DNA of 64,000 bases from Branchipolynoe longqiensis (taxonomy: Eukaryota; Annelida; Polychaeta; Phyllodocida; Polynoidae): contig CM059187.1 in the NCBI GenBank assembly GCA_030323885.1, positions 83,660,027-83,724,026 on the forward strand, read 5' to 3'. Made by a program: the position numbers and the translations under genes. Shown here one piece after another: positions 1 to 64,000 of this stretch; position 1 is the first letter of the stretch, and each line of letters opens with the position of its first letter. The notes beneath the pieces are model-generated. The model ran no database searches. It saw only the letters and a list, made by a program, of their open reading frames with translations, and was not told where the DNA came from.

Positions 1-1540
1 GATGAAGCCTTATGGAGTCTCAGTGCCTTCAGGTTGGCAACACTGAGTTCAGTAAGATTGCACTGCTTAGTTACTCCTGCAGCCCTATCATTGTAATTGG
101 GCTATTAGACAACGCATTAGGAAAAAGTGTTGAAAGGCTGGGTTATGTAAATACCTATTTGAATTTGCAATCTAATGTTCTAAATATGTCATTTAAATAG
201 GCCTACTTATGTATTGTAGCCTGCTACTTCCGAAGAGAATAATTGATTAAATCATGTAGATTGATACACTTTAAAAGTAGAATTTAGACTTTTCTGTGAC
301 AGCCAATTTCTCAACTCTATGTCAATATAAATAGCTTTGCATGCTGGAACCATCGACTCCACAACGTGATTCATACGGAAGCTTAACCTTGAACTCTATG
401 GCCGCCGACACTGGCGCCACCAATATTCTCTACCCTAACTACACTGCCACCGCTGCCACCTGGCGGTTCGGGCCTGCACTGCCGATTTGAGCACTGAGTA
501 GCTCACTTTCGCCAGTGAGCCCGAAACTTCCGCGTGGTTACTGCAAGTCTGTCTTCTTTTCTTACTCGGCCATCCCACCCACCAATCTGGAAGAATTCAA
601 GGTTGAGCGCTGGGACAATACCCTAGACAGTTGACTCAAGAACTGACTTAAAGCAACAAGAATACCATCTAGACATAACCGAGAACTAAATAAACACCCA
701 CTTTATACCGATTCGTGTCCGGTGTCGATAATTGCATAGATACAAAGATACACCTCTATCCAGAGTAGGGGTGACTGATAACCATGCCAAGCAAAGGCTG
801 CTTCAGTAGGAATTCACTGTGGAGGTTCTGGTTCCAATGTGCAATGTTCATCTATATTAGTGTGAAGTTGAGAAATTCGTAGAGAATGCAAAGGGGCACG
901 ATAGAAAGCTCTCCATTCAACTTTTTAAGTTTACAAAGCTACAGTATTTCATCAAATATTCACCTTGAAAGTAGCAGGTTATGATATGTAAGCATTTAGA
1001 TTTAGAATATGATTTAGTTTGATTTTCATCGTTTCTTATTTTCTTCATTGTTTCATTATCTATTATGGTTCCTAGTAACTGCTGAGAATGAGAATGGTTT
1101 AGTAGGGATCATAAGCCTTTGAAGCAGGTTTGTGTTCACAAATTTGATATTCTCTGCATTTATGTCTACATAAATGTTAGAACTAGATAAATCTAGATTT
1201 AAGTCTATATAAATGCATAGTTACTCATGTAGCTGCCAGTTCTTCCCTGTTTTTATATTTCTGAAGATGAAGCTAGGACAACATCACATTTTGCTTAGCG
1301 AAATAAAATAAATGGTTTAACCCCCCCGCCCCATAACAAAAGAAATGCTGACAAAGTGCACGTACGAAACAAGTTTTTGGGGTGGTTATTCTTTTTTTGG
1401 TGGGGTGAGTTATCTTTTCTTTTTTATATTTGGGGATGGGGGTAATTCATTACCCTGCACTCACTGTCAACACCCCAATAACCTCACATTGCCTACCTCA
1501 TTGAAACAGCGGCGCCATGCCATGTAGCCCAACAGTACTT
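1..1540. other. AT-rich sequence without recognised genes
   Basis: No supported exon. The part around 330-790 is GC-richer and contains AATAAACACC at about 688, so an old LTR remnant is possible but unproven. A C-rich run lies at 1321-1332. Small reading frames here show no family signature. Confidence 0.4.
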
Positions 1541-1546
1541 ATCCGC

Positions 1547-1788
1547 CAGGGGCGTAGCTAGGGGTACGCGCATCCGCCAAAACTTCCACATCATTTTCTC
1601 CAAAAAAAATTAAATTAAAAAATAATAAAGAGAGAGAGAGCGAGAGAGAGAGGAGGCATGTAGTAGTCTGGAGTGTCGAAAACTCAAGTCTAAAATGTGT
1701 AAAATCCGCCAGCTTAAGCTTAAGCGGCCCCCTAAACCCCCTGCTGAAATTAGGAGTCCACATCGTTAAAGGTCTAGCTACGCCCCTG
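1547..1788. mobile_element. Short inverted-repeat DNA element, CAGGGGCGTAGCTAG family, copy 1
   Basis: Starts CAGGGGCGTAGCTAG and ends CTAGCTACGCCCCTG, perfect 15-base terminal inverted repeats. It is flanked by the direct repeat TCCGC (1542-1546 and 1789-1793), a 5-bp target duplication. It contains a GA-rich tract at about 1626-1656 and an internal AAGCTTAAGC motif. No transposase is encoded. Termini plus a 5-bp duplication suggest a hAT-type non-autonomous element, but the superfamily is inference. Confidence 0.75.
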
Positions 1789-2096
1789 TCCGCCATCCTT
1801 AGTGTCAGATCCTGTAACTGGGCCATAGCCAGGATCCTTGAGGAACACAAATGTCAAGCAACTTATGCCGGCGTTAATTGGTAACATGAGATACAAGGAT
1901 CGTTGACGCAATGCGCAATGTTCTTTCATGTGACGGGTCTGACATTCCATTCGTCGAGTTGTAATGGGGTGCCCGATCTAGTTGCTCATTGGCCGCAATG
2001 TTATTACCAGTTAGACGGATGCAGCACGCCCACGCACCCTGAGCAGGCAGTCGGCTATACCGTCTAGGTGTAGCTTCGACATAATATATATATATC

Positions 2097-2320
2097 CAGG
2101 GGCGTAGCTAGACCTTTAATGATGTGTACTCCTAATTTTGGCAGGGGTTTAGGGGGCTGCTTAAGCTTAAGCTGGCGGATTTTACACATTTTAGACTTGA
2201 GGTTTTGACAATCCGGACTACTCTCCTCCTCTCTCTCTCTTTATTATTTTTTAATCTTTTTTGTTGTTGACAAAACGATGTGCACGTTTTGGCATACGCG
2301 CGTATGCCTAGCTACGCCCC
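2097..2320. mobile_element. CAGGGGCGTAGCTAG family element, copy 2, opposite internal orientation
   Basis: Same termini as the copy at 1547-1788, with the interior inverted relative to it (the GCTTAAGCTTAAGC and CTCTCTCT motifs appear in reverse-complement order). Flanks ATATC and ATGTC differ at one base and fit a 5-bp target duplication. The right tip has one change (CCCCTA for CCCCTG). Non-autonomous. Confidence 0.7.
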
Positions 2321-2389
2321 TAATGTCACATGGTTCAATAGCTATGCACCATTGCCACAGCATCAAGTTGGGGATCCTCCATCACCCCT

Positions 2390-2645
2390 ATCCCAACCCC
2401 ACCAACCCCACGCACATCCTCACCACCCAATATAATATATCCTACAATTTGGGGTGCCAATACTCTCGACCCATGACCCCTCTTGCCTCCCATATCACTT
2501 CCCATATCAACACTCACACCTCTACACACCCTAACCACCCAATATAATATATTCTACCATCTGAGACGCCAATACTTTCTAAGCTCGAACCCTCGCCTCC
2601 CTATCTCTCCCATACCCCTTCCCATGTCAACACTCACACCTCTGA
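2390..2645. repeat. Two-unit tandem repeat, about 110 bp
   Basis: The motif CACCCAATATAATATAT recurs at about 2427 and 2537, followed each time by a similar CT-rich stretch containing TCAACACTCACACCTCT. The overlapping small reading frames on both strands are by-products of this C-rich repeat. Confidence 0.6.
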
Positions 2646-3290
2646 ATAGAAGGGTACACCAATGGAACGTAGTGCTGCTGAACGAATTGTTATGTGCATC
2701 CCAAAATAGAAGTCTATGTTTTGACTTCAAATATAGATGATCAACTAAAATTAACCATTAACAATAAAAGTTACTTCAAACTAACGTAAGGTAAATGATT
2801 CCAATCATACATAATATATGTACATAAAATAACTGTCAGACATTCAAAAGCATCGGACGATACAACGCTAAGTGCAGGTTCTCGTGCATTCCACAGCCAT
2901 TAGGGCTGTAATCCCCTTAGGGTAATAAAGAACATTTAAAAAGGAATAATCCTTTTAACAATAGCGTTTTGGATCGATAACCGCGATTTCACTGTAGTTT
3001 ACTTTGAGTAGAATAGCAATAGCCTATCCTAATAATAGTGGCCTTTGCCCTATCCTAATAAAGGATAGGGCAAAGAAGAAGCTCTCGTGTATTAATTCAA
3101 ATAAATATATTAAAATAATACTTGGTTTAAATTTAATTATTTATTCAAGTATTCACTTAAATGCAGAAAACATATCAGTGTTTAAGAAACTACTAAACAA
3201 TAATGTAACCTAGAAATACAGATGATGTTTAAATGGATTAACACAAAGTATAGTGAAAGCTGGATTCTGGACTGTTTGCAATCTACCAGA
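2646..3290. other. AT-rich intergenic sequence, nothing recognised
   Basis: No conserved coding signal or clear repeat end. A short inverted pair CCTATCCTAATAA / TTATTAGGATAGG lies around 3020-3070. Confidence 0.4.
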
Positions 3291-3298
3291 TTGTGGTG

Positions 3299-3468
3299 TT
3301 CTCTGTGGCGGAGTGGTTAGAGTGTCTGACTTTTTTCTAGGTCGAACTCCTAATCTGAAGGTCAGTGGTTCGATTCCCCATGTCCCCCACCTCTGCCAAT
3401 TTGAATTTCCACCGCTGTGTATAATTTACAGCGTCATCAAAGGCCAGTTGCTCTCATAGCATGTCTAT
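3299..3468 (+). mobile_element. tRNA-derived SINE family S2, 5' part (split copy)
   Basis: The head TCTGTGGCGGAGTGGTTAGA resembles a polymerase III box A and GGTTCGATTCCC a box B, as in a tRNA. The body continues TGCCAATTTGAATTTCCACC. The copy is interrupted at about 3469 by a palindromic MITE and resumes at 4112. The intact relatives at 5007-5327 and 29835-30151 show the uninterrupted order. Confidence 0.8.
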
Positions 3469-4111
3469 AGCCGTGTTTACACGGGCAAGTCTAAACTGAT
3501 TTAGACAAAGCGATTTATATGAAGCGATGTAGTGGCACGTTTACATGACGAATTTGAAACGGTGTCCGCGACCGGGAACCAGCAGCCTTAGTGGTGAGCC
3601 TGTAGCCAGCGAGCACCGCTATTTGACACTATCGGCGCCCGGGGACCAGCAGCCTTAGTGGTGAGCCTGTAGCCGGCGAGCACTGCTATTTGTTTAGTTT
3701 ACATTCCTCGATTCACAATATGAATAACGATGCCAATGTAGCAGCTACGTTAATATCGCTTGGAATTTAGGGTTAATTTAATTAAATTTCATTATTTGAG
3801 TATGTAATTCTGTTAAATATGATCGCATTCAATAGATTTTGGCCTAATCGGTCCCTAACACTGCTGGGCACCAGTGTATAGTTACAGCTGAGCATGTAGC
3901 CGGTGAGCACCGCTATTTTACACTATCGCCGCCCGGGAACCAGCTGTATCGCTTCATCTATACTACCTGGCAAGGTGGTTTACATCTACCGATTTATATG
4001 AATCGATTCAGCCCTAAAACGCCACAGTGTCGCGTTTACACGGCAAATGTAAATCGATCTAGGCAAGTGGTTTTATATGAAGCGTTTTAACTCGCCCGTG
4101 TAAACACGGCT
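3469..4111. mobile_element. MITE with AGCCGTGTTTACACGGGC termini, inserted in a SINE
   Basis: The left end AGCCGTGTTTACACGGGC and right end GCCCGTGTAAACACGGCT are perfect 18-base inverted repeats, each itself containing a small palindrome. Inside is an imperfect tandem duplication (CCAGCAGCCTTAGTGGTGAG at about 3578 and 3646) and a 0.2-kb segment (about 3655-3865) homologous to 62040-62405. The element lies inside a SINE whose sequence continues on both sides, so it inserted later. The target duplication is not clear (TAT versus TTA). No transposase. Confidence 0.75.
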
Positions 4112-4265
4112 TTAGTGGTGTGGTAGGTCAAAAATCCCTTGGGCCGGTAAAAGTGTAGGCTCGGGCTTTCTATCGACAAACTATTTAATGGTGAAAACAA
4201 GTCTATTCAGACATATCCATGATAACCAGTGTAAATCTACAAGAAAAAAAAAACAAGAAGCAAGA
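4112..4265 (+). mobile_element. SINE family S2, 3' part of the split copy
   Basis: It resumes the SINE of 3299-3468: TCAAAAATCCCTTGGG, then GGTGAAAACAAGTCTATTCA and an A-rich tail (4240-4253). It matches the reverse complement of 5016-5160. Confidence 0.75.
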
Positions 4266-4965
4266 AAACCAAAAGTATTACTAAAACTAAAGTCCAAAGA
4301 TCTGAATCAAATTGGACTAGTGCTGCCCAGCGGTGAAAACAAGTATTCACTCACCTATCTGTTATGAGCAGGATAAATAAATTCATCACACACAACAACA
4401 TTTTTTAATCCATTCTTCAATTCTGACAGATGCCTCTCTCACAGAATAAATAGTCCAATATATTGAACTGACTCAACCCTCACAGTATCAGTCATTCGAA
4501 ATGTGAAGTAAAGAAAGACGGCATAGTGATCCATGAATACAGGAAACAATAACGGTTATTTGCCTGCCTCCTCCTATCGACAAACCATCTTCAGCAAGGG
4601 GTCCCGTCGGATTGGCTTATCAAGCAGCGTTAAAAGTGGCATGCACTTTCAGCTTGGTTAAACAAATGTATTTCCAATGGTGACACTTGTTTAGTTAATG
4701 GCAATCTCGCGAGTTTAATGCCAGCCATTGGGGTGCACGCTGTGAGGTAATCTCGACATTAAATCGCTCTTAAAGTTGAATACATGTCGGTGTTATGGTA
4801 GTGATAAGGTGGGTGTATAGCCCGCCTAACGCAGCTACTTAAAACTGAGTGATCCATTGGAAAATGGTCTATTTACCGCCTTAAGCACTTCCCTATGATT
4901 TATTCTACGTACTAAGATAGTAGTGCAGGTATTACACATATAGAAGGAGTACTAAAGGGGCAGTA
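4266..4965. other. Unassigned sequence with SINE-like scraps
   Basis: No exon supported. A short piece near 4556-4620 (CCTATCGACAAACC) resembles the S2 tail. The rest shows nothing recognised. Confidence 0.35.
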
Positions 4966-5006
4966 CCATGACCAATATAGCTCATAATTACCCCTTTTTT
5001 TTTCTT

Positions 5007-5327
5007 TTTTTCTTCTTTTTTTTTCTTGAAGATTTATACTGCCTATCATGGATAAGTCTGAATAGACTTGTTTTCACCATTAGACAGTTTGGCTATAGAA
5101 AGCCTGAGCCTACACTTTTACCAACCCAAGGGATTTTTAACCTCCCACACCACATAGACATGGTATGAGAGCAACTGGCCTTTGATGACGCTGTAAGTTA
5201 TCCACATCGGTGGAAATCCAAATTGGCAGAGGTGGGGGCATGGGGGATCGAACCACCTACCTTCAGATTAGGAGTCTGACCAGAAAAAAAGTCAGACACT
5301 CTAACCACTCAGCCACAGAGAACACCA
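5007..5327 (-). mobile_element. SINE family S2, nearly full-length
   Basis: On the minus strand: tRNA-like head with box-A-like GTGGCTGAGTGGTTAGAGTG, box-B-like GGTTCGATCCCC, body, and a tail ending in the A-rich stretch that appears as the T-rich run 4990-5030. The head carries an extra T-rich insert (GACTTTTTTTCTGGTC) between the boxes that all copies share, so the founder was a modified tRNA or an early SINE variant. Confidence 0.85.
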
Positions 5328-6670
5328 TGATAGAATATGCCTAGTCGTGTCTTGAATATCCGGGAAGAACTTATTCTCTGGGAGCTCTTTAGGATCCAAT
5401 CACTACTAGCTGGGATCATCTGTCATGATCATTCCCAACTCGTAGTGACGTAGGCCGGGGAATACTTACACAGTTGAGTAAGATTTCTCTATTGAATAGA
5501 AGTGCAACATGTATCGACTCATGAACCAGTAATTTACATACGGGAACAGAAGAGGACAAGGCAGAAATGGAAATAACAAAATTTATTGGAGAACATAACC
5601 TGCAGGCAGGTCGGTCTTGGCTGGAGAACATATCGGTATCGTGTATCGTGTCTCGTGTCATAGTTAAATGACCGTGATATTAGTGTGGTATCGTATAGAG
5701 TACCAATCAGGTTAAATGATGTCAAGATAAGTATCAAGCATATCGAACAATGATTAATCAATTAGGAATGAGACTAGTTACATGTTGATAAGTTTAGAGG
5801 AAATGTTAGGATCAAGAAAGAGATGAGAGAGAGAATAACTAGCACAGACAACCAGCAGCCCTCAACCCCTCCCCCTTTCATGCATGATTATCGGGTGGGT
5901 GGGTGGGTGAAGCGACTTGCAAGGAGAAAGACCGGCGTGAAAGTGAAGTGCAAGATGGCAGTCAGTAACAGAGAAGTAGAGCAAGAAAGTAGTGCGAGAG
6001 AAAAGAGTGCCCGTGTTCCCGCCAGTAAATTATCCATGTTGAAAATCAACATGCGTAATTAGGGTGAAGTGGTAGAAACAAGTGGGTTTACTGTAATATG
6101 AATCCTTAAGGAAAGTAGTGCAAATTATACTGTCCCTAGTAGTGCAGTGAATCCCTTTAATTATGTCTTATAACCTATGTAATCCCACCTTTTACTTTGC
6201 TATCTGACATAGTAGAAGTACTAAGACTACCCGTGGGATACTAAAGGTGATGGGCAGATCAGTTCCTGCCTACTGTGTTATATCTCAAATAGCCTATTCT
6301 AAGTGGAATGACATTAATCTTTCTGGAATATGAGTACTTTGCTCATATATATCGACTATTCATGTAAGGAATTCATGTTAAAATCACGTGACCAGACCAT
6401 TAAGTCCAGTTGATAGAACCTATAACTGTTGTAAGTCATATTTACAAAAAAAAACAAAAAAAACAGGGCGGATAAAGGAGAGGTGGGAACAAGAGGCCTG
6501 AAGTTTGTCAAGTCGAATTCTTGTCCTAGATTTGTTTCTAATGTAGATTGCAGTGCAATTGTCCTATCAAATATTGTTCATTAGATGATCTACCACTACA
6601 TGTGTACGGCTGTTCACAGCTCCCCCGAACCAACCCATCTCGCAAAGTGCTGACTCTGGTGACCTCTACC
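5328..6670. other. Intergenic sequence without recognised gene
   Basis: Only short frames with no family signature. GGGTGGGTGGGTGGG at 5895-5909 is a simple repeat. Stretches near 5340-5490 and 6180-6430 look like old unnamed dispersed repeats (motifs such as AATACTTACACAG recur at 58140-58180). Confidence 0.35.
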
Positions 6671-6674
6671 CTGA

Positions 6675-6855
6675 CCTAATTAGTAACTATAGTAACTACC
6701 CACCCACTTAGCCACCCAAAACCCACTTGGTCACCTGTACCATGATCTAATTAGTAACCATAGTAGCTATAGTAACTACCGGCTCACTTAATCACCCAAA
6801 GTAGTAACCATAGTAACCATAGTAACCATAGTAACTACCCACTCACTTAACCAAC
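6675..6855. repeat. Short tandem repeat based on AGTAACCAT
   Basis: AGTAACCAT and AGTAACTAT units recur many times, separated by CCACCCACTTA-type linkers. Simple-sequence expansion. Confidence 0.7.
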
Positions 6856-7550
6856 GACACCCCGCTTCCAGCCCCTCAGGTGTGCCAGACACACATTGAC
6901 CACTCTGTGCGTACTACGACATTTAGTGTGTATTCCCTCTCCTGTCTGTCTGGAATGGTGGGGTGGTGAAGAGGGTCCATGCACAGGGTACATGCACAGG
7001 GTCCGCAGGGACCCCGCAAGCACACTGCATACATGTTCTGGATCACTGCAGTGTGCATCTGTATCACTGCACCCTCTGCCTTTAGCACACCCAGAGGCCT
7101 GATTAGGTATGGCTGGGCGAGTAGCGACTTTGCTATCTCGGAAATCACCTTATTGCCCGGATTGCCAGGGAGTGACTGACTGGTTAGCAATGTCAGATTG
7201 AAGTAACTGGAGGCCCTGAGCTACGAGACCTTGTGGCCCAAATTAAATAGCATATTCCCATGAGAAATGCAGGCGGGTGCGTTCGCGACTCCCATCACTG
7301 TGTTCCTGATTATTGGATTTGCGCTTACATATTATGTTGGCCTGGCTGGATACACCTCTGATTTTTATCATTGCAAATGCAATAACATTATTGATACATT
7401 GTTGTTTTCAAATTGGGCAGGAGGCCATGGCAATCCTAGATTATGAGGCCTGATCTGTCCATCTAGCACTGCTTGCTAGGCTGATGAGCACTGGATGAGC
7501 CACAAGTAACGCGATGTCCAGGCTGGTAGGCATGGTGCTTTTGAGGTAGC
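6856..7550. other. Intergenic sequence, nothing recognised
   Basis: Several overlapping frames at 6876-7190 lie on both strands, overlap each other and show no domain. No repeat boundary found. Confidence 0.35.
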
Positions 7551-7553
7551 CAG

Positions 7554-7866
7554 GGCCGTGATCAGGGTCCGTCTCGGAGGCGCCTCGGAGACGTCACGAC
7601 GATGCTTTTTGGCCTATTTGCGTTCAGAGTGTGTCCCGGCGACGTCTCGGAGATGCCTCCCTTTTCAGACTGGAGATGAAAAGTGCCTCGAAAATGGCCA
7701 CCATATTCAATGGTTTCAGCCAATCACAGTGCAGCTTTTCCATTGCAAATGGCCACCGCCTATGGGGGCGGCCATTTTTGAGACAACAAACTGCCTTTGC
7801 AGTTCAGACTAGCGTGACGTCGCGGCCATCTCTGAGGTGCCTCCGAGACAGACCCTGAACGCGGCT
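7554..7866. mobile_element. Short inverted-repeat element with CTCGGAGGCGCCTC-type monomers
   Basis: Left end GGCCGTGATCAGGGTCCGTC and right end (reverse complement) AGCCGCGTTCAGGGTCTGTC are imperfect inverted repeats, flanked by CAG direct repeats (7551-7553, 7867-7869). The subterminal GTCTCGGAGGCGCCTCGGAG is palindromic. The small open frames here read through the element and are not genes. Confidence 0.7.
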
Positions 7867-8179
7867 CAGGTTCAAAGTGTGAGTCACGTGGTTTGCTATA
7901 AATAAAACCACCTTCAGCTCGTCTGAGAAGAATCCTTGTAACTTGAGCTACAATGCAATTTGGGAATATTAAACTGGCCTAGATTGGAATAAGTAGATAT
8001 TGATTCAGATGTAAGATCTACACCGCATATTGCAGAGGATAAGTACGCCTGTGGGCCTTGGCTCCTGAAATGTGACGGGTGTTGAATAGCTAAGTTTATA
8101 TCAAGTTTGTTGAATTTATGCATATACTTTTTTTGTGATGAATTTATTTACCCTACATATAGGGATGGCCAAATTACCA

Positions 8180-8420
8180 GACGGGATGGCCAAATGAGTT
8201 AGAGCGTCCGTCTCCCGTGTGGTAGATCGTGGGGTCGTGGGTTCGAATCCTGGTTGAGTCAAACCAATGACTTAAAAATTGATACTTGTCGCCTCCTAGC
8301 CAGGCACTCGGCATTATTAGGATAGGGCAAGGAGCAGTGGAATGAGGAAGACCAATCGCCTGCGACTGAAATTTCCCCTGCTTAAACAACTAATGTACCC
8401 AAAAAAAAACAACTAAAAAA
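8180..8420 (+). mobile_element. tRNA-derived SINE family S1, tail type a
   Basis: Head GACGGGATGGCCAAATGAGT with box-B-like GGGTTCGAATCC. Common body GAGTCAAACCAATGACTTAA, CTTGTCGCCTCCTAGCCAGG, ATTATTAGGATAGGGCAAGG. Tail AGCAGTGGAATGAGGAAGAC to TTAAACAACTAATGTACCC and an A-run. The head has a type II tRNA (Leu/Ser-like) layout. Confidence 0.85.
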
Positions 8421-8421
8421 A

Positions 8422-8973
8422 AGTCATGAGTTCAAAGAGTTCACTACTGACTATGGATTCACACATAAATTCTCGAACCCAATATACCCACAAAGCAATA
8501 GACAAGCGGAAAGATACACGCAAACAATAAAACAAATGATAAAGAAATCCATGCGTGACAAAAAAGACATACATCTAGTGCTGCTAAACTACAGAAACAC
8601 CCCAGTAACTGGCCTAAACAGATCACCCACACAACTGCTCATGAGCAGAAGATTAAGATCGAAAATTCCATCAGTAGAAAAAGAGTTAAAGCCTGCAATA
8701 TAAAAATCCAAAACAGAACAAATAAAGCAAATACAACAAAAACAAAAGAAATACTTCGATAAACGGGCAGGAAATACACACACTAAATTAGAAGTTGGAA
8801 ACGAGGTTAGATACCTAGACCACAGAAAAGAATGGGCGACAGGAAAAATAACAAAAACAAATAACCCCCGGTCCAGAGACTACGAAATAATAAACACAGA
8901 GAATAACAAACTAAGAAGAAACAGGAAACACATATTCAAAGATAACGAAAATAATGGCAATTCAAAACAGTAG
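8422..8973 (+). pseudogene. Ty3/gypsy-type LTR retrotransposon integrase, C-terminal fragment
   Basis: One frame reads 183 codons to a TAG at 8971. The start matches the end of a retroviral-type integrase core: TDYGF, then NPIYPQSNRQAERYTQTIK with the third catalytic acid (Glu in QAER, codon 8509-8511). It is followed by LLNYRNTPVTGLNRSPTQLL and LMSRRLRS, a spacer, and a C-terminal part with KYFDKRAG, GNEVRYLD and RRNRKHIF, the usual order for Ty3/gypsy polyproteins. An in-frame TAA at 8701-8703 breaks it, and everything upstream (gag, protease, reverse transcriptase, first two acids) is missing. A SINE abuts its 5' edge. Dead fragment. Confidence 0.85.
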
Positions 8974-9333
8974 TTATACAAGATTTGGAAGGGTCGTAAA
9001 CCCTGTCAAAAGGTTAGGCTTCCATTAGAAATACACATTAAGGCACCCTGATATGCAAATAAGAAACAAACAAACAACATCATACAATGAATGGCATATA
9101 TATATATATACAATATAAAGCAAGAAAATATAATACGTTACACCAACAGGGCAGTAAAATTGTGCATATTGGTAGTTAAGAATATTGCATGATGTTTATG
9201 TAAAACAATGTTAGGCTAAAGAAATCATATGGTAATATTGCAAATTGATAGACATATTAATAAATGCATTTTTGATCTAGATGTTAGACAAGAAACTATT
9301 TAGCATAAGTTATGGACGTTATTAAGTTGTTAT

Positions 9334-9735
9334 GAAAAGGGATGATGTAAAATATACCAATGAGACGTGTGAACACCCTTGAGTAGTTAAGAGACTATTT
9401 AGTATAAGACAGTATCGACAAGCCATGGAAACAATCCTTCCACAAAATAATATATAATATATTGTAATATATGCCAATGAGACATGTGAACACCCTGGAG
9501 TAGTTAAGAGACTATTTAGTATAAGACAGTATCGACAAGCTGTGGAAACAATCCTTCCACAAAATAATATATAGTATATTGTAATATATCCCAATGAGAC
9601 ATGTGAACAACCTTGATTAGTTAAGAAACTATTTAGTATAAGATAGTATCGACACGCTGTGGAAACAATCATCTCATAAGATATTTGAACTATAAAAAAG
9701 TTAATATATCCGTGCCACATCGGAGAGGTTCATAA
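9334..9735 (+). repeat. Polypurine tract followed by LTR-like tandem units of about 120 bp
   Basis: GAAAAGGGATGA (9334-9345) resembles a polypurine tract and is followed by TGTAAAATATACCAATGAG. Three units then share AATGAGACATGTGAACA, GACTATTTAGTATAAGA and GTGGAAACAATC. The unit start matches the short LTR at 10660-10765, so this is likely an LTR with internal duplications belonging to the integrase fragment. The minus-strand frame over it is a repeat by-product. Confidence 0.55.
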
Positions 9736-10533
9736 AGCGCCTGTCACATCTTACCGGACTGAGTACCGGACATCACCGGACAAAGAATTTTCTAGTCCGG
9801 TGTTGTCCGGTACACAAAATGTATCGGAATGTATCGAAATGGAGCGTAATTGGGTCAATTGCTGCTAGACAACCGGACAAGTACCATACATGTACCTACA
9901 TGTACCGGACGAGTACCGGATGAGTATCGGACGAGTACCAGATGAGAACCGGACGAGTACCAGATGAGAACCGGACAGAACAACCATCAACTGGACACGT
10001 ACCGGACTGTATTTTTTTTATTTTCTTGGTATTGTCGTGGGGGTGATGAAAATGGGAAATATTGCACATAGAATGGGACTCAAACCCACATCTCTTTACA
10101 TTCCGGGCAAGTGTGCTAACCATTACACCTGATATCAACACACTAACCATGCCTACCTGTCTACATGGTTACTTCAGTGCCGACTCCTACAGTATATATA
10201 TAATTTATTGAAGTTCTCGCCACCGGACAATTCTGGAAACAAACCGGACACCAGTGGATAGGTACCGGACACCAATGAATGGGTACCGGACACGTACGGA
10301 TGGGTAGCGGACATGAACCGGACAAACCGGACACCAAACGGACACCAAACGGACGTCAGTCCGGTGGTGTCAAGTAGAAATTTGGTACATATTCAAAACT
10401 TGTACCGGACACCGCCGGACACCGCCGGACACCGACGGATGGGTACCGGACATGTACCGCACATCGCCGTACACCACCGGACAGTGTCCGGTTCTCGTCC
10501 GGTACCCCAGTCCGGTAAGGTGTGACTGGGCCT
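9736..10533. mobile_element. TAA-flanked inverted-repeat element with ACCGGAC monomers
   Basis: Left tip AGCGCCTGTCACATCTTACC, right tip (reverse complement) AGGCCCAGTCACACCTTACC, flanked by TAA (9733-9735 and 10534-10536). The ends and much of the body are runs of ACCGGAC/GTACCGGAC in both orientations (for example 9767-9990 and 10255-10515). A SINE S3 copy (about 10040-10190) is nested inside. It splits an LTR-like region whose sequence resumes after 10536. No transposase. The 3-bp TAA duplication is typical of PIF/Harbinger; the assignment is inference. Confidence 0.75.
10040..10190 (-). mobile_element. tRNA-derived SINE family S3
   Basis: On the minus strand: GGTGTAATGGTTAGCACACT as the box-A region, GTGGGTTTGAGTCCCATTCT as the box-B region, then ATATTTCCCATTTTCATCAC. 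Related copies occur near 16.8, 17.1, 23.2, 23.6, 27.3 and 55.5 kb. Confidence 0.7.
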
Positions 10534-10648
10534 TAAGGCACAATCACAATGAACAATCTAATTGATAAAGTTAAGCCTAGCATTAGTTATTACAAGGAAC
10601 AATGTTAAGACGTAAGTTGTTACAGGACAGATTACTCTGTTTGATTAT

Positions 10649-10765
10649 AAAAGGGAAGATGTAATATATGCTAATGAGACACGTGACCACCCGTGAGGGC
10701 GTGACGTCACTAAGTATCAATAAACACTCGTTAACCAGATCTTGACTTGTAAACACTATATTACA
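10649..10765 (+). repeat. Polypurine tract and short LTR
   Basis: AAAAGGGAAGA (10649-10659) is followed by a 106-bp unit that begins TGTAATATA and ends TATATTACA, the TG...CA form with inverted tips expected of an LTR. It contains TATCAATAAACACTCG, a possible polyadenylation signal. It shares AATGAGAC(A/G)(C/T)GTGA with 9360. Probably the 3' or a solo LTR of the Ty3/gypsy-like element. Confidence 0.6.
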
Positions 10766-10769
10766 GTCC

Positions 10770-10888
10770 TGACATGACATTAAATCTTGCAAGGACATGC
10801 AACTCCAACAACCAACCAACCAAGTCGGTGCACATCCTGATGTGACCTTAGATTTTGTCAGGACATAAAACCCCAACAAACACAAACA
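10770..10888 (+). mobile_element. SINE S1 tail type b, one or two truncated ends
   Basis: CCTGATGTGACCTTAGA, TCAGGACATAAAAC and CAACAAACACAAAC match the 3' end of S1b. A more decayed version precedes it at 10768-10822, ending in CAACCAACCAACC. Confidence 0.6.
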
Positions 10889-11149
10889 GAGATTGTTGGA
10901 ATGCGATGTGTGCTATGTTGTGGGAGCACTGTGCGTGGACATCGATTCGCCTACTGGGACATTATTTCCCGCGACACCAGCGTTACAGTACGGGACCGGA
11001 AGTGCCTCTGAGCATTGAGCGGGCAGTCGGACTGGTGGGTCGGCAACATCCATACTAACCCCTATTAAGGCAGGAATGCACATCTCATTACGTAGGCCCT
11101 GCAGCATGTGCGGATAGAGGTAATATATCCTCATATAAGGCCGGCTCAA

Positions 11150-11960
11150 GGCGGATTATGGAGCCCGGGTGGTGAGGGGCGGGAGGAGGGGAGAGGCGGG
11201 TGGTTTAACCGGGAATTGGCATTGGTTTAGGGATGTAGAGGGCAGAGGGAGTGTGGACGAGGAGTGGAGGCAGGGAGGCGATCTGTGGTCTGACGGTTAG
11301 AATATTGGGGAGGTACGGAAGTTGGGAGGGAGGGAGGGGGAATGGAAGGGGTTGGAGGAACAGGTGGAGGAATGGAAGGGGGAGGGAGGTGGGAGGGATG
11401 GAAGGAAAGTGGGGATGGGAGGAGGTGCTGGAGGAATTGGTGGAGGGGTTGGGAAGGAGTGTCGAAGGTGGGAGCTAGGGAGGGAGACAGGGGAAGGGAG
11501 GAGGGAGGGAGCGGGGAGGGAAGTGGGGGGGAGAGGGGACTGGAGGAATGGGGGGGAGGCGTGGGAGGGGAGCAGAGGGAGGGAGGCAGGAAGGAGGCGA
11601 AGGGGGGAGGGGCAGACAGAGGAGGAGGTGGGAAGGAGGTGGAGGGAGAAGTGGGAAAGGAGGAGGAAGGGAGCGATAGGGAGGAGAAGGGAGGCGGGGG
11701 GAGGCGGGTAGGAGGAGGGAGGGGGTGACAGGGAGGGAGGGGTAGGTGGGAGGGGGAGGGAGGGAGACGGGATTGACGGAAACGGGGGGGAGAGGGGGGA
11801 CAGTTGGGAGGGAGGAGGGAGGAAGGAAGGCACGCAGGAGAGAGGTGGGAGGGAGGGAAGCAGGTGGGAGGGAGGCGGAAGGGATAGGGGCGGAAAGGAG
11901 GGAAGCGGGAGGGAGGTGGAAGGGAGGAAGGCGGCCTGCGGACAGGTGCGTGGGGCGGAA
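11150..11960 (+). repeat. Polypurine GGGAGG-rich tract, about 0.8 kb
   Basis: The plus strand is almost entirely G and A, with GGGAGGGAGG-type runs throughout. Long frames on both strands (glycine/arginine-rich forward, proline/serine/leucine-rich reverse) are artefacts of this composition. Many GGG runs are spaced as for G-quadruplexes. Confidence 0.85.
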
Positions 11961-12236
11961 CGGAATTGAACGAGAGCCGGGCTCATAAATGGCGGGCTGG
12001 AGGCGTCGGGCAGGCGGCATGGTGAGGCAGCGGGGGCGGGCCAGGTGGAGCCAGATGGAAAACCTTCGAATATTATGGATATTAATAATATAGGACTGGG
12101 GGAGGCGGGCAGCTGGGCGTGGCAAGGTATGCAGGGCTTTCGGCGGGACGGTCAGTGCCTGGGGTAGTACTGGAACCAACGAATGCCAACCCGATGGCAG
12201 TTAAAAATCAAAACCCTTAACACGGTGTAGAAAATA

Positions 12237-13297
12237 GAAGAGTTCAGGCGCAAAACCCCATAAACGTCAATCAACAAAGATGAGGTAAACATTGGAATCA
12301 AACCTTCAGAAAGTTCAATTTTTATATTTCTATTTTTTTTGTTCGTTGCTCCATACTCATTACATCACAAAAAAGTGTAATTAGTGAGAATTCAAATTAC
12401 CTTCAGGTCAGAATCTTTTATTTTAATTATGCATGTTAACTTAACATGGCTAATTCATGGGGCGGGGACAGGACCAGCACGAATGGCATGACCCAACTCC
12501 ACTCCCCTCCAGGGAAAACGAACACCCATACCGCCGGCATTGTTGGCGCCACCTAGCGTTACAGGCCACCGTGTTACAGGAGGAGGACGCGACCTCCCTC
12601 CCGCCAAAAACAACACGTGACCAGTTCAAATCCAAACTGCCTCCATGGCCACACAACTCCTCCAGGCGCCGACCGGACAACTCCAACCCTAACTTCACCC
12701 ACGCACCCACACCTCAAGATGAACAACAACGGGAAGGGTTAAGGGCTCGAATCCGGTCCCACATACCATCACTGGGATCCAAAGCCCCGAGGGATGAACA
12801 AACCACCACACGGACTAGCACCCAGATACAGACTCAAAACACCTATACCCGACATGTAACAACCTCATAACGAAAAATAAAAACCACTGTATGGAACTTC
12901 TGTTTCCGCCTTAGTGAATTACATGTTTGGATTGCCGCTTACGGGGTTTTGCACAAGAAAAGTGTAATTAGTGAGAATTCAAATTACCTTCAGGTAAGAA
13001 TCTTTTATTTTAATTACATGTTTTTTTGTTTTTTTTGGTACATTAGTTGTTTAAGCAGGGGAAAATTCAGTCGCAGACGACTGGTCTTCCTCATTCCACT
13101 GCTCCTTGCCCTATCCTAGTAATACCGAGCGTCTGGCTAGGAAGCGACAAGTATCAATGTTTAAGTCATTGGTTTGACTCGACCAGGATTCGAACCCATG
13201 ACCCCACGATCTACCAGCACGGGAGACAGACGCTCTAACTCATTCGGCCATCCCGTCTATGGGTTACCGCTTATGGGGTTTTACACCTGAACTCTTC
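12237..13297. mobile_element. Inverted-repeat element with GAAGAGTTCAGG termini
   Basis: The left 27 bases (GAAGAGTTCAGGCGCAAAAC... to 12263) match the reverse complement of 13271-13297 with two differences. Inside, a 65-bp direct repeat (AAGTGTAATTAGTGAGAATT) occurs at about 12374 and 12959, and a partial extra terminal copy lies at about 12930-12950. A SINE S1a is nested at 13021-13257. A 137-codon frame at 12457-12870 has no recognisable domain; I do not call it a gene. Confidence 0.65.
13021..13257 (-). mobile_element. SINE S1, tail type a
   Basis: Reverse complement of the 8180-8420 family: tail A-run as T-run 13020-13036, TACATTAGTTGTTTAAGCAG, body, box B GGATTCGAACCC read in reverse, head ending TCCCGTC at 13257. 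Nested inside the inverted-repeat element 12237-13297. Confidence 0.85.
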
Positions 13298-13479
13298 AAT
13301 TATGGTTTTCCAATCAGTTAAAAGAGGTTGTGACCTGAATCCTAGCTAGAGTCATCCTCAATTCAGCTTCCATCAGGTGGTTTGTAGACAGTCCACTGTA
13401 CCGACACAACCCTGCATAGAAAAGCAACTAAAAGCACCAAGTTCTAAATGTGTAATCCTTGCTAAATGCACCACAAATA

Positions 13480-13645
13480 CTTAACTACTTGCATGTAATA
13501 ACGATATTTAATATTGGTTAAATGTTATTGTAATTAAATAGTGCATACAGTTATATATGGCCGGAAGACCAGTGCCTCTGCATTTCAGATGAATTGCATT
13601 CAGGTGAATATGCATTCAGATAAAAATTATTTACCTGAAAAGAAT
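13480..13645 (+). mobile_element. LINE family A, 3'-UTR fragment
   Basis: GGCCGGAAGACCAGTGCCTC followed by CAGATGAATTG and CATTCAGATAAAAATTATTT resembles the reverse complement of 36190-36260, the 3' end of the LINE at 36178-37960. Short and diverged. Confidence 0.45.
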
Positions 13646-13965
13646 TACAAATTCGATGTGAACTAGTTCCAGCATGCACCGGTTATCAATATTAGTATAG
13701 AGTTGATGAAATGGGAGAAAGGGCCCAAGGAAAAACAAGATGGCAGCCACTAGATTATCTCATTTCGACCATTAAAGCCTATTTAATGTACATGATTAAC
13801 TAAATTCTTGACTTTAATCATAGCAAGTAGATACTCATTTTAGCTACGTATTTGGCGCCTTACATAGCAAATTCATGCGGTTATGTCTAAAACCCAGCTT
13901 CCCAACATTTGTGTGTATAGGGGTGTTTAGCAACCCTGTCCTGGAGACAGTCCTGCGGTGTAACT
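13646..13965. other. Unassigned sequence
   Basis: No coding signal or repeat border recognised. Confidence 0.35.
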
Positions 13966-14625
13966 AGGTTCATGAGAAACTAGGTACCAGGACATGACAA
14001 TTACTCTGATTTGATTTGATTTCACGTTCTATTCATAGTTACAGTGATGCGGGGGTAACTACGTTCATGAGAAACTAGGTAGCAGGACATAACAATTACT
14101 CTGATTTGATTTGATTTCACGTTCTATTCATAGCTACAGTGATGCGGGGGTAACTAGGTTAATCAGAAACTAGGTACCAGGACATGACAATTACTCAGAT
14201 TTGATTTAATCTCACGTTCTATTCGTAGCTACAGTGATGCGGGGGTAACTACATTCATGAGAAACTAGGTAGCAGGACATAACAATTACTCTGATTTGAT
14301 TTCACGTTCTATTCATAGCTACAGTGATGCGGGGGTAACTAGGTTCATCAGAAACTAGGTAGCAGGACATGACAATTACTCTGATTTGATTTGATTTCAC
14401 GTTCTATTTGTAGCTACAGTGATGCGGGGGTAACTAGGTTCATGAGAAACTAGGTAGCAGGACATGACAATTACTCTGATTTGATTTATTTCACGTTCTA
14501 TTCGTAGGTACAGTGATGCAGGGGTAACTACATTCATGAGAAACTAGGTAGCAGGACATGACAATTACTCTGATTTGATTTGATTTGATTTCACGTTCTA
14601 TTCGTAGCTACTATGAGGTAAACTC
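13966..14625. repeat. Satellite array, about seven units of about 95 bp
   Basis: GAAACTAGGTA(C/G)CAGGACAT recurs near 13976, 14071, 14166, 14260, 14350, 14446 and 14540. Each unit continues ACAATTACTCTGATTTGATT, TTCACGTTCTATTC and ACAGTGATGCGGGGGTAACT. Units differ in the number of TTTGA copies and a few bases. Confidence 0.9.
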
Positions 14626-14688
14626 TACACCATCCAGGGGCAGCAGGGTTCCAGTTATTATAGATGTACATCTTCTACCAACTGTAGT

Positions 14689-15041
14689 TAAAGTTGCATA
14701 GTCCGATGGTTTTGAGTTTCAGAAATTGTCTGAGATAAATACATTAGGTTGATCGTTATAATGTACCTTACTTTAGCTTGAAGTAACTTTTATTTTAAGT
14801 GGCTAACTTTTGAGATATTTGAAGTGCAACCATGCAAAATTAATTTTGGCAGGCTTGCCAAAACTCTGACACCATAGCATTCTGCAGTAACATGATCTAT
14901 TCAATTTCCTCACTATTCCCTTCGGTGTGGCGACAAATGCTTAATAAGTGCATCAGTATCTAAGCTAGATATGTAGAATCAAATTTAGATCATTGCTTTG
15001 GTTTTAAAAATTTGATTATTTCATCAGACTATGCAGCTTTA
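14689..15041. mobile_element. MITE family M1 (TAAAGTTGCATAGTCCGATG ends)
   Basis: Left TAAAGTTGCATAGTCCGATG and right CATCAGACTATGCAGCTTTA are inverted repeats. The interior contains the family motifs TGAGATAAATA, TTGATCGTTATAATG and TCCCTTCGGTGTGGC. Its right end is the target of the RTE-like insertion at 15042. Confidence 0.85.
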
Positions 15042-15418
15042 CCCCCCAATGTGTTGCTACCTTGTCGTGGTGGGGAGGCTTGTGTGCCTCCGTGACCATG
15101 AGAGCTATACCGGCAGGGGGCTAGCCCCCTGGCAGGTTTAACCAAGCCGGGCAGGACTCATGGTAGAGGACAGACTAAGAGCAGCAACCTCCAGGTTGGG
15201 GGTTGGGCGTGATGCCAATAACCCCACCCCAGAAAAAGAACAACGTTACAGAATCATGAACAAGAAACTCAAGGCCCAGGACCGGGAAAACTGGAGAGCC
15301 CTTGTTTGTGGCCTATGCCCAAAGTTGGGCAGTAGGCGACACGTTCATCTACGACACGGCTGAGGTGTTTGTGTGGATGGGCGCTGACGCCTCAACGGGC
15401 GAAGAAGAAAGAAGAAGA
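15042..15418 (+). mobile_element. Short RTE-like retroelement (5'-to-3' fused, SINE-like)
   Basis: It starts in a C-run, then TTGCTACCTTGTCGTGGTGG and GAGAGCTATACCGGCAGGGG, sequence I associate with 5' regions of RTE-type LINEs. It continues with a short frame (15160-15363) and a 3' region TATGCCCAAAGTTGGGCAG, ending in GAAGAAGAAAGAAGAAGAA rather than a plain A-tail. Flanks GCAGCTTTA and TGTAGCTTTA form an approximate 9-10 bp duplication. It is absent from the neighbouring duplicate copy (15881), which shows the empty site. Family naming is from memory and tentative. Confidence 0.55.
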
Positions 15419-16190
15419 ATGTAGCTTTAAGCATAATGCAAAGCTAAGGGGGTATTTTACTATACACCTTCCTTGGAAAATATAAATGTAATTTCTGAGT
15501 GAATAGTTGAGTCAATATCCAGAGTGTTTATGTTATTGCGTGTTTGCAGAGATGAAAATATTAATCATCGGGGTTTGTTCTAGAAATACAACGCCAACGT
15601 ACGGACACATTTCTTGTCTCATTCAGGAAACATACATGTTTTAATCAGCCTAACATTAGAGAGATTTCATCAGTCATGTTTGTATGCATCATGAAGACAT
15701 TAAAACGCTGAGAACTGTCATTTTCATGATTTAATATTATGGAGACACTATTCCCTTCTGTGTGGCGACAAATGCTTAATAAGGGCATCAGTATCTAAAC
15801 TAGATATGTAGAATCAAATTTAGATCATTGTTTTGGTTTTGAAAATTTGATTATTTCATCACACTATGCAGCTTTAAGCATAATGCAAAGCTAAGGGGGT
15901 AGTTTACTATACACCTTCCTTGGAAAATATAAATGTAATTTCTGAGTGAATAGTTGAGTCAATATCCAGAGTGGTTATGTCATTGCGTGTTTGCAGAGAC
16001 GAAAATATTAATCATCGGGGTTTGTTATAGAAATACAACGCCAACGTACGGACACATTTCTTGTCTCATTCAGGAAACATGTGTGTTTTAATCAGCGTAA
16101 CATTAAAGAGATTTCATCAGTCACGTTTGTATGCGTCGTGAAGACATTAAAACGCTGAGAACTGTCATTTTCATTATTTAATATTATTTA
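15409..16190. repeat. Tandem segmental duplication, unit about 320-450 bp
   Basis: The block 15420-15735 (GCATAATGCAAAGCTAAGGG to CGCTGAGAACTGTCATTTTC) recurs at 15869-16186 with about 97% identity by eye. A stretch preceding the second copy (15743-15880) matches the right part of the MITE at 14914-15041, so the duplication included MITE sequence. Confidence 0.85.
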
Positions 16191-16740
16191 GCAAAGTCTT
16201 TGCCTGGGCTACTTTTATTATTTATAACGTTGTTCTCAAAGTGAGTAATTAATTACCATCTAAAATTATTATTAACATATATACCGGTGGTATATTTGTT
16301 TTACTTTATAAATCTTCAGCAGGATGCATTGTTACTTTAATTGATTTGCTATTGCATTTTATTGTATCTTATTATTTAACCAATGGGTATTTGACAGACA
16401 CGCCTATATTGCCGATAAATATGGTGTGGTGGCTACATTCATTTTGAAGCAAATTAAAAATTGTACCTGCTTCTCACATGGCTTAGGAGTTGAAGATAAT
16501 GTCTTATACTAAATGATTGATGCAAGGGTGAGTCTTGAAATGAATATACATTGATTGTACATTGATTTATGCATTTATGTTGTGTAATTCTCACCCCACA
16601 GCCCCGTGCAGCTCAATATTCCCATATCGTGCAATAACCGCTTAATATCACATGTATTATTAATCATAGCAGCAACATAGGTGACTAAGTGATAGGGTCA
16701 TAACTATTACAGATTAGTCTATTGTAATTGAATATTATTG
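16191..16740. other. AT-rich unassigned sequence
   Basis: No coding signature. Nothing recognised beyond general AT richness. Confidence 0.35.
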
Positions 16741-16915
16741 GTTTGACTCTTCACCTTAGGTAATTTTGTTTTGGGAGCGTCTTTGCAAATGGGAAGTATT
16801 GTGCCTAGAGTGGCATTCGATCCCACACTTCTGCCATTCCGGAGGAAGCGTCCTACCCATTAGCATATCTATACATTCAACCTCCCCTTGCCTACTTGTA
16901 CATGTAGCATTTCAC
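16741..16915 (-). mobile_element. SINE family S3
   Basis: Contains the reverse complement of the S3 head and body: GGGAAGTATTGTGCCTAGAG, ATTCGATCCCACACTTCTGC, CCATTCCGGAGGAAGCG. Diverged. Confidence 0.6.
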
Positions 16916-17049
16916 ATAAAGCTAACCCCCTGGACTTGACACTCATACCTGCAGTTGCAAGTATCCATGTATGTCACTTACAGAACATACCCAAGGAAGT
17001 TTCAACACTACACAGAATGCATCATTACAGAATCCTGGTCAAGGAACCA

Positions 17050-17195
17050 ATGTCATGTGGGGGTATTTTTTACAAATGGGGAATGCTGTGCCTAGAGCGG
17101 TCAGGAACCCACCCTTCTGCTATTCCGGGGCTAGCCTCTTAACTATTAGACTATATTGGCTTCTTCATGATATCAGCAAATCCACACCTACCTGT
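17050..17195 (-). mobile_element. SINE family S3, second nearby copy
   Basis: AATGGGGAATGCTGTGCCTA, AGGAACCCACCCTTCTGCTA, TTCCGGGGCTAGCCTCTTAA. Same order as 16741-16915, with more changes. Confidence 0.55.
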
Positions 17196-17267
17196 GAATG
17201 TGATATTTCATTGGAGGAGGTAGCTGAACCTCACTACATTAGAATAAGGCAAGGAAATGTTACTGAG

Positions 17268-17461
17268 TGAGCTATCGGACCGGCGGCTCGGTCTCCTAAA
17301 GGGGCAGCACTATAAAGTCGCCATAAGTGCAAGCTGTCGACGCCGGTCCTGACAAGACCCCCGTCCTGATATGACCGTAGATGTTGCTAGGACGTAAAAC
17401 AACAACAAACAAACAAACAAGACCGTAGGTGATGCTAGAACGTAAACCCTCCAACAAACAA
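17268..17461 (+). mobile_element. SINE S1, tail type b, 5'-truncated
   Basis: GGGGCAGCACTATAAAGTCG, CCTGATATGACCGTAGATG, TTGCTAGGACGTAAAAC and a CAA/AAAC-rich tail. A second partial tail follows directly (GACCGTAGGTGATGCTAGAA). Confidence 0.75.
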
Positions 17462-17522
17462 AGGATCATTTCTCTTTTTTTTCCAAATATGTCTAATAGT
17501 TACTGTTTATATTTCTCTTTCT

Positions 17523-17875
17523 TAAAGTTGCATAGTCCGATGGTTTTGAGTTTCTGTCATTTCTCTGAGATAAATATACTAAATTGATCGTTATAATCTA
17601 CTGTATGTTAGTCTGAAGTAACTTTTATTTTAAATGGCTACCTTCTCAGATATTTGAAGTGCAAACATGTCAGATTAGTTTTGTCAAGCATGCCAAAACT
17701 CTGACTCCATAGGCTTCTGCAGTAACAGGTTTTATTGAATTGGCTTGGTATTCCCTTCTATGTGGCAACAAAGGCCTAATAAGTGAACCAGTATCTATAT
17801 TAGATATGTAGAATCAATTCTAGATGTTTTTTTTGTTTTTTTTAATTTGATGCTTGATCGGACTATGCAGCTTTA
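17523..17875. mobile_element. MITE family M1
   Basis: TAAAGTTGCATAGTCCGATG at the left and GATCGGACTATGCAGCTTTA at the right. Interior matches the copy at 14689-15041 throughout. Confidence 0.85.
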
Positions 17876-17879
17876 ATGT

Positions 17880-18172
17880 GCAGACTTCCCATGCCGAAGG
17901 TCGGGCGTTCGAATATAGTCAAGTCAATCCAATAACTTAGTAAATTGATCATTTTCGTTACCTGGCCTGGCATTGGGCATGAGTAGGATAGGGCAAGGAC
18001 TGGTTTTCCATGTATCAGAATAATGTGCCCGTGTGAGATATCGGGTGCTGGTGGTATGATCTACCAGTGGAGCAGCACTATAAAGTCGCCATTAGTGCGC
18101 ACTGCTACAAGTTGGTCCCTGTCCTGATATGACCTTAGATGTTGCCAGGACACAAAATCCAAACAAACACAC
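17880..18172 (+). mobile_element. SINE S1, tail type b, variant head
   Basis: A head related to CATGCCGAAGGTCGGGCGTT, the shared body with GATAGGGCAAGGACTGG, then the b tail (GGAGCAGCACTATAAAGTCG to ACACAAAATCCAAACAAACA). Confidence 0.75.
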
Positions 18173-18454
18173 TGTGCAAAAGTATATTTCCCATTGTGGG
18201 AATATGGCTGCTCCAATATATGTGTTGGCATACCTATAATGTTGCATGTGGGTATCAAGCAGATTATACCATAAACTGCATGTCTGTGTCACTTTTCTGC
18301 ATGGCCACGTCCATTTTCGTAATGGGTTTTATCCTTTTGGTTGGTTCCCGTCAAGCACGTGACCAGTGTGCGCCTGACCCATAGCATGGATTATCCAATC
18401 AGAACACGCATCGACCCTCACCCCGAGTGTACTTCCCATAACAGCCACACTCTT

Positions 18455-18578
18455 AATTGAAAACAGAACGAGACAGTAGTATAAAGTGGCAATTTTAATT
18501 CTTTCTATCTTAACTTGTTACATTACTCTTTCATGATGAGATGACCTTAGATATTTCAAGGATTAGAGGCACTTAACC
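18455..18578. repeat. Split direct repeat B2
   Basis: Begins AATTGAAAACAGAACGAGAC and ends GAGGCACTTAACC. Same length as B1, with single-base changes at TCTTAACTT, TTAGATA and GATTAGAGG. It forms the 3' end of the element on the minus strand. Confidence 0.85.
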
Positions 18579-18615
18579 CTATCGATACATCATATTAGTT
18601 GGGTGGGTGGGACGG

Positions 18616-18949
18616 CAAATCTGGGCGGCAGAAGTACGTCCTCTCGGTTTGAAAAGTCTGGTCGAAGTGAATATCTCCAGTGCCACGTCATCGGCTTTGA
18701 CTGGAAATCACTATAGGTGGCGCGTCAATCGGCAACCATTTTAGTTCTAAAAGTGAATATAGATGTCGCCACCAGTCTGATTTTAATCTAACTGCGTAGT
18801 TCAAGAAGTATCATGTAGATGGCGCGTCGATCAGCGGCCAAAGTTATTAGTTCTAAGAATAGAATATAGTCGGCGCCATAGTGCCCTAATCTACTGAGAT
18901 TCACAGTCTCGTTCATTCAATTACCCATGTTGCGCACATCATGGACAAT
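18616..18949. repeat. Split direct repeat A2
   Basis: CAAATCTGGGCGGCAGAAGT to CATCATGGACAAT. Matches 22000-22333 over its whole 334 bp with a two-base change (GGCAACC versus GGCGGCC) and one more (CATAGTG versus CATGGTG). Confidence 0.9.
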
Positions 18950-19070
18950 TGAAAACAGAACGAGACAGTAGTATAAAGTGGCAATTTTAATTCTTTCTAT
19001 CTTAGCTTGTTACATTACTCTTTCATGATGAGATGACCTTAGGTATTTCAAGGATTACAGGCACTTAACC
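18947..19070. repeat. Split direct repeat B1
   Basis: Directly follows A2 with an overlap of AAT. Ends GCACTTAACC next to the interior. Counterpart of 18455-18578. Confidence 0.85.
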
Positions 19071-19075
19071 AAAAA

Positions 19076-19700
19076 ATAGAGCAAGTGTCCTGGGAGCCGA
19101 TGAAACCGACTGCCTTGGTACATAATCATGCACTGCGTCAGTGGTCCAATGACCCAAGTGTTTGATGTTGCTGATTGACGATTGTTGCAGAGCACAGGCT
19201 TGTGCACCACCTCGTCTCAGACTATGCAGTGTCATTGCCGCTGGGGCCGGATGACCTGCCATGGACAGGGCCAGTCGTATGGTATCAGGCAACGCGGTTG
19301 CACGTAGAGGTGATCCGTTGGTAGTCAGGAAGGCAGGGCCATCGGGGTGAAGTGGTGTCCTGGACACGTAATCCTTCCACGCTTGACGTGGACAGTAGGG
19401 CGATCCAGTTATCGCCGGAACGAGAAATGTCTCTTGGAGACGATGACTTGTATTGTTTTTGATTACCGGACACGGACATTGATGCCCACTGCGGTTAGCC
19501 TCAAATCCTTGGCCCGAAGATAGTGGCCAGGGTCAGAGCTGCCAAATTTAGGAAAGGTTAGTCTGTCGGAGAAGTGTGCGATGATAGTAGCTAGCACCAG
19601 TAGTATTCCCTTGCCTGGGCTGCCTTATTCCTCCAGGTCCCAATCGCCAGCCCCGCCTTAATGGCATCAAGAAGCCGCTGATGGTGACGTTGTGAGTAAC
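19076..19700 (-). pseudogene. DIRS/Ngaro-type tyrosine recombinase, degenerate
   Basis: The C-terminal part reads open from about 19470 to 19076: a beta-hairpin-like segment with PAITGSPYCPRQAW, PDGPAFLTTNGSPL, then the recombinase signature LHSLRRGGAQACA (His-x-x-Arg, His codon 19226-19224, Arg 19217-19215), IKHLGHW and the candidate nucleophile Tyr in HDYV (codon 19124-19122). The N-terminal helical part can be followed in other frames up to about 19700 (RHHQRLLDAIKAGLA, NKAAQAREYY), separated by frameshifts and a stop. It acts, when intact, to integrate circular cDNA of these retrotransposons. Here it is broken. A Crypton origin is less likely, because RNase H lies just upstream. Confidence 0.75.
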
Positions 19701-19799
19701 CTGGGGAGAGAAGGCACAAAATTTAAATATCGATCCCAGGTTACAGGTTAGGGGTCAAAGCATTGTCATGTGTCACAATCACCACTTCCAGGCCGGCCT

Positions 19800-20105
19800 C
19801 AGCAACAAGTCTCTGGCTAGACTCCTTGCACGCAAGTCGAAACACCTACGACTTAGAGCATCAGGAGAATGATGTCCTTTCCTGGTCTGTGTCGGACAAG
19901 AATGTCGGTACTCCTTCGTGCGGCAAACAGCCAGATCTCCCGGGCACAGGCACAGATGACAGGGTCGCAACCTGCCGCGGAACTGAGCACTTGCTGTGAG
20001 GTTGCATTGTCTGTGTTTATTGCGATGGTGTATTTGTGCGCTTAATGTGGAGAGAGATGTTTGAGGGCGACAACCAGATTTATCGCCTCGAGCTGTGGGT
20101 TTTTG
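19800..20105 (-). pseudogene. Retrotransposon RNase H of the DIRS/Ngaro type, degenerate
   Basis: Minus-strand frames give LEAINLVVALKHLSPH, a stop, then TIAINTDNATSQQVL (the Asp-bearing TDN motif), CAREIWLFAARRSTDI, VRHRPGKD, and, after a frameshift, DALSRRC (19862-19848). This order (hydrophobic helix, TDN, C-REIWL, PGKD, ADALSR-like end) is characteristic of RNase H in DIRS-like polyproteins. It lies just upstream of the recombinase, as expected. At least one stop and one frameshift make it non-functional. Confidence 0.75.
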
Positions 20106-20860
20106 AGATGGTCTCCAGACAAATTCAGCTTTCGTGTAGGATGTCGCTATACTCGTGACTCTAGAGTGGCTATGTATACCTAAGCCTGTGTCACTTGTTC
20201 TGCGAGTACATCAACAGTGTACGGGGAGCCGTTTCCATGCAGGGTCATTAGAAATTTTTATGTGATTCTTATCACGCATTGTAGGCCTTTTCGTCTCAGA
20301 TTGTGATTTGTTAGCTTCTGACATGGTCTGCAAACAAATTTGTGTAGGAAGTTGCCATACTTGTGACTTCAGTGTGGCTATGTATACTTAAGCCTGGGTC
20401 ACTTGTTCTACGAGTGCATCAACAGCGTGCGGGGACCGGTTATTTCAATGCAATGTCATTATAATGTGGGTTGTCAGCTTTTGTCTATCAAGCAATGCCC
20501 AAGTGCGCCATGATGATAAGGCTCGGCACCCTATTAAGCTTATGAGATAAAAGAATGCAGAGCCCTTGGTGAATCGACATCTTAGAATGTGATTGAAGAA
20601 TGCTTTGCGGTTTCATGTATTACTCAAATCCTATGCACTGCCCAACCTCCAGGTCGTGGTGATGTCGGCACTCCCTGAGACTTTGCGTCTGCGACAATGT
20701 CTAGACGGTCGCCATCACAGCAGCCAGACAAGATCTGGGTGTAGTTCGCATGCACTCTGTGTACTAATAACTTTTGTCTGGCCAAGTGCGAGATCTGGGT
20801 CAGCGTGTGGTTCATGGCGCTTATGTACAGGTCAGTGTAATTAGAATGTGGAGTGTCAGC
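20040..20860. repeat. Internal tandem-like repeats of the split-repeat element
   Basis: Blocks near 20103-20260 and 20320-20470 share GTGTAGGA, ACTTGTGACT, GTGGCTATGTATAC, GCCTG(T/G)GTCACTTGTTCT and CATCAACAG. Parts recur near 20790-20860 (AGAATGTGGAGTGTCAGCTT). No recognisable protein. They occupy where reverse transcriptase should lie. Confidence 0.55.
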
Positions 20861-21059
20861 TTTTGTTACTTGACTTATTGTGTGTCGGATCGGTTGTTTA
20901 TATCCAGTGTCATTGAGGAGATATTTTATGTGTGTGCACCTATGGTTGTTGGATGGCGCCATCATGAGTATTAGCGTGTTCTGTGGTTAGGTAATGTCCG
21001 AATGATTTGCAGTCTAGTGGGGGAAAGAAATGTCTCCAGCTTATGCATGTTAAATAGTT

Positions 21060-21620
21060 TTTAAAATCAATCCGCTGCGACGCAAGGTTCGTTGACTGCA
21101 TCCCCCATTCGTCGTCGCACCCATTGCTCGGACAAACTGCATTGCAGATAACATGTCCTCCCCCTCCGGCACACATCCGATGCTCCCTACCATCGAAGAC
21201 ATAAGATTTAAACTCACGGTTTCCACGTGTTCGTCGTCCACGCCGGGGGCCACCATGAAAGGAGATCACAGCCGATTGTACCGAGAAGGAGCGATGGCGT
21301 GTCGGTTCAAACGATCACCTCCATAACAATCCGTCGAGCATACTGTCATGGCCGCCTCCTCGTGCCATGATGTCAGCACGCCACCAGCTCGGAGAAACTG
21401 CGTCCTCCCCTGCCGGCACACGTCCGATGCTCCTCGCCATTGAAGGAAAGAGATTCGAACCCACTGTTTGCATGAGTTTGTCGTTCATACCGGTGGCCAC
21501 CATCAAAAGAAATCACATCCGATTGTAGCGAGAAGGAGCGATGGCTCAAAAGGTCGCCTCCATAGCGATCCGTCGAGCATGCTGTCATGGCCGCCTCCTC
21601 GTGGCGTGACGTCAGCACAC
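21060..21620. repeat. Tandem duplication, about 240-270 bp units, near the 5' end of the split-repeat element
   Basis: GGCACAC(A/G)TCCGATGCTCC, GGCCACCAT and GAGAAGGAGCGATGG recur at about 21170-21300 and 21417-21545. A third partial unit (GCATGCTGTCATGGCCGCCT) starts at about 21570. On the minus strand the repeated frames give related peptides, which could be gag remnants, but no zinc knuckle is visible. Confidence 0.6.
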
Positions 21621-21999
21621 CGCCGTTGCGGTGTAACGGACCTAAATTTTTGTCGTTCCGCATTTCCCTGCGGTTTGTGATACGTACATTAATACCAAGT
21701 TTGACATCGGTGATGTGGTTTCTGTAATGTAGCCAGAGCGATGGTTAATCCCACGTCCGCAGGCTTCTTTGACGCGTCAATTTTTTGTTGTTTTTGTTGT
21801 TTCATCTCGACGTGCCTCACCCCGATCCTGTGTTCGAGTTGAACGAGACTGTCTTATCGAGATATATTATATGATAGAGCCACTGACTTCGACCTAGTTT
21901 TCGGTTTCTTCCTCCCGTTGACCAGGCTTGTTGATCCAGAGTATCTGCCCTGGATCCCTTCATGGGTTTGAAGCCGTCATTCCCACTCCAGTTTTAATC

Positions 22000-22333
22000 C
22001 AAATCTGGGCGGCAGAAGTACGTCCTCTCGGTTTGAAAAGTCTGGTCGAAGTGAATATCTCCAGTGCCACGTCATCGGCTTTGACTGGAAATCACTATAG
22101 GTGGCGCGTCAATCGGCGGCCATTTTAGTTCTAAAAGTGAATATAGATGTCGCCACCAGTCTGATTTTAATCTAACTGCGTAGTTCAAGAAGTATCATGT
22201 AGATGGCGCGTCGATCAGCGGCCAAAGTTATTAGTTCTAAGAATAGAATATAGTCGGCGCCATGGTGCCCTAATCTACTGAGATTCACAGTCTCGTTCAT
22301 TCAATTACCCATGTTGCGCACATCATGGACAAT
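22000..22333. repeat. Split direct repeat A1
   Basis: The 5' end of the element on the minus strand. Near-identical to 18616-18949. Outside it the match stops abruptly at GTCTGCAATAC. Confidence 0.9.
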
Positions 22334-23205
22334 GTCTGCAATACAGAAGGAAAGAGAAAAAACAATAGTCGTTTCCAGAATATAGTAGTTGCATATGCGC
22401 GTGGTTAGCCGTCAGGCAGAACCAAGCGAGGAGGAAGCCAGGACTTAGGACGGTTACCAGCTGAAGAACTACAGCAATATAGAGAGGCACCGATAAATCA
22501 GTCCAATCTTTGGTTGAAGATTAATCTTCTGGTGGGGTGGTTGTAGAAGCTGGGGACATCTTTACAATCTATCAAATGATGAGTCGTTGGGGTGGCCCCG
22601 AGTCTCTCCAGTCTGTAATATATGTTGATGGTGGTGGCAGAGCACTCCTATCCAGTGAACAGCTGCAAGGGCTCAGGAGGAAGGGACGGGTAAAGGTGGG
22701 TTCAGCGGTTCCAGCAACAAGAACAAAGCGAGAGAAATGATAAGGTAAAGTGCCCCACCCAAGCAAACAACTCCCTTGATCAGGGGGAGAAGTGATCCCG
22801 GGAGAAGAAGAAAAAAGGTAGAGTATTGGAAAGAGAAATGAGGAGAGTTGAGTGAAAGGACCGTGTCTCTTTGCTCTATGGTGACCAGCGAGCGAGCCAA
22901 AGACATGGACAGAGTAAGAGTAGAAAGTGAAATGCTGGCGGGCTCCCCCTCCTGGAGCTCTTTTCAGACATTATCAAGGAGGAGCAAGGCCAGCAGAGAG
23001 GAGATAGAGAGAGGTGTGGATGAAGAGTGGTCCGGATAGCAAGTGGAAGCCAGGTGGCATCACCAGGCGAGGCAGAAGGATTGACCAGTCACTTGAGTAG
23101 ATGAGTGTCATAAGTTGTGTAGCATTTAGTTGGTGTGAACTGGTTAATTGATTTACGGATAATTATACTTGAATAATTGTTTATACAGCACATATAAATT
23201 TAAAG
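22334..23205. other. Unassigned, purine-rich sequence
   Basis: Overlapping short frames on both strands show no domain. GA-rich patches at 22795-22850 and 22990-23040. No repeat end found. Confidence 0.35.
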
Positions 23206-23208
23206 GGG

Positions 23209-23420
23209 TTGATGCAAATAGGAAATATTGTGTCTAGAGCAGGTTTCGAACAAACACTTCTACCCATTCTGGAGCTAGTGTGCCAACCATTATGTTACCT
23301 AGGGCCGCTGATGCAATCACCCTACCAACGCCTACTTGTCTGTTTGGCTCTTTGGGGAAATCACCCTATGCACGCTTACCTGACTATAGTAGGTGGTTCC
23401 TTGTCTGAGAGGTTAGTGCA
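23209..23420 (-). mobile_element. SINE family S3
   Basis: GATGCAAATAGGAAATATTG, GAGCAGGTTTCGAACAAACA, ACCTAGGGCCGCTGATGCAA and CTACTTGTCTGTTTGGC match the S3 consensus in reverse orientation, with a duplicated end portion (TCACCCTATGCACGCTTACC). Confidence 0.65.
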
Positions 23421-23582
23421 ACTGACACTCATCCACTTGCAATTGTTAATCTTTTACATAACTTAAGCTGGTTAGTGTTTGCAATTACAAACAACCAGGC
23501 AATGAAGTTGTATATATCGCACTGTAGGTTCAACAAGCATACATCATGTAGCTTGCATTGGATAGACCAGTGTCATAGAGAA

Positions 23583-23745
23583 GGTGAAATTGGGAAATAG
23601 TGTGCGTAGAGCAGAAATCGAATACACAGTTCTTGCAATTCCGGGGCTACTTTGCTAACCAATACTCTACCTAGGTTCCCTGATGCAATCACCCTATCCA
23701 TGCCCATCTGTCTACATGGCCCCTTGCCTGATAGGAAGTGCAGAC
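23583..23745 (-). mobile_element. SINE family S3
   Basis: GGTGAAATTGGGAAATAGTG, TTGCAATTCCGGGGCTAC, CTACCTAGGTTCCCTGATGC, TGTCTACATGGCCCCTTGCC. Followed by a TA microsatellite. Confidence 0.65.
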
Positions 23746-23747
23746 TA

Positions 23748-23749
<2 letters not shown>

Positions 23750-23780
<31 letters not shown>
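23750..23780. repeat. TA dinucleotide microsatellite
   Basis: About 15 TA units, adjoining a SINE S3 end. Confidence 0.9.
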
Positions 23781-23781
<1 letters not shown>

Positions 23782-24079
23782 CGGAAATATATTATGGTCA
23801 TTGTAGCAACTGACACAACCTTTCCCCTTCTAAACATCTGGTGTGAACATGTGGAGTAGCCAATTATGTGTGATGTATAAGGATTATGCGAGTATAAAGG
23901 CGAGTAAGGGATGTTCCTTATATTATCATATATATATTAAACACAGCGATGCCGTGTACTACTTTATGGGAATTTTAGGCATTTTTGCAACTGTGAATTG
24001 GGAAACAGGCATAGAAACAGGAGGAATGGCGCGGAATATTGAAAGTAAATTGATGTACTGCCACTTGCTGGTTGAAGAC

Positions 24080-24520
24080 ATCACTTAGATTATATCGAGG
24101 CTTGGACCCATAGGTCCCTAATCAGACCCCTGGTCCTGCTAAGGTGGGTGGGTGGGTCTGTGTGTGTGTGTGTGTGGGGGGGGGGGGTGAAGCAGACTGC
24201 AGCAGTTCAGTCCACATGCCAGACGCAGGAGGTAAACACAGTGGTAGCACACCGACAGGACGGCCAGTATGGGTGTGCAGTGCTCTGGTGGAGTGTCCGT
24301 CTGCATACAGGGGTCGCTGGAGGCTACTTTGGTTACTAATTAGGTCAGGGTGTGGATGACCAGAGGCAGCATTCTATAGCTGGGGTGTCAGCAGCTGTCA
24401 TGTCAGAAGGGTGCGTGAGCTGGTGAATACACACACAGGAAGTAGTGTTTTATATCATGTAAAATATGAGCTAAAAGAATTTAACTCCCAATCTACATTT
24501 AGAAGAACTCATATTAGGTC
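24080..24520. other. Unassigned sequence with GT/G microsatellite
   Basis: TG repeats then a G run at 24157-24188. The small frames there come from this repeat. No gene signal. Confidence 0.4.
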
Positions 24521-24825
24521 TGTTTTTTGTTGTTTTACATCCTAGCAGCATCTGAGGTCATATCAGGACGGGTACCGACTTGTGACAGTGTGCAGTGCTG
24601 CCCCACTGGGAAATCAGGCCGTTGGCATCATGACCCGATATCCCACTCAGTCACATTATCCTGACACTGAGCCAACCAGTCCTTGCCCTATCCTATTAAT
24701 GCCGAGCACCAGGCTAGGAAGCGACAAGTATCAATTTTAAAGTCATTGACTTGACTCGACCGGGAACCAAACTTTCGACCTTCGGCATGCGAGGCCCATG
24801 CTCCACCGATTAGGCCACCGTGCAC
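24521..24825 (-). mobile_element. SINE S1, tail type b, different tRNA-like head
   Basis: The tail (TTGTTGTTTTACATCCTAGC, CATATCAGGACGGGTACCG) and shared body are on the minus strand. The head reads GCACGGTGGCCTAATCGGTG and TGGGCCTCGCATGCCGAAGG, unlike the GACGGGATGGCC head of other copies. Confidence 0.8.
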
Positions 24826-24852
24826 AGTGAACTCATATAGAATAGTCACCCA

Positions 24853-25069
24853 GACGGGATGGCGAGTGAGTTAGAGCTTCCGTCTCCCGTGTTGGTAGAT
24901 TGTGGGTTCAAAACCTGGTTGAGTCAAGCCAATGACTTAAAAATTGATACTTGTCACTTCCTAGCCAGACGCTCGGGCAAGGAGCAGTGGAATGAGGAAG
25001 ACCAGTCGTCTGCGACTGAAATTTCCCCTGCTTAAACAACTAATGTACCCAAAAAAAAACAAAGAAAAT
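24853..25069 (+). mobile_element. SINE S1, tail type a
   Basis: GACGGGATGGCGAGTGAGTT head, body, GGAATGAGGAAGACCAGTCG, TAATGTACCC and an A-rich tail. A small internal deletion removes part of the body (GCTCGGGCAAGG). Confidence 0.85.
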
Positions 25070-25685
25070 AGCCACGGATTCTCAGAGCCTATTGATACTG
25101 GGTTGACCGTTCCCGACTTACTGGGCTTGAGTTTAAAAAACCCAATGTAAGTGTGATCCTCTTTTGAGATGCAAAGAATATTCACATAAGGAATGCATGG
25201 TAAAGTCACATGGCCAGATCTTTAAGGACTCAGCCAAATACATTTGTACATTGTGTAACTCAGCTATATGGAGCTTGACATAATTATGCCAACAAGCTAA
25301 ACATAGATTGTGCTGGTTGTTTGTCCGAGAAACTGCCTGTTTAAATATTAATGCGGGACATGACGTCCTTAGAGACAAGTTTGTCCTAATTACGTCATAG
25401 TGCTAAAATTAGGCGCGTTTGCTTACGTAAGCAATGTTAGCATGTGACGTCATTCGCATGAATCCCATGTGAACCAGTGCTGCAGTGTTGACAATCGATT
25501 CATCCCAATGAAGAAATCAGCTACCAAGGAAAATCATCTCTGAGAATTCATTTCACTGGATCGTCCTTCCATCATATCTGATGAGCTGACCGCCTTGTAA
25601 AATTATACGGTCTTTCGGTCGTGATAGACGAGCTTGGAATCATATCAATATCTCGGGCGACGGAGTTGGGGACCATTGCTATGTA
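25070..25685. other. Unassigned sequence
   Basis: No exon or repeat end recognised. Small frames only. Confidence 0.3.
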
Positions 25686-25687
25686 AT

Positions 25688-25945
25688 AATGATGCAATGT
25701 GTGCCCACTCGCTGTGTGACATGGGGCATTGCGGTATGATGTCTGGATATTAAGATATGGTTACTAATTACAGGAATGTTCCCTCCATGCACCAGGAAGA
25801 CTGCAAAAGGGAGAAGGACATGTATTATTGTTTAATGTAACTGTATGGCGACTACTTGTTACCACGGGAGTGCTGGGTAAGCACACCCAACCATTCTGCA
25901 TACATTAAGGACACCACCTGGCCTGGGGTTGAGTGACGCCACCTA
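25688..25945. repeat. Dispersed repeat shared with 59091-59385
   Basis: GATGCAATGTGTGCCCACTC, ATTAAGATATGGTTACTAAT, CATGCACCAGGAAGACTGCA and ACATTAAGGACACCACCTG match the block at 59 kb at high identity. A downstream piece (CCTCCTGATAGTAGTGAGTA, 26288) also recurs (59417). Type unknown; possibly an LTR or long-terminal unit. Confidence 0.65.
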
Positions 25946-26770
25946 TCCCAGGCTGCAGAGGTGTCTGATTGGCTGGCTGTGTGAGCTCAGTCACCCTTGA
26001 ACTCCTTGCACTTGCTGGACAGACACACTCACTCTAGAGATATCAAAGGAAGCAGTTCACCTCTGAGTTGTGTGTAACACCCACAGGACTTAGGTTCAAT
26101 GGGCTGTAGGCACTGATTTTGACTGAACAAGCAGAAGCTATGTGGGTCTGTGTAGCAGGTTGTAAGTGAGTCAGGGTGGCAGGACACTAGTAGATGAACA
26201 AGTGTTGTAGCAATGAAACTCAACCTTATCACTGTCAATCTTGCGCGACTTGTCTCTCTTTCTTTCGTGTTTTGGTATTTAGTTGGGGGAGACTATCCTC
26301 CTGATAGTAGTGAGTATAAGATGAGTAACTGGAGACTGCCAGCACGGACAACATGTGGTTCTTTCATCTCCTCCGCCCCCCCCCACTTCTCCTTCCAGTG
26401 TCACTCAATCTACCCCCCCCCCATTCCCCCCTCCCCCTCCCCCTCTTTGCTACCCCTCATCAACTCATATCCTCCTCAGTAGGAATTGATGACCTACCAT
26501 AATTAGATCCCTGAGAAATGACTAAACCCAGCCTGTATGAATGATTACTAGTAAAACCGCCGCACATACTGGCGGCAATAAAAGGAATTTGCTGTAAATT
26601 AGCAGCAATGTTATTATAAGTATAATACATTTATTCTGTAGGTATTGTAGACCCACTCTCATCCTTGTAATAGGACTATACAGACACACCAACCGTCCCA
26701 GTACCATCGGCTTTGCTAGATGTTATCATATTATATCGTTTACAATCCAATATATGTTAATGTTCTATGG
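25946..26770. other. Unassigned sequence with a C-rich tract
   Basis: C-rich simple sequence at 26374-26456. No gene signal. Confidence 0.35.
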
Positions 26771-26777
26771 CATAACT

Positions 26778-27263
26778 TAAAGCTGCATGGTCCGATGGAA
26801 TTATTTTTTCAAAACCAAAACATTTGTCTACATTTGATTATATATATCCAACTTAAATATTGCTGCATCAGCTAAGGTTTTGGGACAGGATGGACAGAAT
26901 AATCAGTGAATTTATGACCCTATCCATTTGGACACCTACTTTGAGACAGCCATTACAGACGGTCACCATAAACCAATTAGGTCAATCTCGTGGCCTCATT
27001 AGCCTTGCTTTCATTCCAACCAGGCTATATTTGAATTAGGTCATTCTACATCACGTGGTCATTGCGAGATGTCAATAGCGAGAGGAGTTTTGGAAAGCTT
27101 GTCAACATTATTTTGGGTTCTTTCAGCTCAAATTGCTCTGAAATTAGCAAGTTTTCATCAAAATTACTCCGGACTAATGATTAGTAGGTTATAATGATCA
27201 ATTTGATATATTTATATAGAAAATAAGGTAAAGATTCCAACTCCATCAGACTATGCAACTTTA
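26778..27263. mobile_element. MITE family M1, longer variant
   Basis: TAAAGCTGCATGGTCCGATG at the left, ATCAGACTATGCAACTTTA at the right. The interior is about 130 bp longer than other copies and carries unrelated sequence at about 26880-27120. Confidence 0.7.
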
Positions 27264-27286
27264 ATAGCTAGGTTCTGTGTAAATAA

Positions 27287-27470
27287 TGTTGAGGTGATGA
27301 AAATGGGAAATATTATGTCTAGAGCAGGATTTGAAGCCACACTTCTTGCATTCCGGGGATAACATGCTAACCATTACACTACCTAGGCTCCCTAATGCAA
27401 TCACCCTTTCCATGCGTACCTATCTATGTGGTTCCTTGCCCTGATGAGAGGTCAGTGCAGACTACTGCAG
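27287..27470 (-). mobile_element. SINE family S3
   Basis: GGTGATGAAAATGGGAAATA, GAGCAGGATTTGAAGCCACA, CATTACACTACCTAGGCTCC, the clearest copy of the family. Read in reverse it gives the box-A-like TAGTGTAATGGTTAGCATG. Confidence 0.75.
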
Positions 27471-27596
27471 CAACATTGACCTGCAACATAAAATGCCTGG
27501 CAGATAGCGGATTATATTACAAATGTTTAACTTTGCCAATGCTTGATGAGCCTTGGCGGTGATAGTAAATTTATTTAGAAGTTTAAAGCGGCTGTC

Positions 27597-27942
27597 ACAC
27601 ATTACCGGATTGAGTGACAGACAGAATTGTCTAGTCCGGTGGTTTTCGGGTGTGATAAGTATCAAAATGTATTAAAATGTGTCAAAATGTTGCGATATCG
27701 GGTCAAAGGACGCTGGACGAACGGACATGAAACAGACATGAAACAAACATGAAACGGGCATGAACGGATAGCCAATGGACGAAACAAACTCAAACCGGAC
27801 AAGAACCATAGAGGTCAGTCTGGCAGCATCCATTCCAAGTTTTGTGCATGTTTAAAACTTGTACGGACACAAACCGGACTATCAACGGACATTGTTCGGT
27901 TTCTTTCCATTTCCTCCAATCCGGTGATGTGTGACAGCCGCT
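27597..27942. mobile_element. TAA-flanked inverted-repeat element, CCGGAC/ATGAAAC monomers
   Basis: Tips AGCGGCTGTCACACATTACC and (reverse complement) AGCGGCTGTCACACATCACC, flanked by TAA on both sides (27594-27596, 27943-27945). The interior has CATGAAAC repeats and GGACA units. Related to the element at 9736-10533 by tip and CCGGA motif. No transposase. Confidence 0.8.
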
Positions 27943-28199
27943 TAAAGAAAGGGGGATAGACATTTCTTTTAAATAAATTTCTTTTTTTTCTTTAAATAGA
28001 AGTACAGGTTGACCATCACACATCCGTCATCATTAGGACATGTAAGGTACCGGATAAATGATTTTGCAGAATAATTGATTGATACATTAAAATGCACTTG
28101 ATCCAACGCCTGACCACTTCATCCTACCCTTAAAATACCCTGTAAATCAGTACAGAATAGTTAATAACGGAAAATGACCAATTAAATATCAGGAACTAA

Positions 28200-28392
28200 A
28201 GCCCCAGTCATACATACCTGGACAAGCCCCGGATGTTTAGCCGGACCACCCCCGGACTTTCCCGGAGAGCCCAGGATAAAACGGCTATCTTTGGTCATGT
28301 TTGCCTTGCTCTCACACATACCCAGACAAGCCACGGTCTACCCACGGACCACAGCACGGACAGCCCCCGGACTACCCGGTGTGACCTAGGCT
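28200..28392. mobile_element. TAA-flanked short element with CCCCGGAC monomers
   Basis: Tips AGCCCCAGTCATACATACC and (reverse complement) AGCCTAGGTCACACCGGGTA. TAA at 28197-28199 and 28393-28395. Interior built from CCCGGAC / GGACAAGCC units. Confidence 0.65.
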
Positions 28393-28537
28393 TAATGATG
28401 ATAGTTCTTCAAGTGTTGCTTCCTATTCATTATTTCTTGTTCATTTATAAAACTGGGTGGGAAATTTGAAATTGTTCTAGTGGAAATTATTGCCAGGTTA
28501 CTGATTGAACCTGATAACTGATTGTGGGATAAGTTGG

Positions 28538-28835
28538 GTGGTTGTTGCAGTTTTACGTCCTGGCAACATCTCAGGTCATATCATGATGGGTACCGACATG
28601 TGACTGTGCACACTCATGGCAACTTCATAGTGCTGACCCACTGGGAGCCCATGCTGCCAGCACCATGATCTGATATCCCACTCAGTCACATTATCCTGAC
28701 ACTGAGCCAACCAGTCCTTGCTCTCTCCTAACAATGCCGAGTATGTGGCTAGGAAGCGATAAGACTCAATTATTAAGTCATTGGTTTGACTCGAGCGGGG
28801 TTCGAACCTGTGGGTTCGAATCCCACCATCTACCA
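28538..28835 (-). mobile_element. SINE S1, tail type b
   Basis: Minus-strand tail ACGTCCTGGCAACATCTCAG, body with GTGGCTAGGAAGCGATAAGA, head reaching the box-B region (GGGTTCGAACCTGTGGGTTC, duplicated). It lies in or just beyond the 3' end of the membrane-protein gene. Confidence 0.75.
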
Positions 28836-28890
28836 AAAAGGCTGGATAAGTGATGGTCAACCTGTATATGACAAAGGAAGATAGAAGTAC

Positions 28891-29061
28891 CTACCCTGCC
28901 CCGGGGGGCACGTTCTTGCACGTGCACATGATGATGGTGGCACCGACCAGCAGCACGAAGAAGAGCGCAATCTCAACGAGCACCCACAGCCCGAACACCA
29001 CGTATTTCTCCTCCTCAGGCAAGTCAGGCTCCATGTCCAAGAACTGGGACGACGACGGGAC
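28891..29061 (-). CDS. Coding exon of the same two-pass membrane protein (downstream exon)
   Basis: On the minus strand the acceptor CTCGTTCAG is followed by 56 open codons in phase 0, continuing the exon at 33774-33944. The peptide is a short acidic loop (residues DLPEEEKY) followed by a strongly hydrophobic helix (FGLWVLVEIALFFVLLVGAT) and a cysteine-containing tail CTCKNVPPGAG. An in-frame TAG lies at 28893-28891, so this may be the terminal exon. The same bases also form the donor-like sequence GGG/TAGGT and variants (GTAGGT from 28894, GTACTT from 28890), so further exons cannot be excluded. With the upstream exon it makes a roughly 113-residue protein with two membrane segments and a loop of about 25 residues. 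No homologue is recognised. The codons are GC-rich, unlike the AT-rich surroundings, as expected of a real exon. Confidence 0.6.
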   Translation of the reverse strand, partial: VPSSSQFLDMEPDLPEEEKYVVFGLWVLVEIALFFVLLVGATIIMCTCKNVPPGAG

Positions 29062-29078
29062 CTGAACGAGAGCATTAT

Positions 29079-29440
29079 TAAAGTCGCAGAGTCCGATGAT
29101 TTTGATTTTGTTGAGGTTCTGTCATTTTTCTGAGATAAATATATTAAATTGATTGCTATAACCTACCTTACTTCAGTTTGAAGTAATTTAAATAATCAAT
29201 GGTTAACATTGAAGATATTTGAAGTGTAAATATGTCAAATTTGTTTTGGCCAGCAAACCAACATTCTGACAACATAGGTTTCCGCAGTCATAGGTTATAT
29301 TAAATTGGCTCAGTATTCCCTTCTATGTGGCAATAGATGCTTAATAAATTAATCAGTATCTAAGTTAGATATCCAGAATCAAATTTAGGTGAGTGTTCTG
29401 GTTTTGAAAAGTTGATGCTTCATCGGACTATGCAGCTTTA
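29079..29440. mobile_element. MITE family M1, abutting a splice acceptor
   Basis: TAAAGTCGCAGAGTCCGATG to CATCGGACTATGCAGCTTTA. Its left end is only 17 bases from the acceptor of the exon at 28891-29061, so the branch-point region of that intron must lie in or next to the MITE. Confidence 0.85.
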
Positions 29441-29834
29441 AGCACTTATTGCCCGATATGAGGCATGTAGCATGTAGAGCCTCTGCGATGTGCATTGTCT
29501 TGGGTGGTGGTGTGTGTGCGGGGAGGGAGTAGCAAACATTGTGCCCTAGGGCGGGACTTGAACCCACACACAGCCGTGGAAAACACGTATCCTAACCATT
29601 AACTTACAGTTTAGCTTACAAATCCTCTTTTGGTCGATCTAACCCCTATTAGGCCTCTAATGCCAGCTCATTATGGTAATAAAAAACATTGTCTGCACAC
29701 ATCTGGAGATGGACAGAGCCCTGAACTCATATAATTGTAGGGGTCCTCTCCAATATCTACCCACCCTTCTCTTAATCTTAAATGATTCTACCATTGGTGC
29801 TTCAACCACTTGCTCTGAAAGACTGTTCCATAGA

Positions 29835-30151
29835 TTTTTTTCTTTTTTCTTGAAGATTTATACTGCCTATCATGGATAAGTCTGAATAGACTTGTTTTCA
29901 CCATTAGACAGTTTGTCGATAGAAATCCTGAGCCTATACTTTTACCAACCCAAGGGATTTTTAACCTCCCACACCACATGGATATGGTATGAGAGCAACT
30001 GGCCTTTGATGACGCTGTAAGTTATACACAGCGGTGGAAATTCAAATTGCAGAGGTGGGGGCACAGAGAATCGAACCACTGAGCTTCAGATTAGGAGTCT
30101 GACCTAGAAAAAAGTCAGACACTCTAACCACTCCGCCACAGAGAAAACCAC
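29835..30151 (-). mobile_element. SINE family S2
   Basis: Close copy of 5007-5327: T-rich tail start at 29835, GATTTATACTGCCTATCATG, body, reverse-oriented box B GAATCGAACCAC and head ACCACTCCGCCACAGAGA. Confidence 0.85.
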
Positions 30152-30440
30152 TCGAAAGATAAACTAACCATGAGCCTGAATAGGTGTGTGTACGATTATT
30201 TCACCTGGAGAGATTAGTTACAATATTGGCTGAGTTGAGTTGAGTTTTTTAGTTGAGTTTTATTTAATGACAAACATGTCGTAAGGTAACAACGGTATGG
30301 CTTCCCCACTGAGTGATTTTTCCAACTGCGTAACCGAGGTTACATTAAATTGAAGTTCATACTTATGCAAAATACATTGTTTTAACAAATCAGCAATTGA
30401 AATGTTTACTACGAATGAGATATGTCCATGTATATATATA

Positions 30441-30634
30441 CAGTAAAACCTCTCTAAATCGACCGACCATGGACCGATTTTAAAGGGTCCATTTATGGAG
30501 GTGGTCGGTTTAGGAAGTTTTTTTTTTATCATTACAATGGTTTTATATGGGCGATCGTTTGGGACCCAAATAAAGCGATCAATATAGGGCAGTGGTCCAT
30601 CTGTGGAGAGTGGTCGGTTGGAGAGGTTTTACTG
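30441..30634. mobile_element. pogo/Tigger-type MITE
   Basis: CAGTAAAACCTCTCTAAATC at the left, GGAGAGGTTTTACTG at the right, flanked by TA. Subterminal GACC/GGTC repeats and GGGACCCAAATAAAGCGATC in the middle. Copies at 40312 and 52943. TIR and TA target fit pogo/Tigger-like Tc1/mariner elements. Confidence 0.8.
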
Positions 30635-31077
30635 TACGTGTAAGCATTATGATTAAAGCGATGTCCTTATGCTTAAGCAGGGCTCCGAAAGAATTACTAT
30701 TAGCTTTCAAACTCGATCAAACTCATTCATTGAAGGTGGATCTTAGGAGTATTTGTAAAGTAATACAAATACCACAAGAGTAGGAGCATCGGGTATCTGT
30801 TATATCAGACCAGCCAAGGTTCTTCAATGGACATCCACATAGAACATGGACGTGTTTTCAACCATGACAGATCTGTACTGAAGCAATTTATTTACTTTCA
30901 ACACGACTAGAGTACCAGACTTGCATGTGAGTCGATGTAGTGTTTGTTTCGAGCCTGTGCGATAATTATGGGAATTCATTTCTGAATTTCTGTCGGTGTG
31001 AAATAAATCAATTAAATGCACATCAATTATTTGATGAGATTTAGTGCACTCTCATTATTGTTATCAAGCCTTTTCAT

Positions 31078-31913
31078 AAAGTTGCATAGTCAGATGGTTT
31101 TGACTTGTTGTCATGTTTGTAGATAAATAGATTGGGTTAATTGAGGTAACTTTCTTTTTTTGGTGGTAAATATGGTTATTCTGCTGAATAATTCTTTTGT
31201 CAGTGCCGAAGCACTGGTCTTCCAACCATTTTTCAATTCAGGGTTATTTACACAAAAGGTATATAGAATAAGGTGTACAATAACTGTTGAATACACAATT
31301 TGCAGCATGTAACTCAATGAAATTCTGTAACCCAAATGTTTCATAGCAATATGGTAACAGTAGTGTCATATAATTAGATCAATATTAGTCAGATGAATGT
31401 GAGTATTTAGAATGTAAGCAGAAGTTATCTTCTGTATTCAGTTGGTAAAGTTGTAGTAAGTTTTAATGTTCAGTTGCAGTTAGGCAAGCGGTATGTATAT
31501 GTCAGTTTGTTAGAAATATTCTAGTGTAGTTAGTTATGTGAGTTTATGAATTATGGTGTTGGGGTGGGGTTGTTAATAATACAGCGGACCAGCTGGAGCA
31601 GTGCAGCAGTGGGACCAGTGAAGCAGTGGGACCAGTGAAGCAGTGGGACCAATCACAGTGCATTTAGGTCTTTCATTTGGATTGTCTCTGTCATTGTTTA
31701 TGGTTGACTGGAAATAAAAGAGGAAAAGCAACAAAGAAAAAGGAGGCTGAGGGTTCGGCGGTCGGCCACTTACAGTATGGTGAAGCCATGGATCATACTT
31801 TACTCTAACTGCATAAGGGCATATGGGTAAGATTTTAAATGGATAACTTTGGCAATATTTTAAATGAAAACATGAAAATTTAAATTTGATTTACATCAGA
31901 CTACGCAGCTTTA
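31078..31913. mobile_element. MITE family M1, enlarged by a nested LINE fragment
   Basis: Ends TAAAGTTGCATAGTCAGATG and CATCAGACTACGCAGCTTTA. The family interior breaks at about 31149 and resumes at about 31795; between them sit a LINE 3' end and a short 18-bp tandem (AGTGGGACCAGTGAAGC, 31600-31655). Confidence 0.7.
31149..31560 (-). mobile_element. LINE family A, 3'-UTR fragment
   Basis: CTTTTTTTGGTGG marks the A-rich tail in reverse, followed by TTCTTTTGTCAGTGCCGAAG, CACTGGTCTTCCAACCA and AGGTATATAGAATAAGG. It matches 35785-35910 in the other orientation and the 3' end of the LINE at 36178. Confidence 0.7.
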
Positions 31914-31954
31914 GCTCCATGCACATGTTAGTTGCAGTGGGCCGTGTATGAAAA

Positions 31955-32405
31955 CAACAAACCGGCCCTCTGACGGCAGTGGGAAGAACTAATGTTTTGA
32001 GTAACAGCTCACTGCGCGACATGCTTTGTGAAAAGGGCATATAGAGGGTTTCAACAATTAACCCTCCCTCTCATAGCGATGAGAATAACTAATGATGTGG
32101 CTAGCAGTCCACTGTGTAATATGTCTTGTAGAAAATAACATATAGAGGAGTTCAACCAAACTCTAGTAGTGAGATGAACTACTATTTTGGGTCCCCGCTC
32201 ACTGTGCGATATACTTTGTGGAAAAGCGCAAATAGAGGATTTCAACACTAACCCGCCCTCTGATGGCCTGATGAATTACTGTTGTAGATAGCCGCTCACT
32301 GTGCAATATGCTTTGCGGTAAAGTGCATCTAGAGGATTTCAACCCCTCTGACGCCAGTGGGATGAATTAATGTTGTGGGCAACAACTCATCGCACATTTT
32401 CGGCA
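31955..32405. repeat. Minisatellite, about five units of about 95-105 bp
   Basis: Units share CCCTCTGACGGCAGTGGGA, ACTAATGTT, GCTCACTGCGCGA, ATGCTTTGTG, AAAAGGGCATATAGAGG and TTTCAAC. Single diverged units recur at 40530 and at 60135-60255. Confidence 0.8.
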
Positions 32406-32689
32406 GAAAAGGTCTATTGTTGGGGTATTTGTTAAGCGTGGGCTGAGACCAGAATGGCCATACATGGGGCGTGATGGGAAGCACGTAGCATCTAGGCCTC
32501 GATCTCTGAGTCACCACCACCTTGATGCGCTTTGATTGGGTTGTTTTTATATTTTCTTGTTCTTTTCTTTTCTAACAAATAAATTGGCATGCTGTTTCTT
32601 CTTCTTGTAGTACTCATGATTCGACAAACTAAAGTTCATCTAACCTAACCACCAGCAATTGATAATAGTAAGCACATTAGTATTGTTTT

Positions 32690-32890
32690 TATTTCAATAC
32701 TTCAAATTAATGTCGATCGGATTGGAATTGATGAATGTAATATTGATATGGTGGAAATTGTTTAAAGTAATATTGCCATGATAAAAGTTGTTCAAATTAA
32801 TATTAGTATGATTAAGATTGATACAGTTAATACTGGTATAATTGAGATTGGTCAAATTAATTTGGATGTGATTACATTTATCTCATTAAT
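32690..32890. repeat. AT-rich minisatellite, about 40-bp units
   Basis: About five units of AATTAATATTG(G/A)TATGATT(G/A)AGATTG form. Intronic in the membrane-protein gene. Confidence 0.6.
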
Positions 32891-32919
32891 ATGAGGAGAC
32901 AGGTATGATTTGTGATCTT

Positions 32920-33766
32920 TAATGTGGTTTGATAGCTAACCGATTTGGGCCATGTCATTTAGATTATGATTAGTCAGGTGGTTATGGAATGTGATTTTTA
33001 ATATGGTTGTGCAGCCAGGTAGTTGTGGTGTTTGTCATTTTGAATATTGGTCTATAGCCAGGTTGGTATTTGGAGTGTGTGATTTTGAGTATGGTTTGTA
33101 TAACCATATGATTATTCGGCTATAATTTTGAATACCATTCTAAAGTCAGGTGGGTATTTTTAGTAACTGATTTTAATATGGTTCTATAGCCAAATCGTTT
33201 TTCGGAGTAGATGATTTTAAAATGGTTCAATAGCCAAGTGCTTATTTGAAGTAAATGGTTTTTTAATATGGTGCTTTAACGAGGTGCTTAGTTAGAGTAA
33301 ATGATTTTAAATATGATTCAATAGCCAGGTGGTTATTTGCAGTAAGTGAATTTTTACTGTTGTGCTATAGCTAAGTGAGTTTTTAGGAGGTAAGTGGATT
33401 TTAATATGGTTCTATAGCCAAGTTTTTAACTGGAGTAATTGATTTCCAATATGATTCTATAGCTGGGTGGTTATTTGGAATAAGTGATTGTTAATATGAA
33501 CCTATAGCCAAGTGGTTATTTGGGGTAAGTGATTTTAATATGCTTCTATAGCTAAGATATTATCTGGATTAAGTGTTTTTTAATTACTATGTTTGACAGA
33601 AGTTCATATATCCAAGTGGTTATTTGGAGTAAGTGATTTTTAGTATGATTCAATAGCCAAGTTATTATTTGAATAAAGTGATTTTTAATATGAACCTATA
33701 GCCAAGTGGTTTATTTGGAGTAAGTGATTTTCAATATGGTTCTATAAACAGGTGGTTATTTGGAAT
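32920..33766. repeat. Intronic minisatellite, about 18 units of about 45 bp, abutting a splice donor
   Basis: Units follow AAGTGATTTTTAATATGGTT, CTATAGCCAAGTGGTTATTT, GGAGT. The last unit ends about 7 bases from the donor of the exon at 33774-33944. Units are diverged, so the array is old, yet the splice site is intact. Confidence 0.85.
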
Positions 33767-33773
33767 GGCTTAC

Positions 33774-33944
33774 CGTGACAAGGGAGAATGTGGCGACATT
33801 CAACAGGAGCCAGCCCAGAAATAGCAGTATGTAGGACAGGCAGCCGCCGAGTGCGGTCACGTGTTTGGTGTTCATATCAACCAGCAGCCGCCCAGGGTCC
33901 ACCATGTCAGCCCCGCCCCCGGCGCCGTCCTCCAGGCCTTCCAT
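33774..33944 (-). CDS. Coding exon of a small two-pass membrane protein (upstream exon)
   Basis: Read on the minus strand, a pyrimidine-rich acceptor ending CTCCTGCAG/AG precedes ATGGAAGGCC, and the exon closes at ACG followed by the consensus donor GTAAGC (33773 downward). The 57 codons from the ATG give an acidic and glycine-rich start (MEGLEDGAGGGADMVDPG), a short hydrophilic stretch, then one hydrophobic segment of about 23 residues (about 32-54, including YILLFLGWLLLNVATF), which I read as a transmembrane helix. Phase at the donor is 0, matching the exon at 28891-29061. The ATG was chosen because it sits at the acceptor. The frame is also open upstream to 33965, so a longer N terminus from an earlier exon is possible. 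A minisatellite starts about 8 bases past the donor. I do not recognise the family. Exon call good, function unknown. Confidence 0.6.
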
Positions 33945-33989
33945 CTCTGCAGGAGAAGCATGCAAGGGAGGTTACATGGCGGTTAAGGA

Positions 33990-35385
33990 AGGGTGGACCG
34001 CCGAGGTCATGGGGCGAGAGGGCAGGGGAGGGCAGGGGGAGGTGGGAGATGATGAGGGTGGGGGTTGTTTGGGAGGTTGGGGAATGTGGGGAGAGATTGG
34101 GGTGGGGTAGGATGGGAGGGGGGAGGGGGTTGGTTGGGAGGTGAGGGTGGGAGGTTGATTGGGAGGCTGGGAATGGGATGAGAGTGGAGGTGGGAGGAGG
34201 GATACAGATAGGTAGATTGAGGGGGAGTGATTGGAGGGAATGGGGGTGAGAGTGAGGTGGGAGGTGAGGGTGGGAAGGTTTGGGGTGGTTGGAAGGCTAG
34301 GGAAGTGAGGGGTAGTTGAACTTGAGTGGTGAGGAGAGAGGAGGGAGAGGAGATGGGTTATGTTGAAGTGTGGAGATGAGGGTGGGCGGTTGGGCTAGAA
34401 GGCTAGGAATGTGGGGGTGAGGGTGGAGGTGGGAGGAGGGAGAGGAGATGGGGTATGTTGGGTGATGGTTGCGGTGGGAGTGTTGGGTTGGGAGCTGGGA
34501 ATTGGAGGTTGAGATGGGTGCTCGTGGAGTGGGAGAGAAGGTAGGGAGAGAGGTTAGGTGAAAGAGAGTGGTGGAACAGGTCGAAGGTGGGGGTGGCTAA
34601 TGGAGGTGGGAGGGGGAGAGGAGAATGGATGAAGGAGGTGGGGAGGTTATGGGTGGGGCGGTTGGGTTGAAGGCTAGAATGTGGGTGGTGTGAGAGGGAG
34701 GTGGGAGGGAGGGGGTGATGGGGTATGGGGGTGAGGTAGAGATGGGTGGAGTGTTGGTGGTGGGAGGTGGAATTGGAGGTGGGAGGAAAGGTGGACTGGA
34801 GGAGGGTGGTTGGAAGAGGTAGGGGTGGGGTGGGGATCGGAATGGAAGTGGAGAGTTGGTAGGCGAGATGGAGTAGGGAGATGAGGGATGGTGGAGAAGG
34901 AAGGTGGGGTCGGGGGTTATGGGTGGGGTGGGAGGCTGGGACTGCAGATGCGGGAAGTAGAGAAGGTGGGAGGTGGGAGCTGGAGGGGGTGATGAAGGTG
35001 GGTTAGGGAGGAGGGGAGAAGTGGGAGTGGAAAGTGACGGGAGGGTGGGAGGAGGAAGGCGGGGAGGGGGTGGAGGTGGGTGGTGGTTGGGATGGGTGGG
35101 AGGTTGTGCTGAGTGGGAGGATGTGCTGAGTGGGAGGTTGGGTGGATGGAAGGCTGGGAATATGGAGGTGGAATGTAAGGAAGGGGGGTGTGGGAGGTGA
35201 AGGGAGGTGTGAGATGGAGGAGAGAGGTTGGTGTGGGGTGGGAGATTGGAGATATGGAGGTAATAGGGAAGGTGGGAGGTGGGAGGTGGGAGGTGGGAGG
35301 AGATGGGAGGTGAATGAAGGAAGTGGGGGTGAGGAATGGGAGATGGGAGGTGGAGGAGGGAGGTGAAGTTAGGATACAAGTAAGC
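33990..35385 (+). repeat. Polypurine GGTGGGAGG-rich tract, about 1.4 kb
   Basis: Plus strand rich in GGTGGGAGGTGGGAGG-like runs with GGGTGGG and GAGATGG variants. Long proline/serine/histidine-rich minus-strand frames across it are compositional. It lies upstream of the first coding exon, in the presumed first intron. Confidence 0.85.
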
Positions 35386-35784
35386 AATAACACATCACAT
35401 CGTGCTATACAACTACTGATCACATAAGTGCCAGGCAAGATGTGCAATTAAAATAATGGGAGGTATTTCTAAAGGAAAATGAGCTGAAAACAAACAAAAA
35501 ATGGAGTACCTGAAACCCATTCAAATTATTCACAAACCTAAACTTCAAAAGTGTGACAAGAACTGACACAGTATATTTAGATTAAAGCACTAATCGCACG
35601 GGTACAAGGAATTGCAAATGTTAACTATATACAAAATATAGACGAATGTGTTCCCGTGCAAGAAATGTTACAGAAATTATTGATAAAAGAAATCAATCCG
35701 TATGGATTATGACTACTACTGCACAGCGGCAAAAACAAGCGCAACAACCATCCAACCACTACAAAAATAATACTAAATAAATAT
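35386..35784. other. AT-rich sequence, nothing recognised
   Basis: No coding or repeat signature found. Confidence 0.35.
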
Positions 35785-35925
35785 TGTATGCCTTATTCTA
35801 TATACCTTTTTCCTAAATAGCCCTGAATTGAAAAATGGCTCCAAGACCAGTGCTTCGCACTGACAAAAGACTTATTCATCAAGCTAAACATATTGACCAC
35901 CAAAAAAAAGAAAAAAGGAATCCCT
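35785..35925 (+). mobile_element. LINE family A, 3'-UTR fragment with A-rich tail
   Basis: CCTTATTCTATATACCTTTT, CCAAGACCAGTGCTTCGCAC and TTGACCACCAAAAAAAAGAA, the reverse complement of 31149-31270. Plus-strand insertion. Confidence 0.7.
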
Positions 35926-36354
35926 TCTATTAGTCTAACAATGCTATAACGTGTCCTTGTCTTTACGTGACAATATAACTGAGAAGGGTCATTCATCATG
36001 TTTGACTGACTCTGATTGTTTCAGTCTGTCCAGAATAGGTCAAATTAGACCACACAACGCCTAATGAATACGTAGTTTTTAGATATACAAAGTATGAATA
36101 GTCATATCTGATCATGATAGTTATCAATATCTGACATCGGTTTGGTCATGTTAGGATCTCTTCGAAGAGCATAAAGCTTTTTTTTTTTTTGTTAAATATT
36201 TTTATTCATCTGAATACATATTTTGTCAGCGCTGGGCCACTGGTCTTCCAGCCGTTGGAGTGATCACATTTGATTTGTACATAGTGGAAGTGGAATGTGT
36301 TGCATTGTGTGCAGCACAACCCATTCTGAACATAAAAAGAAAGTGGGGGAGCAG

Positions 36355-36409
36355 CCTATGCTGTATAGTGTACAGCATAGGTACTATGCTGTACACTATA
36401 CAGCATAGG
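36355..36409. repeat. Perfect 25-bp inverted repeat with 5-base loop
   Basis: CCTATGCTGTATAGTGTACA... (36355-36379), loop GGTAC, then its exact reverse complement (36385-36409). It would form a strong hairpin in DNA or in the LINE 3' UTR RNA. Confidence 0.95.
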
Positions 36410-36744
36410 TACTCAATATAGTGCAAGGTACATGCATCAAGATATAGTGGGCAGTAATGTACACTTGTGGTTAAATCATATGCTGTGTTTGTATATTAGT
36501 TAGTTTTGGTTTTAATAATGGTTACTCTTTAAATAGTGCCATGTTGTGCATGTATAGTGTTTTATATTGCGTGCATTGCTGGTTGAAGATGTAGTTATTC
36601 ACTGGTGGTAGTGGGTCTTGAATGTTATTATGTCATTGAGTTATAATAGTTGTTTGTCAAATGTGGATGGGGAGGAGAGGTCTATGGGCAGGGGCAGACA
36701 GGCAGGAAAAGAGCAGGCATGAGAGAGGGCAAAGTCAATGGGTC

Positions 36745-37960
36745 ATTCAGTAGGTCGCATTATATATTTGCAGTGCCAGGTTTTGGGCCTGAATAACCAG
36801 GTGAGCTCTGTATGCATTTTTAAAGGCAAGGATCGAACCCGCTTCACTGGTTTTGGTTTGGAGTTCATTCCACATGACACTCCCTTTGTAAATCGGAGCT
36901 CTGATTGACTTATTTGTATTAGCATTGGGCACCCAGAGTAGGGTCGATGTCCCCCTTCTCGTTACCCTTGTTGTGCGATCTATGTATTTGTCTTCACTTG
37001 CATATTTTTACATCAGCGTCATTAGGTGTAGGTTCCTACATACATCCAGAGTGTCCAGCCCTGCTCTGCTATGCATTTCAACCACACTTAGTATCTTGCC
37101 TTGGAATACTGTTCTTAGAGCTCTCTTTTGCTTTCTTTGTAATTTGGTATCATCCTGCTTTGTTAGTAATCCATAGATGATATCATGGTATATAATTGGT
37201 AATATTGTTGACTTGTACAGCTGCAGTGCAATATTCTCACTTACATAGGTCCTTATTTTTCTGAATGTGTTCTTTTATAGTGCCAGTGTTTGGTTAAGTC
37301 TTGCCAGCTGTTGGGTACCACTTAGAGTCGCATCGAGAGTTGTGCCTAGGTACTTACAGGAGTTCACCTCACGGAGCACTAAGCCACCCATCTGCAGTTG
37401 TATTGGCCGGGGCCCTTGCCTTCCTGGCTTTGGTTCCATAGATTATGTACTCAGTTTTAGTGCAATTTAGTGTTAGTTTATTCTCATGGCACCATGTGTT
37501 CACTCCATCTAGCACCATTCCAGCCTCTGTTGTGACTATGGCAAGGTCATTGTTATGTATTGTTAGTGATGTATCATCAGCAAATAATGTGAAAGATGCT
37601 TTGTTGGAAACTAGAGGTAGGTCATTTATAAATATTAGAAACAGTAGGGGTCCCAGATTAAAACCCTGTGGAACTCCTGTTTTTATTTCTCGGGTGGTCG
37701 AGTTGGTATCACTTAGTTTTGTGTATTGTTTTCTATTGCTGGGGTAATTTGTGAGGAAGCTATGTGCTCTATTCCCTAGCCCAGCTTGTTCTATTTTATG
37801 CATGAGGATTTTGAGGTCGATCGTATCAAATGGCTTCTTGAAATCAAGGAAGACTGCGATAGTAATATCACCCTTGTCTATGTTTGACAGAAGTTCATCC
37901 AGTAGAGAGGCCAGTGCCCCAGTGGTGGACCTATTTTTCCTGAACCCGTTTTGCTGGTAG
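36745..37960 (-). pseudogene. Reverse transcriptase and C-terminal domain of LINE family A, broken
   Basis: Motifs in order on the minus strand: NGFRKNRSTTGAL, AVFLDFKKPFDTID (first catalytic Asp region), GVPQGFNLGPLLFLIFINDL, LFADDTSL (catalytic Asp pair, codons about 37578-37573) and NKLTLNCTKTEYIIYG. The frame then shifts near 37430 and continues with KYLGTTLDATLSG, ILPIIYHDIIYGLL and ALRTVFQGK, has a stop, and ends with a region containing SVMWNELQTKTSEAGS. Used in life for target-primed reverse transcription. Here inactive: no endonuclease, at least one frameshift and one stop. Confidence 0.85.
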
Positions 37961-38237
37961 GTCAATGAACAATAAACGATATGGTAAATAAAGATGAAAA
38001 TGCCTCTCCTTTTGTGTTTTGCCATCAGTGCAAAACCATTAGCAGAAAATGAGTGGCAAAAACTACAATAAAATGCATGGTAGCGAATGAGCAGTTTTGA
38101 GAGGGGAGCAAAAAGAGTAGGTGTCTTAACGCTGATCTCTGATTTGAATTGCAGCGATATGTGACATGGCCATATTGCACAATTATGATCTCCTACCGAG
38201 TTTTTCCTGCAATACCGGTTTTAAGTTGGAGCTTTTG

Positions 38238-38380
38238 TAGACGGGATGGCCGAAAGAGATAAGATAAGTGAGGTCCTGGGGTAAACCCCCCATCCCTAAG
38301 AGATGTCAAACCAACATTGATACTTGTTGCTATCCACCAGCCTGGCCGCTCGGCATTATTAAGATATGGTAAGGTCGAGT
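38238..38380 (+). mobile_element. SINE S1, head and partial body
   Basis: AGACGGGATGGCCGAAAGAG, a decayed box-B region, CAAACCAACATTGATACTTG and GCTCGGCATTATTAAG. It ends before either tail. Confidence 0.65.
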
Positions 38381-38384
38381 TTGC

Positions 38385-38801
38385 TTAAAGCTGCATAGTC
38401 CGATGAAAACATCAATTTTCTAAAACCAGAACAATTATCTAGATTTGCTTCTACATATCTAACTTAGATCCTGGTGCACTTATTAAACATGTGTTGCCAC
38501 ATAGAAGGGAATACTAAGGCAATTTAATCCAACATATTACTGCAGAAGCCTATGTTGTCAGAATTTTGGAAAACTTGTCAAAATTAATTTTGCATGATTG
38601 CACTTAAAATATCTCAAAAGTTAACTCTTTAAAATAAAACTTGCTTCAAACTAAAGTAAGTTAGATTGTTTGTTTGTTTGTTGTTGTTTTACGTCCTAGC
38701 AACATCTAAGGTCATATCAGGACGGAAGTAAGTTAGATTATAATGATCAACCTAATTTATTTATCACAGAAAATGGCAGAACCTCCAAACTATGAGACTA
38801 T
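38385..38801. mobile_element. MITE family M1 with a nested SINE tail
   Basis: TAAAGCTGCATAGTCCGATG start. Interior in reverse orientation relative to 17523 (for example TGTTGCCACATAGAAGGGAA). The right end is decayed (GAGACTATCGG). A SINE fragment is inserted at 38668. Confidence 0.75.
38668..38725 (-). mobile_element. Truncated SINE S1 tail b with 14-bp target duplication
   Basis: Only the last about 58 bases of S1b are present. AAGTAAGTTAGATT flanks it on both sides (38654-38667 and 38726-38739). This proves LINE-type retrotransposition and gives the relative age: SINE after MITE. Confidence 0.85.
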
Positions 38802-38803
38802 CG

Positions 38804-38946
38804 GTTTGTTTGTTTGTTGTTGTTTTACGTCCTAGCAACATCTAAGGTCATGTCAGGATGGGTACCGACTTGTGACAGTGCACACTCAGTGCGACTTTAT
38901 AGTGCTGCCCCATTGGGAGACCAGACCACCAGCACCATGACCGGCC
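38804..38946 (-). mobile_element. SINE S1, tail type b, 5'-truncated
   Basis: TTGTTTTACGTCCTAGCAAC, CATGTCAGGATGGGTACCGA, GACTTTATAGTGCTGCCCCA, ACCAGCACCATGACC. Confidence 0.8.
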
Positions 38947-39124
38947 AGACTATCGGACTATCTAAATTTAATATAAAGATAATGTCACCGATCGGGTCAA
39001 CTCTATGAAGTCGCAATGAGTGTGCACTGTCACAATGGGGGACCTCCGACTTTTTAGTTCAAGTTCCTGCCGTTCGCATCGCCACTGAAGTAGTGGGCCT
39101 CTCGGGCACACTGTAACACTGCAA

Positions 39125-39765
39125 ATTCAATGGCTATGAGCAATCTTCATACAAAAGAAGTGTAATATCTCTAAAAGTACACCACCTAGAGACAAACCAC
39201 TTGGTAGACATATAGAAAACATATTCAACAAATAGATTATATTAAATTTATCAGGTTAAGGTTCTGCATTTCTATTAATTTTGAATAAAATACACGTTCT
39301 GCACTGCTTGTACCAGCAAACTCAATGCATTGTCAATGGCCGTGAGCAATCTTCATACAGAAAAAGTAACATATCTCTAAAAGTTCACCACCTAGAGACA
39401 AACCACTTGGTACACATATAGAAAACATATTCAACAAATATATTATATTATATTTATCAGGTTAGGGTTCTGCATTTCTATTAAATTTTAATAAAATAAA
39501 CGTTCTGCACTGCGCGTACCGGCAAACTCAATGCATTGTCAATGGCCGTGAACAAACTTCATACAGAAGAAGTCAAATATCTCTAAAACCACAACACCTA
39601 CAGACAAATCGCTTGGTATACATATAGAAAACATACAACGAATAGATTATATTAAATTTATAAGGTTAGGGTTCTGTATTTCTATTAATTTTGAATTAAA
39701 TATACGTGTTGCACTGCGCGTACCGGCAAACTCAAAGCATTGTCAATATGACCGTGTAGGCCCAC
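39125..39765. repeat. Three-unit tandem repeat, period 206 bp
   Basis: CAATCTTCAT/CAAACTTCAT recurs at 39141, 39347 and 39553. Each unit continues ATATCTCTAAAA, CACCTA(G/C)AGACAAA, CACATATAGAAAACATA, ATTATATTAAATTTAT and GTTCTGCACTGC. The unit shares motifs with the hairpin arms at 62672-62991. Confidence 0.9.
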
Positions 39766-39879
39766 TAGTACCGACGCGCCACCAAGTGTCGGAAAATGAA
39801 CTACGCCACATGTCCCCCATTCAATACCCATCCTGATATATGACCTTAATCGTTGCTAGGACGCAAAAGCCGTCCGGTG

Positions 39880-39985
39880 AAATAATAATAATGACTAATA
39901 ATTTTTTTTAATAACGATAATAATAACATCAATAATAATAACGATAACAATAGCGACAATAATAACAAAAATAGTAATAATACCT
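39880..39985. repeat. AAT/ACG-type trinucleotide simple repeat
   Basis: Runs of AATAATAATAACGATAACAA. Low complexity. Confidence 0.8.
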
Positions 39986-40311
39986 CAGAGGTGAGCAGCC
40001 ATCAGAATGGAACGTGTCGCATTGATGTAGTTTCTACAGCAACAGCTCGCTGGGAAAACTAGCTTGCCGGATATTAAAACAGGAACGCCGAGAGCAGGGT
40101 AAATTAGGACAGGCAGCGACATGGGCACTGCAATCGCCCTCGACCACTAGTGCGGAGTCTGCGCCAGTGCAAACGCGCTGTGATTCGCTAATGGCGGTGC
40201 ACACACAAAGGCACACACAAAGTGCACACACAAAGTGAGCCTTCGTTCATACCTTCCTTTCCTTCCTTCTGCCTCATTGGCTGCTCTGCTGCTTACCATG
40301 AGTAGCCAATA

Positions 40312-40510
40312 CAGTCAACCCTCTCTAACTGACCACCTCCACAGATCGGCCACTCCCCTTATATCGATCGCTTTATTTGGGTCCCAAACGATCGCCCATG
40401 CAATACCATTGTAAAGTGTTTTTTTTAATGTTAAACCTAAACCGACCACCTCCCTAAATGGACCATTTCAAGTCGGTGCCATGGTCGGTCGATTTAGAGA
40501 GGTTTTACTG
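40312..40510. mobile_element. pogo/Tigger-type MITE
   Basis: CAGTCAACCCTCTCTAACTG to TAGAGAGGTTTTACTG with TA flanks. Internal GGGTCCCAAACGATCGCCCA matches the reverse complement of 30441-30634. Confidence 0.8.
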
Positions 40511-40710
40511 TAGTTTAATTTCTACCACCAACCCGCCCTCTGACGGCAGTGAGTGGTAAAATAAGACCTAGATCGAGTGAGTAGGGCGTCAGGATTAGTG
40601 CATTGGATATAACCCAAATGCACAGAAGACAGCGCATGAATACATAGAAAGAGACTAGAAATAGTGAATGCAATAACTAGCACATTTAACAAGGGTAGTG
40701 TCTTCTATTC

Positions 40711-41011
40711 AGTGCGTGGTGGTAGACCATGGGATCCTGGGTTCGAACCCTAGTCGATTCAAACCAATGACTTAAAAATTGATACTTGTCGCTTCCTAGC
40801 CAGGTGCTCAGCATTATTAGGATAGGGCAAGGACTGGTTGGCTCAGTGTCAGAATAATGTGACTGAGTGGGATATCAGGTCATGGTGCTGGTGGCCTGGT
40901 CTCCCATAGGGGCAGCACTATATAGTGGCCATGAGTGCGCACTGTCATAAGTCGGTACCCGTCCTGATATGACCTTAGATGTTGCTAGGACGTAAAACAA
41001 CAAACAAACAA
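40711..41011 (+). mobile_element. SINE S1, tail type b
   Basis: GTGGTGGTAGACCATGGGAT, GGGTTCGAACCCTAGTCGAT, the full shared body, and the b tail to AAACAACAAACAAACAA. Confidence 0.85.
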
Positions 41012-41261
41012 TCTATTCAGTGATAGGTTACTAAATGTATATTCCTATAAGGCAAGTTCATCTCACCACATTTGACATCTGCATTTACGTCTATAAAATG
41101 GCATGATAGATCTAGAATAAGAGTTCCTTTGAATAGAAAGATTTGTGTGTGGTAATTTCCTATCAACATAGTTGGCACCTGCATTTAGATTTAGACCTTG
41201 ATTGTCAGTTTTTTCTTTATATTATCTTCAGGTTGGCATTGTGTGGGATGGCTTCTAGTAA

Positions 41262-42244
41262 TGGGGCTGTCACATTATGACACATCACGCAAATGTATGG
41301 TGACGTATGTGATTTTTGAGGCTACGTCGGGATACGTCATAATGCGTTATGTGTGCATTAGGCACGCATTGGTATACGTCAATGTACGTTGATGTTCATC
41401 GACATACGGCGGTGCGCATTAGGGGGTGAGCAAAGTTTTTTGCAGGGCAAAACTTTTGACGTACGACAATGCATGGATGCTTGCATTACGCCTATGTTTG
41501 GCGTACATCAAGATACGTTAGACGCACATTGGAGGTTGGAGGAACATTGTTCCTACATGGTCCTACATCGACTTTCGTTCCTCTGATGGAGAGCATTCAG
41601 TCCCCTTGTTGGCAACATAACACAAACATATGACAATGTTGTTCTAACGTATGGATAGCGTATGGCTGATGGATGGTTGGAGTTTCTCCACCGTGTCTTG
41701 AAGTATTTGACATATAGGGCGTGCGTCTGGCTCTCGCTTAACATATATAACATTCGCCGGCATTCTGCGAACATGCTGTGAGTGTTTTGCGGGTGGGTCG
41801 GGTCCCCCCGCAAATTGGCATGCATTACTCAGGCGTTACGCCAACGTCGCGCACGCTGGATGCATGCTGGTGCAACACCGAAATGCACAGGACTGTCATT
41901 GGACATACGTCGCTCATGCGCTGGCACTATGCACTCATACATTGTGCAACACGTTTAACGGTCGCTAGCGGAACATTGGGAGCACGTTATGCCAATTCTA
42001 GGTAAATGTTGTGTGCGCGAGAGGCACATTAGCCACACATTGTGCCAAACCTTTTTTGGGTTTTTTCTCATGTGTCGGCATATGTTACCACTACATCGGA
42101 CCGATGCTATGCGTACGTCCACTATGTTACACTGACGCACAACTTTTCCCCCCATGCCAAAACGTTTTACGCATCTCGACAAAAAAAAGTGATTTTACGC
42201 ATTGGCGGCTTGCTTGCAAGATGCGTCATAATGTGACATGGCCT
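41262..42244. mobile_element. TAA-flanked element with TACGTCA/CGCATT monomers, about 1 kb
   Basis: Tips TGGGGCTGTCACATTATGAC and (reverse complement) AGGCCATGTCACATTATGAC, with TAA at 41259-41261 and 42245-42247. The interior is a loose array of ACGTC, TACGT, GCATTA and GCGCA words in both orientations. Small frames inside are not genes. No transposase. Confidence 0.75.
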
Positions 42245-42418
42245 TAAAAAGAAAGGATGAATCGGTAGGCTCTAGCAGTCCTTGTACGCAAGGCTCTAAG
42301 TCAAGTTATTGGTAACAAAACTGACAGTTTCCACATTTATACCTAGATAATTCTCAAGTTGGTAATTATAGATTCTCGACTGCAGCTAGCCTGGTCACAT
42401 TGCCTCAGCGCTACGCCT

Positions 42419-42734
42419 CGCACCAGGCGTGGTGGTCGAATGGATAGAGCGCGCGCCTTGCGTGCGGGAGATCGGGAGTTCGTTTTCCCGGTCGAGTCAA
42501 ACCAATGACTTATATAATTGATACGTATCGCTTCCTAACCTGGTGCTCGCCATTATTAGGATAGGTCAAGGACTGGTTACCTCAGGGGCATGATAATATG
42601 ACTGAGTGGGATATCGGATTTCCCAGTGTAACAGCACGATATAATCACAATGCGTGCGCACTGTCACCAATCAGTACCCGTCCTGATATGACCCTATATG
42701 TTTCCAGGACGTAAAACTCCAACAACCAGCCAAC
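42419..42734 (+). mobile_element. SINE S1, tail type b, GGTGGTCGAATGGATAGAGC head
   Basis: A third head type, GGTGGTCGAATGGATAGAGC and GCCTTGCGTGCGGGAGATCG, fused to the same body and tail b (ACGTAAAACTCCAACAACCA). Confidence 0.8.
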
Positions 42735-43560
42735 CAACTACGACTTTTGACTTAGTTATATAGTGTGGTCATTCTAGTCAGTTTTGTGGCCAAACATCAC
42801 ACTTATTAGTAATAAACAACAACGGGGCTTTTTCGTCGGTGCCAGCCAGAGAGCTTCTCCTCCAAACTGTGCCTTGCCTTATTCGTATCGTAGGAACCGG
42901 ACAATAGCTGAGGGTAAGCACGGCCCCTGTGGACGAACTTTGTTGGCGTGCTCAATTCGGAGCAGGATAGTGCGCGCTCTCAATGAGACCGGGGATTGAT
43001 TTCGGCGCGTGCGCACCGCAGGTTCCTCAGCGTTCTTCGGGCGGCGCTTCCCGACGAGAATAGCCGGAGACCGCGCACAAAAACATCCGCTTTGTTACTG
43101 AGCGCCGCCCGCCCACCTCGCCTGATGTAGTATGCCGAGGAGTCCACAAGGGTGTCACTATTATATTAAGCTTAGTCCAGTCAGCATTATTCCATGACAT
43201 GTTATTTATATCTTCTGGACAAACAACGACACAGGGAATATTAGTTGGATGAGAATCTTTCTATCCGGTACCCTCGAAAGGTCCCTCTGTTTAATAGCAA
43301 TAGTCATTAGTATACATAAAGTGAAATTTCCGACCGACTGGAGGCCGTGTATGAGCAGAACCGCCCGAAGTCGCCTCCCCCAGGAGACTTAGCCCTGATT
43401 GGCTGATCACCTGTGGCTTGGTGAGCCTCAGCTGGGGGAGTGCAGGCAGTATAGTGCCCACCCGCCATGCGGCAGGTAGGGAGCATTAGGTCCTGCAGCA
43501 TGAGCACAACAACTTATACAATACGATATACAGTTAAATATATAACGTGTATATATGTAT
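42735..43560. other. GC-rich unassigned sequence
   Basis: CpG-rich at about 42990-43130, with no consensus splice pair or conserved peptide. I see no gene here. Confidence 0.35.
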
Positions 43561-43569
43561 ATACATATA

Positions 43570-43905
43570 TATATGCTGTATAAGCCAGTATACGAGTATA
43601 ATAAGCCGGAAGATCCATCTATTCCCCCCAGCCTCTAAGTCATCGGCTGGTCACCTACTCATCAGCTCATCTACTCGTTCCTCATGACCTGACCCGTGGC
43701 GCCACCTACTGCCCACGCCTCAGCATTCTCTCACTGTATATCCTGTATAAGCCATTATACGAGTATAATAAGCTGGAAGATCCATCTACTCCCTATCCAC
43801 TAAGCCATCTGCTGGTCATTGGATGGTATTAGGTCATCTATTGGTACCTCATGACCTCCCCGCGTGGCACCACCTGCTCGCTGACGCCTCAGCAGCTGAT
43901 ATGCT
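43570..43905. repeat. Tandem repeat, two units of about 165 bp
   Basis: ATACGAGTATAATAAGC(C/T)GG, AAGATCCATCTA, GTCATCGGCTGGTCA-like, CCTCATGACCT and TGGC(G/A)CCACCT recur about 165 bp apart. A reverse-orientation copy lies at 59880-60065. Confidence 0.75.
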
Positions 43906-43994
43906 CACTCACAGTACAGCTGGGGATGGATACCAGCATGCACCTCTCTGCCTCCTGCGCGGGGCCTCGCCCTCCATGGGCATATATATATATA

Positions 43995-45410
43995 TGTTAC
44001 AGTAAGATTGTGTAATCAGGAATTTTGCGAAACCACTAAAGCTTTCAGGGATTTCGCGAAATCACTCTTTCAATTGGGATTTCATGAAATCCCTAAAATG
44101 TCTAGGGATTTGGCGTAATCACTGAAATGATGCTCCAGTTATTTCGCGAAATCCCTGAATGTGGTTTATTACACCTTGAGAAACCATGTCATCCACACTA
44201 AGAATCAAACAAAACAGGCAGCATTATGTTTAGGCACTAATTTATGTGCAGATTATTATAATAATGCGTGATATTTTGCAATGAACTTTATTCATCACTT
44301 ATTACACACATTATGTACACCATAAATGATTATCATTATAAAATGACAATGTATTGGAAAGCAATATTGTCCAAATCCTACATATAAATGATCAAACTGA
44401 GCTGTATCTGTAAGCACTAATCTGTGTGCAGCTCATAATTGGAACAAATTATTTAATTATAGATCAACAATCATATTCATACGACTATGAAATAAATAAT
44501 TTGCATTATTTAACAAATCTGTCAACAGGAGCAATATTATATTGAATCCATTTCAATATATGGTGAATGTGGCTGCAGCAGTGGGTTGGTATCAGAACTG
44601 ACAGCCGGACCAGATGGCAGAGGATGTTGGGGGGGGAGGGGGGGAACGATGGGGTTGTAGAGACAGCAAAGCAACATGTGACAGTATCAATATCAATGGT
44701 TAAGAGCTTAATGTAGTTGGCGAGCTTCCAGTCAACAGCGCAACACTTCATCCATTATGCAGTGTTTCTGGAAAGCCCTGCAATGTTGTGTTGGACATCC
44801 TTTAAAGGGTAAATGTCTTCCCAACCTCTAGGAAGTCTACCATCTTCATCATTGTGAACATACACTCTGACCACATGATGCAAGTGTATCCATGGTGGCC
44901 AACTGCTTCTGGTGTTCACAGACAGGATTGACCCAACTCCATGGGATGGTCGGATCCTGACATATCGAATTAGATGCAGAAATACTCAAATCAAGTACTT
45001 TTCCCTAGGCTAAGTTTACCCTTTTGGTCACCAACAATCAGGAAAGTGCTAGGCATAAACGAGTATCTGCCTCTCTTGGTTCAGCATGTTGATCCAGCAG
45101 TGGTCAATAGTTGGTTGATCATGTCCCTGTGAACGTGTTCCAAAGGCACCTTAATTCATTGTCAAATGGAGTCGTTTTCCAAATGAGGTTGATGATGATT
45201 TCCTATCTCCATACCATGTATTGTCAGTATGTCCCTTCGTATCAGCAGGCCCTAACTCTCACACTTACCCTAACTCCCACCCTCACACTCATCCTAACAA
45301 TCAAGCTAATGGTCAATGATCGGTCACTGACCAGTTGGTGATCGATCATGAAATCCTTGAAAGTTTCAGGGATTTTGCGAAATCGATAATTACACAATTT
45401 TACTGTAACA
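43995..45410. mobile_element. 1.4-kb inverted-repeat element with TTTCGCGAAATC repeats
   Basis: TGTTACAGTAAGATTGTGTA at the left and TACACAATTTTACTGTAACA at the right, in a TATA context. Subterminal palindromic TTTCGCGAAATCCCT-like words recur at 44027, 44065, 44140 and 45370. The interior is AT-rich without a transposase. TIR starting CAGTAA after TA would suit a Tc1/mariner or pogo-type element. Confidence 0.7.
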
Positions 45411-45742
45411 TATATGTGCTCTATAATCTATTATGGTAATATAAACCAGGATACTATCTATCTTCAGTTCCCTATGTAATAGTATATTCACTGTATCCTA
45501 TCTAACTGACTCTGTGTAGTACAGCATGGGCCACACTGGTGCCACCTGTGAGGGCCTCTAAGCACTGTATGCCAGCTGCGTCTGGCCGTTATCGCCTATA
45601 GGCCCGTCGGGACGGTCAAATTTTAACTTTAGGTGGGCATTTAATATATCTCTGCCAGAGAATATATATCTTCTTCTCAACCACGTCAGTCTTATCGTTG
45701 TTCTGTTTATCTGGGGCCAACTGTTTATATATATTTTTTTTT

Positions 45743-45970
45743 TTTTTCTTTTTTTATTGAGGCTGTATTTATACTGTCCATAGCATATAAGCCCGGGTAC
45801 CCAGGCTTGTTTTCAATGCTGGCCAGCTGTAGTGTTGGTGTCATCTTACCTCACAGTGGCTGCTAATAAGTTATTTGATTGCCTGCATTTCAGTAGCAGA
45901 TAGATAATTGGTTGGTATGGTTAGTAGCCTATGTTAGTTTTTTTTTATTTTCTTGGTATATATGTATTTA
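45743..45970 (-). mobile_element. LINE family B, 3'-UTR fragment
   Basis: T-rich start then TTGAGGCTGTATTTATACTG, AAGCCCGGGTACCCAGGCTT, CTGCATTTCAGTAGCAGATA, GGTATGGTTAGTAGCCTATG. Same 3' end as 52180-52415 and 60285-60480. Confidence 0.75.
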
Positions 45971-46194
45971 TATATATATATGTACATGCATGTGTATTAT
46001 ATGTGTATAGAATACATGTATGTGTGCTACAAGTGCACAATGGGGTGTTTCGGTTTAATTGCTGTCTTCCAGATAGATTAGACATTTGAATGTGAGAGAA
46101 GTGCTGCCAGTTGTGAGGTAGAGTGTTTTCATCGCGAAAGAACAGGGAGAAGCACTTGCAGCTGGACCAATATTGAGATGTGGCATCAAGTCTC

Positions 46195-46490
46195 GAGGGG
46201 GGGTCATTAAATGATGGGGGGTGGGGGGTGGGGGATGCACTGCGTGAGCGAATCGGCGAAGAGGGAGAGAGGGATGGTGAGGGACATTGAGGGGGAAATA
46301 GAGGAGAAGAGGGGGGAGGGAGAGGGAGGTGGGGGGTCGGGGAGGGGGAGAGGGAGCGGAGACGGAGGGGACACGAAGGGGGTCGGGGTCGGGGGGAGAT
46401 GGGGATAGGGAGAGGGGGACAGGGATAGGGAAAGGTGGAGTTGGGGACTGGGAGAGGAAGGGGGGAAAGGGACAGGGGTTGATGTAGGGT
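46195..46490 (+). repeat. Polypurine GGGGAGAGGG-rich tract
   Basis: G/A-rich plus strand with GGGGGTCGGGG and GGGGGACAGGG words. Proline/leucine-rich minus-strand frames are compositional. Confidence 0.8.
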
Positions 46491-46549
46491 GTTGCGCATG
46501 CAATGACCTAGTAGAATGCTAGAGCGGCAAAAAGTCCCGCTTGAAGTAC

Positions 46550-47240
46550 TCACCGTGAATGAAGGTGGTTGATCCGGCGGTGCGGGTGCGGGTGTAGGTG
46601 CGGGTGCGGATGTAGTTGCGGGTGAGGGTGCGGGTGTGCCCCTGTTGGGTGCCTGAGTACTACCACCTTGGACGGGCCGAGTTGAGTTATCCCGCACCGC
46701 CTCCCTGCCGTTACCGCATTACCTGTTCGCTGACTGAGGCATGCGTCACCGGGGATATGCTTTGTAGGCACCGAATACCTCCTCCTACTCCTCCTCCTTC
46801 TCCTCCTTCTCTTGGTCCCGCGTCTCCTCCTCCAGATTGTCCCCCGTCCTTCCGCCCGGCGCTCCCGGCGGCTCCTCCTGTGGCGAGCAGCTCACGGGGA
46901 CAAGGCGACGTCACACTGCTCGCGCGCTTTCCCCCTGGTGGCGACACCGGTGAGCCTCCCCCCACCCCACCAGTCCCTCTCTCCCTGCCTCCCTCCGCCC
47001 GACATGGAGAGCCGGGCGGGCGGCCAGGTGGGAGCGCCTGTCACTCTCTATTCCTCCTGGAGCCTGCGTTATAGTCACTAGTGGCGCGAGCGAATCGGCT
47101 GTGGCAGAGAATCCTCCTCCCACAGGTGCTAACTGCTCCTATGGGGGTTAAGCACTGACAGGAGGTGAAGGGAGAGGGGCCTGGTGGAGGTGGAGGTGGA
47201 GGTGGTGATGGTGGTGGTGGTGGTAGGAGCAGCAGCACTC
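46550..47240 (-). promoter_or_regulatory. GC/CpG-rich block with a splice-donor-like edge; possible 5' exon and promoter of the membrane-protein gene
   Basis: This is the most GC- and CpG-rich stretch near the two coding exons, and it lies upstream of them on their strand. At its low edge the minus strand reads TTCACG/GTGAGTACTT, a near-perfect donor (exon end 46554). The frame ending there is proline-rich (simple GGGTGC-type repeat) and has no ATG before an in-frame stop eight codons above position 46697, so a noncoding 5' exon is more likely than a coding one. A second, similar donor (GGTGAGTACT, exon end 54980) sits in another GC-rich block at 54640-55010. No TATA box or transcript evidence is visible. 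The link to the gene is inference from strand, order and distance. Confidence 0.25.
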
Positions 47241-47655
47241 TGAGTCTGAGCAGCTCAAAGCAGCTCTGTCCTGCCTACTCGCAACTGCCTATGTTATTAT
47301 TGCTCTGTTTCTGCTGCCTCCTGCTCCTCCTCTGCAGCTAACGGTTCTTCAGTATATGTGGGTTGCAGTCCATACATGCTCCCCCCCCCCACCCTTTCCC
47401 CCAACCTATTTCCTACCTACTCCCCTACCCACTTACTTACACATACCAATCGACTTGGTCACAGAGTGCACAACCGGAACTTACCGCACAGCTGGGCAAT
47501 CCCCGCTGCTTGCGAAATACGCGCAACAATGTGCTGGCCAATTAGACATCTAGTCACCTGTATGTATCTTATTCAAAGATTGCGTTAAGAATAGGATAAT
47601 TGGGCCTGAACCTTGGTCTGCCTAGCACCGTTCGACTCTAAATACTCTTTGGCTA
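47241..47655. other. Unassigned, with a short C-rich run
   Basis: CCCCCCCCCC near 47381-47392. No gene signal. Confidence 0.35.
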
Positions 47656-48250
47656 TCTATCATTAGTAGTTCTGTGAAATCATACAGGGAACAGAAGGAT
47701 TATTTACATAGGTTATAAGGCATACTTCAACTTTATTTTAAGTAATAGAATTTGTACTAGTTTCTAAGTCGGTAATATTCCTGAGCCCTATGTCAATGAA
47801 AACAGTCATTAGAACTGAAGTACACTAGTAGCCACAGCTTGACCACAGAGATGTATAGTTAGATCATGGTTGGGCCTTAGCTACCTCCTAGATGATAGGT
47901 TGTTTCAGGCTATGAAAAGCATGACCTTACGATAAAACGTTTTTATCTGACAAAGTGACCCAATTGGTGTTATGGATGTAAAAATGTTTTATCTACAAAA
48001 GGCTATCATGCAGTTGCACAATTGTTTCTCAACTGGTATTTTTCACTGAGATATATTTTAAATAATATTGTTCTATCTGCTTTGCAATCATGCAGTTAAA
48101 GAGCTTCAATCCTCATTATTCGAAAGCACCATTTTGTCAGATAGAACCTTTTTATGGTAAGGTCACGAAATTATGACTAGTCAAAATATGATCATAGTTA
48201 TTGTGAATTAGCCAATTTGTTTTGGTCATGTTCTATGCTATTGTTAAAAT
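47656..48250. repeat. Old dispersed repeat, also at 57585-57900
   Basis: AGTAGTTCTGTGA, CTATGTCA, AGTCATTAGAACT, CTAGTAGCCA, GACCACAGAGA and ATTATGACTAGTCA appear in the same order at 57.6-57.9 kb. Interrupted here by a MITE at 47923-48164, absent in the other copy. Confidence 0.6.
47923..48164. mobile_element. Short MITE with GACCTTACGATAAAA termini
   Basis: Left GACCTTACGATAAAACG and right TTTTTATGGTAAGGTC pair as inverted repeats, continuing with ATCTGACAAAGTG / CATTTTGTCAGAT. It sits in a repeat whose empty version is at about 57.8 kb. Confidence 0.7.
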
Positions 48251-48580
48251 TGCCAGTTTCTCAGCAGTTTAGTGAGTCCATGCATATTACTTTGACATGT
48301 TTTCACTTCAAATATCTACAAAGTTAATTCTTTAAAATAAAACCTACTTTCACCTGAAGTATAGTAGATTAAAGCAATAATGCCGGAATTAGATGAAGAG
48401 AGGCCCTAGGCTTCTCTACTTGTGAGGCCCCTCCCAAAGGCCTATGACAGTAAGAAAAATAGTATACACCTTGGGAGGAGCCCCCACCCTTACAATTTGA
48501 GGCCCTATGTTTCACCCTATCAAGGGCAGGACGCGTGGGATATGATCAAAGGGAAGTGGGATGTGGTTAGAGGGAAGTAA

Positions 48581-49257
48581 TGGCCCTGTCACACTACGAC
48601 GTAACGAGGTGAGCGTAGGGAGAACGTGAAAAACGTCGAACTTCTCGGCGTAGTATGCAAATTTGGGCAGAAGTTGAACGTGGATGCAGCGTAGTGGACG
48701 AGAGCGTAAGGTCGGTAAAGCGTAGTGATACCGTCATTCAATGAGAGAGGACAACGTTATTACGCTCACGGAACGTTATGAACGTTATTCCATCACCAGA
48801 AGAATGTTACATGACGTTACATTCATTATGACACTGTGGCGAAACATTGAACGTACATTGAATGTACGTTCTGACGTTCTCCTGACGTTCTCCTTACGTT
48901 CCCATTACGCCGCGTGGACGTTTCCACTGGGTTTAATGTGGCGAAACGTAGTGGAACGTAGTTGAACGTAGTGAGCAGCGTTTGACTAACGTCGGTTTAA
49001 CGTCATTGCCATTCGCAGAACGTGTACAGAACGTACGGCGAACGTAAACCCTTACGTTCGAGTTAAGTCGAAAGTTTTGAACAGGTTCAAAACTTTGACG
49101 CGGGCCGATGTAACACGACGTAACGTGACGTAACTCAACGTCAGTCTAACGTCATTCTGACGTCATCATGACGTAGCCCAACGTAGGTCAACGTAATGAC
49201 GAAACATGATCACGTCAGGCTTACGTTTGCTCGTTACGTCATAGTGTGACAGGGGTA
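48581..49257. mobile_element. TAA/TTA-flanked element with AACGTA monomers
   Basis: Tips TGGCCCTGTCACACTACGAC and (reverse complement) TACCCCTGTCACACTATGAC, flanked by TAA (48578-48580) and TTA (49258-49260). The interior is almost entirely AACGTA, ACGTTC and GTAACGT words, first mainly one orientation then the other. No transposase. Confidence 0.75.
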
Positions 49258-49260
49258 TTA

Positions 49261-49930
49261 GACGAGCGACATGGCAGACACAATGGTCAGAAGACGGCAC
49301 CAGCGAAGACTGAGTGGTGGGAGCTCGACGCGGAAGGAGACGTGTAAGGTTGGTGGAAAACAAGTACAAGTTGTATTGATGTATAATTGAACGCGTATTA
49401 ACTTGCCAAATCAAATGCAATTATGCCTTCCCGGCGCTCACACCAGACTCAACTCAAACAGGAGTTTGAGGACTGGTATGACCGATCCACAGTAACTGGA
49501 GGGATCGATCAGACTAAACTGTACCGCCTGACGGGATCGGCCATCAATAGCTTTCTAACGCCCGCATAGATGACATGCGGGGACCCGCAAATACGGGATT
49601 CCATAATACTTGTTTTGCTGCAGACTCCAGCCTCCGTCTTCAGGTGTCATCCACAGCTCCTAACCAAGTAATTGATACTTTATTACTTGTCCATGAGGAT
49701 GCAATTAACCGAACCGATTGAGTCTGAGGCGGTCATTCGGTCTTCGCCCCATCATTTGCAGCAATCATTCGGTGCCGCCTTTTGTTACTGTGACATTCTG
49801 ATTCCGGTTTCCATGACTACTTAAATAATGAACACCGTTTGCATCATGATCCGAAATGTCACACTGAGCCAGGTGCAACACGAACAGCTGGCGGCCTGTT
49901 TTATTTAAAGCAAAGACCCAGTATTAACAC
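49261..49930. other. Unassigned sequence
   Basis: No domain, splice pair or repeat end recognised. Confidence 0.3.
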
Positions 49931-49931
49931 C

Positions 49932-50251
49932 GGGCGCGGTGGCCTAATCGTTAAAGTGCTGACCTCACGTGTGAAAGGTCAGGAGTTCAGTTCCCGATCG
50001 AATCAAACCAATGACTTTAATATTGATACTTGTCGCTTCCTAGCCTGCCACTAAGCATTAATAGGATAGGGCATGAACTAGTTAGCTCAATGACAAGATA
50101 ATGTGACTGAGTTGGATACTGGGTCATGGTGCCAGCGGCTTGATTTCCCAGTGGGGCAGCACTATAAAGTCGCCATGAGTGCGCACCGTCACAAGTCGGT
50201 ACCTGTCCTGATATGACCTTACATGTTGCTAGGACGTAAAACAACAACAAA
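49932..50251 (+). mobile_element. SINE S1, tail type b, GCGCGGTGGCCTAATCGTTA head
   Basis: Head GCGCGGTGGCCTAATCGTTA with GGAGTTCAGTTCCCGATCGA as box B, full body, and b tail to ACGTAAAACAACAACAAA. Confidence 0.85.
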
Positions 50252-50414
50252 TATACCCAGCATTAACACGACGGCAGCCATTGGTTTATGGATTTTAATT
50301 CATTTGGGATTTTTAAATGATTTGCCTTCCTCAGGCATCTTTTTGTAAAGGGCAGTATTAGCATTATTATTGTGTTCATTCACCGTTCGTTATGTCCTTG
50401 AATAGGATTATAGA

Positions 50415-50575
50415 TCGTGCCGAATGAGTTGAGTGCCCACTTCCTATTTGGCGGGTGATGGTATTCGAACCCAAAATTCGAAATCCTGGCTGAATCAAAC
50501 CAATGCCTTAAAAATGTATTCTTACTGCCACCTAGTTTGATGCTCGGTATTACTACTTGCCTGCTATGGGTATGC
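50415..50575 (+). mobile_element. SINE S1, decayed head and body
   Basis: TCGTGCCGAATGAGTTGAGT, TATTCGAACCC, GCTGAATCAAACCAATGCCT, TTTGATGCTCGGTATTAC. Confidence 0.5.
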
Positions 50576-50579
50576 AGGT

Positions 50580-51900
50580 ATTGCAATACCTCAGGGAGTT
50601 TGACACCCCTGCCCTGCAGAGTTGTAAACCACTGCCTTGTGGTACAGGTTCTTGACAGAACCGAAGGCTAAGGGAGCAAACCCTGAACATAAAACCATGT
50701 CACTGTGGCAGCATCAAGGCCGGTTGATGTATGGAATTCCCAACATCTCCGGACCAGCCACTGCATGGACAAATAGTTTTGCGCCTGTCTGGGCGTGTTC
50801 TTGCCGGTGTGAAACCTCTATTTGCTCCCCAAGAGAGTGCCACTGGTAACTTGCAAAAGCCAACAGCACTTCAACACTTTTGCAGGCAGCTTTCATGAAA
50901 TGTAAATGGAGAGCGGCAGTCAAGTAGTGAAAACAATCTTTGTCATATCACGACCGACAGCATGATGATGATGATTACTAAGATAACGCAAAGATTAGTG
51001 GAATGAGGAAATCTAATTGTCTGTGGTTGACCCCCCCCCTCTTAATTCACGACACTCGGACAATGGACTAATGAGTCAATGCTTATATAATCATTTATTG
51101 ATTATGTCAATCAAATAAGTAATCAATCAGGTTTCGGATGACAGTGCCACAGCGGGCGTGCAGGAGGCTGGCTCCGAGAACATGGTGTCATGATAGGAGA
51201 TAACTGCAGGCGGCTGGCACCTGGTGACATGGAAGGCTGGCTTCCAGTTGATGTCGTTAATGTGAGTTAATGTTATCGCTAATCCCGTCGTCTGAGTGTC
51301 TGGATCGAGATAGATAACATGGTGAGAATCAACAATCATGAAACTAACAAACAAACTCAGCACTTAACCCATCAAGGAAGAGGGTTGGGTGGGTGGGGAA
51401 AAGTTATTGTTGCTCGTACCGCAGCGCAAGGGGAAGTGAGGGAGAGGGGAAGGAGGTCACATGCTGAGCATGGACTTGCCTCGTGCGTGAATTAACTATG
51501 TTGCCTCGTCAACATATCTAATCAACAAATGGAACAGAGGTCAACAATAGATTTAAATCATAATGATTCCTGTCATATAGAGAAATGATCAGAGTCATTC
51601 TTGCCTGCTTTTGTCTTGACATCATTCGGACTTTGCAATAAGAAGCGTATTGTGATAGACAGAAGTCGCCGTGCCTTGGAAATATGCTCTATAAATCAGC
51701 CTCGTTATCGGGCCGATGGGAACCCTGGGCAGTGCGAACATCACAGTGGCTTACTTAATTGGAGACTCGGCAGAATATTGGACATAGGCTAGGTTGGACC
51801 AAAAATACCTCGATATGTGGAGTAGTTTGACAACAGATTCGCCGACCATTTTTCAAAGGACCATAAACAAATTCAAATAAGGTGAAGAACATATTATATT
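50580..51900. other. Unassigned sequence
   Basis: Several short frames (for example 51601-51792) without recognisable motifs. No splice-flanked exon found. Confidence 0.3.
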
Positions 51901-51904
51901 TAGA

Positions 51905-52415
51905 GATTCATGGTATTACCTGCCAAGGTATGGAATGCCCAAACGGTTAAGGAACGACAAATTCCTGACCTAAAAACTTACAAAAAGTATCTGTGCAAAA
52001 TAAGGCTAGGAAACCCCCACTAAGCTGCACTCCAAAGGGGCATGTGATATGTCACGGCCCACCAGCGGGACGCCCAATGGAAGGTAACCATGCCAAAAGT
52101 AGCCAGATAACACACAACACAGCTACGTACAAGCCTATGACATGTAAATAGGAGTAGGCTAGTCTAGTAATAAGAGTAGAAAAAATAAATACATATATAC
52201 CAAGAAAATCAAAAAAAACTAACATAGGCTATTAACCATACTAACCAATTATCTATCTGCTACTGAAATGCAGGCAAACAAATACCTTATCAGCAGCCAC
52301 TGTGTGGTAAGATAACACCAACACTACAACTGGCCAGCATTGAAAACAAGCCTGGGTACCCGGGCTTATATTCTATGGACAGTATAAATACAGCCTCAAT
52401 AAAAAATAAATTTAA
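51905..52415 (+). mobile_element. LINE family B, 3' end (C-terminal coding remnant plus 3' UTR)
   Basis: Peptide remnant with AKVWNAQTVKERQIPDLKTY, typical of the extreme C terminus of a LINE reverse-transcriptase protein, then a 3' UTR ending GCCTCAATAAAAAATAAATT and A-runs. Matches 60285-60841 in reverse. Confidence 0.75.
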
Positions 52416-52565
52416 AAAAACAGTGACAAGAACCATAACAATAATTGCAATGGATATATATATTATAGTATGCCATATTGAATCATATTAGACATTTGTA
52501 TTAGCAATAGCTAGCTTCGGTGAACTCACTTATGACATCACACGCTACTGCCTCTGGGGAGAACC

Positions 52566-52899
52566 AGACGGGGTGGCCGAATGAGTTAGAGCGTCCGTCT
52601 CCCGTGTTGGTAGATCGTGGGATCGGGAGTTCGAACCCTGGTCGAGTCAAACCAATGACTTAAAAATTGATACCTGTCGCTTGCTAGCCAGGTGCTCAGC
52701 ATTATTAGGATAGGGCAAGGACTGGTCTGCTCAGTGTCAGGATAACATGACTGAGTGGGATATCAGGTCATGGTGCTGGCAGCCTGGTCTTCCAGTGGGG
52801 CAGCACTATAAAGTCGTCATGAGTGCGCACTGTCACAAGTCGGTACCAGTCCTGATATGACCGTAGATGTTGCTAGGACATAAAACAACAACAAGCAAA
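52566..52899 (+). mobile_element. SINE S1, tail type b, full length
   Basis: GACGGGGTGGCCGAATGAGT head, GGGAGTTCGAACCCTGGTCG box B, body, and b tail to ACATAAAACAACAACAAGC. The best full-length S1b with the type II-like head. Confidence 0.9.
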
Positions 52900-52942
52900 G
52901 TCTCTGGGGATCTTTATCTGACAGAATATATAATTATATATA

Positions 52943-53121
52943 CAGTAAAACCTCTCTAACGGACCACCACAGATCGACCACTCCCCGATATCGATCGCTG
53001 TATTTGGGTCCCAAACATTCGTCCATACAATACCACTGTACCGATAAAAAAAATTATAAACTCCCTAAATGGACCCTCTACAGTCTGTCCCATGGTCGGT
53101 CAATTTAGAGAGGTTGTACTG
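52943..53121. mobile_element. pogo/Tigger-type MITE
   Basis: CAGTAAAACCTCTCTAACGG to TTAGAGAGGTTGTACTG, TA flanks. GGGTCCCAAACATTCGTCCA inside. Confidence 0.8.
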
Positions 53122-53132
53122 TATATGTATAT

Positions 53133-53923
53133 GGGTCACTCTCCTGAAAACTGGCCAGAAGTGTCACATGGAGAGTTAAAATCTAATATTGGAATTTCTA
53201 ACATTTTTTGGTTGCAAATGAAAGCTGGAAATCTCCTCTTTACATCCATGTAAATATATAAATTGATGAGGTAAAAATTAAAGGTGTAGTCCATGATTAA
53301 GCTATGTCATATATGCTCAGACGTGACACATGTTTAGGAAACCACACAGTCTGCTTAATAAAAATCTAAGCAGAATTAAAAAATTTCGTACTGAGAAGCA
53401 TATTAATCCTGCCATAATATACAGAAATATGTAGTGCTTATATTGCTAAAAAAAAAAAGTAATTCCCAGCCATGCTTTATTCACTGAATAATTAGTGTAC
53501 AATATTTGTGTAACATCCAGACACCACTGGTTACATCTGTGACCGAAATTTGTAATGTTATTTCTGAAGACATCAAATAATTCTTTTTTAAATTTAAGCA
53601 CGCATACATGTTAATAAATACTTCCTTTTGATTTGGGAACTATTGTGTTTGATATATCAATGCAATACAAGATGCTAGTAAGGATCCAACCATGGCCCAT
53701 ATGTCATGTTACAAATGGCTGACTGTAAAGTGGGTTTTTTTGTCCAAAAACACTTCTTAACTAAAAAGACCAAAGTTGCACACAGCTTATTTTTATTTCC
53801 CTTATTTATTACATCAAATCTGAACATGAATCTGTAAAATATAGGAAAAAAATGAGTAGGACGTTTTTTTATTGATGTTTTAAAATCCCATCCCATGCTG
53901 ACCAGTTTTCAGGGGAGTGACCC
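53133..53923. mobile_element. 0.8-kb inverted-repeat element with GGGTCACTCTCCTGAAAACT ends
   Basis: Left GGGTCACTCTCCTGAAAACT and right AGTTTTCAGGGGAGTGACCC are near-perfect inverted repeats in an AT-repeat context. AT-rich interior with no transposase. Begins 11 bases after the pogo-type MITE. Confidence 0.8.
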
Positions 53924-54295
53924 ATATATATATAATCTGGATGCAGTATATATGCAGATTCAATTTCTCTGACTGTATGTAGTAGTAATCTGCAGTGCGA
54001 CTGACGATAATTGGCAAACCTGAGTAGTGGAGAGACGGCGACAAGCGACATAAATGGCAAAAGGAAAATGGGAAAGAGTCATCGATATTTTTGTTTGTCA
54101 GGAATCCACCTACTAGAAAACGTGGAATAACGCACACAAGTCAGAATGGTTCAAATACAGGCCTGCCCTTCTAGTGGATTTATTCACACTCAAAAGGGGT
54201 GCAATGCATTTATTAACCTTTGAACTATTAGCAGTCTTAAATATTATTCCTGAATATTTCTGCAATACACGATGGTTATTATATTGCACACTTGC

Positions 54296-54632
54296 CGGGG
54301 CGGTGACCAAATCGGTAGAGCGCAGAGTGAATCGGTAGACTGCAGTGCGGGAGATCAGGTGTGTGATTCCCGGTCGAGTCAAACCAATGACTTACAATAT
54401 TGATACATCTCACTTCCTAGCTTGGCGCTTGGCATTAGGAGGATAGGGCAAAGACTGGTTAATTCAGTGTCAGGATAATGTGACTGAGTGCGATATCAAT
54501 CAGGTCATGGTGCTGGTGGCCTGATTTCTCAGTGGGGCAGCACTATAAAGTCACCATGAGTGCACATGGTCAAAAGTCGGTACCAGTCCTGATGTGACCG
54601 TAGATATTGCTAGGACATAAAACTCCAACAAC
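54296..54632 (+). mobile_element. SINE S1, tail type b, duplicated head
   Basis: GGGGCGGTGACCAAATCGGT, a partial repeat GTGAATCGGTAGACTGCAGT, GTGTGATTCCCGGTCGAGTC, body, and b tail to CATAAAACTCCAACAACAAA. Confidence 0.8.
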
Positions 54633-54639
54633 AAACCAA

Positions 54640-55440
54640 CTGGTGCGACTCAACATGCGCGACGTCAAGGTGTTGGTGGCGTAGACGACAGAGGACTGAT
54701 GGCGCCACCTGTAGACAATGGGGAAAGTCGACGATGTGGTAAAGCCATCGGTCCTGAGGCGGTGCGGTCCGCCGTTAGTCCCAGGCAGTGTGGTTCACCG
54801 TCGGTCTAGCTGGCATAATCCTAAATCCGGCATAGTTCGGCATAGTTCGACATAGTCGTCGGAGCAGCTGGAGCCGCAGATGGGGCAGAGCTGCAGGGAT
54901 TATTTTGCAAGGTGCGGTTCAGCCGTCGGGTCCCGTGGCAGGATTCAGGAGGTGGCGGACCGCACTATAAAGTACTCACCGAGGTGGTTCGACCGTCGGG
55001 CCTACCACCCATGAATTACCCATGTTGTCCATGTTAGAGGTAACAGTTCTCTTCAATTGACGTGAGATAAATATCTAAGAAAATTGATATATGTCCATTG
55101 TGTAACAATAATTACAGTGCAGAAAAGACCCCAATAGAGAAGTACTTTAATTTGAAGCCTCATTGCACTGAATAACCGTTCTGGGTCGAGTATTCATTTC
55201 TGCTGACATTGAACAAGATAAACTGATTTAGTTAGCCCAATCAGATTGATGCTGCAGAAAGTCTTTTCATATTAACAAAGGAAGACTTCTCTTCTTTTTA
55301 TGTGGAGGTTACTATTAAATACGACTACTACGAGTGATGTGAATTCCACGTGATCGTGGCAAGATGTTGGGTGGGGTGTTTTTTTTAAAGGTTTTATTTA
55401 ATTTAGTTGGTTATCACCCTGGCATTATTTTAAGTTAGAA
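54640..55440. other. GC-rich block then AT-rich sequence, no gene called
   Basis: 54640-55010 is CpG-rich with GGTTC.CCGTCGG-like words and a minus-strand donor-like site at 54980 (CTCG/GTGAGTACT). No open conserved frame. A possible 5' exon is considered under findings. Confidence 0.3.
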
Positions 55441-55441
55441 T

Positions 55442-55465
55442 TAAAGTGTCATAGTCCGATGAAGA
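55442..55465. mobile_element. MITE M1 end fragment
   Basis: TTAAAGTGTCATAGTCCGAT only. The rest is missing. Confidence 0.5.
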
Positions 55466-55530
55466 TGTAGTAGACTCCACTGACTTCTCAGGCAAGGAGC
55501 CACGTGGACAGGAAGGCGATTGCATGAAGG

Positions 55531-55622
55531 AGCCTAGGCAGTGTAATGGTTTGCATGCTTGTCATGGAATAGCAAGACTTGTGGGTTTGAATCCTGCTTT
55601 GGGTGCAATATTTCCCATTTTC
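55531..55622 (+). mobile_element. SINE family S3, head
   Basis: GCCTAGGCAGTGTAATGGTT, GTGGGTTTGAATCCTGCTTT and AATATTTCCCATTTTCATCA. The 17-bp minisatellite starts exactly where this ends. Confidence 0.75.
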
Positions 55623-55624
55623 AT

Positions 55625-56995
55625 CACAGCCACATTCACCACCCTGCCACATTCACCACCCTGCCACATTCACCACCTGCCACCATTCCATACTCACCAC
55701 CCTGCCACATTCACCACCCTGCCACATTCACCACCTGCCACCATGCCATACTCACCACCCTGCCACATTCACCACCCTGCCACATTCACCACCCTGCGAC
55801 ATACATCAGCGTGCCATACTCACCACCCTGCCACATTCACCACCCTGCAACATACATCAGCGTGCCATACTCACCACTCTGCCACATTCACCATCCTGCC
55901 ACCCTGCCATATTCACCACTCTGCCACATACATCACCCTGCTGTATTCACCACCCAGCCACATTCACTACCCTGCCACATTCACCATACTGCCACATATA
56001 TCAGCATGCCATACACACCACCCTGCCACATTCACCATCCTGCCACATTCAACACTCCCACCCTGCCATATTCACCACTCTGCTACATACACCACCGTGC
56101 CACATTCACCATCCGCCAGCCTGCCACATTCACCACCATGCCACATACCACATCACGCTGCCATATTCACAACCCTGCCACATTCACCGCCCTGCCATAT
56201 TAACCACCCTGCCACATTCACCACCCTGTCACATTTACCATATGCCACCCTGCCACATTCACCACCCTGCCCCATACATCACCCTGACTTATTCACCACC
56301 CTGCCACATTCACCATCTGCATCATTGTTACAGTCACCACCCAGTGCCCTGCCATATTTACCATCTGCCACCCTGTCACTTCATCACCTGTTATCATACC
56401 ACATTCACTTCCCTGCCACATTCCCCACCTGCTACTCTGCCACATTCACCACCCTGCCACATTCACCACCTGCCACTCTGCCACATTCACCACCACACTT
56501 CATTACCTGCTACTCTGTCACATTCAGAACCTGCCACATTGTCACTTCACCTATCATCCTACCATTTTCACCATCTGCCACATGCATCACCTGCCATCCT
56601 GTCTCATTCAGAACCTGCCACCCTGTCACTTCCTCACATGCCACCCTGCCACATCACACTGGCCCCTTGCCAGTTCATCACCTGCCACCCTGCCACATTC
56701 ACCACTCGCTACCCTGACATATTCACTACCTGATCCTTGTCACTTCATCCCTTGCCACACTTCTACATAGACCACTTTCTATCCTGCCATCCTGCCACAT
56801 TCACCATCTGCCACCCTGTCACATTCACCACCTACCGCCTTGTCACTTCATCCCTTGTCACACTTCTACATAGACCACTTTCTATGCTGCCATCCTGCCA
56901 CATTCACCAACTGCCACCCTGCCACATTCATCACTTTCTTCCCTGCCACATTCACCAACTGAAACCCTGCCACATTCATCACTTTCTTCTCTGCC
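55625..56995 (+). repeat. 17-bp minisatellite, CCACCCTGCCACATTCA, about 1.37 kb
   Basis: Roughly 80 units of CCACCCTGCCACATTCA with variants (ATACTCA, ATACATCAGCGTG, CTGCCA insertions). Because 17 is not a multiple of 3 and no unit forms a stop, all three forward frames stay open for hundreds of codons and encode the same 17-residue cycle. The 376- and 397-codon frames are therefore not evidence of a gene. Confidence 0.9.
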
Positions 56996-57149
56996 ACCCA
57001 CTGAGCAGAATGCAAAGCAGCAGCCAAGCTTAAAACGTGAAATGAGACGGCGTCCTTGGTTAATGAAGGAATGAATAACCGGGGTTTTACCTTCTTAGGT
57101 AACATCAGAAAAGACATCAATTTATGAGGGGGTCGCAGTCATTGCAGGA

Positions 57150-57244
57150 CCAGACGGGGTGGCCGAATGAGTTAAAGCGCCTGTCTCCCGTGCTGGTAGA
57201 TCGTGGGGTCGTGGGGTCGAACCGTGGTTGAGTCAAACCAATGA
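57150..57244 (+). mobile_element. SINE S1, head only
   Basis: GACCAGACGGGGTGGCCGAA to GTTGAGTCAAACCAATGACA. Truncated at its 3' side. Confidence 0.75.
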
Positions 57245-57512
57245 CACATGTAGCTTACAGTCATGTTAGAGCTCATTTAAACAGTCAACTCATTACAAAT
57301 CCTATTTCACTGGACCCCTTCCGCATGGATTACTCGAAAATGGGGCTTTGATACTAGAAGCTTAGCTGATGAATACGTAGGTGTCTTACAAATTTCATCT
57401 TCTGGTTGTACCATGTGGGTAATGAAAGATCACGCGTATAATGGACTATTTGAGCTCAGAATTGGTCTGTCCGATACCATTTCTAGACTCATAATAATAT
57501 GGTTATTGTTGT

Positions 57513-57572
57513 CTGGTTGGTTGATTGTTGGAGTTTTACGTCCTGGTAAAATGTAAGGTCATATCAGGACAT
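57513..57572 (-). mobile_element. SINE S1 tail b fragment
   Basis: GTTGGAGTTTTACGTCCTGG, AAGGTCATATCAGGAC on the minus strand. Confidence 0.7.
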
Positions 57573-57584
57573 GACTATTGTTAG

Positions 57585-57905
57585 CAGTTCTGTGATATCA
57601 CAAAGGGAAGGGTATGCTTGCATTGCTTATAAAAAAAAACTTCAAATTTACTTTAAGTGATAGTAGTATTTACATTATTTTTCAATACTCTAACCTATGT
57701 CACCAAGGACAGTAATGTGGGTTGATATGACACTACTAGCCTAAGTGTGACTACAGAGACATTCATGTCAATACTTGGGCATAAATAGCTCCTAGCGAAT
57801 AGACTGTTTCTATGCATATTATGACTAGTCATATTTGATCCTAATAACAGTAAATGAATCCAGTTGTTTTGGTCACGGTAGTGCCCCTTTTAAGACCCAG
57901 GAAGT
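57585..57905. repeat. Old dispersed repeat, copy of 47656-48250 without the MITE
   Basis: See the copy at 47.7 kb. Here ATTATGACTAGTCATATTTG follows directly on TGTTTCTATGCAT, giving the pre-insertion arrangement. Confidence 0.6.
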
Positions 57906-58185
57906 GCGGTCTGCTCTTCTGATGACTTGTCTCTGAGGATTAGACTTTGAATGCATTACTTTTATGGTTATTACCTGAAAGGGGCAGCAACATGACAAAC
58001 ACAACTTTATTTATTTACAATCATCATAATCAATCATGACTAGTCACAATTTGTATCTGCAAAGAACCTATTCCATGGGAGTTATTTAAGGTTCAATCAA
58101 GGCTGAGGGCCACTATCGTCATTCGGCCATACTGACCCTTCTCAGCTGTTAGAGTGATAATACTTACACAGATAGATAGGCTTTC
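57906..58185. other. Unassigned sequence
   Basis: Motifs near 58020-58175 (GACTAGTCACAATTTG, AATACTTACACAG) recur near 5340-5475. Otherwise nothing recognised. Confidence 0.35.
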
Positions 58186-58189
<4 letters not shown>

Positions 58190-58220
<31 letters not shown>

Positions 58221-58250
58221 ACGCGCGTGCGAGAGAGAGAGAGAGAACTG
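58190..58250. repeat. GA microsatellite
   Basis: GAGAGA runs on either side of CACGCGCGTGCGA. Confidence 0.9.
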
Positions 58251-58551
58251 AAGTAAATATGGGCTAATCAATCATCAGTTATAAAGAACGGCTATAAACA
58301 AGTGGTGCAAACCCGGCTATCACTAATAGTAAATTAGAAGCCCTTTTTGACCATGCTGTATAACCAATGTAATTCCACTATGCAGATTGAGACATCATCC
58401 ATTGACGTCTTACTCAGTGTCAGCTGATCACATTCAAACTAGAAGAAGCTGAACCGCACCATCACCATAAGTGATGCTTGACCTCCTGATTGGGTCATCT
58501 GTTTTCCCGAATCAGGCCATGATGGCCATGATTGAACCCCCCACCCCACCG

Positions 58552-58605
58552 CCCCACTGCCCACTGCCCACTGCCCACTGCCCACTGCCCACTGCCCACT
58601 GCCCG
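58552..58605. repeat. Seven-bp tandem repeat CCCACTG
   Basis: About seven perfect units. The frames over it are by-products. Confidence 0.9.
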
Positions 58606-58854
58606 CCCAACACACACGCTTCACTCAGACCACCGAAAACCGCCCACACCATATATCATTTTACACAACTTCCTCGCCTTTGCCATTATTGAGCACATGA
58701 TCTGAGGCTGCGGCTTCATCCATCATCTCCGACCCACCAGTTTACTGCGCCAGTCCTCGAGTCCCGTATGTGTCGAATCTATTACAGTGCGTTCCTACAG
58801 GGGTTTTTTCCCCCGGGAGAGGCTGCGGTGTAGTCTTACCAGAGGATATGGATA

Positions 58855-59085
58855 GATCCCCATCAAGGTTTATATATGTATACACTGGATAAGTCCCTTG
58901 CTAAGGCTTATTATATACTGCATAGATCCCGTCAACGCTTATATGTATACACCAGATAAGTCCCTCGTTAAGGCTTATTATATATTATATATATATATAT
59001 ATATATTATATACTGCATAGATCCCCATCGAGGCTTATATGTATACACCAGATAAGTCCCTCGTTAAGGCTTATTATATACTGAT
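58855..59085. repeat. Tandem repeat, three units of about 75-95 bp
   Basis: ATAGATCCC(C)(A/G)TC, GGCTTATATGTATACACCAG, ATAAGTCCCTCGTTAAGG, CTTATTATATACTGC recur three times, with an AT microsatellite in the second. Confidence 0.8.
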
Positions 59086-59090
59086 GTAAC

Positions 59091-59385
59091 AGTGATGCAA
59101 TGTGTGCCCAGTCGCTGTGTGACACGGAAATAACTATGTGTAAATGTTATGACGCACAGTGACCGGGATTGTGGTATGATGTCTGGATATTAAGATATGG
59201 TTACTAATTACAGGAATGTTCCCTCCATGCACCAGGAAGACTGCAAAAGGGAGAGGGACATGTATTATTGTTTAATGTAACTGTATGGTGACTAATTATT
59301 ACCACGGGACCGCTCGGTAAGCACACCCAGCCATTCTGCATACATTAAGGACACCACCTGCCCTGGGGTTGAGTGACAGGTGCCC
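59091..59385. repeat. Dispersed repeat shared with 25688-25945
   Basis: GATGCAATGTGTGCCCAGTC to TTAAGGACACCACCTGCCCT, nearly identical to the 25.7-kb copy apart from a 30-base insertion near 59128-59165. Confidence 0.65.
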
Positions 59386-59875
59386 CCTCTTGGGGAGACT
59401 GGCAGACAGTTGCCAGGATCCTCCTGATAGTAGTGAGTAAAAGATGGGTAACTGGACGGCCAGCAGTTATTCTTCACAGTGGTGCTGCCAATGGACCAAG
59501 TCCTCCCCAAGAGACACGCCACACTACCACTCGTGCCTGAGGATGTTGATAAGTCCCCCATGAAGGCTTATATTTATAACTAATTAGTCAACACAAAGGT
59601 ACAACGCAATAGATATATAGTGTTTGGAATGGCCAAATATCCTCGGGCTAGCATGAAAGGCCCGCCACTCTTTATTAAAACTAAAAACGATTTGCCAACT
59701 GATCAATATTCTGCCCAGAACCGGCTGCCTGCAGCCCTGGACCAACTACACCCTCTTTTATGCAAATCCAATGCTCCCCAAGTTGCTGTAACAGCGCAAT
59801 CCAACAACCCAGCACAAAAGCATTTAAACGCAAGCATTTACACAACATTTTTGTGCATAATAATAAAGAAATAAT
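59386..59875. other. Unassigned sequence
   Basis: A frame at 59620-59874 (84 codons) shows no known motif. No repeat end found apart from the shared CCTCCTGATAGTAGTGAGTA at 59417. Confidence 0.3.
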
Positions 59876-59879
59876 TCAG

Positions 59880-60065
59880 CGATACAGTGAGTGAATGGAA
59901 GGGAACTGAGGCGTGGGCGAGTAGGTGGCGCCACGGCTCAGGTCATGAGGAACGAGTAGGTGAGCTAATGAGTAGGTGACCAGCCGATGACTTAGTGGCT
60001 GGGGGAATAGATGAATCTTCTGGCTTATTATACTCGTATAATGGCTTATACAGCATATAAGCATT
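59880..60065 (-). repeat. Reverse copy of the 43570-43905 repeat unit
   Basis: GGTGGCGCCACGGCTCAGGT, CCAGCCGATGACTTAG, TCTTCTGGCTTATTATACTC read in reverse match 43585-43720. Confidence 0.7.
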
Positions 60066-60129
60066 GCTATTTATACTACACAGCAATAACCCGCTTTTAG
60101 AGTTCATTATGCTACAATAGAAGATTTCA

Positions 60130-60260
60130 ATTTCCAATACGTCCTCTAAGGTCAGTGGAAGAACTAATGTTGTGGTTAGCAGCTTAGCATACAAAATGGT
60201 CTGTGGAAAAGGCCTCATGAAGAATTTCACCCCACCAACTTGCCTTCTGATCGTAATGGC
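60130..60260. repeat. Diverged units of the 31955-32405 minisatellite
   Basis: TCAGTGGAAGAACTAATGTT, TGTGGAAAAGGCCTCATGAA, TTTCACCCCACCAACTTGCC. Confidence 0.55.
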
Positions 60261-60284
60261 AAGAATTGAATGTGGGTTTTTTTG

Positions 60285-60841
60285 TGTGTTTTTTATTGAG
60301 GCTGTATTTATACTGTCCATAGAATATAAGCCCGGATATTCAGGTTTGTTTTCAATGCTGGCCATGTTGGTGTTATCTTATCACACAGTAGCTGCTGCCT
60401 GCATTTCAGTAGAAGATAGATAGTTGGTTGGTATGGTTAGTAGCCTATGTTAGTTTCTTGGCATATATGTATTTTATTTTTGTCTACTCTTACTACTAGA
60501 CTGGCCTACTCCTATTTACATATCATAGGCTTGTACGTAGCTGTGTGGTGTGCTATCTGTCTATTTTTGGCATGGTTACCTTCCATTGGGCATCCCACTG
60601 GTGGGCCATGACATATCACATGCCCCTTTGCAGTGCAGCTTAGTGGGGGTTTCCATATGTTGCGCAGATATCTTTTGTATGATTTTAGGTCAGGAATTTG
60701 TCGTTCCTTTAGCGTTTGGGCATTCCACGCCTTGGCATTTAATGTGGACAGCAGCCCACCGTGCAAAGGCTCATTGTAGATTATATTTATTTGACTTACC
60801 GGGCATGACGATCTGAAATCATTTGACTGCTGGACTTCCAC
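60285..60841 (-). mobile_element. LINE family B, 3' end with C-terminal coding remnant
   Basis: 3' UTR (TTGAGGCTGTATTTATACTG in reverse) then, higher, a minus-strand frame (60841-60512) containing LNAKAWNAQTLKERQIPDLK. A better-preserved copy of the 51905-52415 remnant. No reverse-transcriptase motifs remain, so it is 5'-truncated. Confidence 0.75.
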
Positions 60842-60989
60842 TCACATACTTGAAAGGCGCTACCTTCAGCTGAAGCAATTGGCACAACTTACTGCCCAAC
60901 TGTTGTAATCAAGCTTCTGAAATGACTCCTTTTAAAAAGAAAGAAGTTTGTTATATGAGAAATCTTTATTCGTAATGTCATCACAGGGT

Positions 60990-61170
60990 GTCACCCGAAT
61001 GGGATGGGTGAATTAATAGGGCGTTCGATCCCCGCACGGAAAGTCGTGTAGAAGGTCGCGGGTTCGAATTGAAGACTTACAAAATTAATATTTAGGACTA
61101 TACCTTGTCCGGTGTTCGACGGTGCTAGAATAAGGCAAGGAGTGGAATGAGGAAGATGCTTAATTAACAA
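60990..61170 (+). mobile_element. SINE S1, decayed, tail type a
   Basis: ACCCGAATGGGATGGGTGAA, GTCGCGGGTTCGAATTGAAG, GAATAAGGCAAGGAGTGGAA, TGAGGAAGATGCTTAATTAA. Confidence 0.55.
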
Positions 61171-61853
61171 GCTATATAAATATATATGTGCGCAATTATA
61201 TAGATATATAAATATATATATGTACATACGTATATACATGTTTATTCATATTTATTAACGGCGACTAAGGGGGAACCTCGCTAGTGTAGTGTGGAATATA
61301 TCCTGAGGGGGCGCCACCGGGTATTCCAAACCATTGAGGGCTGGTTGGTAATAACCTCCGTGAATTTATATTCATATAATGCTGATGCATCATATAAATA
61401 TATAATGCATATATTTATATCTTCTTGGTTATCCATCAGTGGCGATGTTGACAGCAACTCATCATTTGTTGTGAACTCATCCGATTTGTGTTCAGACTGT
61501 GCCTTGGCAAATTGGACATGTGTGGGTAGCTGCAGTCAGAGAGCCTAGCGGGTGAAGGAGATGATCTTTCCTTGGCTGACACTTTTGTTTAGCTTAAGAT
61601 CAGTTTCAAACTGTGCTGTGCCTAGGTCACTGTTTCCCAGATTTTAATCTTGAGATTAAATTTCTTCAGATTATGTTTAAGACAGTCCTTGAATCTTTTC
61701 TTCTAGATATAAAGAATTATCCAAAGCATTCTATTTAATCAGTTCTGAATAGCAAAGGAACAAACAAACCAAATCAACGGGTCTGGGCTTCATTTACCAT
61801 TCTGCAATTGCAGAGCAGGCAGCTTGGGTAGAGTGTGGTGGATCTCGACATGT
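61171..61853. other. AT-rich unassigned sequence
   Basis: AT-rich repeats at 61160-61230. A frame at 61291-61548 has no recognisable motif. Confidence 0.3.
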
Positions 61854-62059
61854 GGGGCCGTATGCATGAAGAATTATTTATCAGCTCCGGTGTTCAGTGC
61901 GGCATTCGGGTTAGCTAACGCCAGTGTTGGGAAATGAGTCACAGGGTATGTACGGTGCCAAAGCGCGGTGGTGTTAGCTAACATAAGTTATTTATAGATT
62001 TGGGAAAACCCTCTGAGCCTGTACTGGGCAAGCACCGCTATTTGACAATATGGCTGCCG

Positions 62060-62240
62060 ATACGGCGGCGGCGGCGGCGGAGTAAATATCGCTTCGATTA
62101 TTGGTTTAATTTGACCAAAATTCAGCGGCGCCGTTAATATCGGTTTGATTTCTGGTTTAATTTGATCGAATTTAATTGTTTCTGGACCGCTATTTGCCAA
62201 TATCGCCGCCGATTCGCCGCCGATTCGGCGGCGGCGGCGG
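62060..62240. repeat. GGC/GCC trinucleotide repeats
   Basis: ACGGCGGCGGCGGCGG at 62062-62080 and CGGCGGCGGCGGCGGCGG at 62227-62246, with GCCGCCGATTCGCCGCCGAT just before. Palindrome-rich. Confidence 0.85.
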
Positions 62241-62671
62241 CGGCGATTTGTTTTGCTTACATTCGACAATATGAAAATCGCCGCCGATGTAGCAGCGGCG
62301 TTAATATCGCTTGGATTTTGGGGGTAATTTGACCAAATTTCACTTTTTGAGTATGTAATTCTGTTAAATATGATAGGATTGAATAGATTCGGGCCTAATC
62401 GGTACCCCAGATAGCACACAGCCGTCGGCCCGACGTCGCCCCGACGTCGGCCCGACGGCGGCCCGACGTCGGCCCGACGGCGGCCTCTCCGTCAGGCCAA
62501 CGGTGGAAACCTTCGTCGGGCCGACGTTGTTTTGTCCAACCTCCTGCCGTCGCCTCGACGGCGGTATCCGCCGTCAGGCCGACGGTGGATACTGCCGTCG
62601 AGCCGACGGCAGTATCTGCCATAGGCCCGACGGCGGCAGCCGCCGTCGAGCCAACGGCGGCTGCCACTGTA

Positions 62672-62991
62672 GGCCCGACACAATATATTTATTCAAAATT
62701 AATAGAAAACCTTATAAATTTAATATAATCTTTTTGGTAAACATGTTTTCTATATGTGTACCAAGCGATTTGTTTCTACGTGGTGTGTTTTTTTAGAGAT
62801 ATTTCACTTTTTCTGTACATGGGTTAGTGTTAGTGTTAGTCTTAGTGTTAGTGAAAAGTGAAATATCTCTAAAACCACACAACCTATTAACAAATCGCTT
62901 GGTACACATATAGAAAACATCTTTACCAAAATGATTATATTAAATTTAAAAGGTTTTCTATCAATTTTGAATAAATATATTGTGTCGGGCC
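62672..62991. repeat. Long inverted repeat (arms about 137 bp, loop about 46 bp)
   Basis: 62672-62809 pairs with 62856-62991: AATATATTTATTCAAAATT, CTATATGTGTACCAAGCGAT, TTTAGAGATATTTCACT and their complements, about 90% matched by eye. The loop contains repeats of GTTAGT. Confidence 0.9.
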
Positions 62992-63035
62992 TACGGCGTT
63001 TGCTGGAAAAAACCAAGATGGCAGTGCCTCATCAA

Positions 63036-63425
63036 CATTCCGTACCTGATAATTCAAATCATATTAACACGAATAATTCCATTAATACTTTGTAATAAAT
63101 TACAAAACTTTTACAAAATACTCTAAACATATTAATAAACAAACCTGTTAAATAATTCCTTAAAATTCCTGCGATTTCTGGAGTTATTTGTAGAAAAAGA
63201 ATGCTGCTCAACGATCACACGTTCTCCACTGGCGACTCGAACTGAGTGGAGGTCGAAACGTCAACAAACCGTACCGGATAATTCAAATCGTATTAACACG
63301 AATAATTCCATTAATACTTTGTAATAAATTACAAACCTTTTACAAAATAATCTAAACAAACCTGTTAAATAATTCCTTAAAATTCCTCCGATTTCTGGAG
63401 TTATTTGTTGAAAAAGAACGCTGCC
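63036..63425. repeat. Direct duplication, about 150 bp units
   Basis: CCGTACC(T/G)GATAATTCAAATC, ACACGAATAATTCCATTAAT and TTCCTTAAAATTCCT(G/C)CGAT appear at 63040-63190 and 63270-63425. Confidence 0.85.
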
Positions 63426-64000
63426 CAACGATCGCACGTGTTCTGCTGGCGACTCGAGCCGGAAACCAAATTTAAAGAACTGCGCATGCGCGGCCACCAC
63501 CATCGGCCCGACGGTGGCTCGACGGTGGGCCAAATGTGGAAAATGAATGCAAGCCAGCGGCGGCCCACCACCGTCGGCCCGACGTTGGCTCGACGGTGGC
63601 CCACATGTGCAAAAGATTGAAACCCAGCAGTGAACCACCACCGTCGGCCCGACGGTGCCCTGACGGTGGCTCAAATGTGGAAAGGGATTGAAAACCAATG
63701 TCGGACCACCACCGTTGGACCGACGGTGGCCCGACGGTGGAAAGTTGATGGCGACGGTGCGACCAATAGCCGACGTCAGCCCGACGGCTGTGTGCTATCT
63801 GGGACCTAACACCACCCTTAAACCTGGTACGGAGTAGTGTTAGCCTACCCGATCTTAAACTCGGTATGTTTGCGTAACACCGCTCCACGCATACTGACTT
63901 TTCGCCACTAAACTAGAAATCCCGTCCAAAACTAGTTTTGCCTCGCTAACACTGCCCCATGCATACGGCCCCTGGTATTGTCTAAGCACGGGACGCCTGC

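Follow-up and report, generated by a model that had tools for sequence, protein, structure and literature searches.

The locus at positions 18455-22333 of the window (the whole 64-kb stretch of DNA analysed here) raises the question of how an element with near-identical terminal repeats and badly broken genes has multiplied, and by whose enzymes. An earlier note, made from the letters of the sequence, had proposed the order A1-interior-B1-A2-B2 on the minus strand, with 334-bp A repeats differing by ~1% and 124-bp B repeats differing by ~2.5%. Alignment of the repeats within the window gave the same order and sizes, with 3 mismatches in 334 between the A repeats and 3 in 124 between the B repeats; missed in that note were a 37-nt spacer between A2 and B2, and an overlap of B1 and A2 by the trinucleotide AAT. 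The terminal features are:

18455-22333, minus strand: whole element, A1-interior-B1-A2-spacer-B2, delimited by AAT trinucleotides and comparison with 20 fetched loci
22000-22333, minus strand: A1 repeat, 331/334 identical to A2, outer end AAT (plus strand) at 22331-22333
18616-18949, minus strand: A2 repeat, three G-to-A differences from A1
18947-19070, minus strand: B1 repeat, overlapping A2 by AAT at 18947-18949
18455-18578, minus strand: B2 repeat, 121/124 identical to B1, outer end AAT (plus strand) at 18455-18457
18579-18615, no strand assigned: A2-B2 spacer of 37 nt with a C-rich box (sense strand) conserved in relatives

A 334-bp repeat pair at 99% identity is far beyond chance. The AAT of the B1/A2 overlap is the same trinucleotide as at both element ends, the recombinase stop codon sits at the start of B1, and no inverted pairs of at least 30 nt were present in window positions 17000-24000. 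We conclude that the locus is very probably one insertion of a non-autonomous, Ngaro-type split-direct-repeat family, mobilised by the enzymes of its relatives.

Further copies with the same ends, for which the earlier note had suggested a search, were found in the 1.85-Gb genome from which the window comes. The family has spread through it recently: among 40 A matches scored, 28 were identical over 334 bases, window A1 being identical to 27 other places, a count that includes the A1 and A2 pairs of single elements. Twenty loci were fetched by perfect A matches, a choice that biases ages and A divergences in favour of young copies: 11 were complete copies, which with the window copy all exhibit the split direct repeats, five were solo A-spacer-B units, and four were partial or cut. 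Counting the window, 21 loci were compared, of which 18 showed both ends and L013, L016 and L026 one end; the spacer was matched at full length with 97-100% identity in 18 of the 20 fetched loci (34 nt only in L019, none in L013). Divergence between A1 and A2 within copies equalled that between copies (both 0.73%). The three G-to-A changes of the window A2 were absent from all other 21 aligned A sequences. The earlier note had allowed that A and B might be unrelated satellites standing alone; the isolated A-spacer-B units carry AAT at both ends and have different flanks, and so look like solo units rather than satellites.

The flanks of the copies mostly differ, with boundaries at AAT. The left AAT was preceded by T in 15 of 19 loci (p about 3e-6 against window AAT sites) and the right trinucleotide was followed by G in 15 of 20 (p about 6e-6, same comparison), counts whose rows are not fully independent as L015 and L027 share a right flank. 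An empty-site match for L012 came from repeats at window positions 14688-15041 and L014 positions 3460-3804, which read TTAT-AAT-GTACC, and the empty sites for L017 and L028 agree: one trinucleotide and no duplication. The 3-bp junction without target-site duplication, a trait of the DIRS order, was thus present at all three loci with informative empty sites. These observations bear on whether the copies were spread by host processes, such as segmental duplication or unequal exchange, rather than by transposition. The right flanks of L015 and L027 are identical over 303/303 compared bases, which suggests duplication in that one case, but the remaining flanks differ, boundaries lie at AAT and the three empty sites match, and we regard spread by host processes as highly unlikely.

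Spread by transposition would leave the question of which proteins were used. Interior to the repeats, the following remnants and modules were found:

19065-19532, minus strand: C-terminal remnant of a tyrosine recombinase (P0001), with HSLRRGG, GHW and YVPR, by homologue alignment
19603-19701, minus strand: N-terminal remnant of the recombinase, 73% identical to relative L046 over 33 aa
19865-20095, minus strand: RNase H remnant, matching the RNase H of L046 at 66% identity over 77 aa
20101-20464, no strand assigned: module present twice (20101-20253 and 20316-20464, 78% identical)
21155-21624, no strand assigned: module present twice (21155-21385 and 21402-21624, 80% identical)

The recombinase and RNase H remnants claimed from the letters alone are real. 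P0001 (155 aa, 19068-19532, minus strand, its first ~23 residues out of frame) has seven homologues with E values no higher than 0.01 (the lowest 6e-41), among which P0007 lies above the Pfam PF00589 cut-off and P0005 just below, and its residues 38-155 are 69% identical to L046. HSLRRGG and YVPR align with the seven homologues (with variation in P0004, whose sequence stops short of the Tyr), and the HxxR and catalytic Tyr of a Ngaro-type recombinase are present in a gene that is truncated and out of frame upstream. The N-terminal remnant is cut after 33 aligned residues, the remaining N-terminal part being missing. As had been claimed, no reverse transcriptase was detected in the window element, either by Pfam (three minus frames, X at stops) or in a tblastn search using the L046 enzyme as query, including in the doubled module at 21155-21624, which lies on the side where it would be expected. 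The domain search proposed at the outset (reverse transcriptase, RNase H, phage integrase) gave no match in the window itself: the separate open frames of the element yielded nothing above the curated Pfam cut-off, its recombinase and RNase H pieces went unrecognised both as separate frames and in three frames with X, and the interiors of L012, L018 and L020 likewise gave nothing above the cut-off. Searches of PDB sequences found no recombinase or reverse transcriptase structure, a PHROGs integrase family was matched by homologue P0002 and not by the window piece, a scan of viral contigs found no relatives and ARAGORN found no tRNA gene.

The earlier note's description of badly broken proteins extends to the family. 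Twelve copies with the full coding stretch aligned differ by 0-2.3% and have frame breaks in common, copies likewise share a recombinase deletion, and sub-lineages have further losses in common: a loss of 2 bp immediately upstream of the HSLRRGG codons in L012, L017, L019, L020 and L022, and a 10-bp loss in L017, L019, L026 and L027. Among the best-scoring 150 relatives of P0001, 149 have frames of 132-164 aa (the exception, C4:84469003, has 354 aa); P0001 starts with ~23 out-of-frame residues, which biases this search towards copies that share its frame break; the short frames hold also for 31 matches beginning only at residue 21-25. The reverse transcriptase part of L046 matched none of 29 sequences (the window and L001-L028, of which L008 and L016 are one place) at E 1e-3, and its RNase H part matched 16.

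Were this an autonomous element which inserted intact and decayed in place, its A repeats kept alike by gene conversion, lesions should be private to each copy. Some are: the RNase H remnant carries one in-frame stop found in this copy alone (14 copies aligned), which together with the private A2 changes implies some decay after insertion. However, insertions with different flanks share the main lesions (no reverse transcriptase, the deleted N-terminal part of the recombinase and the frame breaks), and frames are short in nearly all scored relatives of P0001, which leaves in-place decay very improbable. Programmed frameshifting could instead still yield working proteins, rendering the element autonomous for its recombinase, and the catalytic-domain motifs are indeed readable across frames in the window copy. 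Against this, the reverse transcriptase is absent rather than out of frame, as is most of the N-terminal part of the recombinase, and the five copies with the 2-bp loss still carry an A repeat identical to window A1, an identity by which they were also chosen. Purifying selection showed no sign in the 155-codon recombinase piece, with 27 nonsynonymous against 9 synonymous variants where ~2.3 to 1 is expected without selection. We consider frameshifting very unlikely. The inheritance of lesions across copies and the short frames of the P0001 relatives make multiplication in trans most likely, probably using the enzymes of working relatives, as the earlier note had suggested.

The earlier note had proposed to look for an autonomous relative, and relatives with open recombinase frames are present in the same genome. 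All 150 scored matches to P0002, an intact-type recombinase, have frames of 216-1142 aa, 118 of them without an internal stop. Twenty relatives were fetched and read on their 3' side: in 19 of them a B-type repeat pair lies downstream of the recombinase, and L048 carries a longer block in duplicate. L046, the only relative in which a reverse transcriptase was read, encodes it (PF00078, E 1e-11, the only Pfam match) with RNase H and recombinase in one open frame. No autonomous element with the family's own A and B repeats occurred among the loci read. A partner search with P0001 retrieved the broken copies of the family itself, so the query was replaced by the N-terminal piece of L023, which is longer. 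The nearest long-frame recombinases share 83% identity with the family's piece over 72 aa, most with frames of 325-337 aa and some of 116-263; members of this group lie at C2:53742491-53743237 and C8:37914459-37915205, and closer matches (85-100%) have frames of 81-162 aa. B also resembles the 3' half of a SINE that is common in the window, but no weight is placed on this likeness, which was noticed before it was tested: B2 scored 45 (shuffled mean 17, 0/3000 shuffles as high), B1 only 37 and another window fragment (6376) 40. In 18 of the 20 relatives (all but L038 and L042) the B repeats scored 14-22 in this orientation and at most 30 in the opposite one.

Two features surround the B1|A2 (circle-type) junction:

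18916-18953, no strand assigned: palindromic core at the junction, TTCAATTG...AATTGAA on the sense strand
18904-18968, no strand assigned: core together with its outer inverted arms (sense strand: CTGTCTCGTT / AACGAGACTG)

The core, a putative recombinase site, was located by its exact ends in all of the 20 relatives L029-L048 except L039 and L044 (18 of 20) and was also aligned in seven, all seven of which carry the C-rich spacer box CCCACCCACCC. Comparison with relatives thus provides three candidate cis signals: the junction core, the AAT crossover and the spacer box. The element RNA would be copied by two enzymes of an intact relative, its reverse transcriptase and its RNase H, and the sequence needed to rebuild the ends and close a circle would come from the internal B1-A2 block. 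A relative's recombinase may then recognise the core at the B|A junction and recombine the circle with an AAT in the genome, T-AAT-G being the favoured context. Ends, core and spacer box are what the family retains, and proteins what it does not. The outer arms of the family differ from those of the 18 relatives with a readable core (arm symmetry is 11 of 15 in the window and only 6 to 10 of 15-16 in relatives), which means that those relatives need not recognise the site. More tentatively, and in a reading we hold less likely than not, a gene-dead family with several dead sub-lineages and four 5' interior types may have outlived its own enzymes while keeping its own arms around a core shared with intact relatives, being served by a partner with matching arms or recognised via the core alone. 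If true, split-direct-repeat elements would possess an att-site code, with a conserved core and lineage-specific arms, deciding who mobilises whom.

LTR elements, LINEs and DNA transposons are all well known to have non-autonomous partners. Among the open-access titles and abstract beginnings listed we found none for a tyrosine-recombinase retrotransposon, except the open case of SIRE/VIPER, and the same disabling lesions across copies indicate that these retrotransposons, too, can be mobilised in trans. The Ngaro-type assignment made here is one of structure, not of a tree. Ngaro elements are described as A1-[ORFs]-B1-A2-B2 (repeats of 236 and 152 bp in Xenopus DIRS-53_XT), encoding RT/RNase H and a tyrosine recombinase with His-X-X-Arg, with solo AB repeats in Cafeteria (PMC8547959, PMC9210276). 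The window family shares the repeat order, similar repeat size, His-X-X-Arg and solo units, but differs from these accounts in having no reverse transcriptase and in having lost most of the N-terminal part of its recombinase, all copies read being broken in frame. The window copy, which of reverse transcriptase and RNase H keeps just a remnant of the latter, is a derivative and not an autonomous Ngaro member; L046 has both reverse transcriptase and RNase H. According to PMC3266345, DIRS1-like elements have a 3-bp circular junction, mostly ATT at the ends, and integrate without target-site duplication, likenesses to the window family, but bear inverted terminal repeats, internal complementary regions and a methyltransferase domain, where direct repeats are found here. 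PAT elements, placed by PMC4157794 in the methyltransferase-bearing DIRS group, share the split direct repeats; the window remnant has no Pfam match to a methyltransferase domain, and L046, the one relative judged, runs from RNase H to recombinase in one frame without room for such a domain between the two, as in Ngaro. Closest in form to the solo A-37 nt-B units is SIRE of Trypanosoma cruzi, a short derivative of VIPER which corresponds to its A2-B2 part with ~30 bp of exclusive sequence inside; whether SIRE is mobile in trans or a remnant is left open in that account (PMC6681497), whereas in the window family lesion-bearing copies of 3.5-5.0 kb are themselves new insertions.

Both repeat pairs of the element at 18455-22333 aligned where the earlier note had placed them and as closely as it had stated, with 331 of 334 positions equal in the A pair (18616-18949 vs 22000-22333) and 121 of 124 in the B pair (18455-18578 vs 18947-19070), and the minus-strand order A1-interior-B1-A2-B2 was borne out. 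A 37-nt spacer at 18579-18615, absent from that note, lies between A2 and B2. The trinucleotide AAT (plus strand, 18947-18949) is common to B1 and A2 as their overlap, and AAT also forms the start (18455-18457) and end (22331-22333) of the element, thus the B1|A2 block equals both outer ends joined via a single AAT and looks as expected for a circle junction.

The interior retains remnants of RNase H and a tyrosine recombinase whilst no reverse transcriptase was found, as had been proposed from the sequence. The remnants were located directly or by a tblastn query from L046, which is a relative in this genome and has an open recombinase frame:
19065-19532, minus strand: recombinase piece (P0001), an open frame of 155 codons that closes at the start of B1
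19603-19701, minus strand: recombinase N-terminal remnant, 33 residues (tblastn)
19865-20095, minus strand: RNase H remnant, 66% over 77 aa, one stop (tblastn)

Seven database proteins match P0001 (best 6e-41, 65% identity), and among these P0007 scores above the Pfam Phage_integrase cut-off and P0005 slightly below. The HSLRRGG, GHW and YVPR motifs line up with the homologues in the alignment, with variants present. No reverse transcriptase was found in the window copy by tblastn with the L046 query.

Other copies with the same ends, which the note had advised seeking, were found in the 1.85-Gb assembly containing the window. A first-look search with the A repeat listed 1189 candidates, 40 of which were scored; 28 of the 40 were identical to A over 334 bases, counting the window's A1 and with some being A1 and A2 of one element. 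Twenty fetched loci, representing 22 of the 40 scored places, comprised 11 complete copies (L012, L014, L015, L017-L023, L025), five solo A-spacer-B units (L009, L010, L011, L024, L028) and four that were cut by the locus edge, shortened or partially deleted (L013, L016, L026, L027). Differences between the A1/A2 and B1/B2 repeats of one copy ranged from zero in L020 to eight mismatches in the A repeats of L014, and six mismatches plus 10 gap positions in those of L023. A1/A2 divergence was 0.73% both within and between copies, hence it is no clean clock here. By eye, A1-side interiors fell into four arrangements, and Pfam searches of three of these (L012, L018, L020) detected no reverse transcriptase.

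Flanks were unlike between loci, except for a right flank common to L015 and L027. There, 303 of 303 compared bases were equal whilst the left flanks were unlike, reflecting either a chimera or a duplication with its breakpoint inside or left of the element. Copy boundaries fall at the trinucleotide, the right-hand one being altered in L021 (CAT) and L023 (GAT), and the left end is missing in L026. By hand count, T immediately precedes the left AAT in 15 of 19 copies and G follows the right trinucleotide in 15 of 20, both preferences being improbable relative to AAT sites of the window. Joined flanks were compared with uninterrupted repeats, giving empty sites for L012 (TTAT|AAT|GTACC, at window 14688-15041 and L014 3460-3804), L017 (TAT|AAT, at L028 4671-4724) and L028 (window 27005-26776, with GAT instead of AAT); that of L021 is ambiguous owing to its altered right-hand trinucleotide. 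Further repeats matched by L012 carried AAT with a different next base, or TAT, AAC, CAT, ACT or GAT, as would be expected of diverged copies. None of the matched repeats showed a target duplication. Within L014, at 8660-9017, an A repeat of related sequence (86% similarity) adjoins B2 exactly at its terminal AAT, as if the copy had integrated into a relative's end.

Gene lesions are inherited across the family. In a coding alignment of 14 copies, the 12 covering the whole coding stretch differ by 0-2.3% (mean 1.65%), and the longest open stretch is at most 156 aa in all 14. A 2-bp loss directly ahead of the HSLRRGG codons is common to L012, L017, L019, L020 and L022, and a 10-bp loss in the RNase H part to L017, L019, L026 and L027, losses which mark sub-lineages. 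In 15 of 16 matching sequences (L008 being the L016 place) the recombinase N-terminal part breaks off at 33 aligned residues, and it reaches ~70 in L023, whose repeats are diverged; this longer piece (L023 3962-4180, 73 aa, still open) perhaps represents an earlier stage of stepwise loss. Similar N-terminal pieces occur elsewhere in the genome at 85-100%, mostly in frames of 81-95 aa. The longer N-terminal part in a diverged copy suggests that the genes decayed in steps while the family moved. The 155-codon piece gave no sign of purifying selection (27 nonsynonymous and nine synonymous changes, ~2.3 to 1 expected). Genome-wide, 149 of the best 150 scored P0001 matches had frames of 132-164 aa, in a search biased to copies with the same frame break, as P0001 opens with ~23 out-of-frame residues; 31 matches starting only at residue 21-25 (hand count) were closed too. 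The exception, the match at C4:84469003-84469395, had a frame of 354 aa.

The note had also advised looking for an autonomous relative: long recombinase frames are numerous in the genome, but none was read with the family's own A and B ends. The best 150 scored matches to P0002, an intact-type homologue, had frames of 216-1142 aa, commonly 325-341, with stops read through and counted, and 118 of them (hand count) contained no internal stop. A single frame of L046 encodes reverse transcriptase (PF00078, read in this relative only), RNase H and recombinase. The long-frame group closest to the family's N-terminal piece shares 83% identity with it over 72 aa and has mostly 325-337 aa frames, with many copies scoring equally. 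A 103-135 bp repeat recurs 355-383 bp downstream in 19 of 20 fetched relatives (517 in L039), beginning at the recombinase stop in 17 of these 19; in L038 and L042 the followed frame closed at an earlier stop, and in L048 the duplicated block is longer, at 484 bp. These repeats, read on the B side of the relatives, correspond to B1 and B2 in a split-direct-repeat layout.

Candidate cis signals were also found. A B1|A2 junction core, TTCAATTG...AATTGAA around an inner CATG...CATG, is present in 18 of 20 relatives (seven aligned), L039 and L044 being without its exact ends. The outer arms are inverted, as CTGTCTCGTT/AACGAGACTG in the window family and with a different sequence, GTCGGTC/GACCGAC, in most relatives, whose arms are less regular by a simple symmetry count (6-10 of 15-16, vs 11/15 in the window). 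Our guess, from this one contrast, is that the outer arms may determine specificity. On the sense strand of the A2-B2 spacer, a C-rich box, CCCACCCACCC, occurs in the window (18579-18615) and in all seven aligned relatives (L029, L040, L043, L045-L048), and is kept across diverged families; its G-rich opposite strand possibly forms a G-quadruplex.

On the plus strand, B (18454-18578) is similar to the 3' half of a SINE common in the window (score 45, reached by none of 3000 shuffles), a likeness absent from the relatives' B repeats and due either to chance or to a SINE fragment captured into the window family's B. SINE copies, among others, and tandem arrays in the window are:
17272-17420, SINE
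18020-18185, SINE
40870-41030, SINE
50110-50265, SINE
52755-52910, SINE
54490-54650, SINE
9346-9670, tandem array, ~117-bp unit and multiples
13960-14611, tandem array, ~95-bp unit and multiples
33037-33766, tandem array, ~45-bp unit and multiples
39127-39747, tandem array, ~206-bp unit and multiples
55629-56997, tandem array, ~17-24 bp unit and multiples

The analysis establishes the structure, boundaries, inherited lesions and relatives with long frames. Inherited lesions, sharp boundaries and long-frame relatives favour the proposal that this non-autonomous copy was mobilised in trans; that so many insertions are recent, have sharp boundaries and share the same defunct genes is most simply read as mobilisation by proteins of intact relatives. 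This would involve an RNA intermediate of the broken element, a circle formed from the element, and recombination at AAT catalysed by the recombinase of a relative.

Among the papers listed by literature searches of limited depth, none offered a clear case of a DIRS or Ngaro element that is non-autonomous. A further derivative of this kind may be TOC1 of Chlamydomonas. In PMC6681497, the SIRE element of Trypanosoma cruzi represents A2-B2 of VIPER and includes ~30 bp of exclusive sequence, its mobility being left open there, and PMC3266345 describes a 3-bp junction and duplication-free integration for DIRS1-like elements. The split direct repeats, the solo AB repeats and, as read in relative L046, the lack of a methyltransferase between RNase H and recombinase agree with accounts of Ngaro elements (PMC8547959; PMC9210276; PMC4157794).
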